This document shows, piece by piece, positions 1-44,290 of a DNA stretch of 44,290 nucleotides. The translations under genes were made by a program, and so were the position numbers. Origin of the DNA: Marine Group I thaumarchaeote (lineage in GTDB: Archaea > Thermoproteota > Nitrososphaeria > Nitrososphaerales > Nitrosopumilaceae); NCBI GenBank assembly GCA_013390905.1, contig JACATG010000010.1, positions 1 through 44,290 of the forward strand, written 5' to 3'. Position 1 is the first letter of the stretch. Every line of letters begins with the position of its first letter. The notes below the pieces were generated by a model that saw only the letters and a list, made by a program, of their open reading frames with translations, did no database searches and was not told the DNA's origin.

Positions 1-1
1 A

Positions 2-205
2 CAACATGCAGCAGAGGCAGAAGGTATTGCTCAAGCAAATATTGCTGAAGCCAATGGTGAAGCAAAAGCAATATCAATTATCAATAGTGCACTAGCAAAC
101 AATCCACAATATCTAGAGTGGCTTAAAACACAACAATGGGATGGAAGATTACCATTGGTAGTTGGTGAAGGCGGAACACCATTTATCTCAATACCAACTG
201 GATAA
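2..205 (+). CDS. SPFH/band-7 (prohibitin-like) protein, C-terminal end
   Basis: Only the last 67 codons are in the window; the start lies upstream. The visible part begins with an Ala/Glu-rich helix (AEAEGIAQANIAEANGEAKA) followed by a segment with SALANNPQYLEWLKTQQWDGRLPLVVGEGGTP split over the tail. An alanine- and glutamate-rich coiled coil followed by a short Pro/Gly tail is typical of the C-terminus of band-7/SPFH membrane scaffold proteins. The fold itself is not in view, so the family call rests on this tail alone. The TAA stop is followed at once by the 26-bp tandem repeats. Confidence 0.6.
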   Translation, partial: QHAAEAEGIAQANIAEANGEAKAISIINSALANNPQYLEWLKTQQWDGRLPLVVGEGGTPFISIPTG

Positions 206-210
206 CTTTG

Positions 211-360
211 TTAAATTTTTAAATTAATTTTCAAAGTTAAATTTTTAAATTAATTTTCAAAGTTAAATTTTTAAATTAATTTTCAAAGTTAAATTTTTAA
301 ATTAATTTTCAAAGTTAAATTTTTAAATTAATTTTCAAAGTTAAATTTTTAAATTAATTT
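211..360. repeat. 26-bp tandem repeat, five full copies plus a partial
   Basis: The unit ttaaatttttaaattaat+tttcaaag (26 bp) occurs at 211, 237, 263, 289 and 315 without a mismatch, and a sixth copy from 341 is truncated at about 360. The array fills the gap between two convergent genes. The stop codon and last Asn codon of the gene on the minus strand (354-359) lie within the partial copy. A CTTTG at 206-210 is the inverted complement of the CAAAG closing the first copy, so the edge can form a hairpin. Confidence 0.95.
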
Positions 361-677
361 TTTTTACTAGGATCTGATTTGTCTCTTATTGTATCATACA
401 TTGAAAGGAACTTATCAGGTTCATGTTGTCTGTAACGTTTTTGCAGGCGTAAAATATCTTTTTCTGAAATTTCTTCCCCTTTGATAGCATAATATTCTTT
501 TATTATTTGAAATTGAGTTTTTTTAATATTGAATTCTCGTAGAGTGCCATTAACTGTTCTATTACACAAAAAATCATTAATCGCAAAACGATATATCAAA
601 TAACCTACAATTCCCACAATGGCAACTAATACTATGGGAATGATGAGTGCAGCTATCAAGTTTGGAAAAAATAACAT
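354..677 (-). CDS. small membrane-anchored hypothetical protein
   Basis: A 107-residue protein that I do not recognise. Residues about 6-31 form one strongly hydrophobic helix (LIAALIIPIVLVAIVGIVGYL), so it is probably anchored in the membrane with a charged soluble tail of about 75 residues containing a Lys/Glu/Arg-rich helical stretch (EEISEKDILRLQKRYRQ). The ATG start follows no clear ribosome site. Its stop codon lies inside the last copy of the 26-bp tandem repeat. Upstream, about 77 bp away, is one copy of a 45-bp dispersed repeat. No function can be given. Confidence 0.65.
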   Translation of the reverse strand: MLFFPNLIAALIIPIVLVAIVGIVGYLIYRFAINDFLCNRTVNGTLREFNIKKTQFQIIKEYYAIKGEEISEKDILRLQKRYRQHEPDKFLSMYDTIRDKSDPSKKN

Positions 678-753
678 AGTATTCTAATAATTTGCTTAGT
701 ATTTCATTGTATATATTTTGAAGAACATGTGGCTAGAATAATAATTGGTATGT

Positions 754-798
754 TTTTACCCATACAAAATTAGACTCAGCTAATTAGTTTCCTCTAAC
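754..798. repeat. 45-bp dispersed direct repeat, copy 1
   Basis: This 45-bp stretch (beginning tttttacccatacaaaatta) recurs at 1869-1913 with a single mismatch (c at 792, g at 1907). Copy 1 lies between two minus-strand genes; copy 2 lies at the broken 5' edge of a gene remnant. Confidence 0.9.
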
Positions 799-819
799 TG
801 AGTAATTTTAATAAGTTAG

Positions 820-1200
820 TCAGCGAGAATTACTTTTTTCTTTACTGATTTGTTCATCAGTGGTTCTATCATTATCAGTGTTTGTTAGAGCCCATTTTAC
901 AATATCATCTGTCTCGTTTTTTGCTTGTGCTAACTTTCTTATTTTTTTAAATCTCTGATTAAACGCTTTTCTTATTTTTTTAAATTCTTCCTGACTGATG
1001 AAGGATTCTGCTACTCGTTGTTTCCAATAATACTCCATGTCTTTTTCTAAATTATCCTCACCAAGTAAATTGTCATACATCATGACAAATTTATCATCAG
1101 AAGTATCAGGATATTTTATGAGAAATTGAACGAATTCAAAAGATGTCCATTCGCTGTTTGAATCATCTTTTATTTTCTTTTTTCTTCCAAACAAACCCAT
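820..1200 (-). CDS. hypothetical charged protein
   Basis: A soluble 126-residue protein with an ATG start and a basic N-terminus (MGLFGRKKKIKDD). The middle is helical and aromatic (WTSFEFVQFLIKYPDTSDDKF), followed by a Lys/Arg-rich helix around residues 70-92 and an acidic, Ser/Asn-rich tail. There is no Cys pair, no membrane segment and no recognised motif. It reads like a coding gene (even codon use, long open frame in AT-rich DNA). An 8-bp inverted repeat (1293-1321) sits about 95 bp before its start and could be an operator. Function unknown. Confidence 0.6.
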   Translation of the reverse strand: MGLFGRKKKIKDDSNSEWTSFEFVQFLIKYPDTSDDKFVMMYDNLLGEDNLEKDMEYYWKQRVAESFISQEEFKKIRKAFNQRFKKIRKLAQAKNETDDIVKWALTNTDNDRTTDEQISKEKSNSR

Positions 1201-1292
1201 ATCACAAACTCTGGAATCTCATTTAGTTAAGTATTCTCTACAGCAATTAGACACAAATTCCACAATTACCTAATACCCTATTGAAATTAAAT

Positions 1293-1321
1293 GGTATGAG
1301 GAAGATTAACTCACTCATACC
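1293..1321. promoter_or_regulatory. perfect 8-bp inverted repeat (possible operator)
   Basis: GGTATGAG at 1293-1300 and CTCATACC at 1314-1321 are perfect complements separated by 13 bp. The site lies between the divergent starts at 1200 (minus) and 1394 (plus), where a regulator could bind. A hairpin in a transcript is also possible. Confidence 0.35.
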
Positions 1322-1393
1322 TAAACACACAAACTGTTCGATACCATGATCAATTACAACTCAAACCCAAACTAATCAAGTCTAGTCGTTGAA

Positions 1394-1648
1394 ATGAACA
1401 TATCCTTGATACGCTGTATGTCCAAGAATTATTTTTCGCATATCAATATGAATTTGTTTAGAACAAAAGTTTGGAGTTTAGAAGAAATGGATGATGATGT
1501 GGATGCAGGATTTTGTCCGGATGTGAGAAATTCACCAGGGGAAAGATATGCTGTATCATCAGTTGGCATGCAAGTTTCTGATGATGTATTAGTTCCGCAA
1601 GTAATTGCAGAGAGTAGCATCCCTGATTCCATAATTTTAATTCAATAG
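1394..1648 (+). CDS. doubtful small hypothetical protein
   Basis: An 84-codon frame from ATG to TAG. From about residue 30 (EEMDDDVDAGFCPDVRNSPG) codon first positions are rich in G and A, the usual coding bias, so the plus strand looks more protein-like than the competing minus-strand frame at 1429-1632. The first 25 residues are less convincing, and the true start may be the later ATG at codon 32 (MDDDVDAG). No motif is recognised. It may be a remnant, because it abuts a decayed minus-strand gene. Confidence 0.3.
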   Translation: MNISLIRCMSKNYFSHINMNLFRTKVWSLEEMDDDVDAGFCPDVRNSPGERYAVSSVGMQVSDDVLVPQVIAESSIPDSIILIQ

Positions 1649-1652
1649 CTCT

Positions 1653-1871
1653 TTATGCAACTCCTTTTCCAAACTTTTTAGAAAAATCATTTTTAAAATT
1701 CTCTAAATTAATCTTGGTCTCTTGTGTCTTTTCAGATGGATTACATTTCTGACAAAGCTCACCCTTGAGAATCCATGATAATTGTGGTGACACGACAAAT
1801 CTTGTAGTGAGCGTATTGTTGAACAGTAAAACGCGAAAAGGTTCACCATCTTTGTATGTGAATGTATTTTT
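1653..1871 (-). pseudogene. headless gene remnant (3' part only)
   Basis: On the minus strand a frame of 72 codons runs from just inside the 45-bp repeat to a TAA at 1653-1655 and reads as good protein: FTYKDGEPFRVLLFNN, then TTRFVVSPQLSWILKGELCQKC and a charged tail ending FGKGVA. It has no ATG, GTG or TTG near its 5' end; an in-frame TAA at 1872-1874 closes it inside the repeat. The plain reading is that the 5' half of a gene was lost where copy 2 of the repeat now lies. The parent family is not recognised. Confidence 0.45.
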
Positions 1872-1913
1872 TTACCCATACAAAATTAGACTCAGCTAAT
1901 TAGTTTGCTCTAA
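1869..1913. repeat. 45-bp dispersed direct repeat, copy 2
   Basis: Matches 754-798 at 44 of 45 positions. It lies at the truncated 5' end of the minus-strand remnant at 1653-1871 and about 32 bp before the zinc-ribbon gene at 1946. Confidence 0.9.
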
Positions 1914-1945
1914 TTTTCAAACCGTTTAAATGAATAATTTACAGT

Positions 1946-2128
1946 ATGACGAATATGAAACAAGATTCATGTAGAACATGTGGAGCAGGATTAGAAGTAA
2001 TGAAAAAATGTAACGTTTGTTCTCAAGCAAATCAATTCTTCTGTCACAACTGTGGATATGAGGGTGAAGAACAAATTCATTTTCAATGTATGTTGATAAG
2101 CTGTAATCATGCCTTACTAGGCGCATAG
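1946..2128 (+). CDS. small multi-CxxC zinc-binding protein
   Basis: A 60-residue protein with eight cysteines: pairs C9/C12, C22/C25 and C33/C36 in CxxC form, plus C48 and C53. This spacing could hold two zinc ions in a rubredoxin-like or double zinc-ribbon fold. The order (SCRTCGAGLEVMKKCNVCSQ, then FFCHNCGYEGEEQ) is like that of stand-alone zinc ribbons that bind nucleic acid or protein partners; no catalytic residues are seen. ATG at 1946 is chosen; an ATG three codons later is possible. The partner is unknown. Confidence 0.7.
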   Translation: MTNMKQDSCRTCGAGLEVMKKCNVCSQANQFFCHNCGYEGEEQIHFQCMLISCNHALLGA

Positions 2129-2191
2129 ATAATTATTCTAAATTCATATAAAATTTGAAAATTTTATAACTAGTTTTTTAGAAATCATTCT

Positions 2192-2425
2192 ATGACTGAG
2201 AAAACTGATATTTCTGAACAAGATCTATTTGTGACAGAATTTCCAAAAAAGGGCTATAACATTGTAGATTATCTCCAGGGAAGAGTACATTTTGCATTAC
2301 TTGATGAAATGAAGCTGATGACAAAGTCTGGAATGACACAATCACAAATCAAAAAAACAATCCTATCTAATGTGACTGAGATCATAGATAACTTTGAACC
2401 CAAAAAAGAATCAAAAAGTCTTTGA
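2192..2425 (+). CDS. hypothetical 77-residue protein
   Basis: A soluble acidic protein from ATG (MTEKTDISEQDLFVTEFPKK). The central part (YNIVDYLQGRVHFALLDEMKLMTKSGMTQSQIKKTIL) is predicted helical, and the spacing SGMTQSQIKKTIL resembles part of a helix-turn-helix, although one motif this short is not proof. It follows the zinc-ribbon gene on the same strand by 63 bp and could share its transcript. No family is recognised. Confidence 0.55.
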   Translation: MTEKTDISEQDLFVTEFPKKGYNIVDYLQGRVHFALLDEMKLMTKSGMTQSQIKKTILSNVTEIIDNFEPKKESKSL

Positions 2426-2563
2426 TTTCATCATTGCTGATTCTGTCATGATGATTTTGTGGCATTTGCAATAACAGTTCGTATGGGGCATATCATGATC
2501 ATTTCTATACTTGCATTCTTTTGTGTGATCTATCATTGACAATTTTTAGAAACCAATATTGTG

Positions 2564-2956
2564 TTATGTTAAAGTTGGATCACTGCTTAATATGTTAAGT
2601 ATGTGTTCAACAATTTGTTTTTCACCTCCGCCATGAATCTCTGTTCGTATTTGATTAGTACCCAAGCTAACAAAGATTAGATTGTCTTCTCCCACGGGAA
2701 AAGTCATTCTTGTTATCTTTTCAAATGCTGCTATAGCATACAATCCCCTTCCAATTTTTGGAACTAATTCATTTCTTCCTTTCCAAGAAATTGCAGCTCT
2801 TTTGAGTGCTTCTGCAGTCTCTTTTTGAGACAGATAGTTTGTAACCCCAGGACGATGGTGTGTGGCAAGTATCTTTCCTTCATTATTACAAATTATACTG
2901 TGTCTGATGTTAGGATCCGAGTCCATTATTCTCTTTAAGAGTTTCATAAAATCCAT
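2564..2956 (-). CDS. roadblock/LC7-like protein (resembles DUF6659)
   Basis: A 130-residue protein with the alternating pattern of a roadblock/LC7 or longin-like fold: a first helix, strand IRHSIICNNEGKILATHH, helix LSQKETAEALKRA, strand GLYAIAAFEKITRMTFP, strand NLIFVSLGT and a C-terminal helix. Within this window it resembles two others: the protein at 39845-40231 and the fragment at 13371-13616. In archaea such domains often partner GTPases or signalling proteins. The DUF6659 name is from memory and the exact role is unknown. ATG start. Confidence 0.55.
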   Translation of the reverse strand: MDFMKLLKRIMDSDPNIRHSIICNNEGKILATHHRPGVTNYLSQKETAEALKRAAISWKGRNELVPKIGRGLYAIAAFEKITRMTFPVGEDNLIFVSLGTNQIRTEIHGGGEKQIVEHILNILSSDPTLT

Positions 2957-3052
2957 AATATTTTCTATGATCAGATATTACTTAAGAGATTCTTAGATTA
3001 CTATCTGTAAAAAACATTAAGAATTATTTTTGATTTTTATTATTTCCAAATT

Positions 3053-3529
3053 TTAACTGCTTTGTGAATTTGCAGTTTTTTCGTAAAAAAATTCTTGTTT
3101 TTCCAATTTTTTTTCAGAAATAATCCTACATTTTCTCATAGGAACCAAACTAGAAATTTGCTCATATGTACTCAAATCTATCATGTCTTTAGCATAAGCA
3201 ATCTGCAGAAGAGGTGGCCTTTCTTCAATCATTGGTTTTACTTGTTCATATCCACTACTTTGTTTCATTCCCGTTCTGAATAATCCAATTTGCTTGTCAC
3301 TCTTTGATATCTGTGGATCTTGGTAACAACAAATTGCATACTCGTCATCCTTTTTTTCAATAATTGTCAATCTTGTGAATTTTTCACTCCAACTCTCTAT
3401 TTCTTTAGCAATAGTGATGGCCTCTTCTTTATCCTCAAATACTGTTGTAACTACAAACCTCTCTTTTTCATATGCCCATAAAATTCCAAAGTCTCCATGC
3501 CAATTAATTTCAAAGGACATACATTTCAT
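3053..3529 (-). CDS. hypothetical soluble protein
   Basis: About 158 residues, not recognised. The N-terminal half alternates strands and helices (INWHGDFGILWAYEKERFVVTTVF, then DKEEAITIAKEIESWSEKF, then RLTIIEKKDDEYAICCYQD), consistent with a small alpha/beta domain. The C-terminal part is Lys/Glu-rich. ATG at 3529 is chosen over the TTG directly before it; ATG at about 3520 (MSFEINW) is equally plausible. No catalytic motif is visible and it stands alone, with gaps of about 100 bp on both sides. Confidence 0.55.
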   Translation of the reverse strand: MKCMSFEINWHGDFGILWAYEKERFVVTTVFEDKEEAITIAKEIESWSEKFTRLTIIEKKDDEYAICCYQDPQISKSDKQIGLFRTGMKQSSGYEQVKPMIEERPPLLQIAYAKDMIDLSTYEQISSLVPMRKCRIISEKKLEKQEFFYEKTANSQSS

Positions 3530-3671
3530 CAAGTAATTATCAAATTAATGCTTTCGAATTTTGAGATTATTAGTAATAATATAGAGATTTATTGTTTAGA
3601 TTTTGTTACAGAGCTTTGTTACTGATGATTTCTACGTAACTCATTAAATATCTCAAGTCTAGTGAGAGTCG

Positions 3672-4541
3672 TTGAGTACAGCAAAATTATTAACATATGA
3701 AGAAATGTCTACATCAGACCATTTTGAGAAATTACATTCAGAACTCGCATCTGTTCTAAATCTTGAAAAGTTAGAGGCACAACTTTATCTTCATTTGTTA
3801 AGAACAGGCCCAATTACTGCAAGTGCTTTAGCAAAAGAATTGGACATTGATAGGGCTAGATCTTATAGAATAATTGATAAGATGATTCGTGGTAACATAA
3901 TTTCAACTACATTTTCGAGTCCTAAACTTTGCATACCTATTAAACCTGAAGAAGCACTAAAACTAGCTTTAAAGAAGAAGTAAGAAGAGATTGAGATAAT
4001 AAAAAAATCCGGTAAAAACGTAATTTGTAATATTAATAATATTTTTACATCACATCATATTAGCCCTTTACCAACTTTTCGTGTTGTTCAAGGTAGATCT
4101 AATGTATATTTTGATATTGAACAGTTAATTGAAAATTCCTCCAATGTTGTTTATATTGCAACAACGCTGAAGGATGTTTCACAAATGTATCATACAAGCA
4201 TACCTGAAAAAATTACAATGTGTGAAAACAGAGGTGTGGAAGTTCGGTTAATTGTGGAAATGGATGATCCGTCTCTGGTTTCATTTGTAACTAGGTTTAA
4301 TGCAACTGCAACTAGGGTTGGAAAACTTCCATTTAAGGGAAGAATGGTAGTTGAAAAAGGAAAACAAACTATTTTGTCTGATGCTTTGCCAGACCAGTCA
4401 AATTCTCCATCACACTTTTCTTTAGTTACAAATTCATATAAAATTGTATGTAACATCTTTACTTTATGTTCTTTGATTTGGAAAAATTCAAAGAATCTAG
4501 ATACTATCGATGTCAAAAACTATACAGGGAAAAAACGATAA
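3672..4541 (+). pseudogene. TrmB-like transcription regulator interrupted by one in-frame stop
   Basis: Two open stretches, 3672-3983 and 3984-4541, lie in the same frame and are divided only by TAA at 3981-3983. The first part (from TTG) holds a winged helix: LNLEKLEAQLYLHLLRTG, ITASALAKELDIDRARSYRI, then a wing. The second part reads on without a break (EEIEIIKKSGKNVICNI, then VYIATTLKDVSQMYHTSIPE and VEVRLIVEMDDPSLVSF), the phospholipase-D-like sugar-sensor type C-terminal domain of TrmB regulators. Together they make about 289 residues, the normal TrmB size. Either the gene is dead by a point mutation or it makes a short DNA-binding protein. An ATG at about 4185 could restart the second half. 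Confidence 0.7.
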
Positions 4542-4592
4542 TTAATAGATAAATTTTCTTAACACCTCTTAATGGAAAATCAACTAAATGTT

Positions 4593-4766
4593 TTAATTTT
4601 CATTGGTAATTTTTTGCAAAATACAATTACAATGCTCTCTTGATCCACAAAAGAGACAATTACAATCACAGTAAATTAATGCCTGTTGACATGATACACA
4701 TTTTATATATTCTGCAAAATCTTCCCTCAAATAATCTCGTCTCTCATGAGTAATAATGCTGAACAA
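4593..4766 (-). CDS. small cysteine-rich zinc-binding protein
   Basis: A 57-codon frame ending in TAA at 4593. It carries a dense Cys cluster: KCVSCQQ, then YCDCNCLFCGSREHCNC. Seven to eight cysteines and a His in about 30 residues strongly suggest metal binding. No ATG exists in frame; TTG at 4764-4766 is the best start, with an in-frame TAG a few codons upstream. The Cys density in AT-rich DNA is hard to explain by chance. The protein may function as a zinc knuckle or a metal carrier; neither can be decided here. Confidence 0.5.
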   Translation of the reverse strand: MFSIITHERRDYLREDFAEYIKCVSCQQALIYCDCNCLFCGSREHCNCILQKITNEN

Positions 4767-4881
4767 AATTGATGAGTGCTATGATAGAAATTCTAAAAAT
4801 TAGTTTTATTTTTTTATCTTAATTAAACAAATGTATACAGAATCACTGTAATTTCTTTTATAGCTTGAGCCTGATATGATG

Positions 4882-4941
4882 TTGACGGCTTCGTTTAGTA
4901 GTCTAGGCATGCTATAAACGACTACTATTCCAAGACGTCAA
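4882..4941. other. nested inverted repeat, possible 3' hairpin
   Basis: TTGACG (4882-4887) pairs with CGTCAA (4936-4941), and inside it TAGTAGTC (4896-4903) pairs with GACTACTA (4920-4927), with 8-nt strands between on both sides and a 16-nt loop. The element begins exactly after the stop codon of the minus-strand gene at 4942-5091, so it may form in that gene's 3' UTR or act as a terminator or RNA. Its TTGACGGC edge is shared with other intergenic sites. Confidence 0.5.
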
Positions 4942-5091
4942 TTAATTTAATTTTTTTAACAATGCCTCTGCGGGTGATTTTTCTTTGTTTAATTCCCAAT
5001 GCCAACTGTGATGTTTCTTCCAATGTTTATCCAATTCTTCTGTCGTTGGTGCTTTTCCGAGTGGCGATCCACATAATTTACATTGCTTCAT
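4942..5091 (-). CDS. 49-residue zinc-finger-like microprotein
   Basis: ATG at 5089-5091 to TAA at 4942-4944. The protein starts MKQCKLCGSPLGKAP and continues EELDKHWKKHHSWHWELN, so a CxxC pair is followed about 20 residues later by several His. This gives a C2H2-like metal site. It ends with a short Lys/Leu helix. Clean start, coding-like codons and metal ligands make it a probable real gene despite its size. Its stop is immediately followed by the hairpin at 4882-4941. The partner (nucleic acid or protein) is unknown. Confidence 0.6.
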   Translation of the reverse strand: MKQCKLCGSPLGKAPTTEELDKHWKKHHSWHWELNKEKSPAEALLKKLN

Positions 5092-5170
5092 TTTTTGAAT
5101 CCTTTGATTTTTTCCTCTTTTGTTTAATTATGGGATGACATTGTACTGGTAAATTTTCATCACTATCCAT
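5078..5170 (-). CDS. possible 30-residue ORF overlapping the next gene
   Basis: ATG at 5168-5170 opens a frame MDSDENLPVQCHPIIKQKRK and ends at 5078, overlapping the start of the zinc-finger microprotein by 14 bp in another frame. The frame stays open upstream for a further 13 or so codons (ILHNFKLKW) without a start, which could mean a lost 5' end. The overlap would suit translational coupling. It is weak evidence, because a 30-codon frame can be chance. Confidence 0.22.
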   Translation of the reverse strand: MDSDENLPVQCHPIIKQKRKKSKDSKNEAM

Positions 5171-5208
5171 CCATTTGAGTTTAAAATTGTGTAAAATTAA
5201 GAGTTTTG

Positions 5209-5538
5209 TTATTTTTTCTTTTTATTAAACGAAGCGTACTTCTCTCTTTTTCTTTTCATTTCTAAACCTCTAATTTGGTATGTCTTTCCAGTTTCACAAA
5301 GTTTCATTTCTCCAGTAATTTCATCATGGATAGATTCTAGTAAGTTATTGGATAACAGCTCACCTACAATGTCCCATGCTCTGCTTTCTGAAATTTCAAA
5401 TTTATATGAGATTGTTGAAACTTTGGTAAAATAACCATTTTGTGAATTTCTTAAAATAAATTGTTCAATTTTTTGTTCCCTAGTCAAAGAAGGCTCTCTT
5501 CTTTTGAATCTTCTAAATGATTTTCTCTCTGACAACAT
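5209..5538 (-). CDS. winged helix-turn-helix protein
   Basis: A 109-residue basic protein. After an Arg/Lys-rich N-terminus (SERKSFRRFKRREPSLTRE), residues about 24-70 match a winged helix: helix KIEQFILRNSQNGYFTKVS, helix ISYKFEISESRAWDIVGEL with the recognition helix, then a helix LLSNNLLESI and wing. The tail is Lys-rich. No sensor domain is present, so it is probably a DNA-binding protein of MarR/ArsR-like scale or a nucleoid-associated factor. ATG start. It lies between two small minus-strand genes, possibly in one transcript with them. Confidence 0.55.
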   Translation of the reverse strand: MLSERKSFRRFKRREPSLTREQKIEQFILRNSQNGYFTKVSTISYKFEISESRAWDIVGELLSNNLLESIHDEITGEMKLCETGKTYQIRGLEMKRKREKYASFNKKKK

Positions 5539-5570
5539 TTTTTTTAATATTTTCTAGTATTTTAGCTAAA

Positions 5571-6161
5571 TCATTTGGAATGCATTGTATCAGGATCGTC
5601 ATTTCCAGGCAAATATTTATCCCCAAGTTTATTTTTCATTTTTTCATCAAATTCTTCTTGAAGTCTTGTAAGATAGATTTCAGCTTCTGTCTCATCATCT
5701 GGAATTCCTGTATCTATATTATAATTGAAACCAGTTGCCAAATGATAAAATTCCTCAAAGAATTCTTTACAATCAATTACATCTGTTTTAGCATCTATTG
5801 ATATTACCAGACAATTATTGTCTATTCTAAAGTTGAGACAAAATTCCTCCTCAATCATAGTATCTACTATAACTGCCATCAGATATGCCACATATTGCTC
5901 CTCTAACTTACGTTTTCCCTTATTTACAATCCATAATTCATTACCATCTGACAAATGATCAAAAGTTCTGACTGCCATATCTCGAATATCTGAATCGGGA
6001 TATGCTAATTTGGAATTCCACGATTTTTCATCATAATTTCCTGGTTCAACGTATAATGCATCAAATGTTAAATTTTCATTTAGTTGTTCAAATTCCCATA
6101 TCTGTTTGTTAGTCCACATGGGTGAAAAATCTGCGATTAATTTTTTTGATATCTGATCCAT
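5571..6161 (-). CDS. hypothetical acidic soluble protein
   Basis: A 196-residue acidic protein, not recognised. It contains aromatic motifs in the first part (FSPMWTNKQIWEFEQLNENL), a middle helix (DIRDMAVRTFDHLSDGNELW), then a strand-rich segment (EEEFCLNFRIDNNCLVISID) and an acidic, helical tail (EAEIYLTRLQEEFDEKMKNK). There is no membrane segment or metal cluster. Good codon use and length support a real gene. It precedes the winged-helix gene by 32 bp on the same strand, so co-transcription is possible. Confidence 0.6.
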   Translation of the reverse strand: MDQISKKLIADFSPMWTNKQIWEFEQLNENLTFDALYVEPGNYDEKSWNSKLAYPDSDIRDMAVRTFDHLSDGNELWIVNKGKRKLEEQYVAYLMAVIVDTMIEEEFCLNFRIDNNCLVISIDAKTDVIDCKEFFEEFYHLATGFNYNIDTGIPDDETEAEIYLTRLQEEFDEKMKNKLGDKYLPGNDDPDTMHSK

Positions 6162-6202
6162 CGAATATTTCTAATTTGTCTATTGTTTAACTTTATCTTG
6201 AA

Positions 6203-6409
6203 CTAATTATTAATTCCTGATTTGAGAAACTCTAACGTACATTCAGTAAGTTCTTTACTGGAGTGTTTTTTGATTTTGTGTTTACAATTAGGACAAACAC
6301 CTGGTTGCACTTCTGCAAATTCTTCACTTACTTGTTTCATGCAACATTCCATTAATTCTGCTGTAGAATGTGATTCCATTGCAAGCTTACATGTGGGACA
6401 TTCTATCAT
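6203..6409 (-). CDS. tandem zinc-ribbon microprotein with internal duplication
   Basis: 68 residues made of two copies of one motif with a 35-residue period: CPTCKLAMESHSTAELMEC (C4, C7, H14, C22) and CPNCKHKIKKHSSKELTEC (C39, C42, H49, C57). Each half offers CxxC, a His and a Cys as ligands, so two zinc ions are likely. The near-identity in ligand spacing indicates internal duplication. It is divergent from the zinc-binding gene at 6481 on the other strand; the shared gap is AT-rich and contains a TATA-like tract. Binding partner unknown. Confidence 0.7.
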   Translation of the reverse strand: MIECPTCKLAMESHSTAELMECCMKQVSEEFAEVQPGVCPNCKHKIKKHSSKELTECTLEFLKSGINN

Positions 6410-6440
6410 ATTCCAAGTCTTATTATCTAAATTTCTTACT

Positions 6441-6453
6441 TATAATATATATT
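6441..6453 (+). promoter_or_regulatory. TATA-like promoter element
   Basis: The tract tataatatatatt at 6441-6453 lies about 30 bp before the first in-frame codon of the gene at 6481, the spacing expected for archaeal TATA boxes with leaderless or near-leaderless transcripts. Confidence 0.4.
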
Positions 6454-6480
6454 TCATTTTTCAAAAATTCTACTAGGAAT

Positions 6481-6729
6481 ATATCAAAAAAATTTCAAAA
6501 TAAATTACAATGTGTTTGTGATAATAATGTACTTTTTGAAGTCATTAATGAGATAGAATGTGATTTTGGGGTTCATACTGTAATTCAGTGTACTAATTGT
6601 CAGGAACTTTTTTCAGTTGATAAAAAGTGCTCTGCGTTTAAAAATATTTTTGAACTCTTAAAAATTAATACTAAATTATATTCTAAAAAAGAAAAATTTG
6701 ATTATTTATCAAATTCTCATCCGTTTTAA
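6481..6729 (+). CDS. zinc-binding protein with an unusual (ATA) or lost start
   Basis: The frame reads SKKFQNKLQCVCDNNVLFEV, then IECDFGVHTVIQCTNCQELFSVDKKCSAF and a basic helical tail. CxC and CxxC pairs plus another Cys suggest zinc binding. No ATG, GTG or TTG lies between the promoter and the first conserved-looking residue. The codon before Ser is ATA at 6481-6483, exactly where an ATG would give MSKK. Upstream ATGs near 6388 would add hydrophobic residues from within the divergent gene. Either ATA is used, the start was mutated, or the gene is inactive. Confidence 0.5.
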   Translation: MSKKFQNKLQCVCDNNVLFEVINEIECDFGVHTVIQCTNCQELFSVDKKCSAFKNIFELLKINTKLYSKKEKFDYLSNSHPF

Positions 6730-6749
6730 ATTATTTACTCAGATTATGA

Positions 6750-6827
6750 TTATCCAAATAGTATGGTGAACCCTACAGCCAAAGCTATTATTGAAATCCC
6801 CATTGTAACATAAAATCTAATATTCAT
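6750..6827 (-). CDS. single-pass membrane microprotein (25 residues)
   Basis: ATG at 6825-6827 opens MNIRFYVTMGISIIALAVGF and ends TILFG-TAA at 6750. Almost the whole peptide is one transmembrane helix with a short polar start containing Arg4. Such single-helix proteins often associate with membrane complexes. The gene sits alone in the gap between 6729 and 6951. The short length makes chance possible, but hydrophobic content with a clean start and stop in AT-rich DNA is suggestive. Confidence 0.4.
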   Translation of the reverse strand: MNIRFYVTMGISIIALAVGFTILFG

Positions 6828-6950
6828 AATTACTGCTAAAATTCTCTAAAATTAATAATTAGCTAAAACATTTCCTTCTAAACTAATAATTTTTACGCAT
6901 AAAATGTGGACTAGTCACATACTTTTTGATGCAAAGATTCATAATTTCTC

Positions 6951-7190
6951 TTAATTTTGTCCCTGAATTCCCATCAAGCTAAGAGTTGAGCGTACATGCT
7001 CACGTTTTCGGATGCTCCAAATAATAATTTCTCTAATTTTGTCTCTTTTTTGATTCTCTACCTTTACAATTATATCATATGCACCATATACTCCATGAAC
7101 TTCTTTAACTGAATCAATATGCTTTAGGTCTTCGATTACCGCCTCATCAAAACCAAGATCACAATTAAGTAAAACATAAGCAATTTCCAT
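6951..7190 (-). CDS. stand-alone Lrp/AsnC ligand-binding (RAM) domain
   Basis: A 79-residue protein covering just the alpha/beta RAM domain of Lrp/AsnC regulators: strand EIAYVLLNCD, helix AVIEDLKHIDSVKEV, then HGVYGAYDIIVKVE and a C-terminal helix and strand (STLSLMGI). There is no helix-turn-helix. Such stand-alone domains assemble as oligomers, bind amino acids and may modulate full-length Lrp proteins. Two more stand-alone copies occur at 38917 and 39150. ATG start. Confidence 0.75.
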   Translation of the reverse strand: MEIAYVLLNCDLGFDEAVIEDLKHIDSVKEVHGVYGAYDIIVKVENQKRDKIREIIIWSIRKREHVRSTLSLMGIQGQN

Positions 7191-7326
7191 GAAACTAATA
7201 CGTCAAAAAAATATTTAAGTAAACTCTAAAAAATATTCAAAATTATTTCATTTTTAATTAAAAAACAAACATCTTTTTAGATTCAAAAATTTTCATTCAA
7301 ATATTACAAATACACTTTAACTTGCA

Positions 7327-7524
7327 ATGAAAGTGAGAGTTGTTTGTAAGTATTGCCAGTCTGAAAAGAACGCAACTGTAATTTCTAGCGAGAGACACAG
7401 CGACGATTCTGGACAAGGGGGAACCGATGTTTGGATTGATTACAAGGTTAGAATGCTACCACACCAATTTGGCAGAAAGTCTTGTACTGGCTCTGGAAAA
7501 ACACAATATTTTACGGAGGAATGA
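7327..7524 (+). CDS. small CxxC protein
   Basis: 65 residues, ATG start. It begins MKVRVVCKYCQSEKNATVIS with a CxxC pair at residues 7-10 and has a further Cys in GRKSCTGSGKTQYF. The middle is polar and Gly/Asp-rich (SDDSGQGGTDVWIDYKVRM). A zinc site of three Cys plus one His is possible. The function cannot be told. The TTGACGGC motif lies 47 bp past its stop, between it and the convergent gene at 7586. Confidence 0.55.
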   Translation: MKVRVVCKYCQSEKNATVISSERHSDDSGQGGTDVWIDYKVRMLPHQFGRKSCTGSGKTQYFTEE

Positions 7525-7570
7525 TGAAATTTTTTTCTAAAGGAGTATTGAATTAATTTGATTAGGATCT

Positions 7571-7578
7571 TTGACGGC
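7571..7578 (+). repeat. TTGACGGC dispersed motif
   Basis: An exact TTGACGGC in the 61-bp space between convergent gene ends. Other exact copies are at 4882, 9624, 9678 (inverted) and 13182; a near copy is at 14543. Confidence 0.5.
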
Positions 7579-7585
7579 TCGTAGT

Positions 7586-8212
7586 TTATTGGAAAGATTT
7601 TATCATATCAATAATTTCCCCTAGCAAAATATCATCAGGATTTACAAAGAAAGTCCCAAGTATTGCAATGACTACTAAGGAAACTGCCCCAACTATTCTT
7701 ATCATAATGTCTTTTTTATTGTGTTTTTTCTGTTCTTTTGACAGTCCCTCAAGAACAGTTTTTGCGATTTTTTTTGTTAGGTCCTCATCATCTATCGAAG
7801 TCCCATTTTGTTTAATTGAATTAAGACTGATATTACTTACAAAAGGAAAATTTCTCGCATTACATTCTTTGCAATTGATATTTTTTATTGTGATTTTAAA
7901 TAAAATACTGATAAAAAATATAGAATAAACTGCAACAATACTAAGAAACATAACCAAGTCTCCTTGAACAAAAAGATAGCCATAAACTAAAACAAAGAAA
8001 CCTAAAGGGGGTAAAATAAAGACAAAATTTTGTTTTGCTCGAGGGGTTAAAAAACTTCTTTTCTTATGAGTCTGTAATTTTAGTGAGCCACAGTTAGAAC
8101 AGTGCTTTAATGGACAAACTTTGGTTATGTCGTTGTACTCTGTTTGGCATAAAGGACATTTCTGCATTTCTTCAGTAAATATATTGTCTATCGTAAAATA
8201 AGAACTAGACAC
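7586..8212 (-). CDS. zinc-ribbon membrane protein
   Basis: 208 residues from GTG. The N-terminal part carries two CxxC-type clusters (KCPLCQTEYND, then CPLKHCSNCGSLKL), a zinc ribbon. Two hydrophobic helices follow at about residues 65-85 and 90-112 (FVFILPPLGFFVLVYGYLF and VMFLSIVAVYSIFFISILF), then a NCKECNARNFPF second Cys pair, a charged cytosolic segment, and a last helix near residues 170-190 (RIVGAVSLVVIAILGTFFV). This is a membrane protein with cytosolic zinc sites. Function unknown. Confidence 0.6.
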   Translation of the reverse strand: MSSSYFTIDNIFTEEMQKCPLCQTEYNDITKVCPLKHCSNCGSLKLQTHKKRSFLTPRAKQNFVFILPPLGFFVLVYGYLFVQGDLVMFLSIVAVYSIFFISILFKITIKNINCKECNARNFPFVSNISLNSIKQNGTSIDDEDLTKKIAKTVLEGLSKEQKKHNKKDIMIRIVGAVSLVVIAILGTFFVNPDDILLGEIIDMIKSFQ

Positions 8213-8375
8213 TTAAAAATCCTGAGATTCATTTTGGTTTTTTTGGCGTTATGGTTATCGTTATGAAAGCATACGTAAAAATGGAGGATTCAAAGGATTT
8301 TTGAAAAATTTAGATTCTAAACTCTTTTCATTTCCGATAGATGACCCAACGAAAATTTGATATTTCTACAAATTA

Positions 8376-9260
8376 CTAAAAATGTAATGGCAAAGGATTA
8401 TCAAGTGGAATAAGAGTAGAATGACCCATTAACTTTTCACATAGGGAAAAATTAGCTTCTTGTCTTTGTTTAAGCACGATATTGAAGTATTTTCTAAACC
8501 CATGACAGGTGGGAATATTGTATCTATTTCCTTTTTTTACCTTTGAAACATTCTTCATAGACAATTCAATACAACCTCTTACTGATTCAATTCCCATTCC
8601 TTGTGAGGGATTAGAGCCAAGATAATACTTCTTTCTATATGCAGGAGAATCAGAAGTTAATCGTTCTTTATCATTCTGACGTGCTTCTAAATAATCATCA
8701 AAAGCCTTTGAAGCTTCTGGGGTCATAAAAGTAACATATTCATCTTTAGAATCTGCATAACATACAACCCTTTTACAATCTTCATAATTTGTAATATGAC
8801 CTAACTTTAATTCAGGGATAACCCCAACACGACAACCACTAGAAGCCAAAAATAAAATCAATGACCTTGTACGAAATTTTAATGTATTTTCTAACATTGT
8901 TTGAATCTGTTCTCTAGTGTAAGCCCCATAACCCCCCTTCTTGATAGTTTCAGGAAACATTTTGTGAAGTAGCTTTGCATTGATATTCACTTTGTTCATG
9001 ATATAGAATAACTCAACAGGTTTGAAGATAGTTGGAATATAATTAGGGGAAAAATTAAGTTTTAGATACATCACATAATCTTCTAACTTTCTTTGAATAC
9101 CTTTCTCATCTGCTTTTAGTAAATCATCATAATCCTTGCAATCCTTATTCCAAGTAAGAAATCTCTCAAGATGGTAAACGTAAATTTTCTTAGTATATTC
9201 TGATTTTATGGCACTAAGAAATAGGGAATAACTTCTAGCCTGTAAATCAGATTTGACCAT
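8376..9260 (-). pseudogene. tyrosine recombinase (integrase), C-terminally truncated
   Basis: 294 residues. Residues 1-105 form an SAM-like core-binding domain; the catalytic domain has R144 (SSGCRVG), K172, H253-x-x-R256 (CHGFRKYF) and H280 (KLMGHSTL). These are four of the five to six catalytic positions. The sequence then ends LDNPLPLHF-TAG about 14 residues after H280, where family members normally continue with about 30-50 residues including the Tyr nucleophile. No matching tail is seen in the other frames downstream. It is thus either dead or half of a gene split at its own attachment site. Mobile-element relic. Confidence 0.75.
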
Positions 9261-9325
9261 AATTTAGAGAAAACAAAGTAGTATTTTAGAAGGACTTGTA
9301 TTCATTAAATTAATAGTTTAGAATT

Positions 9326-9448
9326 TTGGAAGCAAGCAAGTATGATATCCATTATGCATCGACTCTTTGGGAGTTACGTTCAGATATCAAACTAGCAACT
9401 GACCTTGCTCCAATATTTTTAATAATTTGTATTTTGAAAAATTCTTAA
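9326..9448 (+). pseudogene. short gene remnant, unidentified
   Basis: A TTG-initiated 40-codon frame whose first half reads like conserved protein (MEASKYDIHYASTLWELRSD, then IKLATDLAP) before turning into a hydrophobic tail and stop. The codon use of the first part fits coding. It may be the 5' stump of a gene truncated by decay next to the recombinase. No family is assigned. Confidence 0.25.
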
Positions 9449-9780
9449 AATAAAACATGTTTGGATATTTGATCAAAATGAGTTGAAAAAATGATCCTGT
9501 TTTAATTTTCATTCAAATCAAGCCTATATTTTATTGAAATATTAGTATGATAGGGTGTCTGTCCCAAAATGTACACACTGTTTCTTTTAATCTAATATGG
9601 ATAATCTATATCGAGTCATACGTTTGACGGCGTTCATGTCTTTGCTTAACCGGACATGCCCCTCTTAGCATTCATAAGCCGTCAAACATCTTGATTCCAT
9701 CAAAAAATTTTCAACAGGTTTTGTTTAATTAATAAGTTAAATTCTCAATAATTTTATTCTCAAGATGGATATTGAGGAAT
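9449..9780. other. 332-bp intergenic region with one inverted repeat
   Basis: No gene is supported here. It holds the TTGACGGC-bounded inverted repeat at 9622-9687 and otherwise AT-rich sequence before the start at 9781. Confidence 0.5.
9622..9687. repeat. TTGACGGC-bounded inverted repeat
   Basis: GTTTGACGGC at 9622-9631 and GCCGTCAAAC at 9678-9687 are perfect 10-bp inverted repeats flanking 46 bp. Inside, CATGTC (9635-9640) pairs with GACATG (9653-9658), giving a hairpin within the hairpin. The GC content of the ends contrasts with the surroundings. It may be a small RNA or a miniature mobile element. Confidence 0.55.
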
Positions 9781-10317
9781 ATGAGTGAAATTAATGTTCT
9801 AGTTTGGTCAAATGACTTTTTCCTTCGATGGTCTGATTTTAATGCAGAATCCAACTCTGCAGCTTTTGAAGATTCTCATAGTATTATCAAATATCGACAC
9901 ACATGGACAATAAGCTCTGATGAAATTGAAAGTCAAATTATATTTTTCATTGAGAATATTCAACTTTCTGTTGAATTTTATCCTGTCTTATCGTGGGTTA
10001 GAACTTCAGAAACTAGTGATGATTTACTAAAACATGAACAAGGACATTTTGATCTAGCTGAATTAGTAAAACGTGAAAATCTAAAAAAATTAGAAAATAA
10101 ATTTTACCAAAAACAATTTCCTACACGAGGTAAAAATGAACATCAAAGAAAGCAGTTTGCAAAAGAAGATTCTGGTAAAATGATTGCTATAGAGGTTTAC
10201 AAACTTGAAGAGATTTTATTTAAAAGACGTCAAGAGTATGATGAGCAAACAAATTTTGGCCATAATTTAGAAAAACAATCAGAATATAATTCAATATTCG
10301 ATAAATTAAGATTATAA
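9781..10317 (+). CDS. DUF922-like putative zinc-dependent protease
   Basis: About 178 residues. The key motif is KHEQGHFDLAE (HExGH at about residues 85-89), the metal-binding signature I associate with the DUF922 family of predicted metalloproteases. Before it lies a beta-rich part (INVLVWSNDFFLRWSDF, YRHTWTISSDEIESQ, then VEFYPVLSWVRTSE). After it the protein is helical and charged. The family members I recall are usually exported; here no signal peptide or anchor is visible, so it is probably cytosolic. ATG at 9781 is chosen over TTG at 9772 because it is stronger and does not lose any motif. Confidence 0.55.
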   Translation: MSEINVLVWSNDFFLRWSDFNAESNSAAFEDSHSIIKYRHTWTISSDEIESQIIFFIENIQLSVEFYPVLSWVRTSETSDDLLKHEQGHFDLAELVKRENLKKLENKFYQKQFPTRGKNEHQRKQFAKEDSGKMIAIEVYKLEEILFKRRQEYDEQTNFGHNLEKQSEYNSIFDKLRL

Positions 10318-10333
10318 TTTACTATACGCAAAA

Positions 10334-10594
10334 TTATTGCTTAATAATTTTATTTTCTGGAATTAAATTAATATAATTGACTAAACTCCTATAATATTTT
10401 AAATGAAAGTCCAAATCTTTAATTTCTGTTTGTTTTAATTCTTCAAGTTCTGGACCAAAATCTCTCCTGTCTGTTTGAATATGATTTAATGTATTTTCAT
10501 TTACCTCAATCATGTGGAAGAGGCTGTGAAGTACTTCGCCTTTTGTGAGTGTTTTATCACATGATTTTTTTAATAGAGCCTCAACCCAGTCCAT
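10334..10594 (-). CDS. hypothetical helical protein
   Basis: 86 residues with an ATG start, all predicted helix (MDWVEALLKKSCDKTLTKGE, then LHSLFHMIEVNENTLNHIQ and LDFHLKYYRSLVNYINLI). Two conserved-looking His residues (HSLFHMIE) and acidic residues might bind a metal as in small four-helix proteins, but this is only a suggestion. The stop lies 16 bp from the stop of the convergent DUF922-like gene. Unrecognised. Confidence 0.55.
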   Translation of the reverse strand: MDWVEALLKKSCDKTLTKGEVLHSLFHMIEVNENTLNHIQTDRRDFGPELEELKQTEIKDLDFHLKYYRSLVNYINLIPENKIIKQ

Positions 10595-10682
10595 ATCAAT
10601 TGAGCCCAGAATTATTATATCCGTCTCTGAATTTGATAAATTCTAACCTTTACTCTATTTTTTTTAGTTTAGGCTGAAATAG

Positions 10683-10817
10683 TTAACTCTTTTTTCCTGC
10701 TCGTTTTTTTCGACTCATAATTTCCCTGTTTTTTTCAATATCTGAATGAATCTCAACATGTTCATATAATTTCTCTTTTGACTCAAACAATTGCTCGCAA
10801 TAGTAGCATTGGTACAT
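10683..10817 (-). CDS. C2H2 zinc-finger microprotein
   Basis: ATG at 10815-10817 to TAA at 10683-10685, 44 residues. It holds a canonical single C2H2 finger, MYQCYYCEQLFESKEKLYEH then VEIH: C-x2-C-x12-H-x3-H with the usual aromatic and Leu core positions. A basic tail (SRKKRAGKKS) follows, suited to nucleic acid binding. Single-finger proteins of this kind are common in archaea, mostly uncharacterised. The exact ligand spacing makes this one of the firmest small genes in the window. Confidence 0.72.
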   Translation of the reverse strand: MYQCYYCEQLFESKEKLYEHVEIHSDIEKNREIMSRKKRAGKKS

Positions 10818-10902
10818 TGCATTATTACGTTCATCTTGAATTAATTATTTTCTATATTTTCACGTCTAAAGTGTATGTTGGCATACATTGCAGTGAACTA
10901 AT

Positions 10903-11220
10903 TTAATTAGCTTCTAATTCAATTTCAGAATTACATACAGGCAACTTACCTGATTCATTTTTGAATTGTTCAATTAATCGTAGTTGGTGATCCTTGGGGT
11001 TATCAACAAATTCTCTTTGATATGATTGAGTTTTTTGTTTACATTCATTTCCTTCAAAATCAGTATCAACATATTTTGTAAATCTCTCTTCTAGATTATT
11101 TGCTTCCCCAATGTAAATTGGCTCTTTATTTCTATTATACAGAACATATACTCCAGAAACTGACTTTACAAATTTTGCACTCTCAAGCCAAACCCTCATC
11201 TTGTCATCAAGTAATTCCAT
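10903..11220 (-). CDS. GIY-YIG domain protein
   Basis: About 105 residues. SGVYVLYNRNKEPIYIGEAN carries both halves of the motif: GVY at residues 23-25 and YIG at 36-38, followed by the conserved Arg in NNLEERF (R46). A Glu that could bind the metal lies in EFVDNP or LIEQFK. It is a stand-alone single domain, like UvrC N-terminal or Slx1-type nucleases. ATG at 11220 is preferred over GTG six codons earlier. It diverges from the Fe-S helicase, a suggestive DNA-repair pair. Confidence 0.72.
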   Translation of the reverse strand: MELLDDKMRVWLESAKFVKSVSGVYVLYNRNKEPIYIGEANNLEERFTKYVDTDFEGNECKQKTQSYQREFVDNPKDHQLRLIEQFKNESGKLPVCNSEIELEAN

Positions 11221-11280
11221 AATGTAGGATAATCTCACTAGATATTAAACTAGGTTACAATAGCTTGGATATTACAAAAA

Positions 11281-11320
11281 CCCTCATCTTTTAATATTGA
11301 AAAAAAAGAGGGATAACCCT
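11281..11320 (+). promoter_or_regulatory. two competing short hairpins over the helicase ribosome site
   Basis: GAGGG at 11308-11312 looks like a ribosome-binding site 6-7 nt before the CTG at 11319. CCCTC at 11281-11285 can pair with that GAGGG, while AGGG at 11309-11312 can also pair with CCCT at 11317-11320, which overlaps the start. The two pairings exclude each other. Both stems are short (4-5 bp). Confidence 0.3.
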
Positions 11321-12998
11321 GTCTTTACTAGAGAAATTTCCTGAACAATTTAATCCTAGAGAAATTCAAAAAGAGATCCTCATTGAAATTGAAGAGAAAC
11401 TAAAATCTGGATACAAAAAAATCATTTTATGTGCCCCAACTGGAGTTGGAAAATCATTGGTTGGTGCAACTGTTTCTAGTTATTTTGATAGTTCCTTTAC
11501 CGTAACTGCAACAAAACATCTTCAAGATCAATATATCAAAGATATTCCATTTCTAAAACCTGTCAAAGGAAAACAAAATTTTCCGTGTCTTAAACTGATG
11601 TCTTTTGAGAAGGTTAAGAACAGAAGAAAGGCTATGAGATGGGGACTGACATGCGATAAAGGACAATGTCAAGAACGTGTTCACAAAAATGGAAAAGAAG
11701 TCATCGAAGTGTGCAAATTCAAACCTACAATTAAACAAGTTGAAGAAAATACTCAGGATTCACAGTCTTGTCATTATTATTTACAAAAATATGAAGCTCT
11801 TGTATCGAAACACTCCTTATGGAATTATCCTGCATTTTTTCAAATTATGAAATTTAATAAAAAACTCTTTGAAGATTATCTTGATAGAAAAGTGTCTATC
11901 TTTGATGAGGCACATAAAATCGAAGACCAAATAATACAATTTGTTGGATTGGATATTTTCAGTGGTAATTTAGACGAATGTAATCTTAATCCTGACAAAT
12001 ATGATTTTACAGATTTAGATTCCATGATTCAATTAACTGATGATATTGCTTATTCATATGCAAAGAAAATCAAGGACATTAAAGAAAGTACTGCGTTTCA
12101 AAACAATCCGGATTATGAGTTGATTACAAGATTAGAAAGACGCTATGATAAGGCTGCTCAAGCAAAAATTGACATCATCACTGATAAAGACAATTTTGTG
12201 GTAAATGATCCTGTATTGGACTTGAATGGAAATTTTAGAACCATTTCTATAAAGCCCATAGATGTTTCAAAATTTGCAAATACTTTCTTTGAAACTGATT
12301 ACCAGATTTTCATGTCTGCCACAATCGACAAACCAAGTTTCTGTGAAAATATGGGATTAGAAGAAGAAGATGTTGCATTTGTAGATAGTCAAAAGTCTCC
12401 TTTTCCAATTGAACATAGAAAGATTGATCTTCTTAATATCCGGCGACTTAGTTATGGCTCTACTGAAGAAGATGAACTTGAAGTAATCAAAACAATTGAT
12501 AGAATTTTAGATGAGCATTCGAATGAAAGGGGATTGATACTTACATCTTCTGTTCCAAGATGCCAAAAAATTCTTCGATATCTTTCTACAAAAAATACTA
12601 AAAGAATTAGAATCTGTCATAGTAGAAATAATGATGGAAAAACTCAAGATGAAGTCATTTCAGAGCATGCAAATGATCCAAATGGAGTCTTGTTGTCTTC
12701 CTCACTTTGGGAAGGTGTTGACCTGAAAGATGATTTGTCTAGATTTCAAATTATCGCGAAGGTTCCTTATCCTAACTATAAAGAAAAGAGAACCAAGGCA
12801 AAGATGGATAAATTTCCTATGTGGTATATATCCCAAACCTTAACCAAATTACTACAAGGGTTTGGACGCTCAATTAGAAGTGAAAATGATTGGGCAAACA
12901 CTTACGTTCTTGACACCGCAGTTAACAATGTATTTTTTAAGGCACAACAAATGATTCCAAAGGCATACTATGATGTTTTAGGAATAGAAAACCTGTAG
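11319..12998 (+). CDS. XPD/DinG-type Fe-S superfamily 2 helicase
   Basis: About 559 residues. Motif I APTGVGKS at 39-46, a Cys-rich insertion (C90, C112, C117, C132, C151, of which four would bind a 4Fe-4S cluster), DEAH box (FDEAHK) at 196-199, an arch-like insert, SATID motif III, SSSLWEGVD motif V and QGFGRSIR motif VI near residue 516. These place it in the XPD/Rad3/DinG group of 5'-3' DNA helicases, acting in repair or unwinding. The frame is open back to 11301 with no ATG, GTG or TTG before Walker A; CTG at 11319 gives MSLLEKFPEQFNPREIQ, a sensible Q-motif N-terminus, and is preceded by GAGGG. The TTG at 11457 would cut Walker A and is rejected. Confidence 0.85.
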   Translation: MSLLEKFPEQFNPREIQKEILIEIEEKLKSGYKKIILCAPTGVGKSLVGATVSSYFDSSFTVTATKHLQDQYIKDIPFLKPVKGKQNFPCLKLMSFEKVKNRRKAMRWGLTCDKGQCQERVHKNGKEVIEVCKFKPTIKQVEENTQDSQSCHYYLQKYEALVSKHSLWNYPAFFQIMKFNKKLFEDYLDRKVSIFDEAHKIEDQIIQFVGLDIFSGNLDECNLNPDKYDFTDLDSMIQLTDDIAYSYAKKIKDIKESTAFQNNPDYELITRLERRYDKAAQAKIDIITDKDNFVVNDPVLDLNGNFRTISIKPIDVSKFANTFFETDYQIFMSATIDKPSFCENMGLEEEDVAFVDSQKSPFPIEHRKIDLLNIRRLSYGSTEEDELEVIKTIDRILDEHSNERGLILTSSVPRCQKILRYLSTKNTKRIRICHSRNNDGKTQDEVISEHANDPNGVLLSSSLWEGVDLKDDLSRFQIIAKVPYPNYKEKRTKAKMDKFPMWYISQTLTKLLQGFGRSIRSENDWANTYVLDTAVNNVFFKAQQMIPKAYYDVLGIENL

Positions 12999-13370
12999 TA
13001 GATCTTTAATTCTTAAACAGTAATCATTCTAAATTGCTGAAGTGAATCTAAAATCATCCCCAAAAATGGTTCAAGCCTTATAGGAATTAAATCTAATCTA
13101 AACCCAAATTTCAATTCAACAACAAGTAGTAATTGTATGTGATTTGAACTGAAGAGTAATAAACTAAAACACAAAGACCCTTTGACGGCCTAAATTTTCA
13201 TTAAACAATAAGCAGTAATTATGTTCTTTTTTGCTATATGATCAAAACACTTCGACATTTCTTTGTAAATAAAAAATACTAGATTTCATCTTGAATAAAA
13301 TGTCATTGCACTGTATGCGGTACTGAATTTTAGGTCCCATATTTTTTTTCATATTATATAATTAAAATAA
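12999..13370. other. 372-bp intergenic region
   Basis: No gene is supported. It contains a TTGACGGC at 13182-13189 followed by TTTCATTAAACAATA (13196-13210), a pair of elements echoed at 14543-14574, and an imperfect inverted repeat (TTCAATTCAA/TTGAACTGAA) around 13115-13155. A TATA-like tract lies near 13350-13365. Confidence 0.4.
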
Positions 13371-13616
13371 TCTTACCTAACAGAAGAAAAAACAGAAAAT
13401 TCATTGTGTCAAGCAAAATACAGATGGGCAGCTCGGAAAAAAATGGCTTCTAAGATTGGAGATCCAGTTTTTGCCATGGCAAAATATGGCAAAGTATTTC
13501 GTTTTACAATTCCTGTAAGTGCTGCAGGATTAATTCTAATAAGTACTGAACTTGATATTTCAATAGAGGATGTCGTAGCGAAAATTTGTAATATTAGGAA
13601 TAAGCATTATTCCTAA
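13371..13616 (+). pseudogene. roadblock-like (DUF6659-like) gene fragment, N-terminus lost
   Basis: The frame between TAA at 13368 and TAA at 13616 reads SYLTEEKTENSLCQAKYRWA, ARKKMASKIGDPVFAMAKYG, then KVFRFTIPVSAAGLILIS. It aligns by eye with residues about 41-95 of the protein at 2564-2956 (NYLSQKETAEALKRA, then PKIGRGLYAIAAFEKITRMTFP). The similarity continues upstream of the only start (TTG at 13404) and ends at the stop, so roughly the first third of the gene is missing. It could still be translated from TTG as 70 residues. Overlaps the HD-hydrolase fragment. Confidence 0.5.
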
Positions 13617-13695
13617 AACTCTTGAAGGAAAAATACTTTAGGATGCCGATAGATTAGGTGCATTAGGAGCAATAGGGATTACAAGACAACACTAG
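13600..13695 (+). pseudogene. HD-type phosphohydrolase remnant with a nonsense codon
   Basis: In frame +1 the sequence reads IIPKTLEGKIL, stop, DADRLGALGAIGITR. This is the conserved block of HD-domain metal-dependent phosphohydrolases (typically EGKILQDADRLDALGAIGIAR). The TAG at 13639-13641 stands where the family has a Gln codon (CAG), one base change away, and a conserved Asp is replaced by Gly. Only about 30 codons survive; there is no HD motif itself upstream. A clear remnant. Confidence 0.6.
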
Positions 13696-13768
13696 TCAAA
13701 ATTTATCAAGCGATCAAAGATTAATCTTCACTCATGAGGGTAAATGTTCTTTTTGAAATTGACTGTCA

Positions 13769-13933
13769 ATGAATGAGATGCAATTAAGTGATAGAATCAA
13801 AATGGCACATACCATTGAAATTGAAAGCGCAATTAGAAGAAAATTGGCATTAAAAATTAGTTGGTATGATGTACATGGAGAGAATCACACTGAACAATAT
13901 TCGATAGACGAAGGTTCAAAAATAGAATTCTAA
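13769..13933 (+). CDS. 54-residue hypothetical protein
   Basis: ATG at 13769 to TAA at 13931-13933. The sequence (MNEMQLSDRIKMAHTIEIES, then AIRRKLALKISWYDVHGENH and TEQYSIDEGSKIEF) looks like a folded mini-domain: one helix, then a strand and turn. Another ATG is at codon 4 and at codon 12 (MAHTIEIES). It lies amid remnants, so it may be itself a decayed gene, but its frame is intact. Not recognised. Confidence 0.42.
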   Translation: MNEMQLSDRIKMAHTIEIESAIRRKLALKISWYDVHGENHTEQYSIDEGSKIEF

Positions 13934-13968
13934 CTTTTTCTTTTCTTTATTTGTATTGAAAACAAATT

Positions 13969-14073
13969 CTAGGCTTTGATGATTTTAATGATCTTTGTTG
14001 GTAATTCTTTGTAGTTTGCATCAGGTTCTGCATAAACATACAAAGTGTCGAAATTGTGGTGAAAGTTTTCCAT
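13969..14073 (-). CDS. 34-residue hypothetical protein
   Basis: ATG at 14071-14073 to TAG at 13969-13971, reading MENFHHNFDTLYVYAEPDAN then YKELPTKIIKIIKA. The pattern of a strand, a turn and a basic helix is protein-like. Its stop lies 36 bp from the stop of the convergent gene at 13769-13933. Short length leaves real doubt; it might be the end of a larger lost gene. Confidence 0.33.
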   Translation of the reverse strand: MENFHHNFDTLYVYAEPDANYKELPTKIIKIIKA

Positions 14074-14183
14074 AACAAGATAATTACGACTAAACAAGTA
14101 TTCAAAAATACTGCGTAGATGTTAAATAGTTCAATTACTAAATTTTATTGATGTTACTAGACATCTTGTATAACAAATAGACT

Positions 14184-14272
14184 GCGTAGCCCTGCAGAAC
14201 GAAAATGGCTAACAGGCATTTGATCTGTCAAAGAGAGGTAATCTCTCAAAGTTCTGCAAAAATGGGCTGCGC
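14184..14272. ncRNA. strongly base-paired element, candidate structured RNA
   Basis: GCGTAGCCC (14184-14192) pairs with GGGCTGCGC (14264-14272) over 9 bp including one G-U, and directly continues with TGCAGAAC (14193-14200) pairing with GTTCTGCA (14251-14258) over 8 perfect bp, with AAAAT bulged at 14259-14263. The enclosed 50 nt can form GAGAG-GTAAT-CTCTC (14233-14247) and a weaker ACAG/CTGT hairpin (14212-14228). The GC-rich stems stand out in AT-rich DNA with no gene. It is not a tRNA and I do not recognise it as a known RNA family; strand unknown. A miniature palindromic element is the alternative. Confidence 0.5.
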
Positions 14273-14350
14273 CATTTAATTTTGTATTAAAGAATTCATA
14301 AAAAAAGAGTTTTGAGATTCAATCTAAATGATGTTTTTCAAGGTTATTCT

Positions 14351-14479
14351 TCATCTGCAAGACAGCATATACAACCAGTCACCGTAGATATGACCACAAC
14401 TAGAACAAATTGTAATTGATTTGAGGTATTTGATTTTACAAAGAACACAGAAATTGTATTTCTCGTATGGACTAACCCA
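14351..14479 (-). pseudogene. zinc-ribbon fragment without a start codon
   Basis: The minus-strand frame reads WVSPYEKYNFCVLCKIKYLK then SITICSSCGHIYGDWLYMLSCR and stops at 14351. The two CxxC pairs about 15 residues apart are a typical zinc ribbon. No in-frame start exists, since TAA stands four codons upstream. An ATG at 14478-14480 is present but one base out of frame, so a single-base indel next to the start would explain it. Its function is unknown and it is probably dead. Confidence 0.42.
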
Positions 14480-15068
14480 TGTTAATTATTATCAGAATTG
14501 TAATATAACTACATTTTATTATAATGTGAACTAGTAGGACTTTTTACGGCTGGCCAACTTTCACTAAACAATTATTGGCATGTGAACCATTTTCATTAAT
14601 CCCACTCAAGGGTTAAATTTTCATGATGTTGAATCATAATCATCTAAATCATCTTCGATATTTTCTGACTAATCTTTGGTTTTTATAATTTAGAATTTGT
14701 GCCTATCTGCATCCATTTTTATCCCCAAAATTGTAGGTGAATCTCCGTGGAGTAGAACGTGAAACTGAAGAATTAGAAGAAAACTAAAAAATTCAAGTAT
14801 TGATTAGTCATTTTTTGGGAGAAAATATAACAACACGATCAGAAAAAATGGTGTTTTTTGATTCCTTTTTTCTCTATATTTTTAATATTAATTGACTTAT
14901 CAAAAACTGCTCTAAAATTTCATTATTTTATTCGTGCAACACTTACTTTTTAACTGCCTGTAGTAGATAACAGAAATTCAATTATGAAAATGTAATTTTT
15001 TCTGCCTGTTATCTCTAAAAATCATTATAAATCGAGATCTATAAAGCTTATGGACAAATTGATCATTG
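14480..15068. other. 589-bp intergenic region
   Basis: No gene is supported. It contains the near-motif TTTACGGC (14543-14550) with TTTCACTAAACAATTA (14559-14574), a GTG-started 16-codon piece near 14741 (NLRGVERETEELEEN) too short to call, and the inverted repeat at 14965-15014 beyond the end of ilvD. Confidence 0.4.
14965..15014. terminator. 9-bp inverted repeat beyond ilvD
   Basis: AGATAACAG at 14965-14973 and CTGTTATCT at 15006-15014 are perfect inverted repeats around 32 nt, 54 bp past the ilvD stop. CTGCCTGT also occurs twice (14954 and 15002). It may shape the 3' end of the ilvD transcript, although archaeal terminators need only a T-tract. Confidence 0.35.
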
Positions 15069-16742
15069 CTAGAGTTTTGGGCTGGTAATTGCACCATTTG
15101 CAGCAGAACCAACCAGCGTTGCATATTTGGCAAGAGCACCTGATGTATAGTTTGGTTTTGGTGGACTCCATTGACTTTTTCTGGTTCCTAATTCTTCTTT
15201 TGATACATGAAGATCAACTATATTGGTTTCAATATTGATTGTAATCTCGTCTCCATCTTTTACAAGAGCAATTGGACCACCAACATATGCTTCAGGTGCA
15301 ACATGACCCACCATGAACCCACGTGTACCTCCAGAAAATCTACCATCTGTCACCATTGCAACCTTTTTACCCAATCCTTGACCTACAAGTGCCGCAGTTG
15401 TGGCTAACATCTCTCTCATTCCAGGACCTCCTTTTGGTCCTTCATATCTAATAACTACAACATCTCCTTCGTCAATTTCTCCTTTTGATACTGCATCAAA
15501 TGCAAGTTCTTCTCTATCAAAGACACGAGCTTTTCCAGTAAATTTTATCATCTCAACTCCTGCAGTTTTAATTACTGCCCCATCAGGAGCTAGACTACCT
15601 TTGAGAATAACTGCAGTTCCAACTGGGTGAAGCGGATTTTCAATTGGTCTTACAATGTCTTGCTCAGGTTCTGGAATGTTCATTGAAACAAGATTTTCTT
15701 TAATAGTTTTTCCAGTAACTGTCATACAGTTTTCATTAAGAAGTCCCTTTGCAAGTAATTTCTTTAAGATAAATGGAATTCCTCCAATTTTATCAAGCGA
15801 ATTCATTACATAGTTTCCACCTGGTTTCATATCTGCTAAATGAGGAGTTTTTTTTCTTATTCTCTCGAAATCATCATAGGTTAAGTCAATGCCTACTTCA
15901 TTTGCAAGTGCTAGTAAGTGTAATATTCCATTTGTAGATCCTCCAATAGAATTTAACATTGTAATCGAATTTTCAAATGCCTCAAATGAGAGAATCTCTT
16001 TAGGTCTAATGTTCATCTCCAATAATTTAGCACATGCTACTCCTGTATCATAGACCATTTTATCTCGTCTATCATCTTCAGCTGGTGGGCTAGCACTTCC
16101 TGGCAAAGCAAGACCAATTGCTTCCGATATTGATGCCATTGTGTTTGCAGTAAACATACCTCCACAAGAACCAGCACTTGGGCATGCAGTGTTTTCAATA
16201 TTTTTTAGATCTTCAAGAGTTATCTGACCTACATCATATGCGCCAACAGCTTCATAGACATCAACTATTGTTAGCTCTTTTCCATCAAGTATTCCTGGCA
16301 TTATAGTTCCCCCATAAACAAATACTGATGGAATATTTAGTCTGGCCATCGCCATCATGGTTCCAGGTAAGCTCTTGTCACATCCTGCAATTCCTACTAA
16401 CGCATCATACTGATGTGCTCTAACCATTAATTCAATTGAATCTGCAATTACCTCGCGAGAAATTAGTGATGATTTCATTCCTTCATGTCCCATTGCAATT
16501 CCATCACTTACTGCAATTGTTGAAAATTCTCTTGGTGTTGCACCCGCATCTGAAACTCCCTCTTTAGCTTTTAGAGCTAATTTTGGAAGATGAATATTAC
16601 ATGGTGTTGCTTCATTTCCTGTGTGACAAACACCAATGAATTGTTTTGATAGGTCTTCATCAGTTAATCCCATGGCTTTGTACATTGCTCTATGAGGAGC
16701 TCGAGCAGTTCCTTCTACAACATTTCTACTAGAAATTTCCAT
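15069..16742 (-). CDS. ilvD: dihydroxy-acid dehydratase
   Basis: 557 residues, the standard family length. It dehydrates 2,3-dihydroxy-isovalerate and -methylvalerate to the 2-oxo acids of valine and isoleucine synthesis. Conserved blocks: [13 protein letters not shown] (C39, C48), [20 protein letters not shown] (C121), [16 protein letters not shown] (C187, C193) and [20 protein letters not shown] near the C-terminus. The cysteines match those that bind the Fe-S cluster. ATG start. Monocistronic by its neighbours; ilvA in the same pathway lies 26 kb away in this window. Confidence 0.97.
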
Positions 16743-16789
16743 GACATGTAATTTCCAGATTGCTATAATTTAGACTTTTGTTGATATTG

Positions 16790-17386
16790 TTATTTGACTA
16801 ATTCTTGGTTTTCTAATTTTAACAATACTGCATCTATTTCTTCAGAAGTTTGACCACCGTATAAAACCAGAATTCTATCGGATTCCATGACTTCATAATC
16901 TCTAATGTCTGATTCTTGTTCTCCGTTAATGAATAATTTTAGATCATAGTCATCGTTTGTACAGAAACTTCTACCGTCTTGGAATACAAAACATTGATCA
17001 TCAAGACCTAGTAATAATGAATCAAAGAGAAATTGTAGAGTAACTCCCGTGGCATGTTTATGAATTGTGGATCCGTCCCTTCCTTCAAAATGGATCCAAC
17101 TTGATTTGATTTGATAAGCTGGAGCTGAAAAATCAAATTCATCACCAAAAATATTTACTATAATTGCTGCATGTGCATGATCACTTCCCATTGCACCTGC
17201 ATTTTCTGGCCCACCAGGTGAAGTTACAGTCATGTTTAGAAACAGGAATACTGAATATAGAACAATAACTGCTATTACAGCAAAAACAGCAATTGCAATT
17301 AGAGTATGTTTTGTTTTTTCTGCTTTATAGCTTGCAGCATAATTTTCACGTTTTTGTTCACGTTCTCTTCTTTCTTTTCTACCCAT
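16790..17386 (-). CDS. membrane-anchored extracytoplasmic protein, unknown function
   Basis: About 198 residues. A very basic cytosolic N-terminus (MGRKERREREQKRENYAASY) precedes one transmembrane helix (TLIAIAVFAVIAVIVLYSVF), so the rest is outside the cell. The outer part contains HAHAAIIVNIFGDEFDF, WIHFEGRDGSTIHKHATG and CFVFQDGRSFC; the several His and the Cys pair suggest metal binding or a disulfide. The end (VLYGGQTSEEID) is beta-like. ATG at 17386 is preferred over TTG six codons upstream. It is 47 bp from ilvD on the same strand. No family recognised. Confidence 0.65.
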   Translation of the reverse strand: MGRKERREREQKRENYAASYKAEKTKHTLIAIAVFAVIAVIVLYSVFLFLNMTVTSPGGPENAGAMGSDHAHAAIIVNIFGDEFDFSAPAYQIKSSWIHFEGRDGSTIHKHATGVTLQFLFDSLLLGLDDQCFVFQDGRSFCTNDDYDLKLFINGEQESDIRDYEVMESDRILVLYGGQTSEEIDAVLLKLENQELVK

Positions 17387-17465
17387 AAGATATTCAGACT
17401 CCAAAATTTGCCCTAATTAACCATTCGATAAAAACAATAAATAAAATCATAAATTGTTGTTCCAT

Positions 17466-17873
17466 ATGAGTTGCCTTTTTTGTGATATTTTAGATGGAAA
17501 AAAAGATGGACATTTCATATATGAGGATGATTCACATGTGGCATTTTTAGACAAGTATCCATTTGATGTAGGTCATAGCTTACTACTTCCTAGAAAACAT
17601 CATGAAAGAATAACAGATATGACTTCAGAAGATGTCGGAAATATTTTTGCACTTGTCCCAAAAATAGCAAAGGCAATTTTAGATGCAACAAGTGCAGATG
17701 CATTTAGTATTGGTCAGAATAATGGCAAAGCAGCTAAACAGATTGTTCCACATGTTCACATACATATTATTCCTAGATATAACAATAAAGGCGCTGTATG
17801 GACAAAGCGCCAAATCTCAAGTGATGATGAACTCTCAAAGCTTGCAAAAAATATTCGTAGTCTTCTTACTTAG
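17466..17873 (+). CDS. HIT family nucleotide hydrolase/transferase
   Basis: 135 residues. The histidine triad HVHIHII is at H96, H98 and H100, with the usual N-terminal part (CLFCDILDGKKDGHFIYEDD; residues D/H around 25 and YPFDVGHSLLLPRKHHE). CxxC at residues 3-6 may bind zinc, as in many HIT proteins. The protein most likely hydrolyses nucleoside phosphoramidates or dinucleotide phosphates. ATG at 17466 is chosen over TTG at 17454. Its 3' end overlaps that of the aRF1 gene by 8 bp. Confidence 0.92.
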   Translation: MSCLFCDILDGKKDGHFIYEDDSHVAFLDKYPFDVGHSLLLPRKHHERITDMTSEDVGNIFALVPKIAKAILDATSADAFSIGQNNGKAAKQIVPHVHIHIIPRYNNKGAVWTKRQISSDDELSKLAKNIRSLLT

Positions 17874-19146
17874 CATGACCTGGGTTGTACCTCAAAATTG
17901 CACCTGCTTTTCCAAGACTTGCAAGCATGTTTCCATGTTCTGCACTTCCAGAAATAACTTCTAACTGAGTACCTGTTTTTGCTGCAAGTAATTCTAAATA
18001 ATCAACAATGTCCTGTTCGTTAACATTTACCTGCATGGCTTTACAACTAGGACATGGATTGTTTGCATATTCTGTCTTTTTTGGGATAACTTGAGGCCTC
18101 TCTACAATTTCTTCTTGAATATGTTGACATCTTTTGCACTTTGCTTCAACTCTGTGCAAGTTTGTATCATCAGTAATAATTAGAGTTTTGACAACATTGT
18201 TCTTTAGGTACTCTATAATTTCCTGTAATCCATAAGATCCCTTTCCAGAATGAGAGTTAATCTCTCTGAATAAATCTTCAACAAGTTTCTTCTCTTCTAC
18301 CATTCTAAAATCTCCTAAAATCTCTGAAGACTTTGCAAAAGCCTCTCTAATTCCTTCAGCTCCTGCATATGAAGCATCAATTGTATTAATTATCATATCT
18401 TGCAATCTATACTCCAGATAATTTCCATTAATGAAATCTTCTTTTGTAGGCCCCGGTCCTGAGATTATCAGTCCCTTAATTGGGTAAATATCAATAAAAA
18501 ATTCTCGTGTAGTTTCAGCTACTCTGTTATAGAAATATGATAACTCCATCTCCCTGAGTTTTTGAAATCTCTTTGCAGACTGTCCACCCTGTCTGTGTTT
18601 TCCAGCTACCCCTGATCCCGTTTGAGATAACACTTCGATTTTATCACCATATAACAATCCCCAACCCGCATCTTTCGCATCAATTGCTAAAAATCCAATT
18701 AGGTTGTCATCTTTTAGCATATCCTTTAGAATGTCTACGTGAAAATGATCATCACATCTATACAAATATTGTTTCAAATCTTTTGGTGGATCAATCTCCC
18801 AAATTTTTACAACCTCACTTCCTAAAGGGCCTCCTCCTTCTGGCGGTAATGCTCCACAAAATATTACTAATCCTTTTTCTGGGGTTTTTTTGTAGAGCTT
18901 CAATCTTTGAACTACTTTTCCTAAAGAGTCAACTACATGTGTTCTAGTAAGATCTGATTTGATGTTGTCTGCTGTTCCTTGTTCTTGTTGAAGTGCGCTG
19001 ATGATTTCATGAAGTTGCTTCCCTTTAGGAATGTATACTGTAATAAGCTCAGTCCCTCTACCTGATTTTTGTGATAATTCCTCTAGAGTCTTTCTAATTT
19101 TATAGAGTTTAACAGAATCTTGTTTTTCTATGATGATTTTCTTCAT
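17866..19146 (-). CDS. prf1: peptide chain release factor aRF1
   Basis: About 426 residues. The stop-codon recognition NIKS motif is at about 61-64, and GGQ (GKHRQGGQSAKRF), which drives peptidyl-tRNA hydrolysis, at about 187-189. Domain 3 carries two Cys pairs (CKRCQ and CPSCK). This is the sole archaeal class I release factor, reading all three stops. ATG at 19146 (MKKIIIEKQDSVKLYKIRKT) is preferred over TTG eight codons upstream. The convergent overlap with the HIT gene is 8 bp. Confidence 0.96.
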   Translation of the reverse strand: MKKIIIEKQDSVKLYKIRKTLEELSQKSGRGTELITVYIPKGKQLHEIISALQQEQGTADNIKSDLTRTHVVDSLGKVVQRLKLYKKTPEKGLVIFCGALPPEGGGPLGSEVVKIWEIDPPKDLKQYLYRCDDHFHVDILKDMLKDDNLIGFLAIDAKDAGWGLLYGDKIEVLSQTGSGVAGKHRQGGQSAKRFQKLREMELSYFYNRVAETTREFFIDIYPIKGLIISGPGPTKEDFINGNYLEYRLQDMIINTIDASYAGAEGIREAFAKSSEILGDFRMVEEKKLVEDLFREINSHSGKGSYGLQEIIEYLKNNVVKTLIITDDTNLHRVEAKCKRCQHIQEEIVERPQVIPKKTEYANNPCPSCKAMQVNVNEQDIVDYLELLAAKTGTQLEVISGSAEHGNMLASLGKAGAILRYNPGHAK

Positions 19147-19204
19147 TTGCGGTTTCTCCTGATCATGCAAATATTAATTTTGATTGATTATAATTTTCAT
19201 AAAA

Positions 19205-19849
19205 TTACAATTCGTCAAATGTTTTCAGAAATACTTCTAGTGGCTGATTTCCTCTAATTTTGATAATTTTTTGATCATTGAAGACCAAAAAGGTTGGGGT
19301 TGCATCAATTCCAATCTCTTTTCCAAACTCATGAAGTGCAATGACTCGATTTTGGTATTTGTGCTCATTAAGACACGTGTTGAATTCTACTAAATCCAAA
19401 TCTACTATTACTGCAAATCTGTCTAGTGACTCTCTTGTTATCCATCCAGTTCTTTCTCCTCCCCAGTTTTTGTAAAGTTCATCATGATACTGCCAGTATT
19501 TTTCTTGATCCTCTGCACAATATGATGCCTCTGCTGCTAGTAGAGAATCTGGACCATTTAGGGGAAAGTCTTTGAAGACTAGTTTTACTTTACCTGTTTT
19601 GATAAAATTTTCATTGATGATATTTAGTGTATTTTCATGAAATCTGTAACAAAAAGTACATTGATAATCTCCCCATTCTAAAACAGTAATTGGTGCATTT
19701 GAATCACCCATAATTGGGGAACCATTTTGAATTAATTTTGAAGTAGTTAATAATTTTGAATCATTTTGTGATTCAGGATAAAATGCCAAAAACATTCCTG
19801 AGATGATCCCTATTACTAAGGGTATCGTCAAAAGATATAGTTTTGTCAT
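19205..19849 (-). CDS. membrane-anchored DsbA-like thiol-disulfide oxidoreductase
   Basis: 214 residues. A signal anchor at residues 4-24 (LYLLTIPLVIGIISGMFLAF) precedes a thioredoxin-fold domain with WGDYQCTFCYRFH (C64-x-x-C67), a helical insert, and the cis-proline region GIDATPTFLVFND. It probably forms or isomerises disulfides of extracellular proteins; the redox partner is not in the window. It is divergent from cbtB with about 120 bp between. ATG start. Confidence 0.88.
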   Translation of the reverse strand: MTKLYLLTIPLVIGIISGMFLAFYPESQNDSKLLTTSKLIQNGSPIMGDSNAPITVLEWGDYQCTFCYRFHENTLNIINENFIKTGKVKLVFKDFPLNGPDSLLAAEASYCAEDQEKYWQYHDELYKNWGGERTGWITRESLDRFAVIVDLDLVEFNTCLNEHKYQNRVIALHEFGKEIGIDATPTFLVFNDQKIIKIRGNQPLEVFLKTFDEL

Positions 19850-19940
19850 ATCTTGACGAAATACGATTCTAGTATAAAGTATACATTTTCATCATAAGAC
19901 CGATCAATAATTTTTAATGTTGTTGAAAATATCCAAGAGC

Positions 19941-19950
19941 TTAAATATAT
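19941..19950 (+). promoter_or_regulatory. TATA box of cbtBA
   Basis: ttaaatatat at 19941-19950 is about 25 bp before the cbtB ATG at 19970, consistent with a leaderless transcript. Confidence 0.5.
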
Positions 19951-19969
19951 TCAATTGTTGTTAAATTTT

Positions 19970-20185
19970 ATGTCTGAAACAAGACAAATTAATGTATCAA
20001 AGACAGGTGTTTCCAAATTAGCAATAGTTGTATTGGCCATCATCTTTGCAGCAGGATTATTTCTTGTAGGATTTGATCAAGGACATATCTTTAGTCTGGT
20101 TTATGGCGAACAAGCATTTGAAGATCTTTACATTCATGAACTAACTCATGATATGAGACATGCAGCAGGATTTCCATGTCATTAG
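19970..20185 (+). CDS. cbtB: CbtB small subunit of cobalt transporter
   Basis: 71 residues. One transmembrane helix (AIVVLAIIFAAGLFLVGF) is followed by a short outer tail HELTHDMRHAAGFPCH with three to four His and a Cys, the signature of CbtB, thought to bind cobalt. It precedes cbtA by 12 bp, as a two-gene operon. In B12-making archaea it imports cobalt for cobalamin. ATG at 19970 (MSETRQINV) is chosen over TTG at 19955. Confidence 0.9.
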   Translation: MSETRQINVSKTGVSKLAIVVLAIIFAAGLFLVGFDQGHIFSLVYGEQAFEDLYIHELTHDMRHAAGFPCH

Positions 20186-20197
20186 GAATCTAATGTC

Positions 20198-20929
20198 ATG
20201 AAGACATTTCTATTTATTGTAATTGTTTTAATTTCAGGTGCATTTGCAGGATTAATTCACGGAACAGTGAACTTTGCAATTGTGGAACCATATCTTGATC
20301 AAGTTATTGGAATTGAAAACCAAAATCTATTTGCTTCAGGTGAAGAAAAAGATACTCCTGAATTTTGGGTAGAATATGAAGGATATAGAATATGGCAAAA
20401 AAGTGGGCAGATGCTTGCGGGGGTTATTTTAGGAACATCAATTGGTGCATTATTTGGAATAGTATTTGCACTATCTAGAAATTCATTACCAGGTAACAAT
20501 GATGTCAAAAAGGCACTTGTCTTGGCTGGAATTATGTGGTTTACCATGTTTGTGATTCCATTTCTCAAATATCCTGCAAATCCACCAACTGTTGGTGATC
20601 CTGAAACTGTTGTGTTGAGATCAATTTTGTATCTGTCTTTTATTACAATTTCCGGATTTGGGGTAGTTGGTTTTTATAAATTATCACAGAAATTTCAGAA
20701 CAAGAGAAAACTTGTACCAATAATAGGATATGGTATTTTTATCTCGGTAGTTTTCTTTGTAATGCCAGAAAATCCAGATGAAATTACTGCTCCAATAGAT
20801 TGGGTAAACGAGTTTAGAATAATGTCATTCCTTGGAGTTACTTCTTTCTGGGTTTCAATTGGTGTGATTCTTGGATTCTTTTGGAACCGATTTAGTCCCA
20901 ATAAAGAAACTACTCAATCATATAACTAG
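20198..20929 (+). CDS. cbtA: CbtA cobalt transporter subunit
   Basis: 243 residues with about six hydrophobic helices (near 3-22, 72-90, 104-122, 142-160, 170-188 and 210-228). The first loop includes HGTVNFAIVEPYLD and EYEGYRIWQKSGQM, matching the CbtA pattern as I know it. Together with CbtB it probably imports cobalt without an ATPase in view. ATG at 20198, 12 bp after cbtB. A cobalamin adenosyltransferase lies at 36797, consistent with B12 use. Confidence 0.85.
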   Translation: MKTFLFIVIVLISGAFAGLIHGTVNFAIVEPYLDQVIGIENQNLFASGEEKDTPEFWVEYEGYRIWQKSGQMLAGVILGTSIGALFGIVFALSRNSLPGNNDVKKALVLAGIMWFTMFVIPFLKYPANPPTVGDPETVVLRSILYLSFITISGFGVVGFYKLSQKFQNKRKLVPIIGYGIFISVVFFVMPENPDEITAPIDWVNEFRIMSFLGVTSFWVSIGVILGFFWNRFSPNKETTQSYN

Positions 20930-20967
20930 ATATTCTGACTCTCTAGAATGAGAACAAAAGCATTTCG

Positions 20968-20977
20968 TTTAAATATT
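20968..20977 (+). promoter_or_regulatory. TATA box of the tandem regulator pair
   Basis: tttaaatatt lies about 28 bp before ATG at 21000, the spacing of a leaderless archaeal promoter. Confidence 0.5.
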
Positions 20978-20999
20978 GTACCATATTTTTGATAACTGC

Positions 21000-21329
21000 A
21001 TGTCAAGACGACTTACTTTACCACAATTAAAAAAATATGATATTACTCAAAAAGTAATAGAAGCATTAGCTGATTCTGAATCTCGTGCAATACTTTTTTC
21101 TATTATAAAAAAAGGAAATACCGCAGCAGAACTCTCAAATAAACTTAAAATTCCTCTTAGCTCTGTATACAAAAAGTTAGCAGACCTTGAGGAACTTACA
21201 TTAATTAGAGTTGAAAAATGGATGATATCTGATAAAGGTAGAAAATACAAAGTCTATCGCAGCAGAATTAGTAAAGCAGATATCTCCATAAAAAAACCTG
21301 AACCCATATTGACATTAATTCCTAATTAA
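21000..21329 (+). CDS. winged-helix transcription regulator, copy 1
   Basis: 109 residues. KYDITQKVIEALADSESRAI, LFSIIKKGNTAAELSNKLKI, then PLSSVYKKLADLEELTLIRV is a clear helix-turn-helix with wing, of ArsR/TrmB-like type. The C-terminal third is beta-like (KYKVYRSRISKADISIK) with no ligand domain. It is paralogous to the next gene (ITQKVIEAL vs ITQKIIESL; SSVYKKLADLEELTLIRV vs STVYKTLCTLEDLALVEV; YRSRI in both). Probable local regulators of the phn operon downstream. ATG at 21000 is preferred over TTG-type upstream starts. Confidence 0.8.
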   Translation: MSRRLTLPQLKKYDITQKVIEALADSESRAILFSIIKKGNTAAELSNKLKIPLSSVYKKLADLEELTLIRVEKWMISDKGRKYKVYRSRISKADISIKKPEPILTLIPN

Positions 21330-21338
21330 GTGATTTTA

Positions 21339-21689
21339 ATGTCCAAGTCGAATATAATCCAATTATCTGAGTTTGATATAACTCAAAAAATTATTGAGTC
21401 ACTCAGTAATGTATGTACTAGAGCTGTATTATTTTCAATTATAAATGAATCAAAAGATGCAACTCAAATTGCAGATGAATTAAAAATTTCGCTTTCTACT
21501 GTTTACAAAACATTGTGTACTTTAGAAGATCTTGCACTTGTGGAGGTAATCAAGTATATTATTTCATCAGAAGGAAAAAAAATCAAACAATATCGTAGTA
21601 GAATTGGCAAGGTGGAAATAACTTTAGAGACTTCTGAGCCTAGTTTGAATCTGTACCCAAATACATCAAATCCTAAATCAAATTTTTAA
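21339..21689 (+). CDS. winged-helix transcription regulator, copy 2
   Basis: 116 residues, tandem paralogue of the preceding gene, beginning MSKSNIIQLSEFDITQKIIE. The recognition helix is KISLSTVYKTLCTLEDLALV and the C-terminal strand part (IKQYRSRIGKVEITLE) is shared. ATG lies 9 bp past the stop of copy 1, so one transcript is likely. A His-free, Cys-poor sequence suggests no metal sensing. It is followed by a 120-bp gap holding the phn promoter. The pair could form a heterodimer. Confidence 0.8.
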   Translation: MSKSNIIQLSEFDITQKIIESLSNVCTRAVLFSIINESKDATQIADELKISLSTVYKTLCTLEDLALVEVIKYIISSEGKKIKQYRSRIGKVEITLETSEPSLNLYPNTSNPKSNF

Positions 21690-21739
21690 CAAAATTTATT
21701 TTAAATTCGTCTATGAGTAATTATTTCTCATTCTATAGG

Positions 21740-21760
21740 CTTGGAATTAATCCTTGGAAT
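21740..21760 (+). promoter_or_regulatory. 13-bp-spaced direct repeat before the phn promoter
   Basis: CTTGGAAT occurs at 21740-21747 and again at 21753-21760, ending 11 bp before the TATA-like TTAAATAA at 21772-21779. This is where an activator or the TFB element would lie. Confidence 0.5.
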
Positions 21761-21771
21761 GAAAATCTCAC

Positions 21772-21795
21772 TTAAATAACTTAGCTTTACCTAAG
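21772..21795 (+). promoter_or_regulatory. TATA box and short inverted repeat of phnDCE
   Basis: TTAAATAA at 21772-21779 is about 30 bp before the ATG at 21810. CTTAG (21780-21784) and CTAAG (21791-21795) form an inverted repeat over the likely initiation zone, where a repressor could act. Confidence 0.45.
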
Positions 21796-21809
21796 ATTTT
21801 TAGTCAATC

Positions 21810-22811
21810 ATGAAACAGCAAATAATTTTGGTATCAGTAATTGTAATTGCAGCATTTCTTGGGGGTTATTTGTTGGCCAATCTAGATGATAATTCTAGTT
21901 CTGTGTTAACTGATGAAACTATTAGCGTTTTGCCTGAATCAAAAACACTTGACGTTGATACTATCACTATTGGATTTATCCCCGTTGAAAAAGCTGATGA
22001 GTTAACTCCAAAAGCACAAGCACTAGAAGAATTTCTTGAAAATAAGATTGGTGTTGATATTGAAATAGTTGTACCAACAAGCTATGAGACTATTATTGAA
22101 GGAATGAGATTTGGTCACATTGATGCTGCCTTTATGGATACTGGGCCTGCATGGATTACACATCAAAGAACAGGTGCAGAAGTTGTATTGGCAGAACTTG
22201 TTTCAGGAAAAGTAAATTATCAAGCAACAGTTTGGACTTTAGCTAACAATGATTCTATTAATTCATTAGAAGATACTGTTGGTAAAAGAGTAGCCTTTAC
22301 TAGTATTACTGGTTCGTCAGGTTTTGTAAGACCTATGGGAACTTTGGTAACTGAAGGCTATATCAATATTGAAGGTGATGATATAGTAGCATTAGAATCT
22401 GCATTAGCAAATAATTTTGAAAGTTATACTTTTACAGGAGGATACAAAGCATCTCTACAATTACTCCTTAATGGAAATGTAGATGTTGCATTTGGCTCGG
22501 ACATTGCTCCTGAAAAATATCTGGAATTAGAAGATCAAGCAAAATTGCGTTCAGTTACAACAATTGGACCTGTACCTTCTCATGTATTTATGGTAAATGC
22601 TGACATGTCAGAATCAACCAGAAACGCACTTGTTGATGCCCTTATTGAACTCAACTATGATGAAAACAACTTAATTTTACAGAATTTGTATGGTGCTGAA
22701 GCACTTGTTCCAACAACAACTACTATGCATATTGGTGATTTTGGAACATACATTGATGCTTTAACAGGACTTGATCAATTAATTCTTGACAAATACGACA
22801 AGAGTAAATAA
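21810..22811 (+). CDS. phnD: phosphonate/phosphite-type ABC transporter substrate-binding protein
   Basis: 333 residues. An N-terminal membrane anchor (IILVSVIVIAAFLGGYLLAN) keeps it outside the cell. The domain begins TITIGFIPVEKADELTPKAQ, matching PhnD/PhnD-like binding proteins, with MRFGHIDAAFMDTGPAWITH, VWTLANNDSINSLEDTVGKR and SALANNFESYTFTGGYKASL, then GSDIAPEKYLE. It binds phosphonate, phosphite or phosphate outside the cell; the true ligand cannot be told from sequence. First gene of the phnDCE operon. Confidence 0.9.
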   Translation: MKQQIILVSVIVIAAFLGGYLLANLDDNSSSVLTDETISVLPESKTLDVDTITIGFIPVEKADELTPKAQALEEFLENKIGVDIEIVVPTSYETIIEGMRFGHIDAAFMDTGPAWITHQRTGAEVVLAELVSGKVNYQATVWTLANNDSINSLEDTVGKRVAFTSITGSSGFVRPMGTLVTEGYINIEGDDIVALESALANNFESYTFTGGYKASLQLLLNGNVDVAFGSDIAPEKYLELEDQAKLRSVTTIGPVPSHVFMVNADMSESTRNALVDALIELNYDENNLILQNLYGAEALVPTTTTMHIGDFGTYIDALTGLDQLILDKYDKSK

Positions 22812-22828
22812 AAACTGGAACTTTTGAA

Positions 22829-23659
22829 ATGAAAAAAATTCAGATGATCAAAAACCAACCTCTTTCATTAATTTCTACAACGAAAATTATTCAGATGAGT
22901 AATGTCTCGACGTCTTATGATTCTAAAAATTTTGCTTTAAAAGGAATTAACTTGTCAATCGATAGAGGAACTAATTATGCTATTGTTGGACAATCTGGTT
23001 CTGGAAAATCTACTTTACTAAAACTAATGAATGGAATGATGATTTCTAGTAATGGAACAATCAAAATTGATTATGTTGTACCGGACATGAATGACAAAAA
23101 ATTCAAAAAGATGATGCACACAATTGGGTACATCCCTCAAAGTCTTGGATTAATAAAAAATATTACAGTTATTGAAAATATTCTCATTGGTGCACTACCC
23201 CGACTTAGTAAAATTCAATCATTATTCAAGAGGTTCCCAGAACATGAAATTCAAGAAGCTAAAAGAATTCTAAAACTAGTTGCGCTATCTGGAAAAGAAA
23301 ACAGAAAAGTCTACATGCTCAGTGGTGGTGAAAAACGAAGGGTTGCTATCGCTAGAGCACTAATGCAAAAACCTACAATCTTATTGGCAGATGAAATTGT
23401 TTCAGAATTAGATCATGTTACTGCACATGAGATTATGGATTTGATTGCAGATGCTCAAAAACAAATGAATCTAACAGCAATTATGGTTCATCATGATATG
23501 CAACTAGCATTAGAGTACGCAAATCGAGTTGCAGTTATCAAAGATGGTGAAAAAATTCTAGAGATTGGAGTCGAAGGCGAAAAAATAGTTGATTTTCAAA
23601 CAGGTGATATGAGTGCAGAAGAGATTATGGAGATGTATAGTAATGACTCCAAAAAATAA
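22829..23659 (+). CDS. phnC: phosphonate-type ABC transporter ATP-binding protein
   Basis: 276 residues. Walker A GQSGSGKST at 54-62, Q-loop IPQSLG near 103, signature LSGGEKRR at 164-168, Walker B ILLADE at 184-189 and switch His H221 (MVHHD). The position after Walker B Glu is normal for ATPases. Eighteen bases separate it from phnD. It powers uptake through PhnE. The first 20 residues are an extra extension before the usual start of the domain (IIQMSNVSTSY). Confidence 0.92.
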   Translation: MKKIQMIKNQPLSLISTTKIIQMSNVSTSYDSKNFALKGINLSIDRGTNYAIVGQSGSGKSTLLKLMNGMMISSNGTIKIDYVVPDMNDKKFKKMMHTIGYIPQSLGLIKNITVIENILIGALPRLSKIQSLFKRFPEHEIQEAKRILKLVALSGKENRKVYMLSGGEKRRVAIARALMQKPTILLADEIVSELDHVTAHEIMDLIADAQKQMNLTAIMVHHDMQLALEYANRVAVIKDGEKILEIGVEGEKIVDFQTGDMSAEEIMEMYSNDSKK

Positions 23660-24428
23660 TATTATAATTGGAATTATTATCGCATTACTGGTAGTCGCAT
23701 CTTACAATGTTGATGCTAACCCTATCGAGTTTATTGAGGGATTACCAAATCTTGCAATAGTTGTTGAAGAAATGCTTCTTGTTGAACCAAAATATGTTCC
23801 AACTGCTATTTGGGCAATGTTTGAAACGATTCAAATGGCGTTTATTGGAACAATAATTGGTTTTGCAATTGCATTGCCACTAAGTATGCTTGCTGCAAGA
23901 AATCTTAACAGCAAATATGTTTATGCTCCGGTTCGTGCATTGTTAGCAACTATTCGCACATTTCCATCAATTTTGTGGGCAATCTTATTTGTAATCATGG
24001 TAGGATTAGGTCCTTTTGCAGGCGTTTTAGCAATTATCATGTATACAATTGGATTTGTTAGCAAATTACAATATGAAGCAATTGAAACAATTGATTCTGA
24101 CCCTATGGATGCAGTAAGCTCAATTGGAGTATCAAAATGGCAATTGATTCGTTATGTTGTGATTCCTGAATCAGCCTCTCATCTTCTTAGTCAGTTGCTT
24201 TACATGTTTGATTATAATATTCGTCAAACTAGTATCCTTGGATTGGTTGGTGCAGGAGGAATTGGTTTCTACATAATTAATTATATCAAATTCTTTGAAT
24301 ATGGAAAAGCAGCAGTTTTCATGTTAATAGTACTAATTACAGTTTTGATAATTGATTGGGTTAGTGTTAAGATAAGAGACAAGTATATCATTAAATCACA
24401 ACATGGAATGGAAGTTACTACAAAATAG
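23643..24428 (+). CDS. phnE: phosphonate-type ABC transporter permease
   Basis: 261 residues with about six membrane helices. The ABC permease coupling (EAA-like) loop is visible as EAIETIDSDPMDAVSSIGVS, and ends of the fold include LGLVGAGGIGFYI. ATG at 23643 (MTPKNNIIIGI) overlaps the end of phnC by 17 bp, suggesting translational coupling. With phnD and phnC it forms the whole transporter; no phosphonate-cleavage genes are adjacent, so it may serve phosphorus scavenging rather than breakdown here. Confidence 0.9.
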   Translation: MTPKNNIIIGIIIALLVVASYNVDANPIEFIEGLPNLAIVVEEMLLVEPKYVPTAIWAMFETIQMAFIGTIIGFAIALPLSMLAARNLNSKYVYAPVRALLATIRTFPSILWAILFVIMVGLGPFAGVLAIIMYTIGFVSKLQYEAIETIDSDPMDAVSSIGVSKWQLIRYVVIPESASHLLSQLLYMFDYNIRQTSILGLVGAGGIGFYIINYIKFFEYGKAAVFMLIVLITVLIIDWVSVKIRDKYIIKSQHGMEVTTK

Positions 24429-24446
24429 ATTCTTTCTGCACCTGTT

Positions 24447-25472
24447 TTAGGTAGTAATCTTGTCTAGTTGATTTGATTCAACTGCTGTTTTTATTTCTCT
24501 TGCAATCCTTCTACCCATGCTCATAGGTTCATTAAACAAGAGTGAATAGTATGGTGAGCCATCCATGTAGATATTGGTTCCTGCAACAATTCTTGCTGAA
24601 AATTCAAATGATGTAAATTTTGCATTTTCATCATAAACTCCTTCAATACAAAATGGTCCGTTCATACCTGGTGCTACAAGTTTTTTTGCAGCAACAACAA
24701 AGTTTTCTCCCATATTGTACACTTCATCCAAAAGTGACTCTCTTAAAACTAGAGGGCTATTTCCAATTACATTAAACGATGGAACCTTGTTAGTTTTTAG
24801 TTGCTGGTCAGATGGTATTCTAGCAAGACCTTCAATATCTGACTCGTGTCTTTGATCAGCTCCAAAGAATTCTAATTCTTCTTTTAGTGGAGAATAAAAG
24901 AATTGTAAATAAGCTAAAACCCCTGCTGCATATTTTTGAATGTAAAGTGTCTCATCTTTTGAAATCACTCCTTCTGAAATCAACTGATTTCTTTTTGTGT
25001 TGTAATCATTTTCATTTGCTGCCAAAAAGTATCCCTTTCCACCTGCTGCTCCCTGTCTTTTTATAATTACTAGACTGTTGATATCTTTAGGATCAGATAC
25101 TGTAGTTGGAATAGGAAGATTTGCTTCTCTCATGAGTTTCTCTTTCATCTCTCTATCTGATTCCCATTTTAGAATCCATTTGTTTCCAAATACAGGAGTC
25201 TTGATTGATTCAATCTCTTCAGAACTCATTTGTGCAATCAATGTTCCATGAGGAATCAAAATGGCATCATTTTGTTCAAGAATTGATTGACATTTTTGGT
25301 CTAGAACTTCATTAAAGGAATTTACTATGATTAGTTCATCAATAAATGGAAATCTTTGATATAGTTTTTCTCGTTTTTTTTCACAGACTAATATGGTTTT
25401 TAGACCTTCATCTTTCGCACCTTTGAGAACCTGTAAAGAACAATGAGATCCTAATGTTGCTATGGCAGTCAT
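24447..25472 (-). CDS. purP: FAICAR synthetase PurP
   Basis: 341 residues. This ATP-grasp enzyme forms FAICAR from AICAR and formate, the archaeal route of purine synthesis. The N-terminus (MTAIATLGSHCSLQVLKGAK) and blocks RQGAAGGKGYFLA (ATP-grasp loop), FFGADQRHESDIEGLARIPS, PFCIEGVYDE and FEFSARIVAGTNIYMDGSPY are typical. ATG start. It ends 19 bp past the convergent phnE stop. No other purine genes are near. Confidence 0.93.
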   Translation of the reverse strand: MTAIATLGSHCSLQVLKGAKDEGLKTILVCEKKREKLYQRFPFIDELIIVNSFNEVLDQKCQSILEQNDAILIPHGTLIAQMSSEEIESIKTPVFGNKWILKWESDREMKEKLMREANLPIPTTVSDPKDINSLVIIKRQGAAGGKGYFLAANENDYNTKRNQLISEGVISKDETLYIQKYAAGVLAYLQFFYSPLKEELEFFGADQRHESDIEGLARIPSDQQLKTNKVPSFNVIGNSPLVLRESLLDEVYNMGENFVVAAKKLVAPGMNGPFCIEGVYDENAKFTSFEFSARIVAGTNIYMDGSPYYSLLFNEPMSMGRRIAREIKTAVESNQLDKITT

Positions 25473-25500
25473 TGCGATGTTTTCAGTTGTATTTTGTACT

Positions 25501-25710
25501 TTATGAACTATGTGCGGTTGAAACGTATTGAAATACCTCGTCTATCAATTCAATACTTAATTCTGATTTGACATCTTCAGGAATTACCTTTAGAACAAAA
25601 TCATACATAGTTGTATTCTTAGGAAGGTCACCTCTTTCCTGTAATAGAGAAAAAACAGCAATTCCATTTGAGATTAGCGCTACCATCTTTTCTTTGTTAG
25701 TGAGACTCAC
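25501..25710 (-). CDS. hypothetical 69-residue protein
   Basis: A small helical protein from GTG (MSLTNKEKMVALISNGIAVF, then LQERGDLPKNTTMYDFVLKV and PEDVKSELSIELIDEVFQYV). No metal site or membrane segment. It lies upstream of purP on the same strand with 28 bp between, so it may share the transcript. Function unknown; conserved hypothetical by its coding look. Confidence 0.6.
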   Translation of the reverse strand: MSLTNKEKMVALISNGIAVFSLLQERGDLPKNTTMYDFVLKVIPEDVKSELSIELIDEVFQYVSTAHSS

Positions 25711-25827
25711 AATATCTATGAAAAATCATGGTAATTTAATGTAAATCTGGTTATTGAAAATTAAGGTATTAGTGCACTATTTTGTGTAAAAATTAATTAC
25801 ACCATGAAATGTGGAGTAAAGTAAATT

Positions 25828-27138
25828 ATGATAGAAACTGAATTAGGAAATTTACGTAGATCTCATTATTCTGATGAAATCAATCCCTCTATGGATGGCA
25901 CACAAGTAATCATTATGGGTTGGGTTTTAACAATACGTGGACATGGAAACATTTGTTTTGCTACAATCCGTGACAAAAATGGCGATATCTCAGTTGTTGC
26001 AAAAAAGGGAGATTGTCCAGATGAGATTCGCGAAAAAATATCTTCACTAAAAGCACATTCTTCAATTGCTGTTATTGGAAAAGTAAAATCTTCTGAAAAG
26101 GCACCTAGTGGATTTGAGATAATTCCAACAGAACTTAGAGTCTTTTCAGAAGTTGAAAAGATTCCTCCTTTTGAGCCTACTGCAAAAACTGTCAAAAATA
26201 TTGATACACGATTAGAGGTAAGACCAATCGATCTTAGACGTAAGCCTCTACAACATATTTTCAATGCTAGAAGTCTAGTCTTAAAATCAATCAGAGATTA
26301 TTTCTATTCGCAAAAATTTATTGAGATTAATACTCCAAAAATAATTGCAACGGCTACTGAAGGTGGGGCCGCATTATTTGCAATCTTTTATTATAACAAA
26401 GAAGCTTTTTTGGCCCAAAGTCCACAATTGTACAAAGAACAATTAACTATGAGCTTTGAAAAAGTCTTTGAGATTGCTCCAATTTTTAGAGCAGAATCAT
26501 CAAGAACTAATCGTCATTTAGCAGAAGCCATCTCAATTGATTTGGAAGAAGCATTTGTTGATTATAATGATATAATGGATAGAATTGAGGAACTAATAAA
26601 AATTTCAATTAAAACTGTTAATGATTATGTAACAATTAATCCTGATGCTAAATTTTTAATTCCTACCATGCCTGAAACAATTCCACGATATTCTTATGAT
26701 GAATTAATAGATAAAATGCAAAAGGCAGGAGTAAAAACTGAATGGGGAGATGATTTGTATCCATCTAATCTCAAAAAGATTAATCTTGATGGATTTTACT
26801 TTATCATTGATTGGCCTTTGGGCCCAAAACCGTTTTACGTAAAAGATAGTAAATCCAACCCAAAAATTTCTGAATCCTTTGACTTGATGTATGGTGATTT
26901 AGAATTGTCTTCAGGCAGTACCAGAATTGAGAAACGAGATGAATTAGAGGGGAGAATGAAGAATAAAGGAATGAAGACTGATGCATTTGAGTATCATCTG
27001 GGTGCATTTGATTATGGTGTTCCACCTCATGCGGGTTGTGGAATTGGTCTTGAGAGGCTAATTATGGCTCTTACCGGTACTGAAAACATCCGAGATGTAA
27101 CATTTTATCCAAGAGACGTTGACAGATTAACACCCTAG
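25828..27138 (+). CDS. aspS: aspartyl-tRNA synthetase (archaeal type, probably non-discriminating)
   Basis: 436 residues. N-terminal OB-fold (VIIMGWVLTIRGHGNICFAT), then class II core: motif 2 FEIAPIFRAESSRTNRHLAE, motif 3 GCGIGLERLIMAL, and EGGAALFAIFYYNKEAFLAQ with LAQSPQLYKEQ, as in archaeal AspRS. Because gatCAB lies in the same operon, it probably charges both tRNA-Asp and tRNA-Asn, with GatCAB amidating the latter. The specificity is inferred from context, not from residues. ATG start. Confidence 0.93.
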   Translation: MIETELGNLRRSHYSDEINPSMDGTQVIIMGWVLTIRGHGNICFATIRDKNGDISVVAKKGDCPDEIREKISSLKAHSSIAVIGKVKSSEKAPSGFEIIPTELRVFSEVEKIPPFEPTAKTVKNIDTRLEVRPIDLRRKPLQHIFNARSLVLKSIRDYFYSQKFIEINTPKIIATATEGGAALFAIFYYNKEAFLAQSPQLYKEQLTMSFEKVFEIAPIFRAESSRTNRHLAEAISIDLEEAFVDYNDIMDRIEELIKISIKTVNDYVTINPDAKFLIPTMPETIPRYSYDELIDKMQKAGVKTEWGDDLYPSNLKKINLDGFYFIIDWPLGPKPFYVKDSKSNPKISESFDLMYGDLELSSGSTRIEKRDELEGRMKNKGMKTDAFEYHLGAFDYGVPPHAGCGIGLERLIMALTGTENIRDVTFYPRDVDRLTP

Positions 27139-27148
27139 GTGCAAGTGA

Positions 27149-27415
27149 ATGGTTACTGAAGAACAAATAGAACATGTTTCAAAATTAATGAAAATAGACA
27201 TCGATGATCATAAGGAATATGTTGATAAGGTACAGACCATGATTGATTATTTTGATGTTTTAGATTCCGCAGATGTTGAATCTGAAGAAATCTCAATGCA
27301 GGAAATCACGATTTCTAATTTACGAGAAGATAAGTATGTCCCATTTAATGAAAAACTAATTGACAAACTAAACAATTACAAAGGCACCTACGTGCGAGCA
27401 CCAAAGATGTCTTAA
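27149..27415 (+). CDS. gatC: Asp/Glu-tRNA amidotransferase subunit C
   Basis: 88 residues. The sequence MVTEEQIEHVSKLMKIDIDD, then YVDKVQTMIDYFDVLDSADV and an APKMS-type end fits GatC, the small subunit that clamps GatA to GatB. It sits 10 bp after aspS, and its TAA overlaps the A of the gatA ATG, so the three genes are translationally coupled. ATG start. Confidence 0.92.
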   Translation: MVTEEQIEHVSKLMKIDIDDHKEYVDKVQTMIDYFDVLDSADVESEEISMQEITISNLREDKYVPFNEKLIDKLNNYKGTYVRAPKMS

Positions 27416-28860
27416 TGAACCTAAAAATTTCTGCCCTTGAATTTGTCCAACAAGTACAAAACGGAAATATTTCTGCTGAAGATTTTGTTGCAAAAACCCT
27501 AGAACGAATACAAAGTATTGATGATAAACTCCATGCTTTTTTATTTGTAAATGAAAAGGCAATTGATCAAGCACGAGATATTGACAAAAAAATAAAATCT
27601 GGAAGTAAAGTTGGGGCATGTTTCGGAATGCCAATTTCAATTAAAGATAATATGTGCATCAAAGACAGCAAAACTACTTGTGCATCAAAAATGCTTGAAA
27701 ATTTTGTAGCACCATATGATGCAACTGTCATAACAAAACTAAAAGAACAAGATGCAGTATTTGTTGGAAAAGTAAATCTTGATGAGTTTGCTATGGGGTT
27801 AACAACTGAATTTAGCGCATTTGGTTCAAGTAAAAATCCATGGAACACAGAATACGTTCCAGGTGGTTCTTCTGGTGGCAGTGCAGTTTCTGTAAGTGCT
27901 TTTGAGTGTGTTGCTTCACTAGGATCTGATACTGGTGGCTCTGTTAGAAATCCTGCCAGTTTTTGTTCTGTGGTTGGATACAAGCCAACTTATGGTCTAA
28001 TTAGCAGATATGGCTTAATTTCTTATTCAAATAGTATTGAACAGATTGGCCCTCTTACTAGAACCGTAAAAGACACTGCTTTCATGTTAAACATCATTTC
28101 TGGATTAGATCCTAATGATAATACTACTATTGATAACAAAAATGAAGACTATCTTTCAGGTATTGATTCTGGAATAGAAGGCAAGAAGATAGGCATAATT
28201 CAGGAGATGGTTGGAGAAGGAACTGATCCTACAGTTTTATCTGCAACAAAAGATGCTATTTCAAAACTGGAGAATCTTGGAGCAACATGCGAAGATGTAT
28301 CACTGGATATGGTAAAATATTCTGTTGCGGCATATTATACAATTGCTGCAACAGAAGCTGGTAGTAATCTTGCAAGATATGATAATTTAAGATATGGATA
28401 TGATTTTTCTGTTGAAGGTTATGAGTTTAACTCTTACATTGCAAAGGCACGACGAAACTTTGGTCCAGAAGTAAAAAGAAGAATGATAATTGGAGGATTT
28501 GTTCCATCTGCAGGCCATGCCGGAAAATATTTTCTTAAAGCAATCAAAGTAAAAAGTAAACTTACAAGAGAAATAAATGAAGCATTTAAGAAATTTGATC
28601 TTTTGATTGCGCCAACTGTTCCAATACTTCCATTTAAAATTGGAGAAAAGATTAATGATCCTGTTTCTCTATTTCTAATTGATATCAACACTGTCACAGC
28701 AAATCTTACAGGAAAACCGTCAATTTCAGTTCCATTTACTATCTCAAATGGATTGCCAATTGGAATACAATTATTGGCAGATTCAATGAATGATAAATTA
28801 CTACTACAAGCTGCATATGCATTGGAACAGACTATTACATTGCAGGAGGTTCCCATTTGA
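27415..28860 (+). CDS. gatA: Asp/Glu-tRNA amidotransferase subunit A
   Basis: 481 residues. The amidase-signature catalytic triad is visible: K77 (ISIKDN), S152 in PGGSSGGS and the nucleophile S176 in GSDTGGSVRNP. It releases ammonia from glutamine or asparagine for amidation of mischarged tRNA. The ATG overlaps the gatC stop by one base; its TGA overlaps the gatB TTG start by 4 bp. Full length. Confidence 0.95.
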   Translation: MNLKISALEFVQQVQNGNISAEDFVAKTLERIQSIDDKLHAFLFVNEKAIDQARDIDKKIKSGSKVGACFGMPISIKDNMCIKDSKTTCASKMLENFVAPYDATVITKLKEQDAVFVGKVNLDEFAMGLTTEFSAFGSSKNPWNTEYVPGGSSGGSAVSVSAFECVASLGSDTGGSVRNPASFCSVVGYKPTYGLISRYGLISYSNSIEQIGPLTRTVKDTAFMLNIISGLDPNDNTTIDNKNEDYLSGIDSGIEGKKIGIIQEMVGEGTDPTVLSATKDAISKLENLGATCEDVSLDMVKYSVAAYYTIAATEAGSNLARYDNLRYGYDFSVEGYEFNSYIAKARRNFGPEVKRRMIIGGFVPSAGHAGKYFLKAIKVKSKLTREINEAFKKFDLLIAPTVPILPFKIGEKINDPVSLFLIDINTVTANLTGKPSISVPFTISNGLPIGIQLLADSMNDKLLLQAAYALEQTITLQEVPI

Positions 28861-30260
28861 CAAAGATTGGTTTAGAAATTCACTGCCAGCTAACAAATTT
28901 GAAAAGTAAATTGTTTTGTTCATGTAAGGCAAACTATCGAGAATTTGAAATTAATGAGAATATCTGTCCTATTTGTATGGGACTACCAGGAAGTTTGCCC
29001 AGATTAAATCAAGAAGCTGTAAAAAAGGCAACAATGATTGCAATGGCTCTTAACTGTACTACTCCTGATAAGATTGCATTTTTTAGAAAAAATTACTTTT
29101 ATCCAGATTTACCAAAAAACTTCCAAATCACTCAGCTAAATATCTACGGTAAAACTAGCATTGGCGGTACAGGCTCAATAATAGTCGGTGATAAAAAAAT
29201 TAGAATCACACGAATCCAACTAGAGGAAGATCCTGGGCGACTAATTTACGAAGGCAGTTCATCCAAAAATCTAATTACTTTGGTTGATTACAATCGTGCA
29301 GGTACACCATTGGTTGAAATTGTTACAGAACCCGATTTTGAAAATCCTAAACAAGTAAGAGATTTTGTTAACATTCTATCTGATTTACTTGAAAATCTTG
29401 AAGTCTCAGATCCTGGTTTAGATGGTGCAATGAGATCTGATGCCAATGTTTCGATTGAAGGGGGAAATAAAGTTGAAATCAAAAATATTGGCTCTTTTCA
29501 TGATTTAGAAAAAGCTGTTCACTTTGAAATTACAAGACAAGAAAGCTTGAATTCTAGAGATATTCAAATAATTCAAGAAACAAGACATTGGGACGACAAA
29601 AGAAAAATTACTGTTTCATCACGTTCAAAAGAAGAAGATCTTGATTATCGGTATTTTCTAGAAGGTGATATACCTTGGATTATAATTGATCCTAAGACTA
29701 AAGAGAATCTAAAATCAAATATGCCAGAAAGCATTAGCTCAAAAAAAGAAAGGTATGTTTCAAAATATAACATTCCTACACAAGTTGCAACTGTTTTGTC
29801 ATCTGATAAATTTTACTCTGATTTATTTGAAGAATCTCATACTGAAGTAACTGCAAAAGAAATTGCAAATATTATTACTACTGATTTGATGGGACTAATC
29901 GATACAAGAGAAAAACGTAAAGAATCAAAAATTACTGCAACTCATCTGAAAGATTTAGCTGATTCAATCCAATCTGGAAAAATCTCTAGAAACTCTGCTA
30001 AAAACGCATTGTACGAAATTGTAAAGACTGGGAAGAATTTATCTAAAGTAATGTCTGAATTAGATCTTGGAAATGTATCTGATGAATCAGAACTATTGGG
30101 AATTATTAAAGCAGTTATTTTTGAGGAGTTAAAAGCAGTGGAAGAAGCAAAATCTAATCCCCAGACAATCAACTATCTAGTTGGAAAAGTAATGCAAAAA
30201 ACAAAAGGAAAGGCAGATCCTAAACTAACATTGGATTTACTAAAAAAACAGTTGAAATAA
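28857..30260 (+). CDS. gatB: Asp/Glu-tRNA amidotransferase subunit B
   Basis: 467 residues from TTG. It begins TKIGLEIHCQLTNLKSKLFC with CSCKANY and CPICMGLPGSLPRLN, the zinc-binding Cys pairs and glycine-rich motif of GatB. EEDPGRLIYEG and DYNRAGTPLVEIVTEPD are hallmark blocks. The C-terminal YqeY-like domain (SGKISRNSAKNALYEIVKTG) binds tRNA. It phosphorylates and amidates Asp/Glu on tRNA. TTGA overlap with gatA. Confidence 0.95.
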   Translation: MTKIGLEIHCQLTNLKSKLFCSCKANYREFEINENICPICMGLPGSLPRLNQEAVKKATMIAMALNCTTPDKIAFFRKNYFYPDLPKNFQITQLNIYGKTSIGGTGSIIVGDKKIRITRIQLEEDPGRLIYEGSSSKNLITLVDYNRAGTPLVEIVTEPDFENPKQVRDFVNILSDLLENLEVSDPGLDGAMRSDANVSIEGGNKVEIKNIGSFHDLEKAVHFEITRQESLNSRDIQIIQETRHWDDKRKITVSSRSKEEDLDYRYFLEGDIPWIIIDPKTKENLKSNMPESISSKKERYVSKYNIPTQVATVLSSDKFYSDLFEESHTEVTAKEIANIITTDLMGLIDTREKRKESKITATHLKDLADSIQSGKISRNSAKNALYEIVKTGKNLSKVMSELDLGNVSDESELLGIIKAVIFEELKAVEEAKSNPQTINYLVGKVMQKTKGKADPKLTLDLLKKQLK

Positions 30261-30263
30261 TAC

Positions 30264-30527
30264 ATGACTGATCTCTCATTAGAAGACATAGAATTCATCA
30301 AAATACTTGCCACTTCTGATGCTACTATTCTTCAATTAGGCATGAATGATGCTACTAGACACAGATTAGATGAACAGATAGGAGTAATTTTGAGGGAATA
30401 TTATCACGAAAATACTAGGAATACTAATACTGGCTGGACTAAAAAATTCCTAAAAGCAGGTATTAGTGAAGATGATGGAAAATCTGCAATTGCATGTGCA
30501 AGACGTCTTGGAATAGTTATTTCATAA
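30264..30527 (+). CDS. hypothetical protein after gatB
   Basis: 87 residues, ATG 3 bp past the gatB stop, so probably in the aspS-gatCAB transcript. The sequence (MTDLSLEDIEFIKILATSDA, then LDEQIGVILREYYHENTRNT and AGISEDDGKSAIACARRLGI) is helical and lacks metal motifs. Its constant place in the operon would suggest a link to translation, but this window alone cannot show it. Not recognised. Confidence 0.6.
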   Translation: MTDLSLEDIEFIKILATSDATILQLGMNDATRHRLDEQIGVILREYYHENTRNTNTGWTKKFLKAGISEDDGKSAIACARRLGIVIS

Positions 30528-30572
30528 ACCAAAAAATCTTTTTACACTCTTTCCGGTTGTAAAAATTATAAC

Positions 30573-32498
30573 TTGTCTAATTTTGAATTTATTCCTACTG
30601 AAAAACAAATCCAAGAATCAAATATTTTTCAGTTTATGCAAAAACATAATATTTCCTCACTAGAAGAATTATCTCAAAAAGCTAAGGATAATCTGGAATG
30701 GTTTTGGGAATCAGTAGATAAAGATATTGGAATTATTTGGGATCTACCTTATACTAAAACATTAGATATTTCTAATGGAATTGCATGGTCAAAGTGGTTT
30801 GTTAATGGTAAAACAAATATTTACAAATCCTCTGTTGAAAAATTTGCAAAACAAAACCCTCAAAAAATCGCATATCATTTTGTATCTGAAGATGGACAAA
30901 CATCAAAAATATCATATTCAGAATTAGATTCTAGAGTATCTAAACTTGCAAATGGTCTCAAATCACTTGGAGTAAAAAAAGGAGACATTATTGCAATTTA
31001 CTTACCTATGATTGAAGAAGCAATATTGGCAATCCTTGCGGCTTCAAAGATTGGCGCAATCCAAACCGTAATCTTTTCTGGATATAGTTCAGAATCAGTG
31101 CATATGCGATTGCAGGACTGCAAGGCAAAAATTCTCTTTATCTCTGATGGATATTATAGAAAAGGGAAACCAATATCACAAAAGCAAACTTCAGAGATTG
31201 CAATCAAAGATACTGTAATTGAAAAAACGATTGTTGTTTCTTACAAAGGAATTGATAATTATGAAGAATCGGAACAAATAATTTTTTATGATAAATTGGT
31301 ATCTCTTCAAAATATTCTTTGTAACACTGAAATTCTGGATTCCGAAGATCCATTGTTTATCTTGTACACATCAGGCACAACTGGCATGCCTAAAGGAGTT
31401 ATTCACACACATGGTGGTTTTTCGGTTTTTGCAGGTCATCAGGCTTCATATCTTATTGATATGAATGAAAATGACACATTATTTTGGCCTGCGGATATTG
31501 GTTGGATTACAGGTTTAGTGTGGAATATCTATGGACTTTTGATAACGGGGGCAACTGCTGTAATTTATGATGGTGCATTAGATTTTCCAACAATTGATAG
31601 GATATGGAAGATATTATCTGATTATCAAGCAACAATTTTTGGAATATCTCCAACTGCAGTACGGCTATTTAAAAAAAATAATGTTGAGCCATTAAAATCG
31701 TATTCATTAGATAAAATTAAAAACATTCCAACTACCGGAGAGCCACTTGATAAGGATTCTTGGTGGTGGTTATTTGAAAAAGTTGGCAACAAAAAAATTC
31801 CTATTATGAATTTGTCTGGTGGCACAGAAATTGGAGGTGCAATGTTATCTGTTTTCCCTGGAATGAAACTAAAGCCCACTACTGTTGGAATTCCAGTTCC
31901 TGGAATGAATCTTGATGTCTTTAATGACGATGGAAATTCTGTACAAAAACAAAATGGTTATCTAGTTATCAAATCTCCTTGGCCAACAATGACTAGAGGA
32001 TTGTTAAATGATGATGCAAGATATCTTGAAACTTATTGGTCACGATTTAAAAATATTTGGTTTCATGGAGATTATGTTTATGTTGATGAAGATAATCTTT
32101 GGTATATGCGTGGCAGAACTGATGATGTGATAAATATTTCAGGTCATAGAATGAGTACTGCTGAAATTGAACATGCTGCAATTTCACACAAAAAAATATC
32201 TGATGCAGCATCAATTGCTATTCCAGATAATATTACAGGTGAGGCAATTGTTTTGTTTTTTGTAGCTGATAATAAATTGGAGACTGGTTTGGAATCTGAG
32301 ATTTCTAATTATATTTCTGAAAAGATTGGCAAAGTTGCAAGACCCAAACTTGTTTTCCAACTATCTGATTTGCCAAAGACAAGAACAGGTAAAATAATGC
32401 GTCGATTATTAAAATCCAAATTATTGGGAGAGGATCTGGGAGATTTGTCATCTCTCGAAAACCCACATGTTTTAGACGAAATTTCAAAATTAGGTTGA
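30573..32498 (+). CDS. AMP-forming acyl-CoA synthetase (acetyl/acetoacetyl-CoA synthetase-like)
   Basis: 641 residues from TTG. Core A3 YTSGTTGMPKG around 264-274, ADIGWITG, a region near residue 415 with NLSGGTEIGGAM, GDYVYVDEDNLWYMRGRTDD and the Lys of the C-terminal KTRTGKIMRRLLK. The N-terminal Acs-type cap (WFVNGKTNIYKSS) is present. Classical acetyl-CoA synthetase has WWQTETGG where this has LSGGTEIGG, as in acetoacetyl-CoA-type enzymes, so the acyl pocket may be larger and the substrate is unclear. Makes acyl-CoA from an acid, ATP and CoA. Confidence 0.85.
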   Translation: MSNFEFIPTEKQIQESNIFQFMQKHNISSLEELSQKAKDNLEWFWESVDKDIGIIWDLPYTKTLDISNGIAWSKWFVNGKTNIYKSSVEKFAKQNPQKIAYHFVSEDGQTSKISYSELDSRVSKLANGLKSLGVKKGDIIAIYLPMIEEAILAILAASKIGAIQTVIFSGYSSESVHMRLQDCKAKILFISDGYYRKGKPISQKQTSEIAIKDTVIEKTIVVSYKGIDNYEESEQIIFYDKLVSLQNILCNTEILDSEDPLFILYTSGTTGMPKGVIHTHGGFSVFAGHQASYLIDMNENDTLFWPADIGWITGLVWNIYGLLITGATAVIYDGALDFPTIDRIWKILSDYQATIFGISPTAVRLFKKNNVEPLKSYSLDKIKNIPTTGEPLDKDSWWWLFEKVGNKKIPIMNLSGGTEIGGAMLSVFPGMKLKPTTVGIPVPGMNLDVFNDDGNSVQKQNGYLVIKSPWPTMTRGLLNDDARYLETYWSRFKNIWFHGDYVYVDEDNLWYMRGRTDDVINISGHRMSTAEIEHAAISHKKISDAASIAIPDNITGEAIVLFFVADNKLETGLESEISNYISEKIGKVARPKLVFQLSDLPKTRTGKIMRRLLKSKLLGEDLGDLSSLENPHVLDEISKLG

Positions 32499-32567
32499 AA
32501 AAATCTAACTTTTTACTACTTACTATTTCACGCTTTGTGTCTTAATTAAATCTCATAATACTCATTA

Positions 32568-33938
32568 TTGAAATTCATAGTTGATCAGCAAGTCGAAGAC
32601 ATAGAGATGCCTGAAAATCTCAAATTAAATACGTTTTTGAAGGAATTTCACTCTGTTTGCCCTCATTCAGAGTGTAGTTTTGGATTATACGGATTTGCAT
32701 TTGGGCAATCACCATTTCCAGTGCCATTACTAATGCAAGAAGCATTAATGAAAAATGCAAATCAGGGGGCATATGCTCCTGTTCCAGGAATTCCTGAATT
32801 ACGTAATGCTATCTCAAAATACAATAAACACTATTTTGGGATGGACATTGCTCCTGAACGAATCTATGTTGGCCCAGGAACTAAAGAACTGATCTTCAAT
32901 CTTTTACAGATTTTACATGGAACTGTAATTTTGCCCACACCAGCTTGGTTAGGATACCTTCCACAGATTAGATTATTGAAGAAAAATTATCACATGCTAC
33001 CCAGTAATACAAATAAGAAAATCTCTCCTATTGATCTAAAGAAACTATCACTTAGGTTACAAGATCGACAAAAAATTTTGATTTTAAATAATCCCAATAA
33101 TCCAACTGGATTATTACATAACCGATTAGAACTAGAAGAAATTGCTGATGTATGTAGGGAACAAAACATTACTGTTATCTCTGATGAGATTTATGCTCAA
33201 ACAACTTATGATTTTTCAAAATTTGTTAGTATGGGAAAAATTTATCCTGAAGGTACATTTATCACAAATGGTTTATCCAAATCACATGCTGCTGGCGGTT
33301 ATAGGTTAGGTTATGTAATTTTTCCACAGCATGCAGTAGACTTAAAGAGACAATTCAAAAAAATTCTTGCAACAGAGTATACTGCTGTATCTACCCCAAT
33401 TCAATATGCTGCTGTTGCAGGCTTTGAAATAAGTAAAGAAATTGATATCTATTTTGATGCAACTCGAAGTATTCATCAAATTATGGGGGAATATACTTAC
33501 AATGCATTATCTGCAATTGAGGGAATAAAAGCTACAAAACCTGATGCTACCTTTTACCTTTTAGCTGATTTTAATGCATTTGCAACAGAACTACAAAAAG
33601 TCAAGATCAACACATCTCAGAAATTATCTGAAGCTTTAATCGTTCATCCATATCATACTGCAATTGTAGGTGGTGATAGTCTTGTTTTAGAGAGAACAGA
33701 CTTTAGTGCAAGAATTGCATATGTCGACTATAATGGAACAAAAGTTCTTCAAAATTATTTTGATAACAAACCAAAAACTAGTTCTGAAAGAATAGAATTC
33801 GTAAAAAATAATGCCCCAAAGGTTGTTGCAGGAATTGAAATGATTTGTACATTCTTTAAGAATCTTAGAAAAGAATCATTGAATGATTTGCAAACTCAAA
33901 AAAAAAAAAAGTTTGATGATCGCTTAAACTCGGCGTAA
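32568..33938 (+). CDS. PLP-dependent class I/II aminotransferase
   Basis: 456 residues. GAYAPVPGIPELRNAISKYN, NNPNNPTG (174-181), D206 (SDEIYA) and PLP Lys K238 (NGLSKSHAAGGYRLGY) give a full fold type I site. Length is normal, with a Lys-rich tail. The exact amino acid pair is not resolved; it may be an aspartate/alanine-type aminotransferase. TTG start; an ATG at codon 14 (MPENLKL) is also reasonable. Its 3' end overlaps that of the convergent gene by 15 bp, with a poly-A run coding KKKKK near the end. Confidence 0.85.
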   Translation: MKFIVDQQVEDIEMPENLKLNTFLKEFHSVCPHSECSFGLYGFAFGQSPFPVPLLMQEALMKNANQGAYAPVPGIPELRNAISKYNKHYFGMDIAPERIYVGPGTKELIFNLLQILHGTVILPTPAWLGYLPQIRLLKKNYHMLPSNTNKKISPIDLKKLSLRLQDRQKILILNNPNNPTGLLHNRLELEEIADVCREQNITVISDEIYAQTTYDFSKFVSMGKIYPEGTFITNGLSKSHAAGGYRLGYVIFPQHAVDLKRQFKKILATEYTAVSTPIQYAAVAGFEISKEIDIYFDATRSIHQIMGEYTYNALSAIEGIKATKPDATFYLLADFNAFATELQKVKINTSQKLSEALIVHPYHTAIVGGDSLVLERTDFSARIAYVDYNGTKVLQNYFDNKPKTSSERIEFVKNNAPKVVAGIEMICTFFKNLRKESLNDLQTQKKKKFDDRLNSA

Positions 33939-35159
33939 TTTCTTTTTTCTAATTTGTTGTAAAACCATTGGTAAAAATGCACCCACATCTGATACAATTC
34001 CTAGTGCTTGCCATGTTCCTCTGTCCATAAGTTTTGTAACTGTTGGTTGATTGATATCGATAATAATCACTTTGACATTTGCTGGAAGCATATTTCCAGT
34101 TGCGATAGAATGAAGCATAGTTGAAATCATAATTACCAAACTTGCATCTTTTAGAATTTTTTTGTATTCATGTTGTGCTTCAATCATATCAGTAATAACA
34201 TCTGGTAATGGTCCATCATCTCGAATTGAACCTGCCAACACAAATGGTACTTTATTTTTTACACATTCATACATAATTCCCTTTGTTAATTTCTTAGATT
34301 TTACCATATTTGCAATAGAGCCTGCTTTGAATACCGAATTAATTGCATCCATGTGATTTCTATGTCCATGATATGCCAAAGTTGCATCATGGACATTCAT
34401 TCCAAGCGATGTTCCAAGTGTGGCATATTCAATATCATGAACTGCAAGTGCATTCCCTGCTAATACAGCATCAATATACCCTAATTTGATTAGTTCAGAT
34501 ATTGCATCATCTGCACCAGTATGTACTATGGCCGGCCCTCCAACGATGATTATTTTTCCACCTTTCTTTTTGGTATTGTAGATGTCTTCTGCAACTTTTT
34601 TTGCAATATGTTGGGTTGGTCTTTCACTAGAGCTTGAACTTCCCATAAACTCAAAAACATTGACTCCCTCTCTTGGACGCTCAGGTGGGGTAATTTTGAT
34701 TCCTTTTTCCCCAAAAACTATTTGGTCTCCTTTTTTGACCTCTCTCACTGGTACACAAAATGCTCTGTTTCCTTTTACAACAATGCATTTGTCCATCATC
34801 ATGTTTTCAACTTGAATCCATTTTCCTTTATAAAAAACTTGTGTGTGATTATTTGTTGTACTGTAGAAATTATCTGGCATAACATATTTTTTTGGAGATT
34901 TTTTTAATATGATTTCTTTTTGATCTTTAGATGTTGCCCCTTCTCGATAAATTGTTTCTAAAATCTTATCTAAATGTTTTTGATTTTTACCTGTAACAAG
35001 TAATCCTGCATATGATTGATCTTTTTTTCGCTTACCAATCTTAATTTTTTGTACTTCAAATTCTCCTTTTAGATCCATAATTTTATCAAAGATCTTAGTT
35101 AAAATCAAAGAGTCAATTAGGTGACCGCTAACTTCAATCTCTTGAGAAAATTTACTCAT
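33924..35159 (-). CDS. TIGR00300/LOR-SDH family protein (archaeal ornithine cyclodeaminase-like)
   Basis: 411 residues. The C-terminal part has a dinucleotide-binding look (KIIIVGGPAIVHTGADDAIS, AVLAGNALAVHDIEYATLGT, then GLNVHD-like NVHDATLAYHGHRNHMDAIN). I place it in the TIGR00300 family whose N-terminal part resembles the LOR/SDH domain; members include an archaeal enzyme that converts ornithine to proline. That function is inferred by family only. ATG start. An arginine/proline link to the aminotransferase is possible but unproven. Confidence 0.75.
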   Translation of the reverse strand: MSKFSQEIEVSGHLIDSLILTKIFDKIMDLKGEFEVQKIKIGKRKKDQSYAGLLVTGKNQKHLDKILETIYREGATSKDQKEIILKKSPKKYVMPDNFYSTTNNHTQVFYKGKWIQVENMMMDKCIVVKGNRAFCVPVREVKKGDQIVFGEKGIKITPPERPREGVNVFEFMGSSSSSERPTQHIAKKVAEDIYNTKKKGGKIIIVGGPAIVHTGADDAISELIKLGYIDAVLAGNALAVHDIEYATLGTSLGMNVHDATLAYHGHRNHMDAINSVFKAGSIANMVKSKKLTKGIMYECVKNKVPFVLAGSIRDDGPLPDVITDMIEAQHEYKKILKDASLVIMISTMLHSIATGNMLPANVKVIIIDINQPTVTKLMDRGTWQALGIVSDVGAFLPMVLQQIRKKKLRRV

Positions 35160-35217
35160 TTTATTATTCTCTACATCATGATAACTAAAGGTTTACGTTT
35201 TGTTTCAAGCCTAAACA

Positions 35218-35565
35218 CTAGACTGGAAGAATAACATTACCTTCAAATTTTGAGATGTTATCAGCCTCAAATAATTTCTCCAATTTTTCTTTTTGTTCGT
35301 TTGTCACTCCTTGAACAATTGTTTTAGAGTACCCTTCACTATCAACAATTGCAAGAATATATCCGCTATTGTCAGTTAAAACAAAACCTACTGATTCATC
35401 AACAAACGCGTAGAGATTTTCTTCACCCACTACTTCCCATACATTTGATTTATTCGTTCTTAAGGCTAATGCTGGCATTGCTTTACCATCAGTCAATTTA
35501 TTAAGATATTCTCTTGCTTCTGTAACTCTTTTCTGACCTAGTTTTAAGGCCTGGAAATATTGCAT
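35218..35565 (-). CDS. hypothetical soluble protein
   Basis: 115 residues from ATG (MQYFQALKLGQKRVTEAREY). After an initial helix it is beta-rich (VWEVVGEENLYAFVDESVGF, VLTDNSGYILAIVDSEGYSK), like a small PepSY- or PAS-sized domain, and ends with a helix and strand. No metal or catalytic motif. It is 58 bp upstream (on the same strand) of the LOR-SDH gene and may share a transcript. Not recognised. Confidence 0.6.
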   Translation of the reverse strand: MQYFQALKLGQKRVTEAREYLNKLTDGKAMPALALRTNKSNVWEVVGEENLYAFVDESVGFVLTDNSGYILAIVDSEGYSKTIVQGVTNEQKEKLEKLFEADNISKFEGNVILPV

Positions 35566-35643
35566 GTTTCACAAATAATGTGGTTATTATAAAAACAATC
35601 TTACTACACAAGATTGTTATAGAATCTAAGATTTTCTTAACTT

Positions 35644-35943
35644 ATGCCTCTTACAAACAATGTAATAATCAAACTAAATGAAATAACTACCATAGTTGAA
35701 GACAGGTCAAACCTCTCAGAATCAGAAGTTGATGAAATAAAATCTATCTTTAAAACCATAGTGGAAAGTGGTGAGAGATACGACATTGACGAAATTGAAT
35801 TCTGGTTTGAAAATGAAGGAAGCTGGGCAACTAAAAAATCTCGAACCCGAATTGTGAACCTTTCAAGTTACATTCAAGATAAATATCAACAAACAGCACA
35901 TCTGAGAATCATTTCTGATGACGATTGTAATTGTGACAACTAA
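35644..35943 (+). CDS. hypothetical protein with CNC tail
   Basis: 99 residues, ATG start. A helical, acidic part (EDRSNLSESEVDEIKSIFKT) precedes EIEFWFENEGSWATKKSRTR and ends DDDCNCDN, a C-x-C motif that may bind a metal or serve as a tail. It overlaps the convergent gene at 35940 by 4 bp. Not recognised. Confidence 0.6.
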   Translation: MPLTNNVIIKLNEITTIVEDRSNLSESEVDEIKSIFKTIVESGERYDIDEIEFWFENEGSWATKKSRTRIVNLSSYIQDKYQQTAHLRIISDDDCNCDN

Positions 35944-36164
35944 ATTTCCAGCTTTTCTAATAACCGGCCAACAATTTTTGCATTTTCTGTTCTTTCGTCA
36001 AGTATTTCTTTTAGACGAGTCTCATTTTTGTCATCTTTTCCAATTATCTGAAAATATTCTTCATCTAGATTATTATTTGCTTGAAGTCTTTTAACTACCT
36101 CGAACAATATCCCTATTACTTGTTTTTGTGTATCAATTAATTCATCTTTATTTTTCTCAGACAT
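35940..36164 (-). CDS. small helical hypothetical protein
   Basis: 74 residues, all predicted helix and coiled-coil-like (MSEKNKDELIDTQKQVIGIL, then FEVVKRLQANNNLDEEYFQI and RTENAKIVGRLLEKLEI). It starts 6 bp after the stop of the HD-domain gene on the same strand and so may be co-transcribed with it. The function is unknown; a partner subunit is conceivable. Confidence 0.6.
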   Translation of the reverse strand: MSEKNKDELIDTQKQVIGILFEVVKRLQANNNLDEEYFQIIGKDDKNETRLKEILDERTENAKIVGRLLEKLEI

Positions 36165-36170
36165 TTTCTA

Positions 36171-36704
36171 CTATCCATCTTTGACAATCTCTGTAAATAT
36201 TTCTTTTAATTTAGGATCAGTGATACCTATCTTTGCAGATTTAAAAAAGGACTCGAGTTTTTCTTGTGAATACCCCTCTTGTTTATAGATATTAGCTTGA
36301 AGCGCCATTTCCAATTTATCAATCTGATGCACCAATTTTGATTCAAGAGAAGTATTTTCTTGGTATTCTTGCCAAATTTGTAAATATTGTGATTTAATTA
36401 AATCTGGTAAATTTTTAATAATTTCGTTAAAGGCATTATTTTCTAGTTTATTCTTTTTTTCTTTGCTTAGTTGTTTAGGAGTATGATCCCCAATTTTTGA
36501 TTCGGCTAAATCATGCAATAAAACCATTTTAATGATTTTTTCAGAATTATAATTTCCTAAATCAGAAATTACCATACCCATCAATGCCATTGAATAAGAA
36601 TGGTCTGCAACTGATTCAGGAGTATCTAGTAATAGTTTGTCAATCCATCCTTGTCTAGAGATTTTTTTGAGATTTGCAGCTGTTTTGAAAAAATCTAAGA
36701 TCAT
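36171..36704 (-). CDS. HD-domain phosphohydrolase (HDDC2/YfbR-like)
   Basis: 177 residues. The metal site is H35 (VADHSYSMALMG), H64-D65 (LLHDLAESKIGDH) and a downstream Asp in VHQIDKLEMALQA, in the order of HD-domain 5'-deoxynucleotidases such as YfbR and HDDC2. It probably removes phosphate from nucleoside monophosphates. Full length, ATG start. It is divergent from the cobalamin adenosyltransferase with about 90 bp between, and unrelated in sequence position to the HD remnant at 13.6 kb. Confidence 0.85.
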   Translation of the reverse strand: MILDFFKTAANLKKISRQGWIDKLLLDTPESVADHSYSMALMGMVISDLGNYNSEKIIKMVLLHDLAESKIGDHTPKQLSKEKKNKLENNAFNEIIKNLPDLIKSQYLQIWQEYQENTSLESKLVHQIDKLEMALQANIYKQEGYSQEKLESFFKSAKIGITDPKLKEIFTEIVKDG

Positions 36705-36745
36705 TATATTATAATATGTATAATATTTTCTCCTAATGAATTTTC

Positions 36746-36769
36746 ATGTTGTGGGATTGCGAACAACAT
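36746..36769. promoter_or_regulatory. 7-bp inverted repeat in a divergent promoter region
   Basis: ATGTTGT at 36746-36752 and ACAACAT at 36763-36769 are perfect complements with a 10-bp spacer, midway between the divergent starts at 36704 and 36797. It could be an operator controlling either gene. Confidence 0.35.
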
Positions 36770-36796
36770 AATAGTTAATTTTGCTAGGGTTAATTA

Positions 36797-37333
36797 ATGA
36801 AAATTTATACTAAGACTGGGGACAGGGGCGATACTGGTTTACAAGGAAATCTTAGAATAGCAAAATCTCACTCAAGAATTATATCATATGGCATGGTAGA
36901 TGAAGCAAATGCTGCTCTAGGAATAGTTCTAGTAAATTCATTGGATGACGATATCACAAAAATTTTAACAAACATTCAAAATGATCTATTTTTAGTTGGG
37001 GCAGATCTCTCAAATCCAAATCTTGCTGATATAAAAAATAGAGTTACATCAGATATGGTAGAACGACTTGAACACAATATTGACAAATTTGAATCAGAAC
37101 TTGTTCCTTTAACAAATTTTATTTTACCAGGGGGCGATATTGCTGCAGCACAATTACATTATGTCAGAACTGTTGTGAGGAGAGCGGAAACACAAGTAGT
37201 CCAATTAAGTGAAAAAGATGAAATCAATTCAAATTGTATTAAATATCTTAATAGGTTATCTGATTTGTTTTTTGTAATGGGTCGTTTAATCAATAAACGA
37301 AAAAACAAGGATGATATTATCTGGAAGATCTGA
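36797..37333 (+). CDS. cobalamin adenosyltransferase (PduO-type)
   Basis: 178 residues. N-terminal IYTKTGDRGDTGLQGN, which binds ATP, then SYGMVDEANAALGI, and the late RTVVRRAETQVVQL and YLNRLSDLFFVMGRLIN are the family's hallmarks. It transfers the adenosyl group of ATP to Co(I) cobalamin, giving the coenzyme form. ATG start and typical length. Fits with cbtBA cobalt uptake at 20 kb. Confidence 0.93.
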   Translation: MKIYTKTGDRGDTGLQGNLRIAKSHSRIISYGMVDEANAALGIVLVNSLDDDITKILTNIQNDLFLVGADLSNPNLADIKNRVTSDMVERLEHNIDKFESELVPLTNFILPGGDIAAAQLHYVRTVVRRAETQVVQLSEKDEINSNCIKYLNRLSDLFFVMGRLINKRKNKDDIIWKI

Positions 37334-37463
37334 AAAGACAAACTTTTACCAATATTTACTAACCAAAACTTCAAAAATCAGGCAGGAGATTCCAGAAAAA
37401 GTTGTAAAATTACAACAAAAATTAAACGTATGTGGATGCCTACAATTGAATAAAACTAATTGA
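37311..37463 (+). CDS. possible small ORF overlapping the adenosyltransferase end
   Basis: ATG at 37311 opens a 50-codon frame in another phase that overlaps the end of the adenosyltransferase gene by 23 bp: MILSGRSEKTNFYQYLLTKT, then RQEIPEKVVKLQQKLNVCGC. The second half is helical and protein-like with CGC at its end. It could be a translationally coupled small gene or chance. The rest of the gap up to 37543 holds nothing else recognisable. Confidence 0.25.
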   Translation: MILSGRSEKTNFYQYLLTKTSKIRQEIPEKVVKLQQKLNVCGCLQLNKTN

Positions 37464-37543
37464 TGTCAAAAAGATCATGTTTCAGTCCTTTTGAATCCAT
37501 AGTATTTCCCTGAGAGATTTGAGTTAAATGATGATTTTTATGG

Positions 37544-38005
37544 TTAGTCAAGATTCTTTGCAAAGAAAAGTGCAGATTGCTCAAATCCTAAATGCTTGTA
37601 GAACTGATGAGATTCTTTTCGTTGGTTTCCAGACTCTAACCTAATTCTATGACATTTTTTCTCTTTAGCAAGAGAGATACAAGAATTGATTAGTTTTTTT
37701 CCTATTCCTTTACTTTGATACTTTTCATGAACGACCAAATCTGGTATATACATCTCTAAGGTAGTCTGGTTAAGTCTTGACAAAAACACTATGCTTACCA
37801 TACCCACAATTTTCATATCATCAAGTTCAGCAACAAGAATTTTTTTATCTGAATCTGTAACGTGTTTCTTTACTAGTGTTCTAAATATGTCGACATCAGA
37901 GTCTTTTTGTGGTTTTGGACGTCCTAGTTCATATAACAATTCAATAAGAACCCCAATATCTTTGATATCTTTCTCAGCAGCTGTTCTAATTCTTATATTG
38001 TCCAT
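37544..38005 (-). CDS. GNAT family N-acetyltransferase
   Basis: 153 residues. The GNAT fold is clear: start MDNIRIRTAAEKDIKDIGVL, strand MVSIVFLSRL, then the acetyl-CoA loop DLVVHEKYQSKGIGKKLINS (Q-x-x-G-x-G) and a last segment HRIRLESGNQRKESHQFYKH with LGFEQSALFF. Substrate unknown; the family includes protein, amine and antibiotic acetyltransferases. ATG start, full length. Confidence 0.88.
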   Translation of the reverse strand: MDNIRIRTAAEKDIKDIGVLIELLYELGRPKPQKDSDVDIFRTLVKKHVTDSDKKILVAELDDMKIVGMVSIVFLSRLNQTTLEMYIPDLVVHEKYQSKGIGKKLINSCISLAKEKKCHRIRLESGNQRKESHQFYKHLGFEQSALFFAKNLD

Positions 38006-38163
38006 ACACGATAACTCTAGTTTATCATCAGAATTAACTGCACCTAATTGCTTTCAATTATAACGTAGATTAGTGGAACTTTTCACTCGTGAAATGGGGG
38101 CTTCTATTTTTATTGATTGTCGATAAACTCGTTTACACTTCGTCAAATGTTAATTAGATTCTA

Positions 38164-38210
38164 AACTTAATTGTGATGTTAAATTTTTAGTTTAACACTA
38201 TAATTGAGTT
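38164..38210. other. long imperfect hairpin upstream of tRNA-Phe
   Basis: The 20 nt at 38164-38183 can pair with 38191-38210 across a 7-nt loop: 16 Watson-Crick pairs, 3 G-U pairs and 1 mismatch in RNA. It lies 73 bp before the tRNA gene, between it and the divergent GNAT gene. It may be a small RNA, a binding palindrome or the scar of an element. Confidence 0.45.
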
Positions 38211-38283
38211 AAATAATTAACTAATCACTGATCTAAGTACGAGGATAAACTTTAATTCCTCATCTGAGTGCCTTTTTCTCAGT

Positions 38284-38357
38284 GCCGGGGTAGCTCAGCC
38301 TGGGAGAGCACTCGGCTGAAGACCGGGCTGTCGCGCGTTCAAATCCCGCCTCCGGCA
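38284..38357 (+). tRNA. tRNA-Phe (GAA)
   Basis: 74 nt. Acceptor stem GCCGGGG pairs with CTCCGGC (one G-U), then discriminator A at 38357; CCA is not encoded. D-arm TAGCTCAGCCTGGGAGAGCA, anticodon loop CTGAAGA with GAA at 38318-38320, and T-arm GCGCGTTCAAATCCCGC are in place. No intron is visible. Confidence 0.97.
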
Positions 38358-38605
38358 CTTAAAATATTATTTATAGATTTCTAAAAAAATTATAGAATCA
38401 AAAACTAAATGGATCTGTTAATATCAAAAATATTTATTCATTAAAACAGGATTTTGTTTATTTAAATTAGATTTGTCTGTTTATATTTGATAATACGGTG
38501 CGCTGAATTGACTAATTAATTGTATGTGATTATGAAAATAATATTTTAGTTGGCTGCCAAAAAATATTTACTGAATAATTTCCATTAAAAACCTTCTTGC
38601 ATAAT

Positions 38606-38615
38606 CTTTAAAAAC
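38606..38615 (+). promoter_or_regulatory. TATA box before the Lys-rich gene
   Basis: ctttaaaaac at 38606-38615 lies about 30 bp before the ATG at 38643. The remaining gap from 38358 is AT-rich without features. Confidence 0.45.
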
Positions 38616-38642
38616 CATACGAACTCTTGATTTTCGATATTC

Positions 38643-38882
38643 ATGGTTGAAAAAAAGACTAGAAAAAACAAAAATACAATCAAAGCAAAAACTACAAAGG
38701 TTAAAGTCAGTAAGACTAAATCCAAATCTACAGAATCAAAGAATAAAAAAGTAGTGGAAGAACCATTTGCTGATGCTGGTATTGTTGTAGTTGATGATGA
38801 TATAGAAATTGATCATGAAAAAGTTAATGAAGAAAGAAGGGCATATCTTGAAGAAGCAAGGTCTCAAGATGCGTCAGACTAG
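38643..38882 (+). CDS. basic/acidic two-part hypothetical protein
   Basis: 79 residues. The first 35 are nearly all Lys, Thr, Ser and Asn (MVEKKTRKNKNTIKAKTTKV), a probably disordered nucleic-acid-binding arm. The rest is acidic (FADAGIVVVDDDIEIDHEKV, then EERRAYLEEARSQ) and probably helical. Such composition suits a chromatin, ribosome or polymerase-associated factor, but no family is recognised. ATG start with a good TATA box upstream. Confidence 0.6.
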   Translation: MVEKKTRKNKNTIKAKTTKVKVSKTKSKSTESKNKKVVEEPFADAGIVVVDDDIEIDHEKVNEERRAYLEEARSQDASD

Positions 38883-38916
38883 GAATCTTTATCAGATCCA
38901 CTGACATATACTAATA

Positions 38917-39156
38917 ATGCGTGCATTATGTTTGATTACCGTTAAACCAGGTAAGGTGGATTTGGTTGTCCTAATATTAAAGAAAAAACGTAAAATTTTA
39001 AAACAGATTATGATAGTTGCCGGAAGAGCAGACATTAGTGTACTTTTACAAGGAAATATTGATGAAATCAACAACATGGTAATTGATTTTAAAAAAATTA
39101 AAGATCTAGTTACAACTGAAACATTAATTGAGGTAGAGGTAAATCTGGGTTGGTAA
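38917..39156 (+). CDS. stand-alone Lrp/AsnC ligand domain, copy A
   Basis: 79 residues covering just the RAM fold: MRALCLITVKPGKVDLVVLI, helix KILKQIMIVAGRADISVLLQ and final strand TTETLIEVEVNLGW. ATG at 38917. It overlaps the next RAM gene by 7 bp and lacks a DNA-binding domain. Paired RAM proteins could form mixed oligomers that sense amino acids. The third copy in the window is at 6951. Confidence 0.75.
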   Translation: MRALCLITVKPGKVDLVVLILKKKRKILKQIMIVAGRADISVLLQGNIDEINNMVIDFKKIKDLVTTETLIEVEVNLGW

Positions 39157-39368
39157 GAGCAATAATTTTAGTAAAATCTCCAAAGAAACTCATAGCTGCA
39201 AGATTACGAAAAGTTTCCTCAATAACTGAGTCTTTTCCAACAAGTGGACAATTTGATGCTGTTGCAATAATTGAAGTTGAACAACTAATTCAGATTAAAG
39301 AAGTTGCTAATCAGATTCAAAAAATCAATGGTGTAGAAAGGACCGAAACTATGGTTGAAGTTCAATAA
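39150..39368 (+). CDS. stand-alone Lrp/AsnC ligand domain, copy B
   Basis: 72 residues from TTG (MVRAIILVKSPKKLIAARLR), with SFPTSGQFDAVAIIEVEQLI and a final strand GVERTETMVEVQ, the typical end of RAM domains. It overlaps copy A by 7 bp, so the two are translationally coupled. No helix-turn-helix. Copies A and B share the fold but are quite different in sequence, suggesting an old pair with distinct roles. Confidence 0.75.
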   Translation: MVRAIILVKSPKKLIAARLRKVSSITESFPTSGQFDAVAIIEVEQLIQIKEVANQIQKINGVERTETMVEVQ

Positions 39369-39434
39369 AAATAGTTTCTCTTTTTGTTGAAGTTCAATAA
39401 CAATGGATTTAAAGAACTTCTAGCTAGCTGATTT

Positions 39435-39848
39435 GTGAATATCAAAAAAGTTGGAAATGTAATTTTGGCTGTAAATGACCTAGACAAATCATTACAATTT
39501 TATCATGAAATTATAGGGCTTCCAATAAAAAAACAAAGAAGAACTTGGATTGATTTGGGTACATCTGGAGCTTTATTGAGTTTACATCCAGCATCATTAA
39601 CTGAACAACATGTTGGTAGTTCTATTGAAAACGGTATTACTATAGGATTTCTTGTTGGTGATCTAAAATCTGCATTAGATGAATTAAGAGAAAAAGGTGT
39701 TAAAATTCATCGTGATATTGTTGAAAAAGATGCAGGGAAAAATGCAGTAATTATGGATCCTGATGAGTATCTAATTTCCTTATTTGAGCCAAACTTTGAG
39801 GATACTGCTCAACAAACAGGCGGATATCAAGGATTTACACCAGCTTAG
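39435..39848 (+). CDS. VOC (glyoxalase/bleomycin-resistance) family protein
   Basis: 137 residues. Two beta-alpha-beta-beta-beta halves: VGNVILAVNDLDKSLQFYHE with IIGLPIKKQ, and ITIGFLVGDLKSALDELREK with NAVIMDPDEYLISLFEPN. A Glu/His metal site is likely (the usual E near EYLISLFEP). Possible methylmalonyl-CoA epimerase, glyoxalase or dioxygenase fold; the substrate cannot be told. GTG start at 39435. Its end overlaps the convergent gene by 4 bp. Confidence 0.85.
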   Translation: MNIKKVGNVILAVNDLDKSLQFYHEIIGLPIKKQRRTWIDLGTSGALLSLHPASLTEQHVGSSIENGITIGFLVGDLKSALDELREKGVKIHRDIVEKDAGKNAVIMDPDEYLISLFEPNFEDTAQQTGGYQGFTPA

Positions 39849-40231
39849 ATTGTCTTTTTTATTAAAGAGATAATCTTCTCTATGCCTTTTTCTTTTTTGT
39901 CTATTGAAACATAATAAGTGACATCATTTTTCTGCAAAATCACAATTGTTATTTTTTGATGTTGTAAAATTACATGTTCCAGTTTCCCAACTGTACTGGC
40001 AATATTTTTTCTTAATGATATTAAAGTAGAAATAATGAAAAACTCATTTTTTACTTGTTCTGATTTTAAGAGAGGTTTTAGATTTGGTTGAACTATTCCA
40101 GTTAAGGTTCTACCATATACGTTTATGACTCCTGCATATCTGATATTATTTGATATTTTTAGAATACTTTGACATTGTTTTCGGTGTTTTGCCACAGCAA
40201 TCTTCCATTTATCCGCAGGAGTTTTTATCAT
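39845..40231 (-). CDS. roadblock-like protein (resembles DUF6659), second copy
   Basis: 128 residues. IRYAGVINVYGRTLTGIVQP, then LKPLLKSEQVKNEFFIISTL and SLRKNIASTVGKLEHVILQH with ITIVILQK and YYVSIDKKE follow the same secondary-structure order as the protein at 2564. Identity is low by eye, but the phrase IR...G.I... with SLRKNI and a final helix recurs. Function unknown, possibly a small GTPase or signalling partner. ATG start. Confidence 0.5.
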   Translation of the reverse strand: MIKTPADKWKIAVAKHRKQCQSILKISNNIRYAGVINVYGRTLTGIVQPNLKPLLKSEQVKNEFFIISTLISLRKNIASTVGKLEHVILQHQKITIVILQKNDVTYYVSIDKKEKGIEKIISLIKKTI

Positions 40232-40301
40232 AACCGAAATTGATTTAGGAAATTAATAAGGATTTTTACTAATTATGAATTTTAGAATTAGAACCTTGTT
40301 T

Positions 40302-40679
40302 CTAATGATTATTAGATGTGGTTTCTTTATCTAGTTTTTTCTTCAACCCCAAGTTTTCTTTTAGTAATTTATCATTAGTAACTTGAAGTGTTTCAACTGA
40401 ATTTTGTCTATTATATAGTGGGTGTCCAGGAGGAATTATTGCAGAATTCATTGATAGTAATCCCGCTGCATATTGTTGATACATATGTTGGAATCCTTGA
40501 AGTTTTTGACTAATATTGGCAACTTCTTCTGAAAATTGTTCTTTCGTCGGGCCTTCATAAATTTTAAACATTGGATGAGTTAATCCTGGTGGCAATCTAG
40601 GAAATTGTAATGCAAGATGAGGGATGTTGGGATTTAATCCATAGAGGTCTTGCAAGTGTTTAATCACTAAATTATCCAC
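40302..40679 (-). CDS. hypothetical protein with C-terminal coiled coil
   Basis: 125 residues from GTG. The N-terminal part is rich in Pro and Leu (LYGLNPNIPHLALQFPRLPP, then GLTHPMFKIYEG), the middle helical with MYQQYAAGLLSMNSAIIPPG, and the end is a coiled coil (LQVTNDKLLKENLGLKKKLD). The mixture suggests a scaffold or adaptor. Not recognised; good coding frame. Confidence 0.58.
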   Translation of the reverse strand: MDNLVIKHLQDLYGLNPNIPHLALQFPRLPPGLTHPMFKIYEGPTKEQFSEEVANISQKLQGFQHMYQQYAAGLLSMNSAIIPPGHPLYNRQNSVETLQVTNDKLLKENLGLKKKLDKETTSNNH

Positions 40680-40816
40680 AAAATTGGTTTCTATTTGCCA
40701 TATTTCTGCCTTACTTTAGGCATTTGATATACTGTCTAGTAAAATATTAGTCATTTGAGCTCAATTTGAGCTGATCGCTGATCCTTATAGATTCGTAGTT
40801 TAGATCGCTGATACAC

Positions 40817-40963
40817 ATGACCAGATCAAAAAAGACATGTCTCAAATGTAAAAAAGATATCAAAAATAATGAACTGCATAAGATTGTAATCTATATTGTT
40901 CAAGAAAAATTCACTGAACATCATTATGAGCATGTTGAATGTCCAGATAGATTTACTATTTAG
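40817..40963 (+). CDS. 48-residue zinc-binding microprotein
   Basis: ATG at 40817 to TAG at 40961. It reads MTRSKKTCLKCKKDIKNNEL, then HKIVIYIVQEKFTEHHYEHV and ECPDRFTI. A CxxC pair (residues 8-11), several His in HHYEH and a late Cys give a likely zinc site. It diverges from nothing close and sits before the cyclase gene's end. Clean start and stop; family not recognised. Confidence 0.58.
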   Translation: MTRSKKTCLKCKKDIKNNELHKIVIYIVQEKFTEHHYEHVECPDRFTI

Positions 40964-40971
40964 TTAATTAA

Positions 40972-41727
40972 TTATCGAAAAAATTGTTCTTTGTGTTCAT
41001 ACACTTCATAAATTTTTCCAGTTAATCTGGAGCGATATCTCCATTCAGTATTCTTCCAAATGATTTGAGTGAATTCTTTTTGCAAATCTGGATGTAGTTT
41101 TATAAGTACATCACTACCAATCAAGATTTGATCAGGTTTTGCCAAGTTTTGAATTTTTGAAGCAATATTCATTGAAGGACCAATCAAATCCACTTGAGAG
41201 TGTTTAATATCTGCCCCGTATCTGACTACAATATTTTGTCCAAAATCAACCCCAATCTTTACCATCAAATCTGGATAGTCATACTGATTTAGAATCGGGT
41301 TGATTCCTTTTTGAATTACCGAAATCATTGATTTTGCACAATTTACTGCATCATCTGCTGCTCCTGTTCCGTAAATATCATCTTCATCTAAAACAAAATA
41401 TCCAATTACCGCATCACCTACAAACTTTAGTACATATCCATGATATTGTCTAATTACTGAAGCCATTTCTTGTGCAAACGAGCTAATAATTATTGCTATT
41501 TTTTCTGCAGGCATTTCTAATGTCATTGTAGTTGAACCAACTAAATCTACATAGAGTATTACCATATCCAATTTTAAAAATACATTTTTTCTTAGAAATT
41601 GATCTGATTCGTCAACCATTCCTGAATACTCATAACCTTTTTTAAGAGCCCCCCAAACTCTTTTTTGAGTTTCCAAGATCATGGACTCGGAATCTAATGG
41701 TTGATCATTATTTTTATCTTCATTCAT
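40972..41727 (-). CDS. class III adenylate/guanylate cyclase-like protein
   Basis: 251 residues. YVDLVGSTTM (D61, first metal Asp), KFVGDAVIGYF (K101, D105, second metal Asp) and VDLIGPSMNIASKIQ are the catalytic blocks of class III cyclases; the usual Arg of the last block (NxAARL) is replaced by SKI here, so transition-state support may be altered. A short N-terminal helix precedes it; no membrane or sensor domain. It should make cAMP or a related cyclic nucleotide. ATG start. Confidence 0.85.
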   Translation of the reverse strand: MNEDKNNDQPLDSESMILETQKRVWGALKKGYEYSGMVDESDQFLRKNVFLKLDMVILYVDLVGSTTMTLEMPAEKIAIIISSFAQEMASVIRQYHGYVLKFVGDAVIGYFVLDEDDIYGTGAADDAVNCAKSMISVIQKGINPILNQYDYPDLMVKIGVDFGQNIVVRYGADIKHSQVDLIGPSMNIASKIQNLAKPDQILIGSDVLIKLHPDLQKEFTQIIWKNTEWRYRSRLTGKIYEVYEHKEQFFR

Positions 41728-41738
41728 TTTTACTCATC

Positions 41739-41861
41739 TTATTCCAAGGGAAAATCAATCTTACAACGAGGGCATTTCCCCCTTATTCCCTTGTAATGCT
41801 CATCATAATGTTCTATAATTTCACCGTTACAATGATCACATCTGATTTTAGATTTTTCCAT
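41739..41861 (-). CDS. 40-residue zinc-ribbon microprotein
   Basis: ATG at 41859-41861 to TAA at 41739. MEKSKIRCDHCNGEIIEHYD, then EHYKGIRGKCPRCKIDFPLE: two CxxC knuckles about 22 residues apart, a minimal zinc ribbon. It lies 11 bp upstream of the cyclase start on the same strand and so may be transcribed with it. Function unknown. Confidence 0.65.
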   Translation of the reverse strand: MEKSKIRCDHCNGEIIEHYDEHYKGIRGKCPRCKIDFPLE

Positions 41862-41920
41862 GCCTAGAATTGTAATTTTGTATATTTAGATGTAGATGAA
41901 GGTTTAAGGAGAACAATAAT

Positions 41921-42766
41921 TTGCTATTTCGTGTGCGCATAGGTACAAAATCCAACAATGATTTCATCAAACAATTAAATCAAAAAAATGAAGAGATTAA
42001 AAATTTGTTTCTATTAAAAATAACTGGTCTGACAAAAATGATTGATGTAAAAGTTATGATGGGTGATTCTACTATAACAATACAAAAAACATTTGATCCA
42101 AAACTAGTAATGGATTATTTTCAAAAAATTGACAGTAATCTAGAAAATTGGTCTATTCAAGATGTATCTACTACTAATAATGAAGACATTAGGAGAATTT
42201 TTACAAAGTTTGAAATTATGGAAGGAAATTATTTATTATCTGGACATATATCAATACAATTTCATGTATTGTTGTATTACAAACCAGATCAACGAGTACT
42301 TGATTGTCAAAAAGAATTATCTGAGATTATTGATTTAACAAAAAATAATGAACAGCGAATTTCTGATAATAGTGATGAATTTGTCTTAAATAAACTAAAA
42401 GAGATGGGATACAAAGACCTTGATCATCAAAAATTGTTTGAAATATTTTATGAAAATGATGAATTTCGAGAAAAAGTTTATGCTGAGATAGAAAAAGATG
42501 CGGGAGTAGACTTTCAAGAATTATCGGAAAAAAAGACAAAGCTGTTTGATGAACTTGATTCTCTTTTAATTGAAACTTATCAAATAACTTCTGTGTTGAT
42601 TGATGATAATAGATTAATTACTGGTGAAGAAGGTTGTTTATTCACTGTAGATTTGGAATTTGTTAAAAATAAAAATAGAGAAGGACTGTTTGACCCTAGA
42701 AAAATGTCTGATTCTGTTAAAGAAAATATTTTAATACGTTTGAATAATCTTAAAAAAATTATTTAA
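41921..42766 (+). CDS. hypothetical 281-residue protein
   Basis: A soluble, Lys/Glu-rich protein, not recognised. The start (LLFRVRIGTKSNNDFIKQLN, TTG) and blocks VKVMMGDSTITIQKTFDPKL, LSGHISIQFHVLLYYKPDQR and a late beta segment (ITSVLIDDNRLITGEEGCLF, VDLEFVKNK) with helices between suggest two domains: an N-terminal alpha/beta part and a C-terminal helical-plus-beta part. No membrane or metal motif. Codon use fits the surrounding core genes. Confidence 0.6.
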   Translation: MLFRVRIGTKSNNDFIKQLNQKNEEIKNLFLLKITGLTKMIDVKVMMGDSTITIQKTFDPKLVMDYFQKIDSNLENWSIQDVSTTNNEDIRRIFTKFEIMEGNYLLSGHISIQFHVLLYYKPDQRVLDCQKELSEIIDLTKNNEQRISDNSDEFVLNKLKEMGYKDLDHQKLFEIFYENDEFREKVYAEIEKDAGVDFQELSEKKTKLFDELDSLLIETYQITSVLIDDNRLITGEEGCLFTVDLEFVKNKNREGLFDPRKMSDSVKENILIRLNNLKKII

Positions 42767-42778
42767 TTATAAATTAAA

Positions 42779-42832
42779 ATCAAGAAACCAGAAAATGAGA
42801 AATTTTCTCAAGGGGAGTTCCGATTTCTTGAT
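42779..42832 (+). promoter_or_regulatory. nested hairpins between 42766 and ilvA
   Basis: ATCAAGAAA (42779-42787) pairs with TTTCTTGAT (42824-42832), and inside it TGAGAAA (42796-42802) pairs with TTTCTCA (42804-42810). AGGGGAGTTCCGA lies single-stranded on the 3' side. It starts 12 bp after a stop codon and ends 123 bp before ilvA, so it may be a terminator-like or regulatory leader. Confidence 0.42.
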
Positions 42833-42955
42833 ATAATTTGAACGATCTAATTTAACTATTTAGATATTTCTCAAAATATACGCACAAAATTTGACTAAAG
42901 ATACAATTTTTGTATAGAAGAAGTCAAATACGCCGCATTAGTAGCAACATTTCCA

Positions 42956-44164
42956 ATGAACCCGTCATATGCTGAAATAGTAAAGGCAAATTCAATGCGA
43001 GGAAACGAGATAAAGAAGACTCCATTAATTCATTCACCTACATTTAGTGAAATTACTGGATCTGAGGTTTACCTGAAAGCAGAGTTTCGACAAAGAACCG
43101 GTTCGTTTAAAATTCGTGGCGCTTATTTCAAAATCAAATCATTATCAGATGAAGAGAAAAAACATGGCGTCGTTGCAGCATCAGCAGGTAATCATGCTCA
43201 AGGAATGGCATTTGCATCATCATTAGAAAAAATTTCTTGTACCATTGTAATGCCAAAAAATGCATCTCCTTCAAAAGTGGCTGCAACTAGAGAATATGGT
43301 GCCAATGTAATTTTGGAAGGAACAAATTATGATGAGTCATCAGCCAAAGCAAAGGAAATTGCTAAAGAGACTGGAGCTACTATGATACATGCTTTTGATG
43401 ACCCTCAAATCATAGCTGCTCATGGAGTTATAGGTCTAGAAATTTTAGATGACTTGCCAGATGTAGACGAAATCTATCTTCCAATAGGTGGTGGAGGATT
43501 GGCTGCTGGAATTTTAATTGCAATTAAAGAAAAAAACCCAAACGTCAAAGTTGTCGGTGTTCAGTCAAAATCCTTTCCATCAATGTATGAATCACTCAAA
43601 AATGGCTCTTTAACCGAAAGTGGAGGTGAAAGAACAATTGCAGATGGTATATCCGTAAAAATACCAGGACAACTGACCTTTGATATTATTAGCAAACTTA
43701 TAGATGAGATTGTTCTTGTTGATGATACAGAAATCACAAAAGCAATGTTTTTGTTAATGGAAAGAATGAAGTTTGTTGTAGAGCCTGCAGGTGCTGCAAG
43801 CTTGGCATATTTGATCTCAAAGAAACCTGCCCCTGGAAAGAAGGTAGTTGCAATCCTTGCAGGTGGAAATGTGGATATGTATCTTTTAGGCCAGATTGTA
43901 TACAAGGGTCTTGCTGGAATGAGTCGTTTACTTAAATTATCAATACTACTACCTGATAGGCCGGGTGCATTCAAAGAAATTGTTGATGAAATAACTTTGG
44001 CCAATGTAAATATTGTTGAAGTAGTTCATGATAGACTAAGCTCTAACATAGATGCAGGTTCAGCTGGAGTTACTTTAAGTCTTGAAACTCAAGGAAAAGT
44101 GCAAGCGGATCTGTTAATTGAGGCGCTAAAAAAGAAAAACATCAAATTTACTCTACTAACTTAG
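42956..44164 (+). CDS. ilvA: threonine dehydratase with ACT domain
   Basis: 402 residues. PLP Lys K52 (RTGSFKIRGA), SAGNHAQG, GGGGLAAG phosphate loop and an end-of-domain ACT fold (LSILLPDRPGAFKEIVDEIT with NIVEVVHDR). The dehydratase makes 2-oxobutanoate for isoleucine; the ACT domain normally gives feedback control by isoleucine. ATG at 42956. A palindrome ATACAA-TTT-TTGTAT (42901-42915) lies in the promoter region. Pathway partner of ilvD at 15 kb. Confidence 0.93.
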   Translation: MNPSYAEIVKANSMRGNEIKKTPLIHSPTFSEITGSEVYLKAEFRQRTGSFKIRGAYFKIKSLSDEEKKHGVVAASAGNHAQGMAFASSLEKISCTIVMPKNASPSKVAATREYGANVILEGTNYDESSAKAKEIAKETGATMIHAFDDPQIIAAHGVIGLEILDDLPDVDEIYLPIGGGGLAAGILIAIKEKNPNVKVVGVQSKSFPSMYESLKNGSLTESGGERTIADGISVKIPGQLTFDIISKLIDEIVLVDDTEITKAMFLLMERMKFVVEPAGAASLAYLISKKPAPGKKVVAILAGGNVDMYLLGQIVYKGLAGMSRLLKLSILLPDRPGAFKEIVDEITLANVNIVEVVHDRLSSNIDAGSAGVTLSLETQGKVQADLLIEALKKKNIKFTLLT

Positions 44165-44290
44165 TCATTTGAATTTTTTTTTAGCAAATTTTGAAAGACC
44201 TTCTTTCTTCAGTTGTTCTGATTCTTTCATGACAGAGTTATGTTGATCAGATTTGTGTTGTTTTAGTTTATTTTTTAAATCTGGAAATTC
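44165..44290 (-). CDS. partial hypothetical protein (C-terminal end)
   Basis: The last 41 codons of a minus-strand gene that continues past the window edge: EFPDLKNKLKQHKSDQHNSV, then MKESEQLKKEGLSKFAKKKF ending K-TGA at 44165. It is Lys/Glu-rich and helical with no diagnostic motif. Its stop directly abuts the ilvA stop (44164), a tail-to-tail arrangement. Confidence 0.5.
   Translation of the reverse strand, partial: EFPDLKNKLKQHKSDQHNSVMKESEQLKKEGLSKFAKKKFK

Follow-up and report, generated by a model that had tools for sequence, protein, structure and literature searches.

The stretch of DNA analyzed here (the window, 44,290 nucleotides of a contig from a Marine Group I thaumarchaeote) carries on its forward strand a folded RNA core at positions 14184-14272, which lies within an RNA gene of ~135 nt (about 14151-14284). 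It is followed about 780 nt further on by ilvD, a convergent gene. On the other side, the gene-poor stretch at 13404-13930 holds short ORF fragments without a Pfam match that together have the appearance of a decayed gene. Further upstream are an integrase-like gene (8376-9260, minus strand; Phage_integrase, just below the cut-off) and a gene for a GIY-YIG protein (10903-11238, minus strand), and this upstream stretch is possibly an old integrated element.

A first-pass annotation of the same DNA had proposed an undescribed structured RNA. This proposal is supported, but the element had been drawn too small, as its 5′ part, the nine-codon ORF and the dedicated promoter were missed. The full feature extends from a promoter beginning at ~14073, through a predicted 5′ end at 14151, to a U-rich end at ~14284. 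Its parts, all on the plus strand, are as follows.

14073-14088 (+): upstream promoter box 1 region (AAAA..TT..A in the family, −49 to −35 relative to the TATA box), weak in the window copy
14098-14110 (+): upstream promoter box 2, TATTCAAAAATA in the window (T..AA in the family, −21 to −17 relative to the TATA box)
14122-14128 (+): archaeal TATA box TTAAATA, its first T 29 nt from the ATG
14150-14165 (+): P0 hairpin GAUGUU-ACUA-GACAUC, within the mini-ORF, in a register unlike that of most relatives
14151-14180 (+): mini-ORF ATG TTA CTA GAC ATC TTG TAT AAC AAA TAG (MLLDILYNK*), from family comparison
14184-14192 (+): P1 5′ strand, pairing with 14264-14272 (9 bp, one G-U) and starting 3 nt past the stop codon
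14193-14200 (+): P2 5′ strand, pairing with 14251-14258 (8 bp)
14212-14228 (+): P3 hairpin, ACAG 14212-14215 with CUGU 14225-14228 (UCAG/CUGA in most relatives)
14233-14247 (+): P4 hairpin GAGAG-GUAAU-CUCUC with a GNRA-like pentaloop, from the family alignment
14251-14258 (+): P2 3′ strand, from the fold and the family alignment
14259-14263 (+): bulge AAAAU, 5 nt on the 3′ side between P2 and P1, also present in relatives with variable length
14264-14272 (+): P1 3′ strand, from the fold and the family alignment
14273-14284 (+): U-rich 3′ end CAUUUAAUUUUG, a putative terminator (a U-rich stretch follows CGCC in most copies)

Fold and covariation

The minimum free energy of the element is −37.3 kcal/mol, compared to −19.9 ± 3.1 kcal/mol for 200 dinucleotide shuffles, none of which was as low (z = −5.5). 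A composite helix of 9 bp with one G-U pair and 8 bp, interrupted by a 5-nt bulge, had been read from the letters alone, and its coordinates proved to be exact; the GAGAG/CUCUC hairpin was likewise recovered at 14233-14247. The weaker hairpin described with it does exist, but in another register: the alignment backs ACAG/CUGU, and folding of the single sequence gives AAAUG.GC/GC.CAUUU. Across the family, the RNA is built from P1 (9-10 bp), a 3′ bulge and P2 (7-8 bp), followed by a junction with P3, which is variable and covarying, and P4, so that P2, P3 and P4 form a three-way junction. The family 3′ terminus is CGCC and then a U-rich stretch. Pairing of AAAAAGGC within the linker with GCCUUUU of the 3′ end, as judged by eye, fits some copies, fails in others and was rejected. 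In P4 (14233-14247), GAGG is kept in nearly all copies; it is similar to the core of a Shine-Dalgarno sequence, here concealed by the hairpin.

Strong covariation across genera was found when the copies were compared. For the genus alone, both partners have changed in 11 pairs, and such changes fill 72 cells of the alignment compared to 25.5 in shuffles. In the family alignment, both-side changes occur in 31 of the 36 pairs (217 cells versus 53 shuffled), 90% of cells are paired, and the covariation score is 0.357, versus 0.165 for shuffled alignments and at most 0.067 with the partners slid. As the copies of the family alignment were fitted to the model, this alignment is biased in the model's favor; the genus alignment, which was made from sequence only, agrees in direction. 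Under a tree-based null made for this analysis, structure pairs account for eight of the nine best-scoring column pairs. If every column pair is taken into account, only two of the 36 pairs reach E < 0.05, and 10 would pass if the test were confined to the proposed 36. Among the helices in the family alignment, P3 has both-side changes in all seven modelled pairs, and P4 has them in four of five with 98% of cells paired. P0 covaries in relatives but is conserved less than any other helix, with pairing in 76% of cells. Collectively, the alignments show that the fold is under selection.

The RNA does not belong to any class against which it was compared. None of the 4227 Rfam models matched at the locus at the gathering or a relaxed threshold, and the best relaxed matches were at chance level. 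ARAGORN found a cloverleaf only at 38284-38358 (tRNA-Phe) and none at the locus, in agreement with the earlier exclusion of tRNA. It had also been stated that the element could not be fitted to box C/D, H/ACA, SRP or RNase P RNA, and each of these memberships failed its test. A box C/D guide sRNA should carry a C box (RUGAUGA) near the 5′ end and a D box (CUGA) near the 3′ end; inspection by eye found a C-like AUGAUG in a subset of copies only and no CUGA near the 3′ end. A box H/ACA guide sRNA should carry an ACA box 3′ of a hairpin, and the 3′ end, inspected in the same way, is CGCC and a U-rich stretch without a conserved ANA. The archaeal RNase P RNA (RF00373) of the same genome lies elsewhere, at C11:315265-315543. 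Archaea_SRP RNA (RF01857) is about 310 nt long, and the criterion is not met by a multicopy RNA of ~135 nt. No SRP RNA was matched in the assembly that holds the window (G000), which is probably an assembly gap; because all 22 relatives tested carry their true SRP RNA elsewhere, the candidate is not a stand-in for it. A literature search of partial coverage found no description of the RNA; marine metatranscriptome studies have reportedly encountered archaeal small RNAs without assignment. The RNA gene family is previously undescribed and has no Rfam entry.

A family of RNA genes with a shared promoter

The 1.23-Mb genome of origin contains three copies in total, the two others being 72-75% identical by blastn, which also found copies in most members of the genus. 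This genus is taken to be Nitrosopumilus, to which most of the named records with a copy belong; one copy lies on a contig of Candidatus Nitrosopumilus limneticus. A covariance model was built from 41 copies aligned by sequence; its E-values are rough. With this model, one to five copies per genome were found in 221 of 250 Nitrosopumilaceae genomes, including 126 of the 131 good family genomes (at least 90% complete and clean), and in 18 of 22 genera. No match was obtained in the sampled other families of the order and class, even with a wider model. A DNA-pattern scan of 84,980 species returned 108 stretches, and all of the 80 listed come from Thaumarchaeota or otherwise archaeal records. The DNA pattern, an exact one tuned to Nitrosopumilus-like copies, had no match in viral contigs, and a viral origin is to that extent without support. 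A link to ammonia oxidation was considered as well and rejected, because the RNA was not detected in three genera of the family (g27, g29 and g42) that nevertheless have amoA, and ammonia oxidizers of other families lack it.

The window copy is the most diverged of the three in its genome by model score, and it falls into a third, more diverged clade together with copies L155 and L036. L155 is 86% identical to it across 14088-14296, promoter included, in surroundings that are otherwise dissimilar. Another genus, g41, includes a GC-rich genome in which two RNA copies stand in tandem, ~170 nt apart (L125:1195-1638).

Many copies, including those of distant genera, lie between a divergent SDR dehydrogenase gene and a small, unassigned convergent gene (c0), whose stop codon overlaps the RNA 3′ end at this main locus. 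Others adjoin a DUF1246/DUF1297 gene, which we take to be purP-like, or sit elsewhere. A riboswitch or attenuator would be expected at a constant, co-oriented position upstream of a regulated gene, and this expectation is not met, as the adjacent gene is convergent and the neighbors vary. The possibility raised at first, that the element is a mobile palindrome, found no sign in its favor, given one to five copies per genome, an orthologous locus across genera and a promoter of their own; target duplications were not searched systematically. The pattern of loci is that of a gene acting in trans and having paralogues, and it fits this better than a cis or mobile element.

The promoter consensus was drawn from 67 dissimilar upstream regions. 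A TATA-like motif is present at one set distance in 90 of the 93 copies, compared to 0.9% of random windows, and two upstream A/T boxes are common to copies in unrelated neighborhoods. Of these elements, the TATA box and box 2 are retained in the window copy. Its ATG, 29 nt after the first T of the TATA box, stands where an archaeal transcript would be expected to start. The composite promoter pattern, with up to three mismatches allowed, was found eight times in five genomes, and in every case a copy follows immediately downstream. Its elements (two A/T boxes, AAAT, TATA and TCCTATA) are thus found in these five genomes only before RNA copies, and this exclusivity suggests that a dedicated transcription factor may serve the RNA's promoter.

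The nine-codon open reading frame

The mini-ORF has its stop codon exactly at codon 10 in 126 of 129 distinct copies; of the remaining three, two stop at codon 9, and the third had been mis-anchored but has nine codons as well. Among the 126, TAA is used 77 times, TAG 38 times and TGA 11 times, and UGG was never seen. Internal stops occur in none of these copies in frame 0 but in 106 and 41 of them in frames +1 and +2, respectively. When the copies were reduced to 17 clusters (<70% identical), which are not fully independent, internal stops were again absent (P about 2.5e-5 by shuffling), and each of the three stop codons was represented. The seven copies without ATG have TTG or GTG as codon 2. 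The distance from the stop codon to P1 is 3-4 nt in 116 of 126 copies, and the length of the ORF is kept in copies whose P0 is wholly changed (L133 and L137).

The encoded peptide shows no such constancy. The nine-codon copies specify 63 distinct peptides, and 80 synonymous changes were counted versus 97 expected; because synonymous changes are not enriched, the peptide is not conserved. By comparison of the copies, the start, stop and length of the mini-ORF are kept and the peptide is free. As P0 lies inside the ORF, part of this conservation may be structural. Translation of the ORF is strongly inferred; like it, the leaderless start and expression are inferences from sequence alone. The position of the stop codon, right at the foot of the conserved fold, suggests that the RNA itself is acted on by a ribosome.

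Mechanism, rival explanations and known systems

The gene family, its fold, its promoter signature and the conservation of the ORF are established by these comparisons; it is a hypothesis that the opening of P1 works as a switch and that its output affects ribosomes or mRNAs in trans. In the best model, to which we give about an even chance, the element is a stand-alone Nitrosopumilaceae sRNA gene on which a ribosome terminates at the foot of P1, coupling translation to the fold, and the RNA acts in trans. Transcription from the dedicated TATA promoter would start at or beside the AUG and yield a leaderless RNA of about 135 nt. The ribosome would initiate on the 5′-terminal AUG, read eight further codons of free sequence and meet the stop codon 3-4 nt before P1. 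Once the stop codon had entered the A site, the ribosome would cover ~ten further nucleotides, which correspond to the P1 5′ strand, and opening of P1 (9-10 bp) is expected because of this coverage, an inference from established ribosome geometry. Opening would end at the bulge between P1 and P2, and beyond it P2 and the three-way junction would stay folded. The RNA would thereby have two translation-coupled states and serve as a ribosome-associated regulatory RNA acting in trans. Folding of the window copy with those P1 nucleotides blocked agrees, in that P2 and the junction remain closed. An alternative 3′ hairpin appears in the window copy under this condition, and it is not conserved across copies (P = 0.18). 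The more specific proposal, that the RNA is gated by translation termination, with a fixed-length ORF of free sequence only parking the ribosome and P1 opening switching trans-acting states, is tentative and may well be wrong. Selection of a fixed-length ORF without selection of its peptide is unusual, which is a point against the main model.

The same conservation might arise without a ribosome if the RNA were a protein-bound scaffold or decoy, with the AUG and stop as by-products of the start site and of unpaired nucleotides around P0. The partial covariation of P0 is compatible with such an RNA, and, as protein binding would predict, the RNA varies least in P4, which has a GNRA-like loop, and at the base of P1. 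This explanation is regarded as unlikely but credible, as it does not account for the use of all three stop codons in the absence of UGG, for 17 dissimilar clusters without an internal in-frame stop (P about 2.5e-5), for codon 2 being TTG or GTG where the ATG has been lost, or for an ORF length held where P0 is completely altered (L133 and L137). Less room is left for an antisense base-pairing sRNA that targets mRNAs through seeds in the P2-P3 linker or the 3′ tail, with translation incidental. An independent gene with several paralogues would suit it, and within Nitrosopumilus the linker GAAAAAGGCAAUC hardly varies; however, the linker is unconserved in other genera despite the conserved fold, and the bulge and P1 3′ strand have no conserved pairing to the 3′ tail, so that this reading is quite doubtful.

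Action in cis on a neighboring gene, by a leader-peptide attenuator or an antisense element, is decidedly improbable. While a short ORF followed by a helix and a U-tract is attenuator-like, and the main-locus 3′ end overlaps the stop codon of the convergent gene, that downstream gene is convergent, the neighbors vary elsewhere, ilvD in the window is convergent and ~780 nt off, and the alternative 3′ hairpin of the window copy is not conserved (P = 0.18). A micropeptide gene with a structured 3′ UTR, in which the peptide is the product, would explain why the ORF is fixed and why its start and stop codons are good, but the nine-codon copies encode 63 different peptides, synonymous changes are not in excess and the folded part is far better conserved, which makes this reading very improbable. 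A mobile palindrome or insertion-sequence relic can practically be dismissed: several copies per genome and the gene-poor region around the window copy are what it would predict, but the same locus across many genera, the dedicated promoter, the compensatory changes and the lack of a viral-contig match to the DNA pattern are not.

Nitrosopumilaceae are among the ocean's most abundant archaea and account for much of the ammonia oxidized in the sea. The RNA is likely important to them, because it is kept in nearly all Nitrosopumilaceae, in up to five copies, with its own promoter. If the tentative proposal of gating by translation termination is true, the cell would read translation or termination status through an RNA without an attached gene. 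The constant nine-codon ORF with its unconstrained peptide provides a direct and testable handle, as the ribosome would act on the RNA itself.

Compared to known systems, the RNA shares single features with several of them. Dual-function sRNAs such as SgrS/SgrT and RNAIII/hld combine a short ORF with a structured or regulatory part, and their peptide is longer and conserved. The present RNA likewise has a short ORF and a structured part in one small RNA, but its peptide is without detectable selection and only length, start and stop are kept; purifying selection on the peptide, the criterion for this class, is not met (80 synonymous changes versus 97 expected). In leader-peptide attenuators and trans-acting attenuator RNAs such as rnTrpL, the short ORF ends at the foot of a helix that the ribosome can open. 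The ORF described here also finishes at the foot of a helix that the ribosome would open; unlike in those systems, no downstream gene is conservedly controlled, and there is no codon run reporting an amino acid. Thalassoarchaea ncRNA 1 (Tan1) of marine Euryarchaeota is abundant, 229 nt long and unassigned, with only a proposed fold (PMC5069720). Both are unassigned structured RNAs from marine planktonic archaea, but Tan1 is from another phylum and longer than the present RNA of about 135 nt. In Haloferax volcanii, ribosome profiling has found small RNAs on ribosomes, mostly without a detected protein product (PMC12482152). The present RNA resembles these as an archaeal small RNA whose ribosome binding is here only inferred, and it differs from them in having a defined fold that covaries, an ORF fixed at nine codons and a promoter common to the family.
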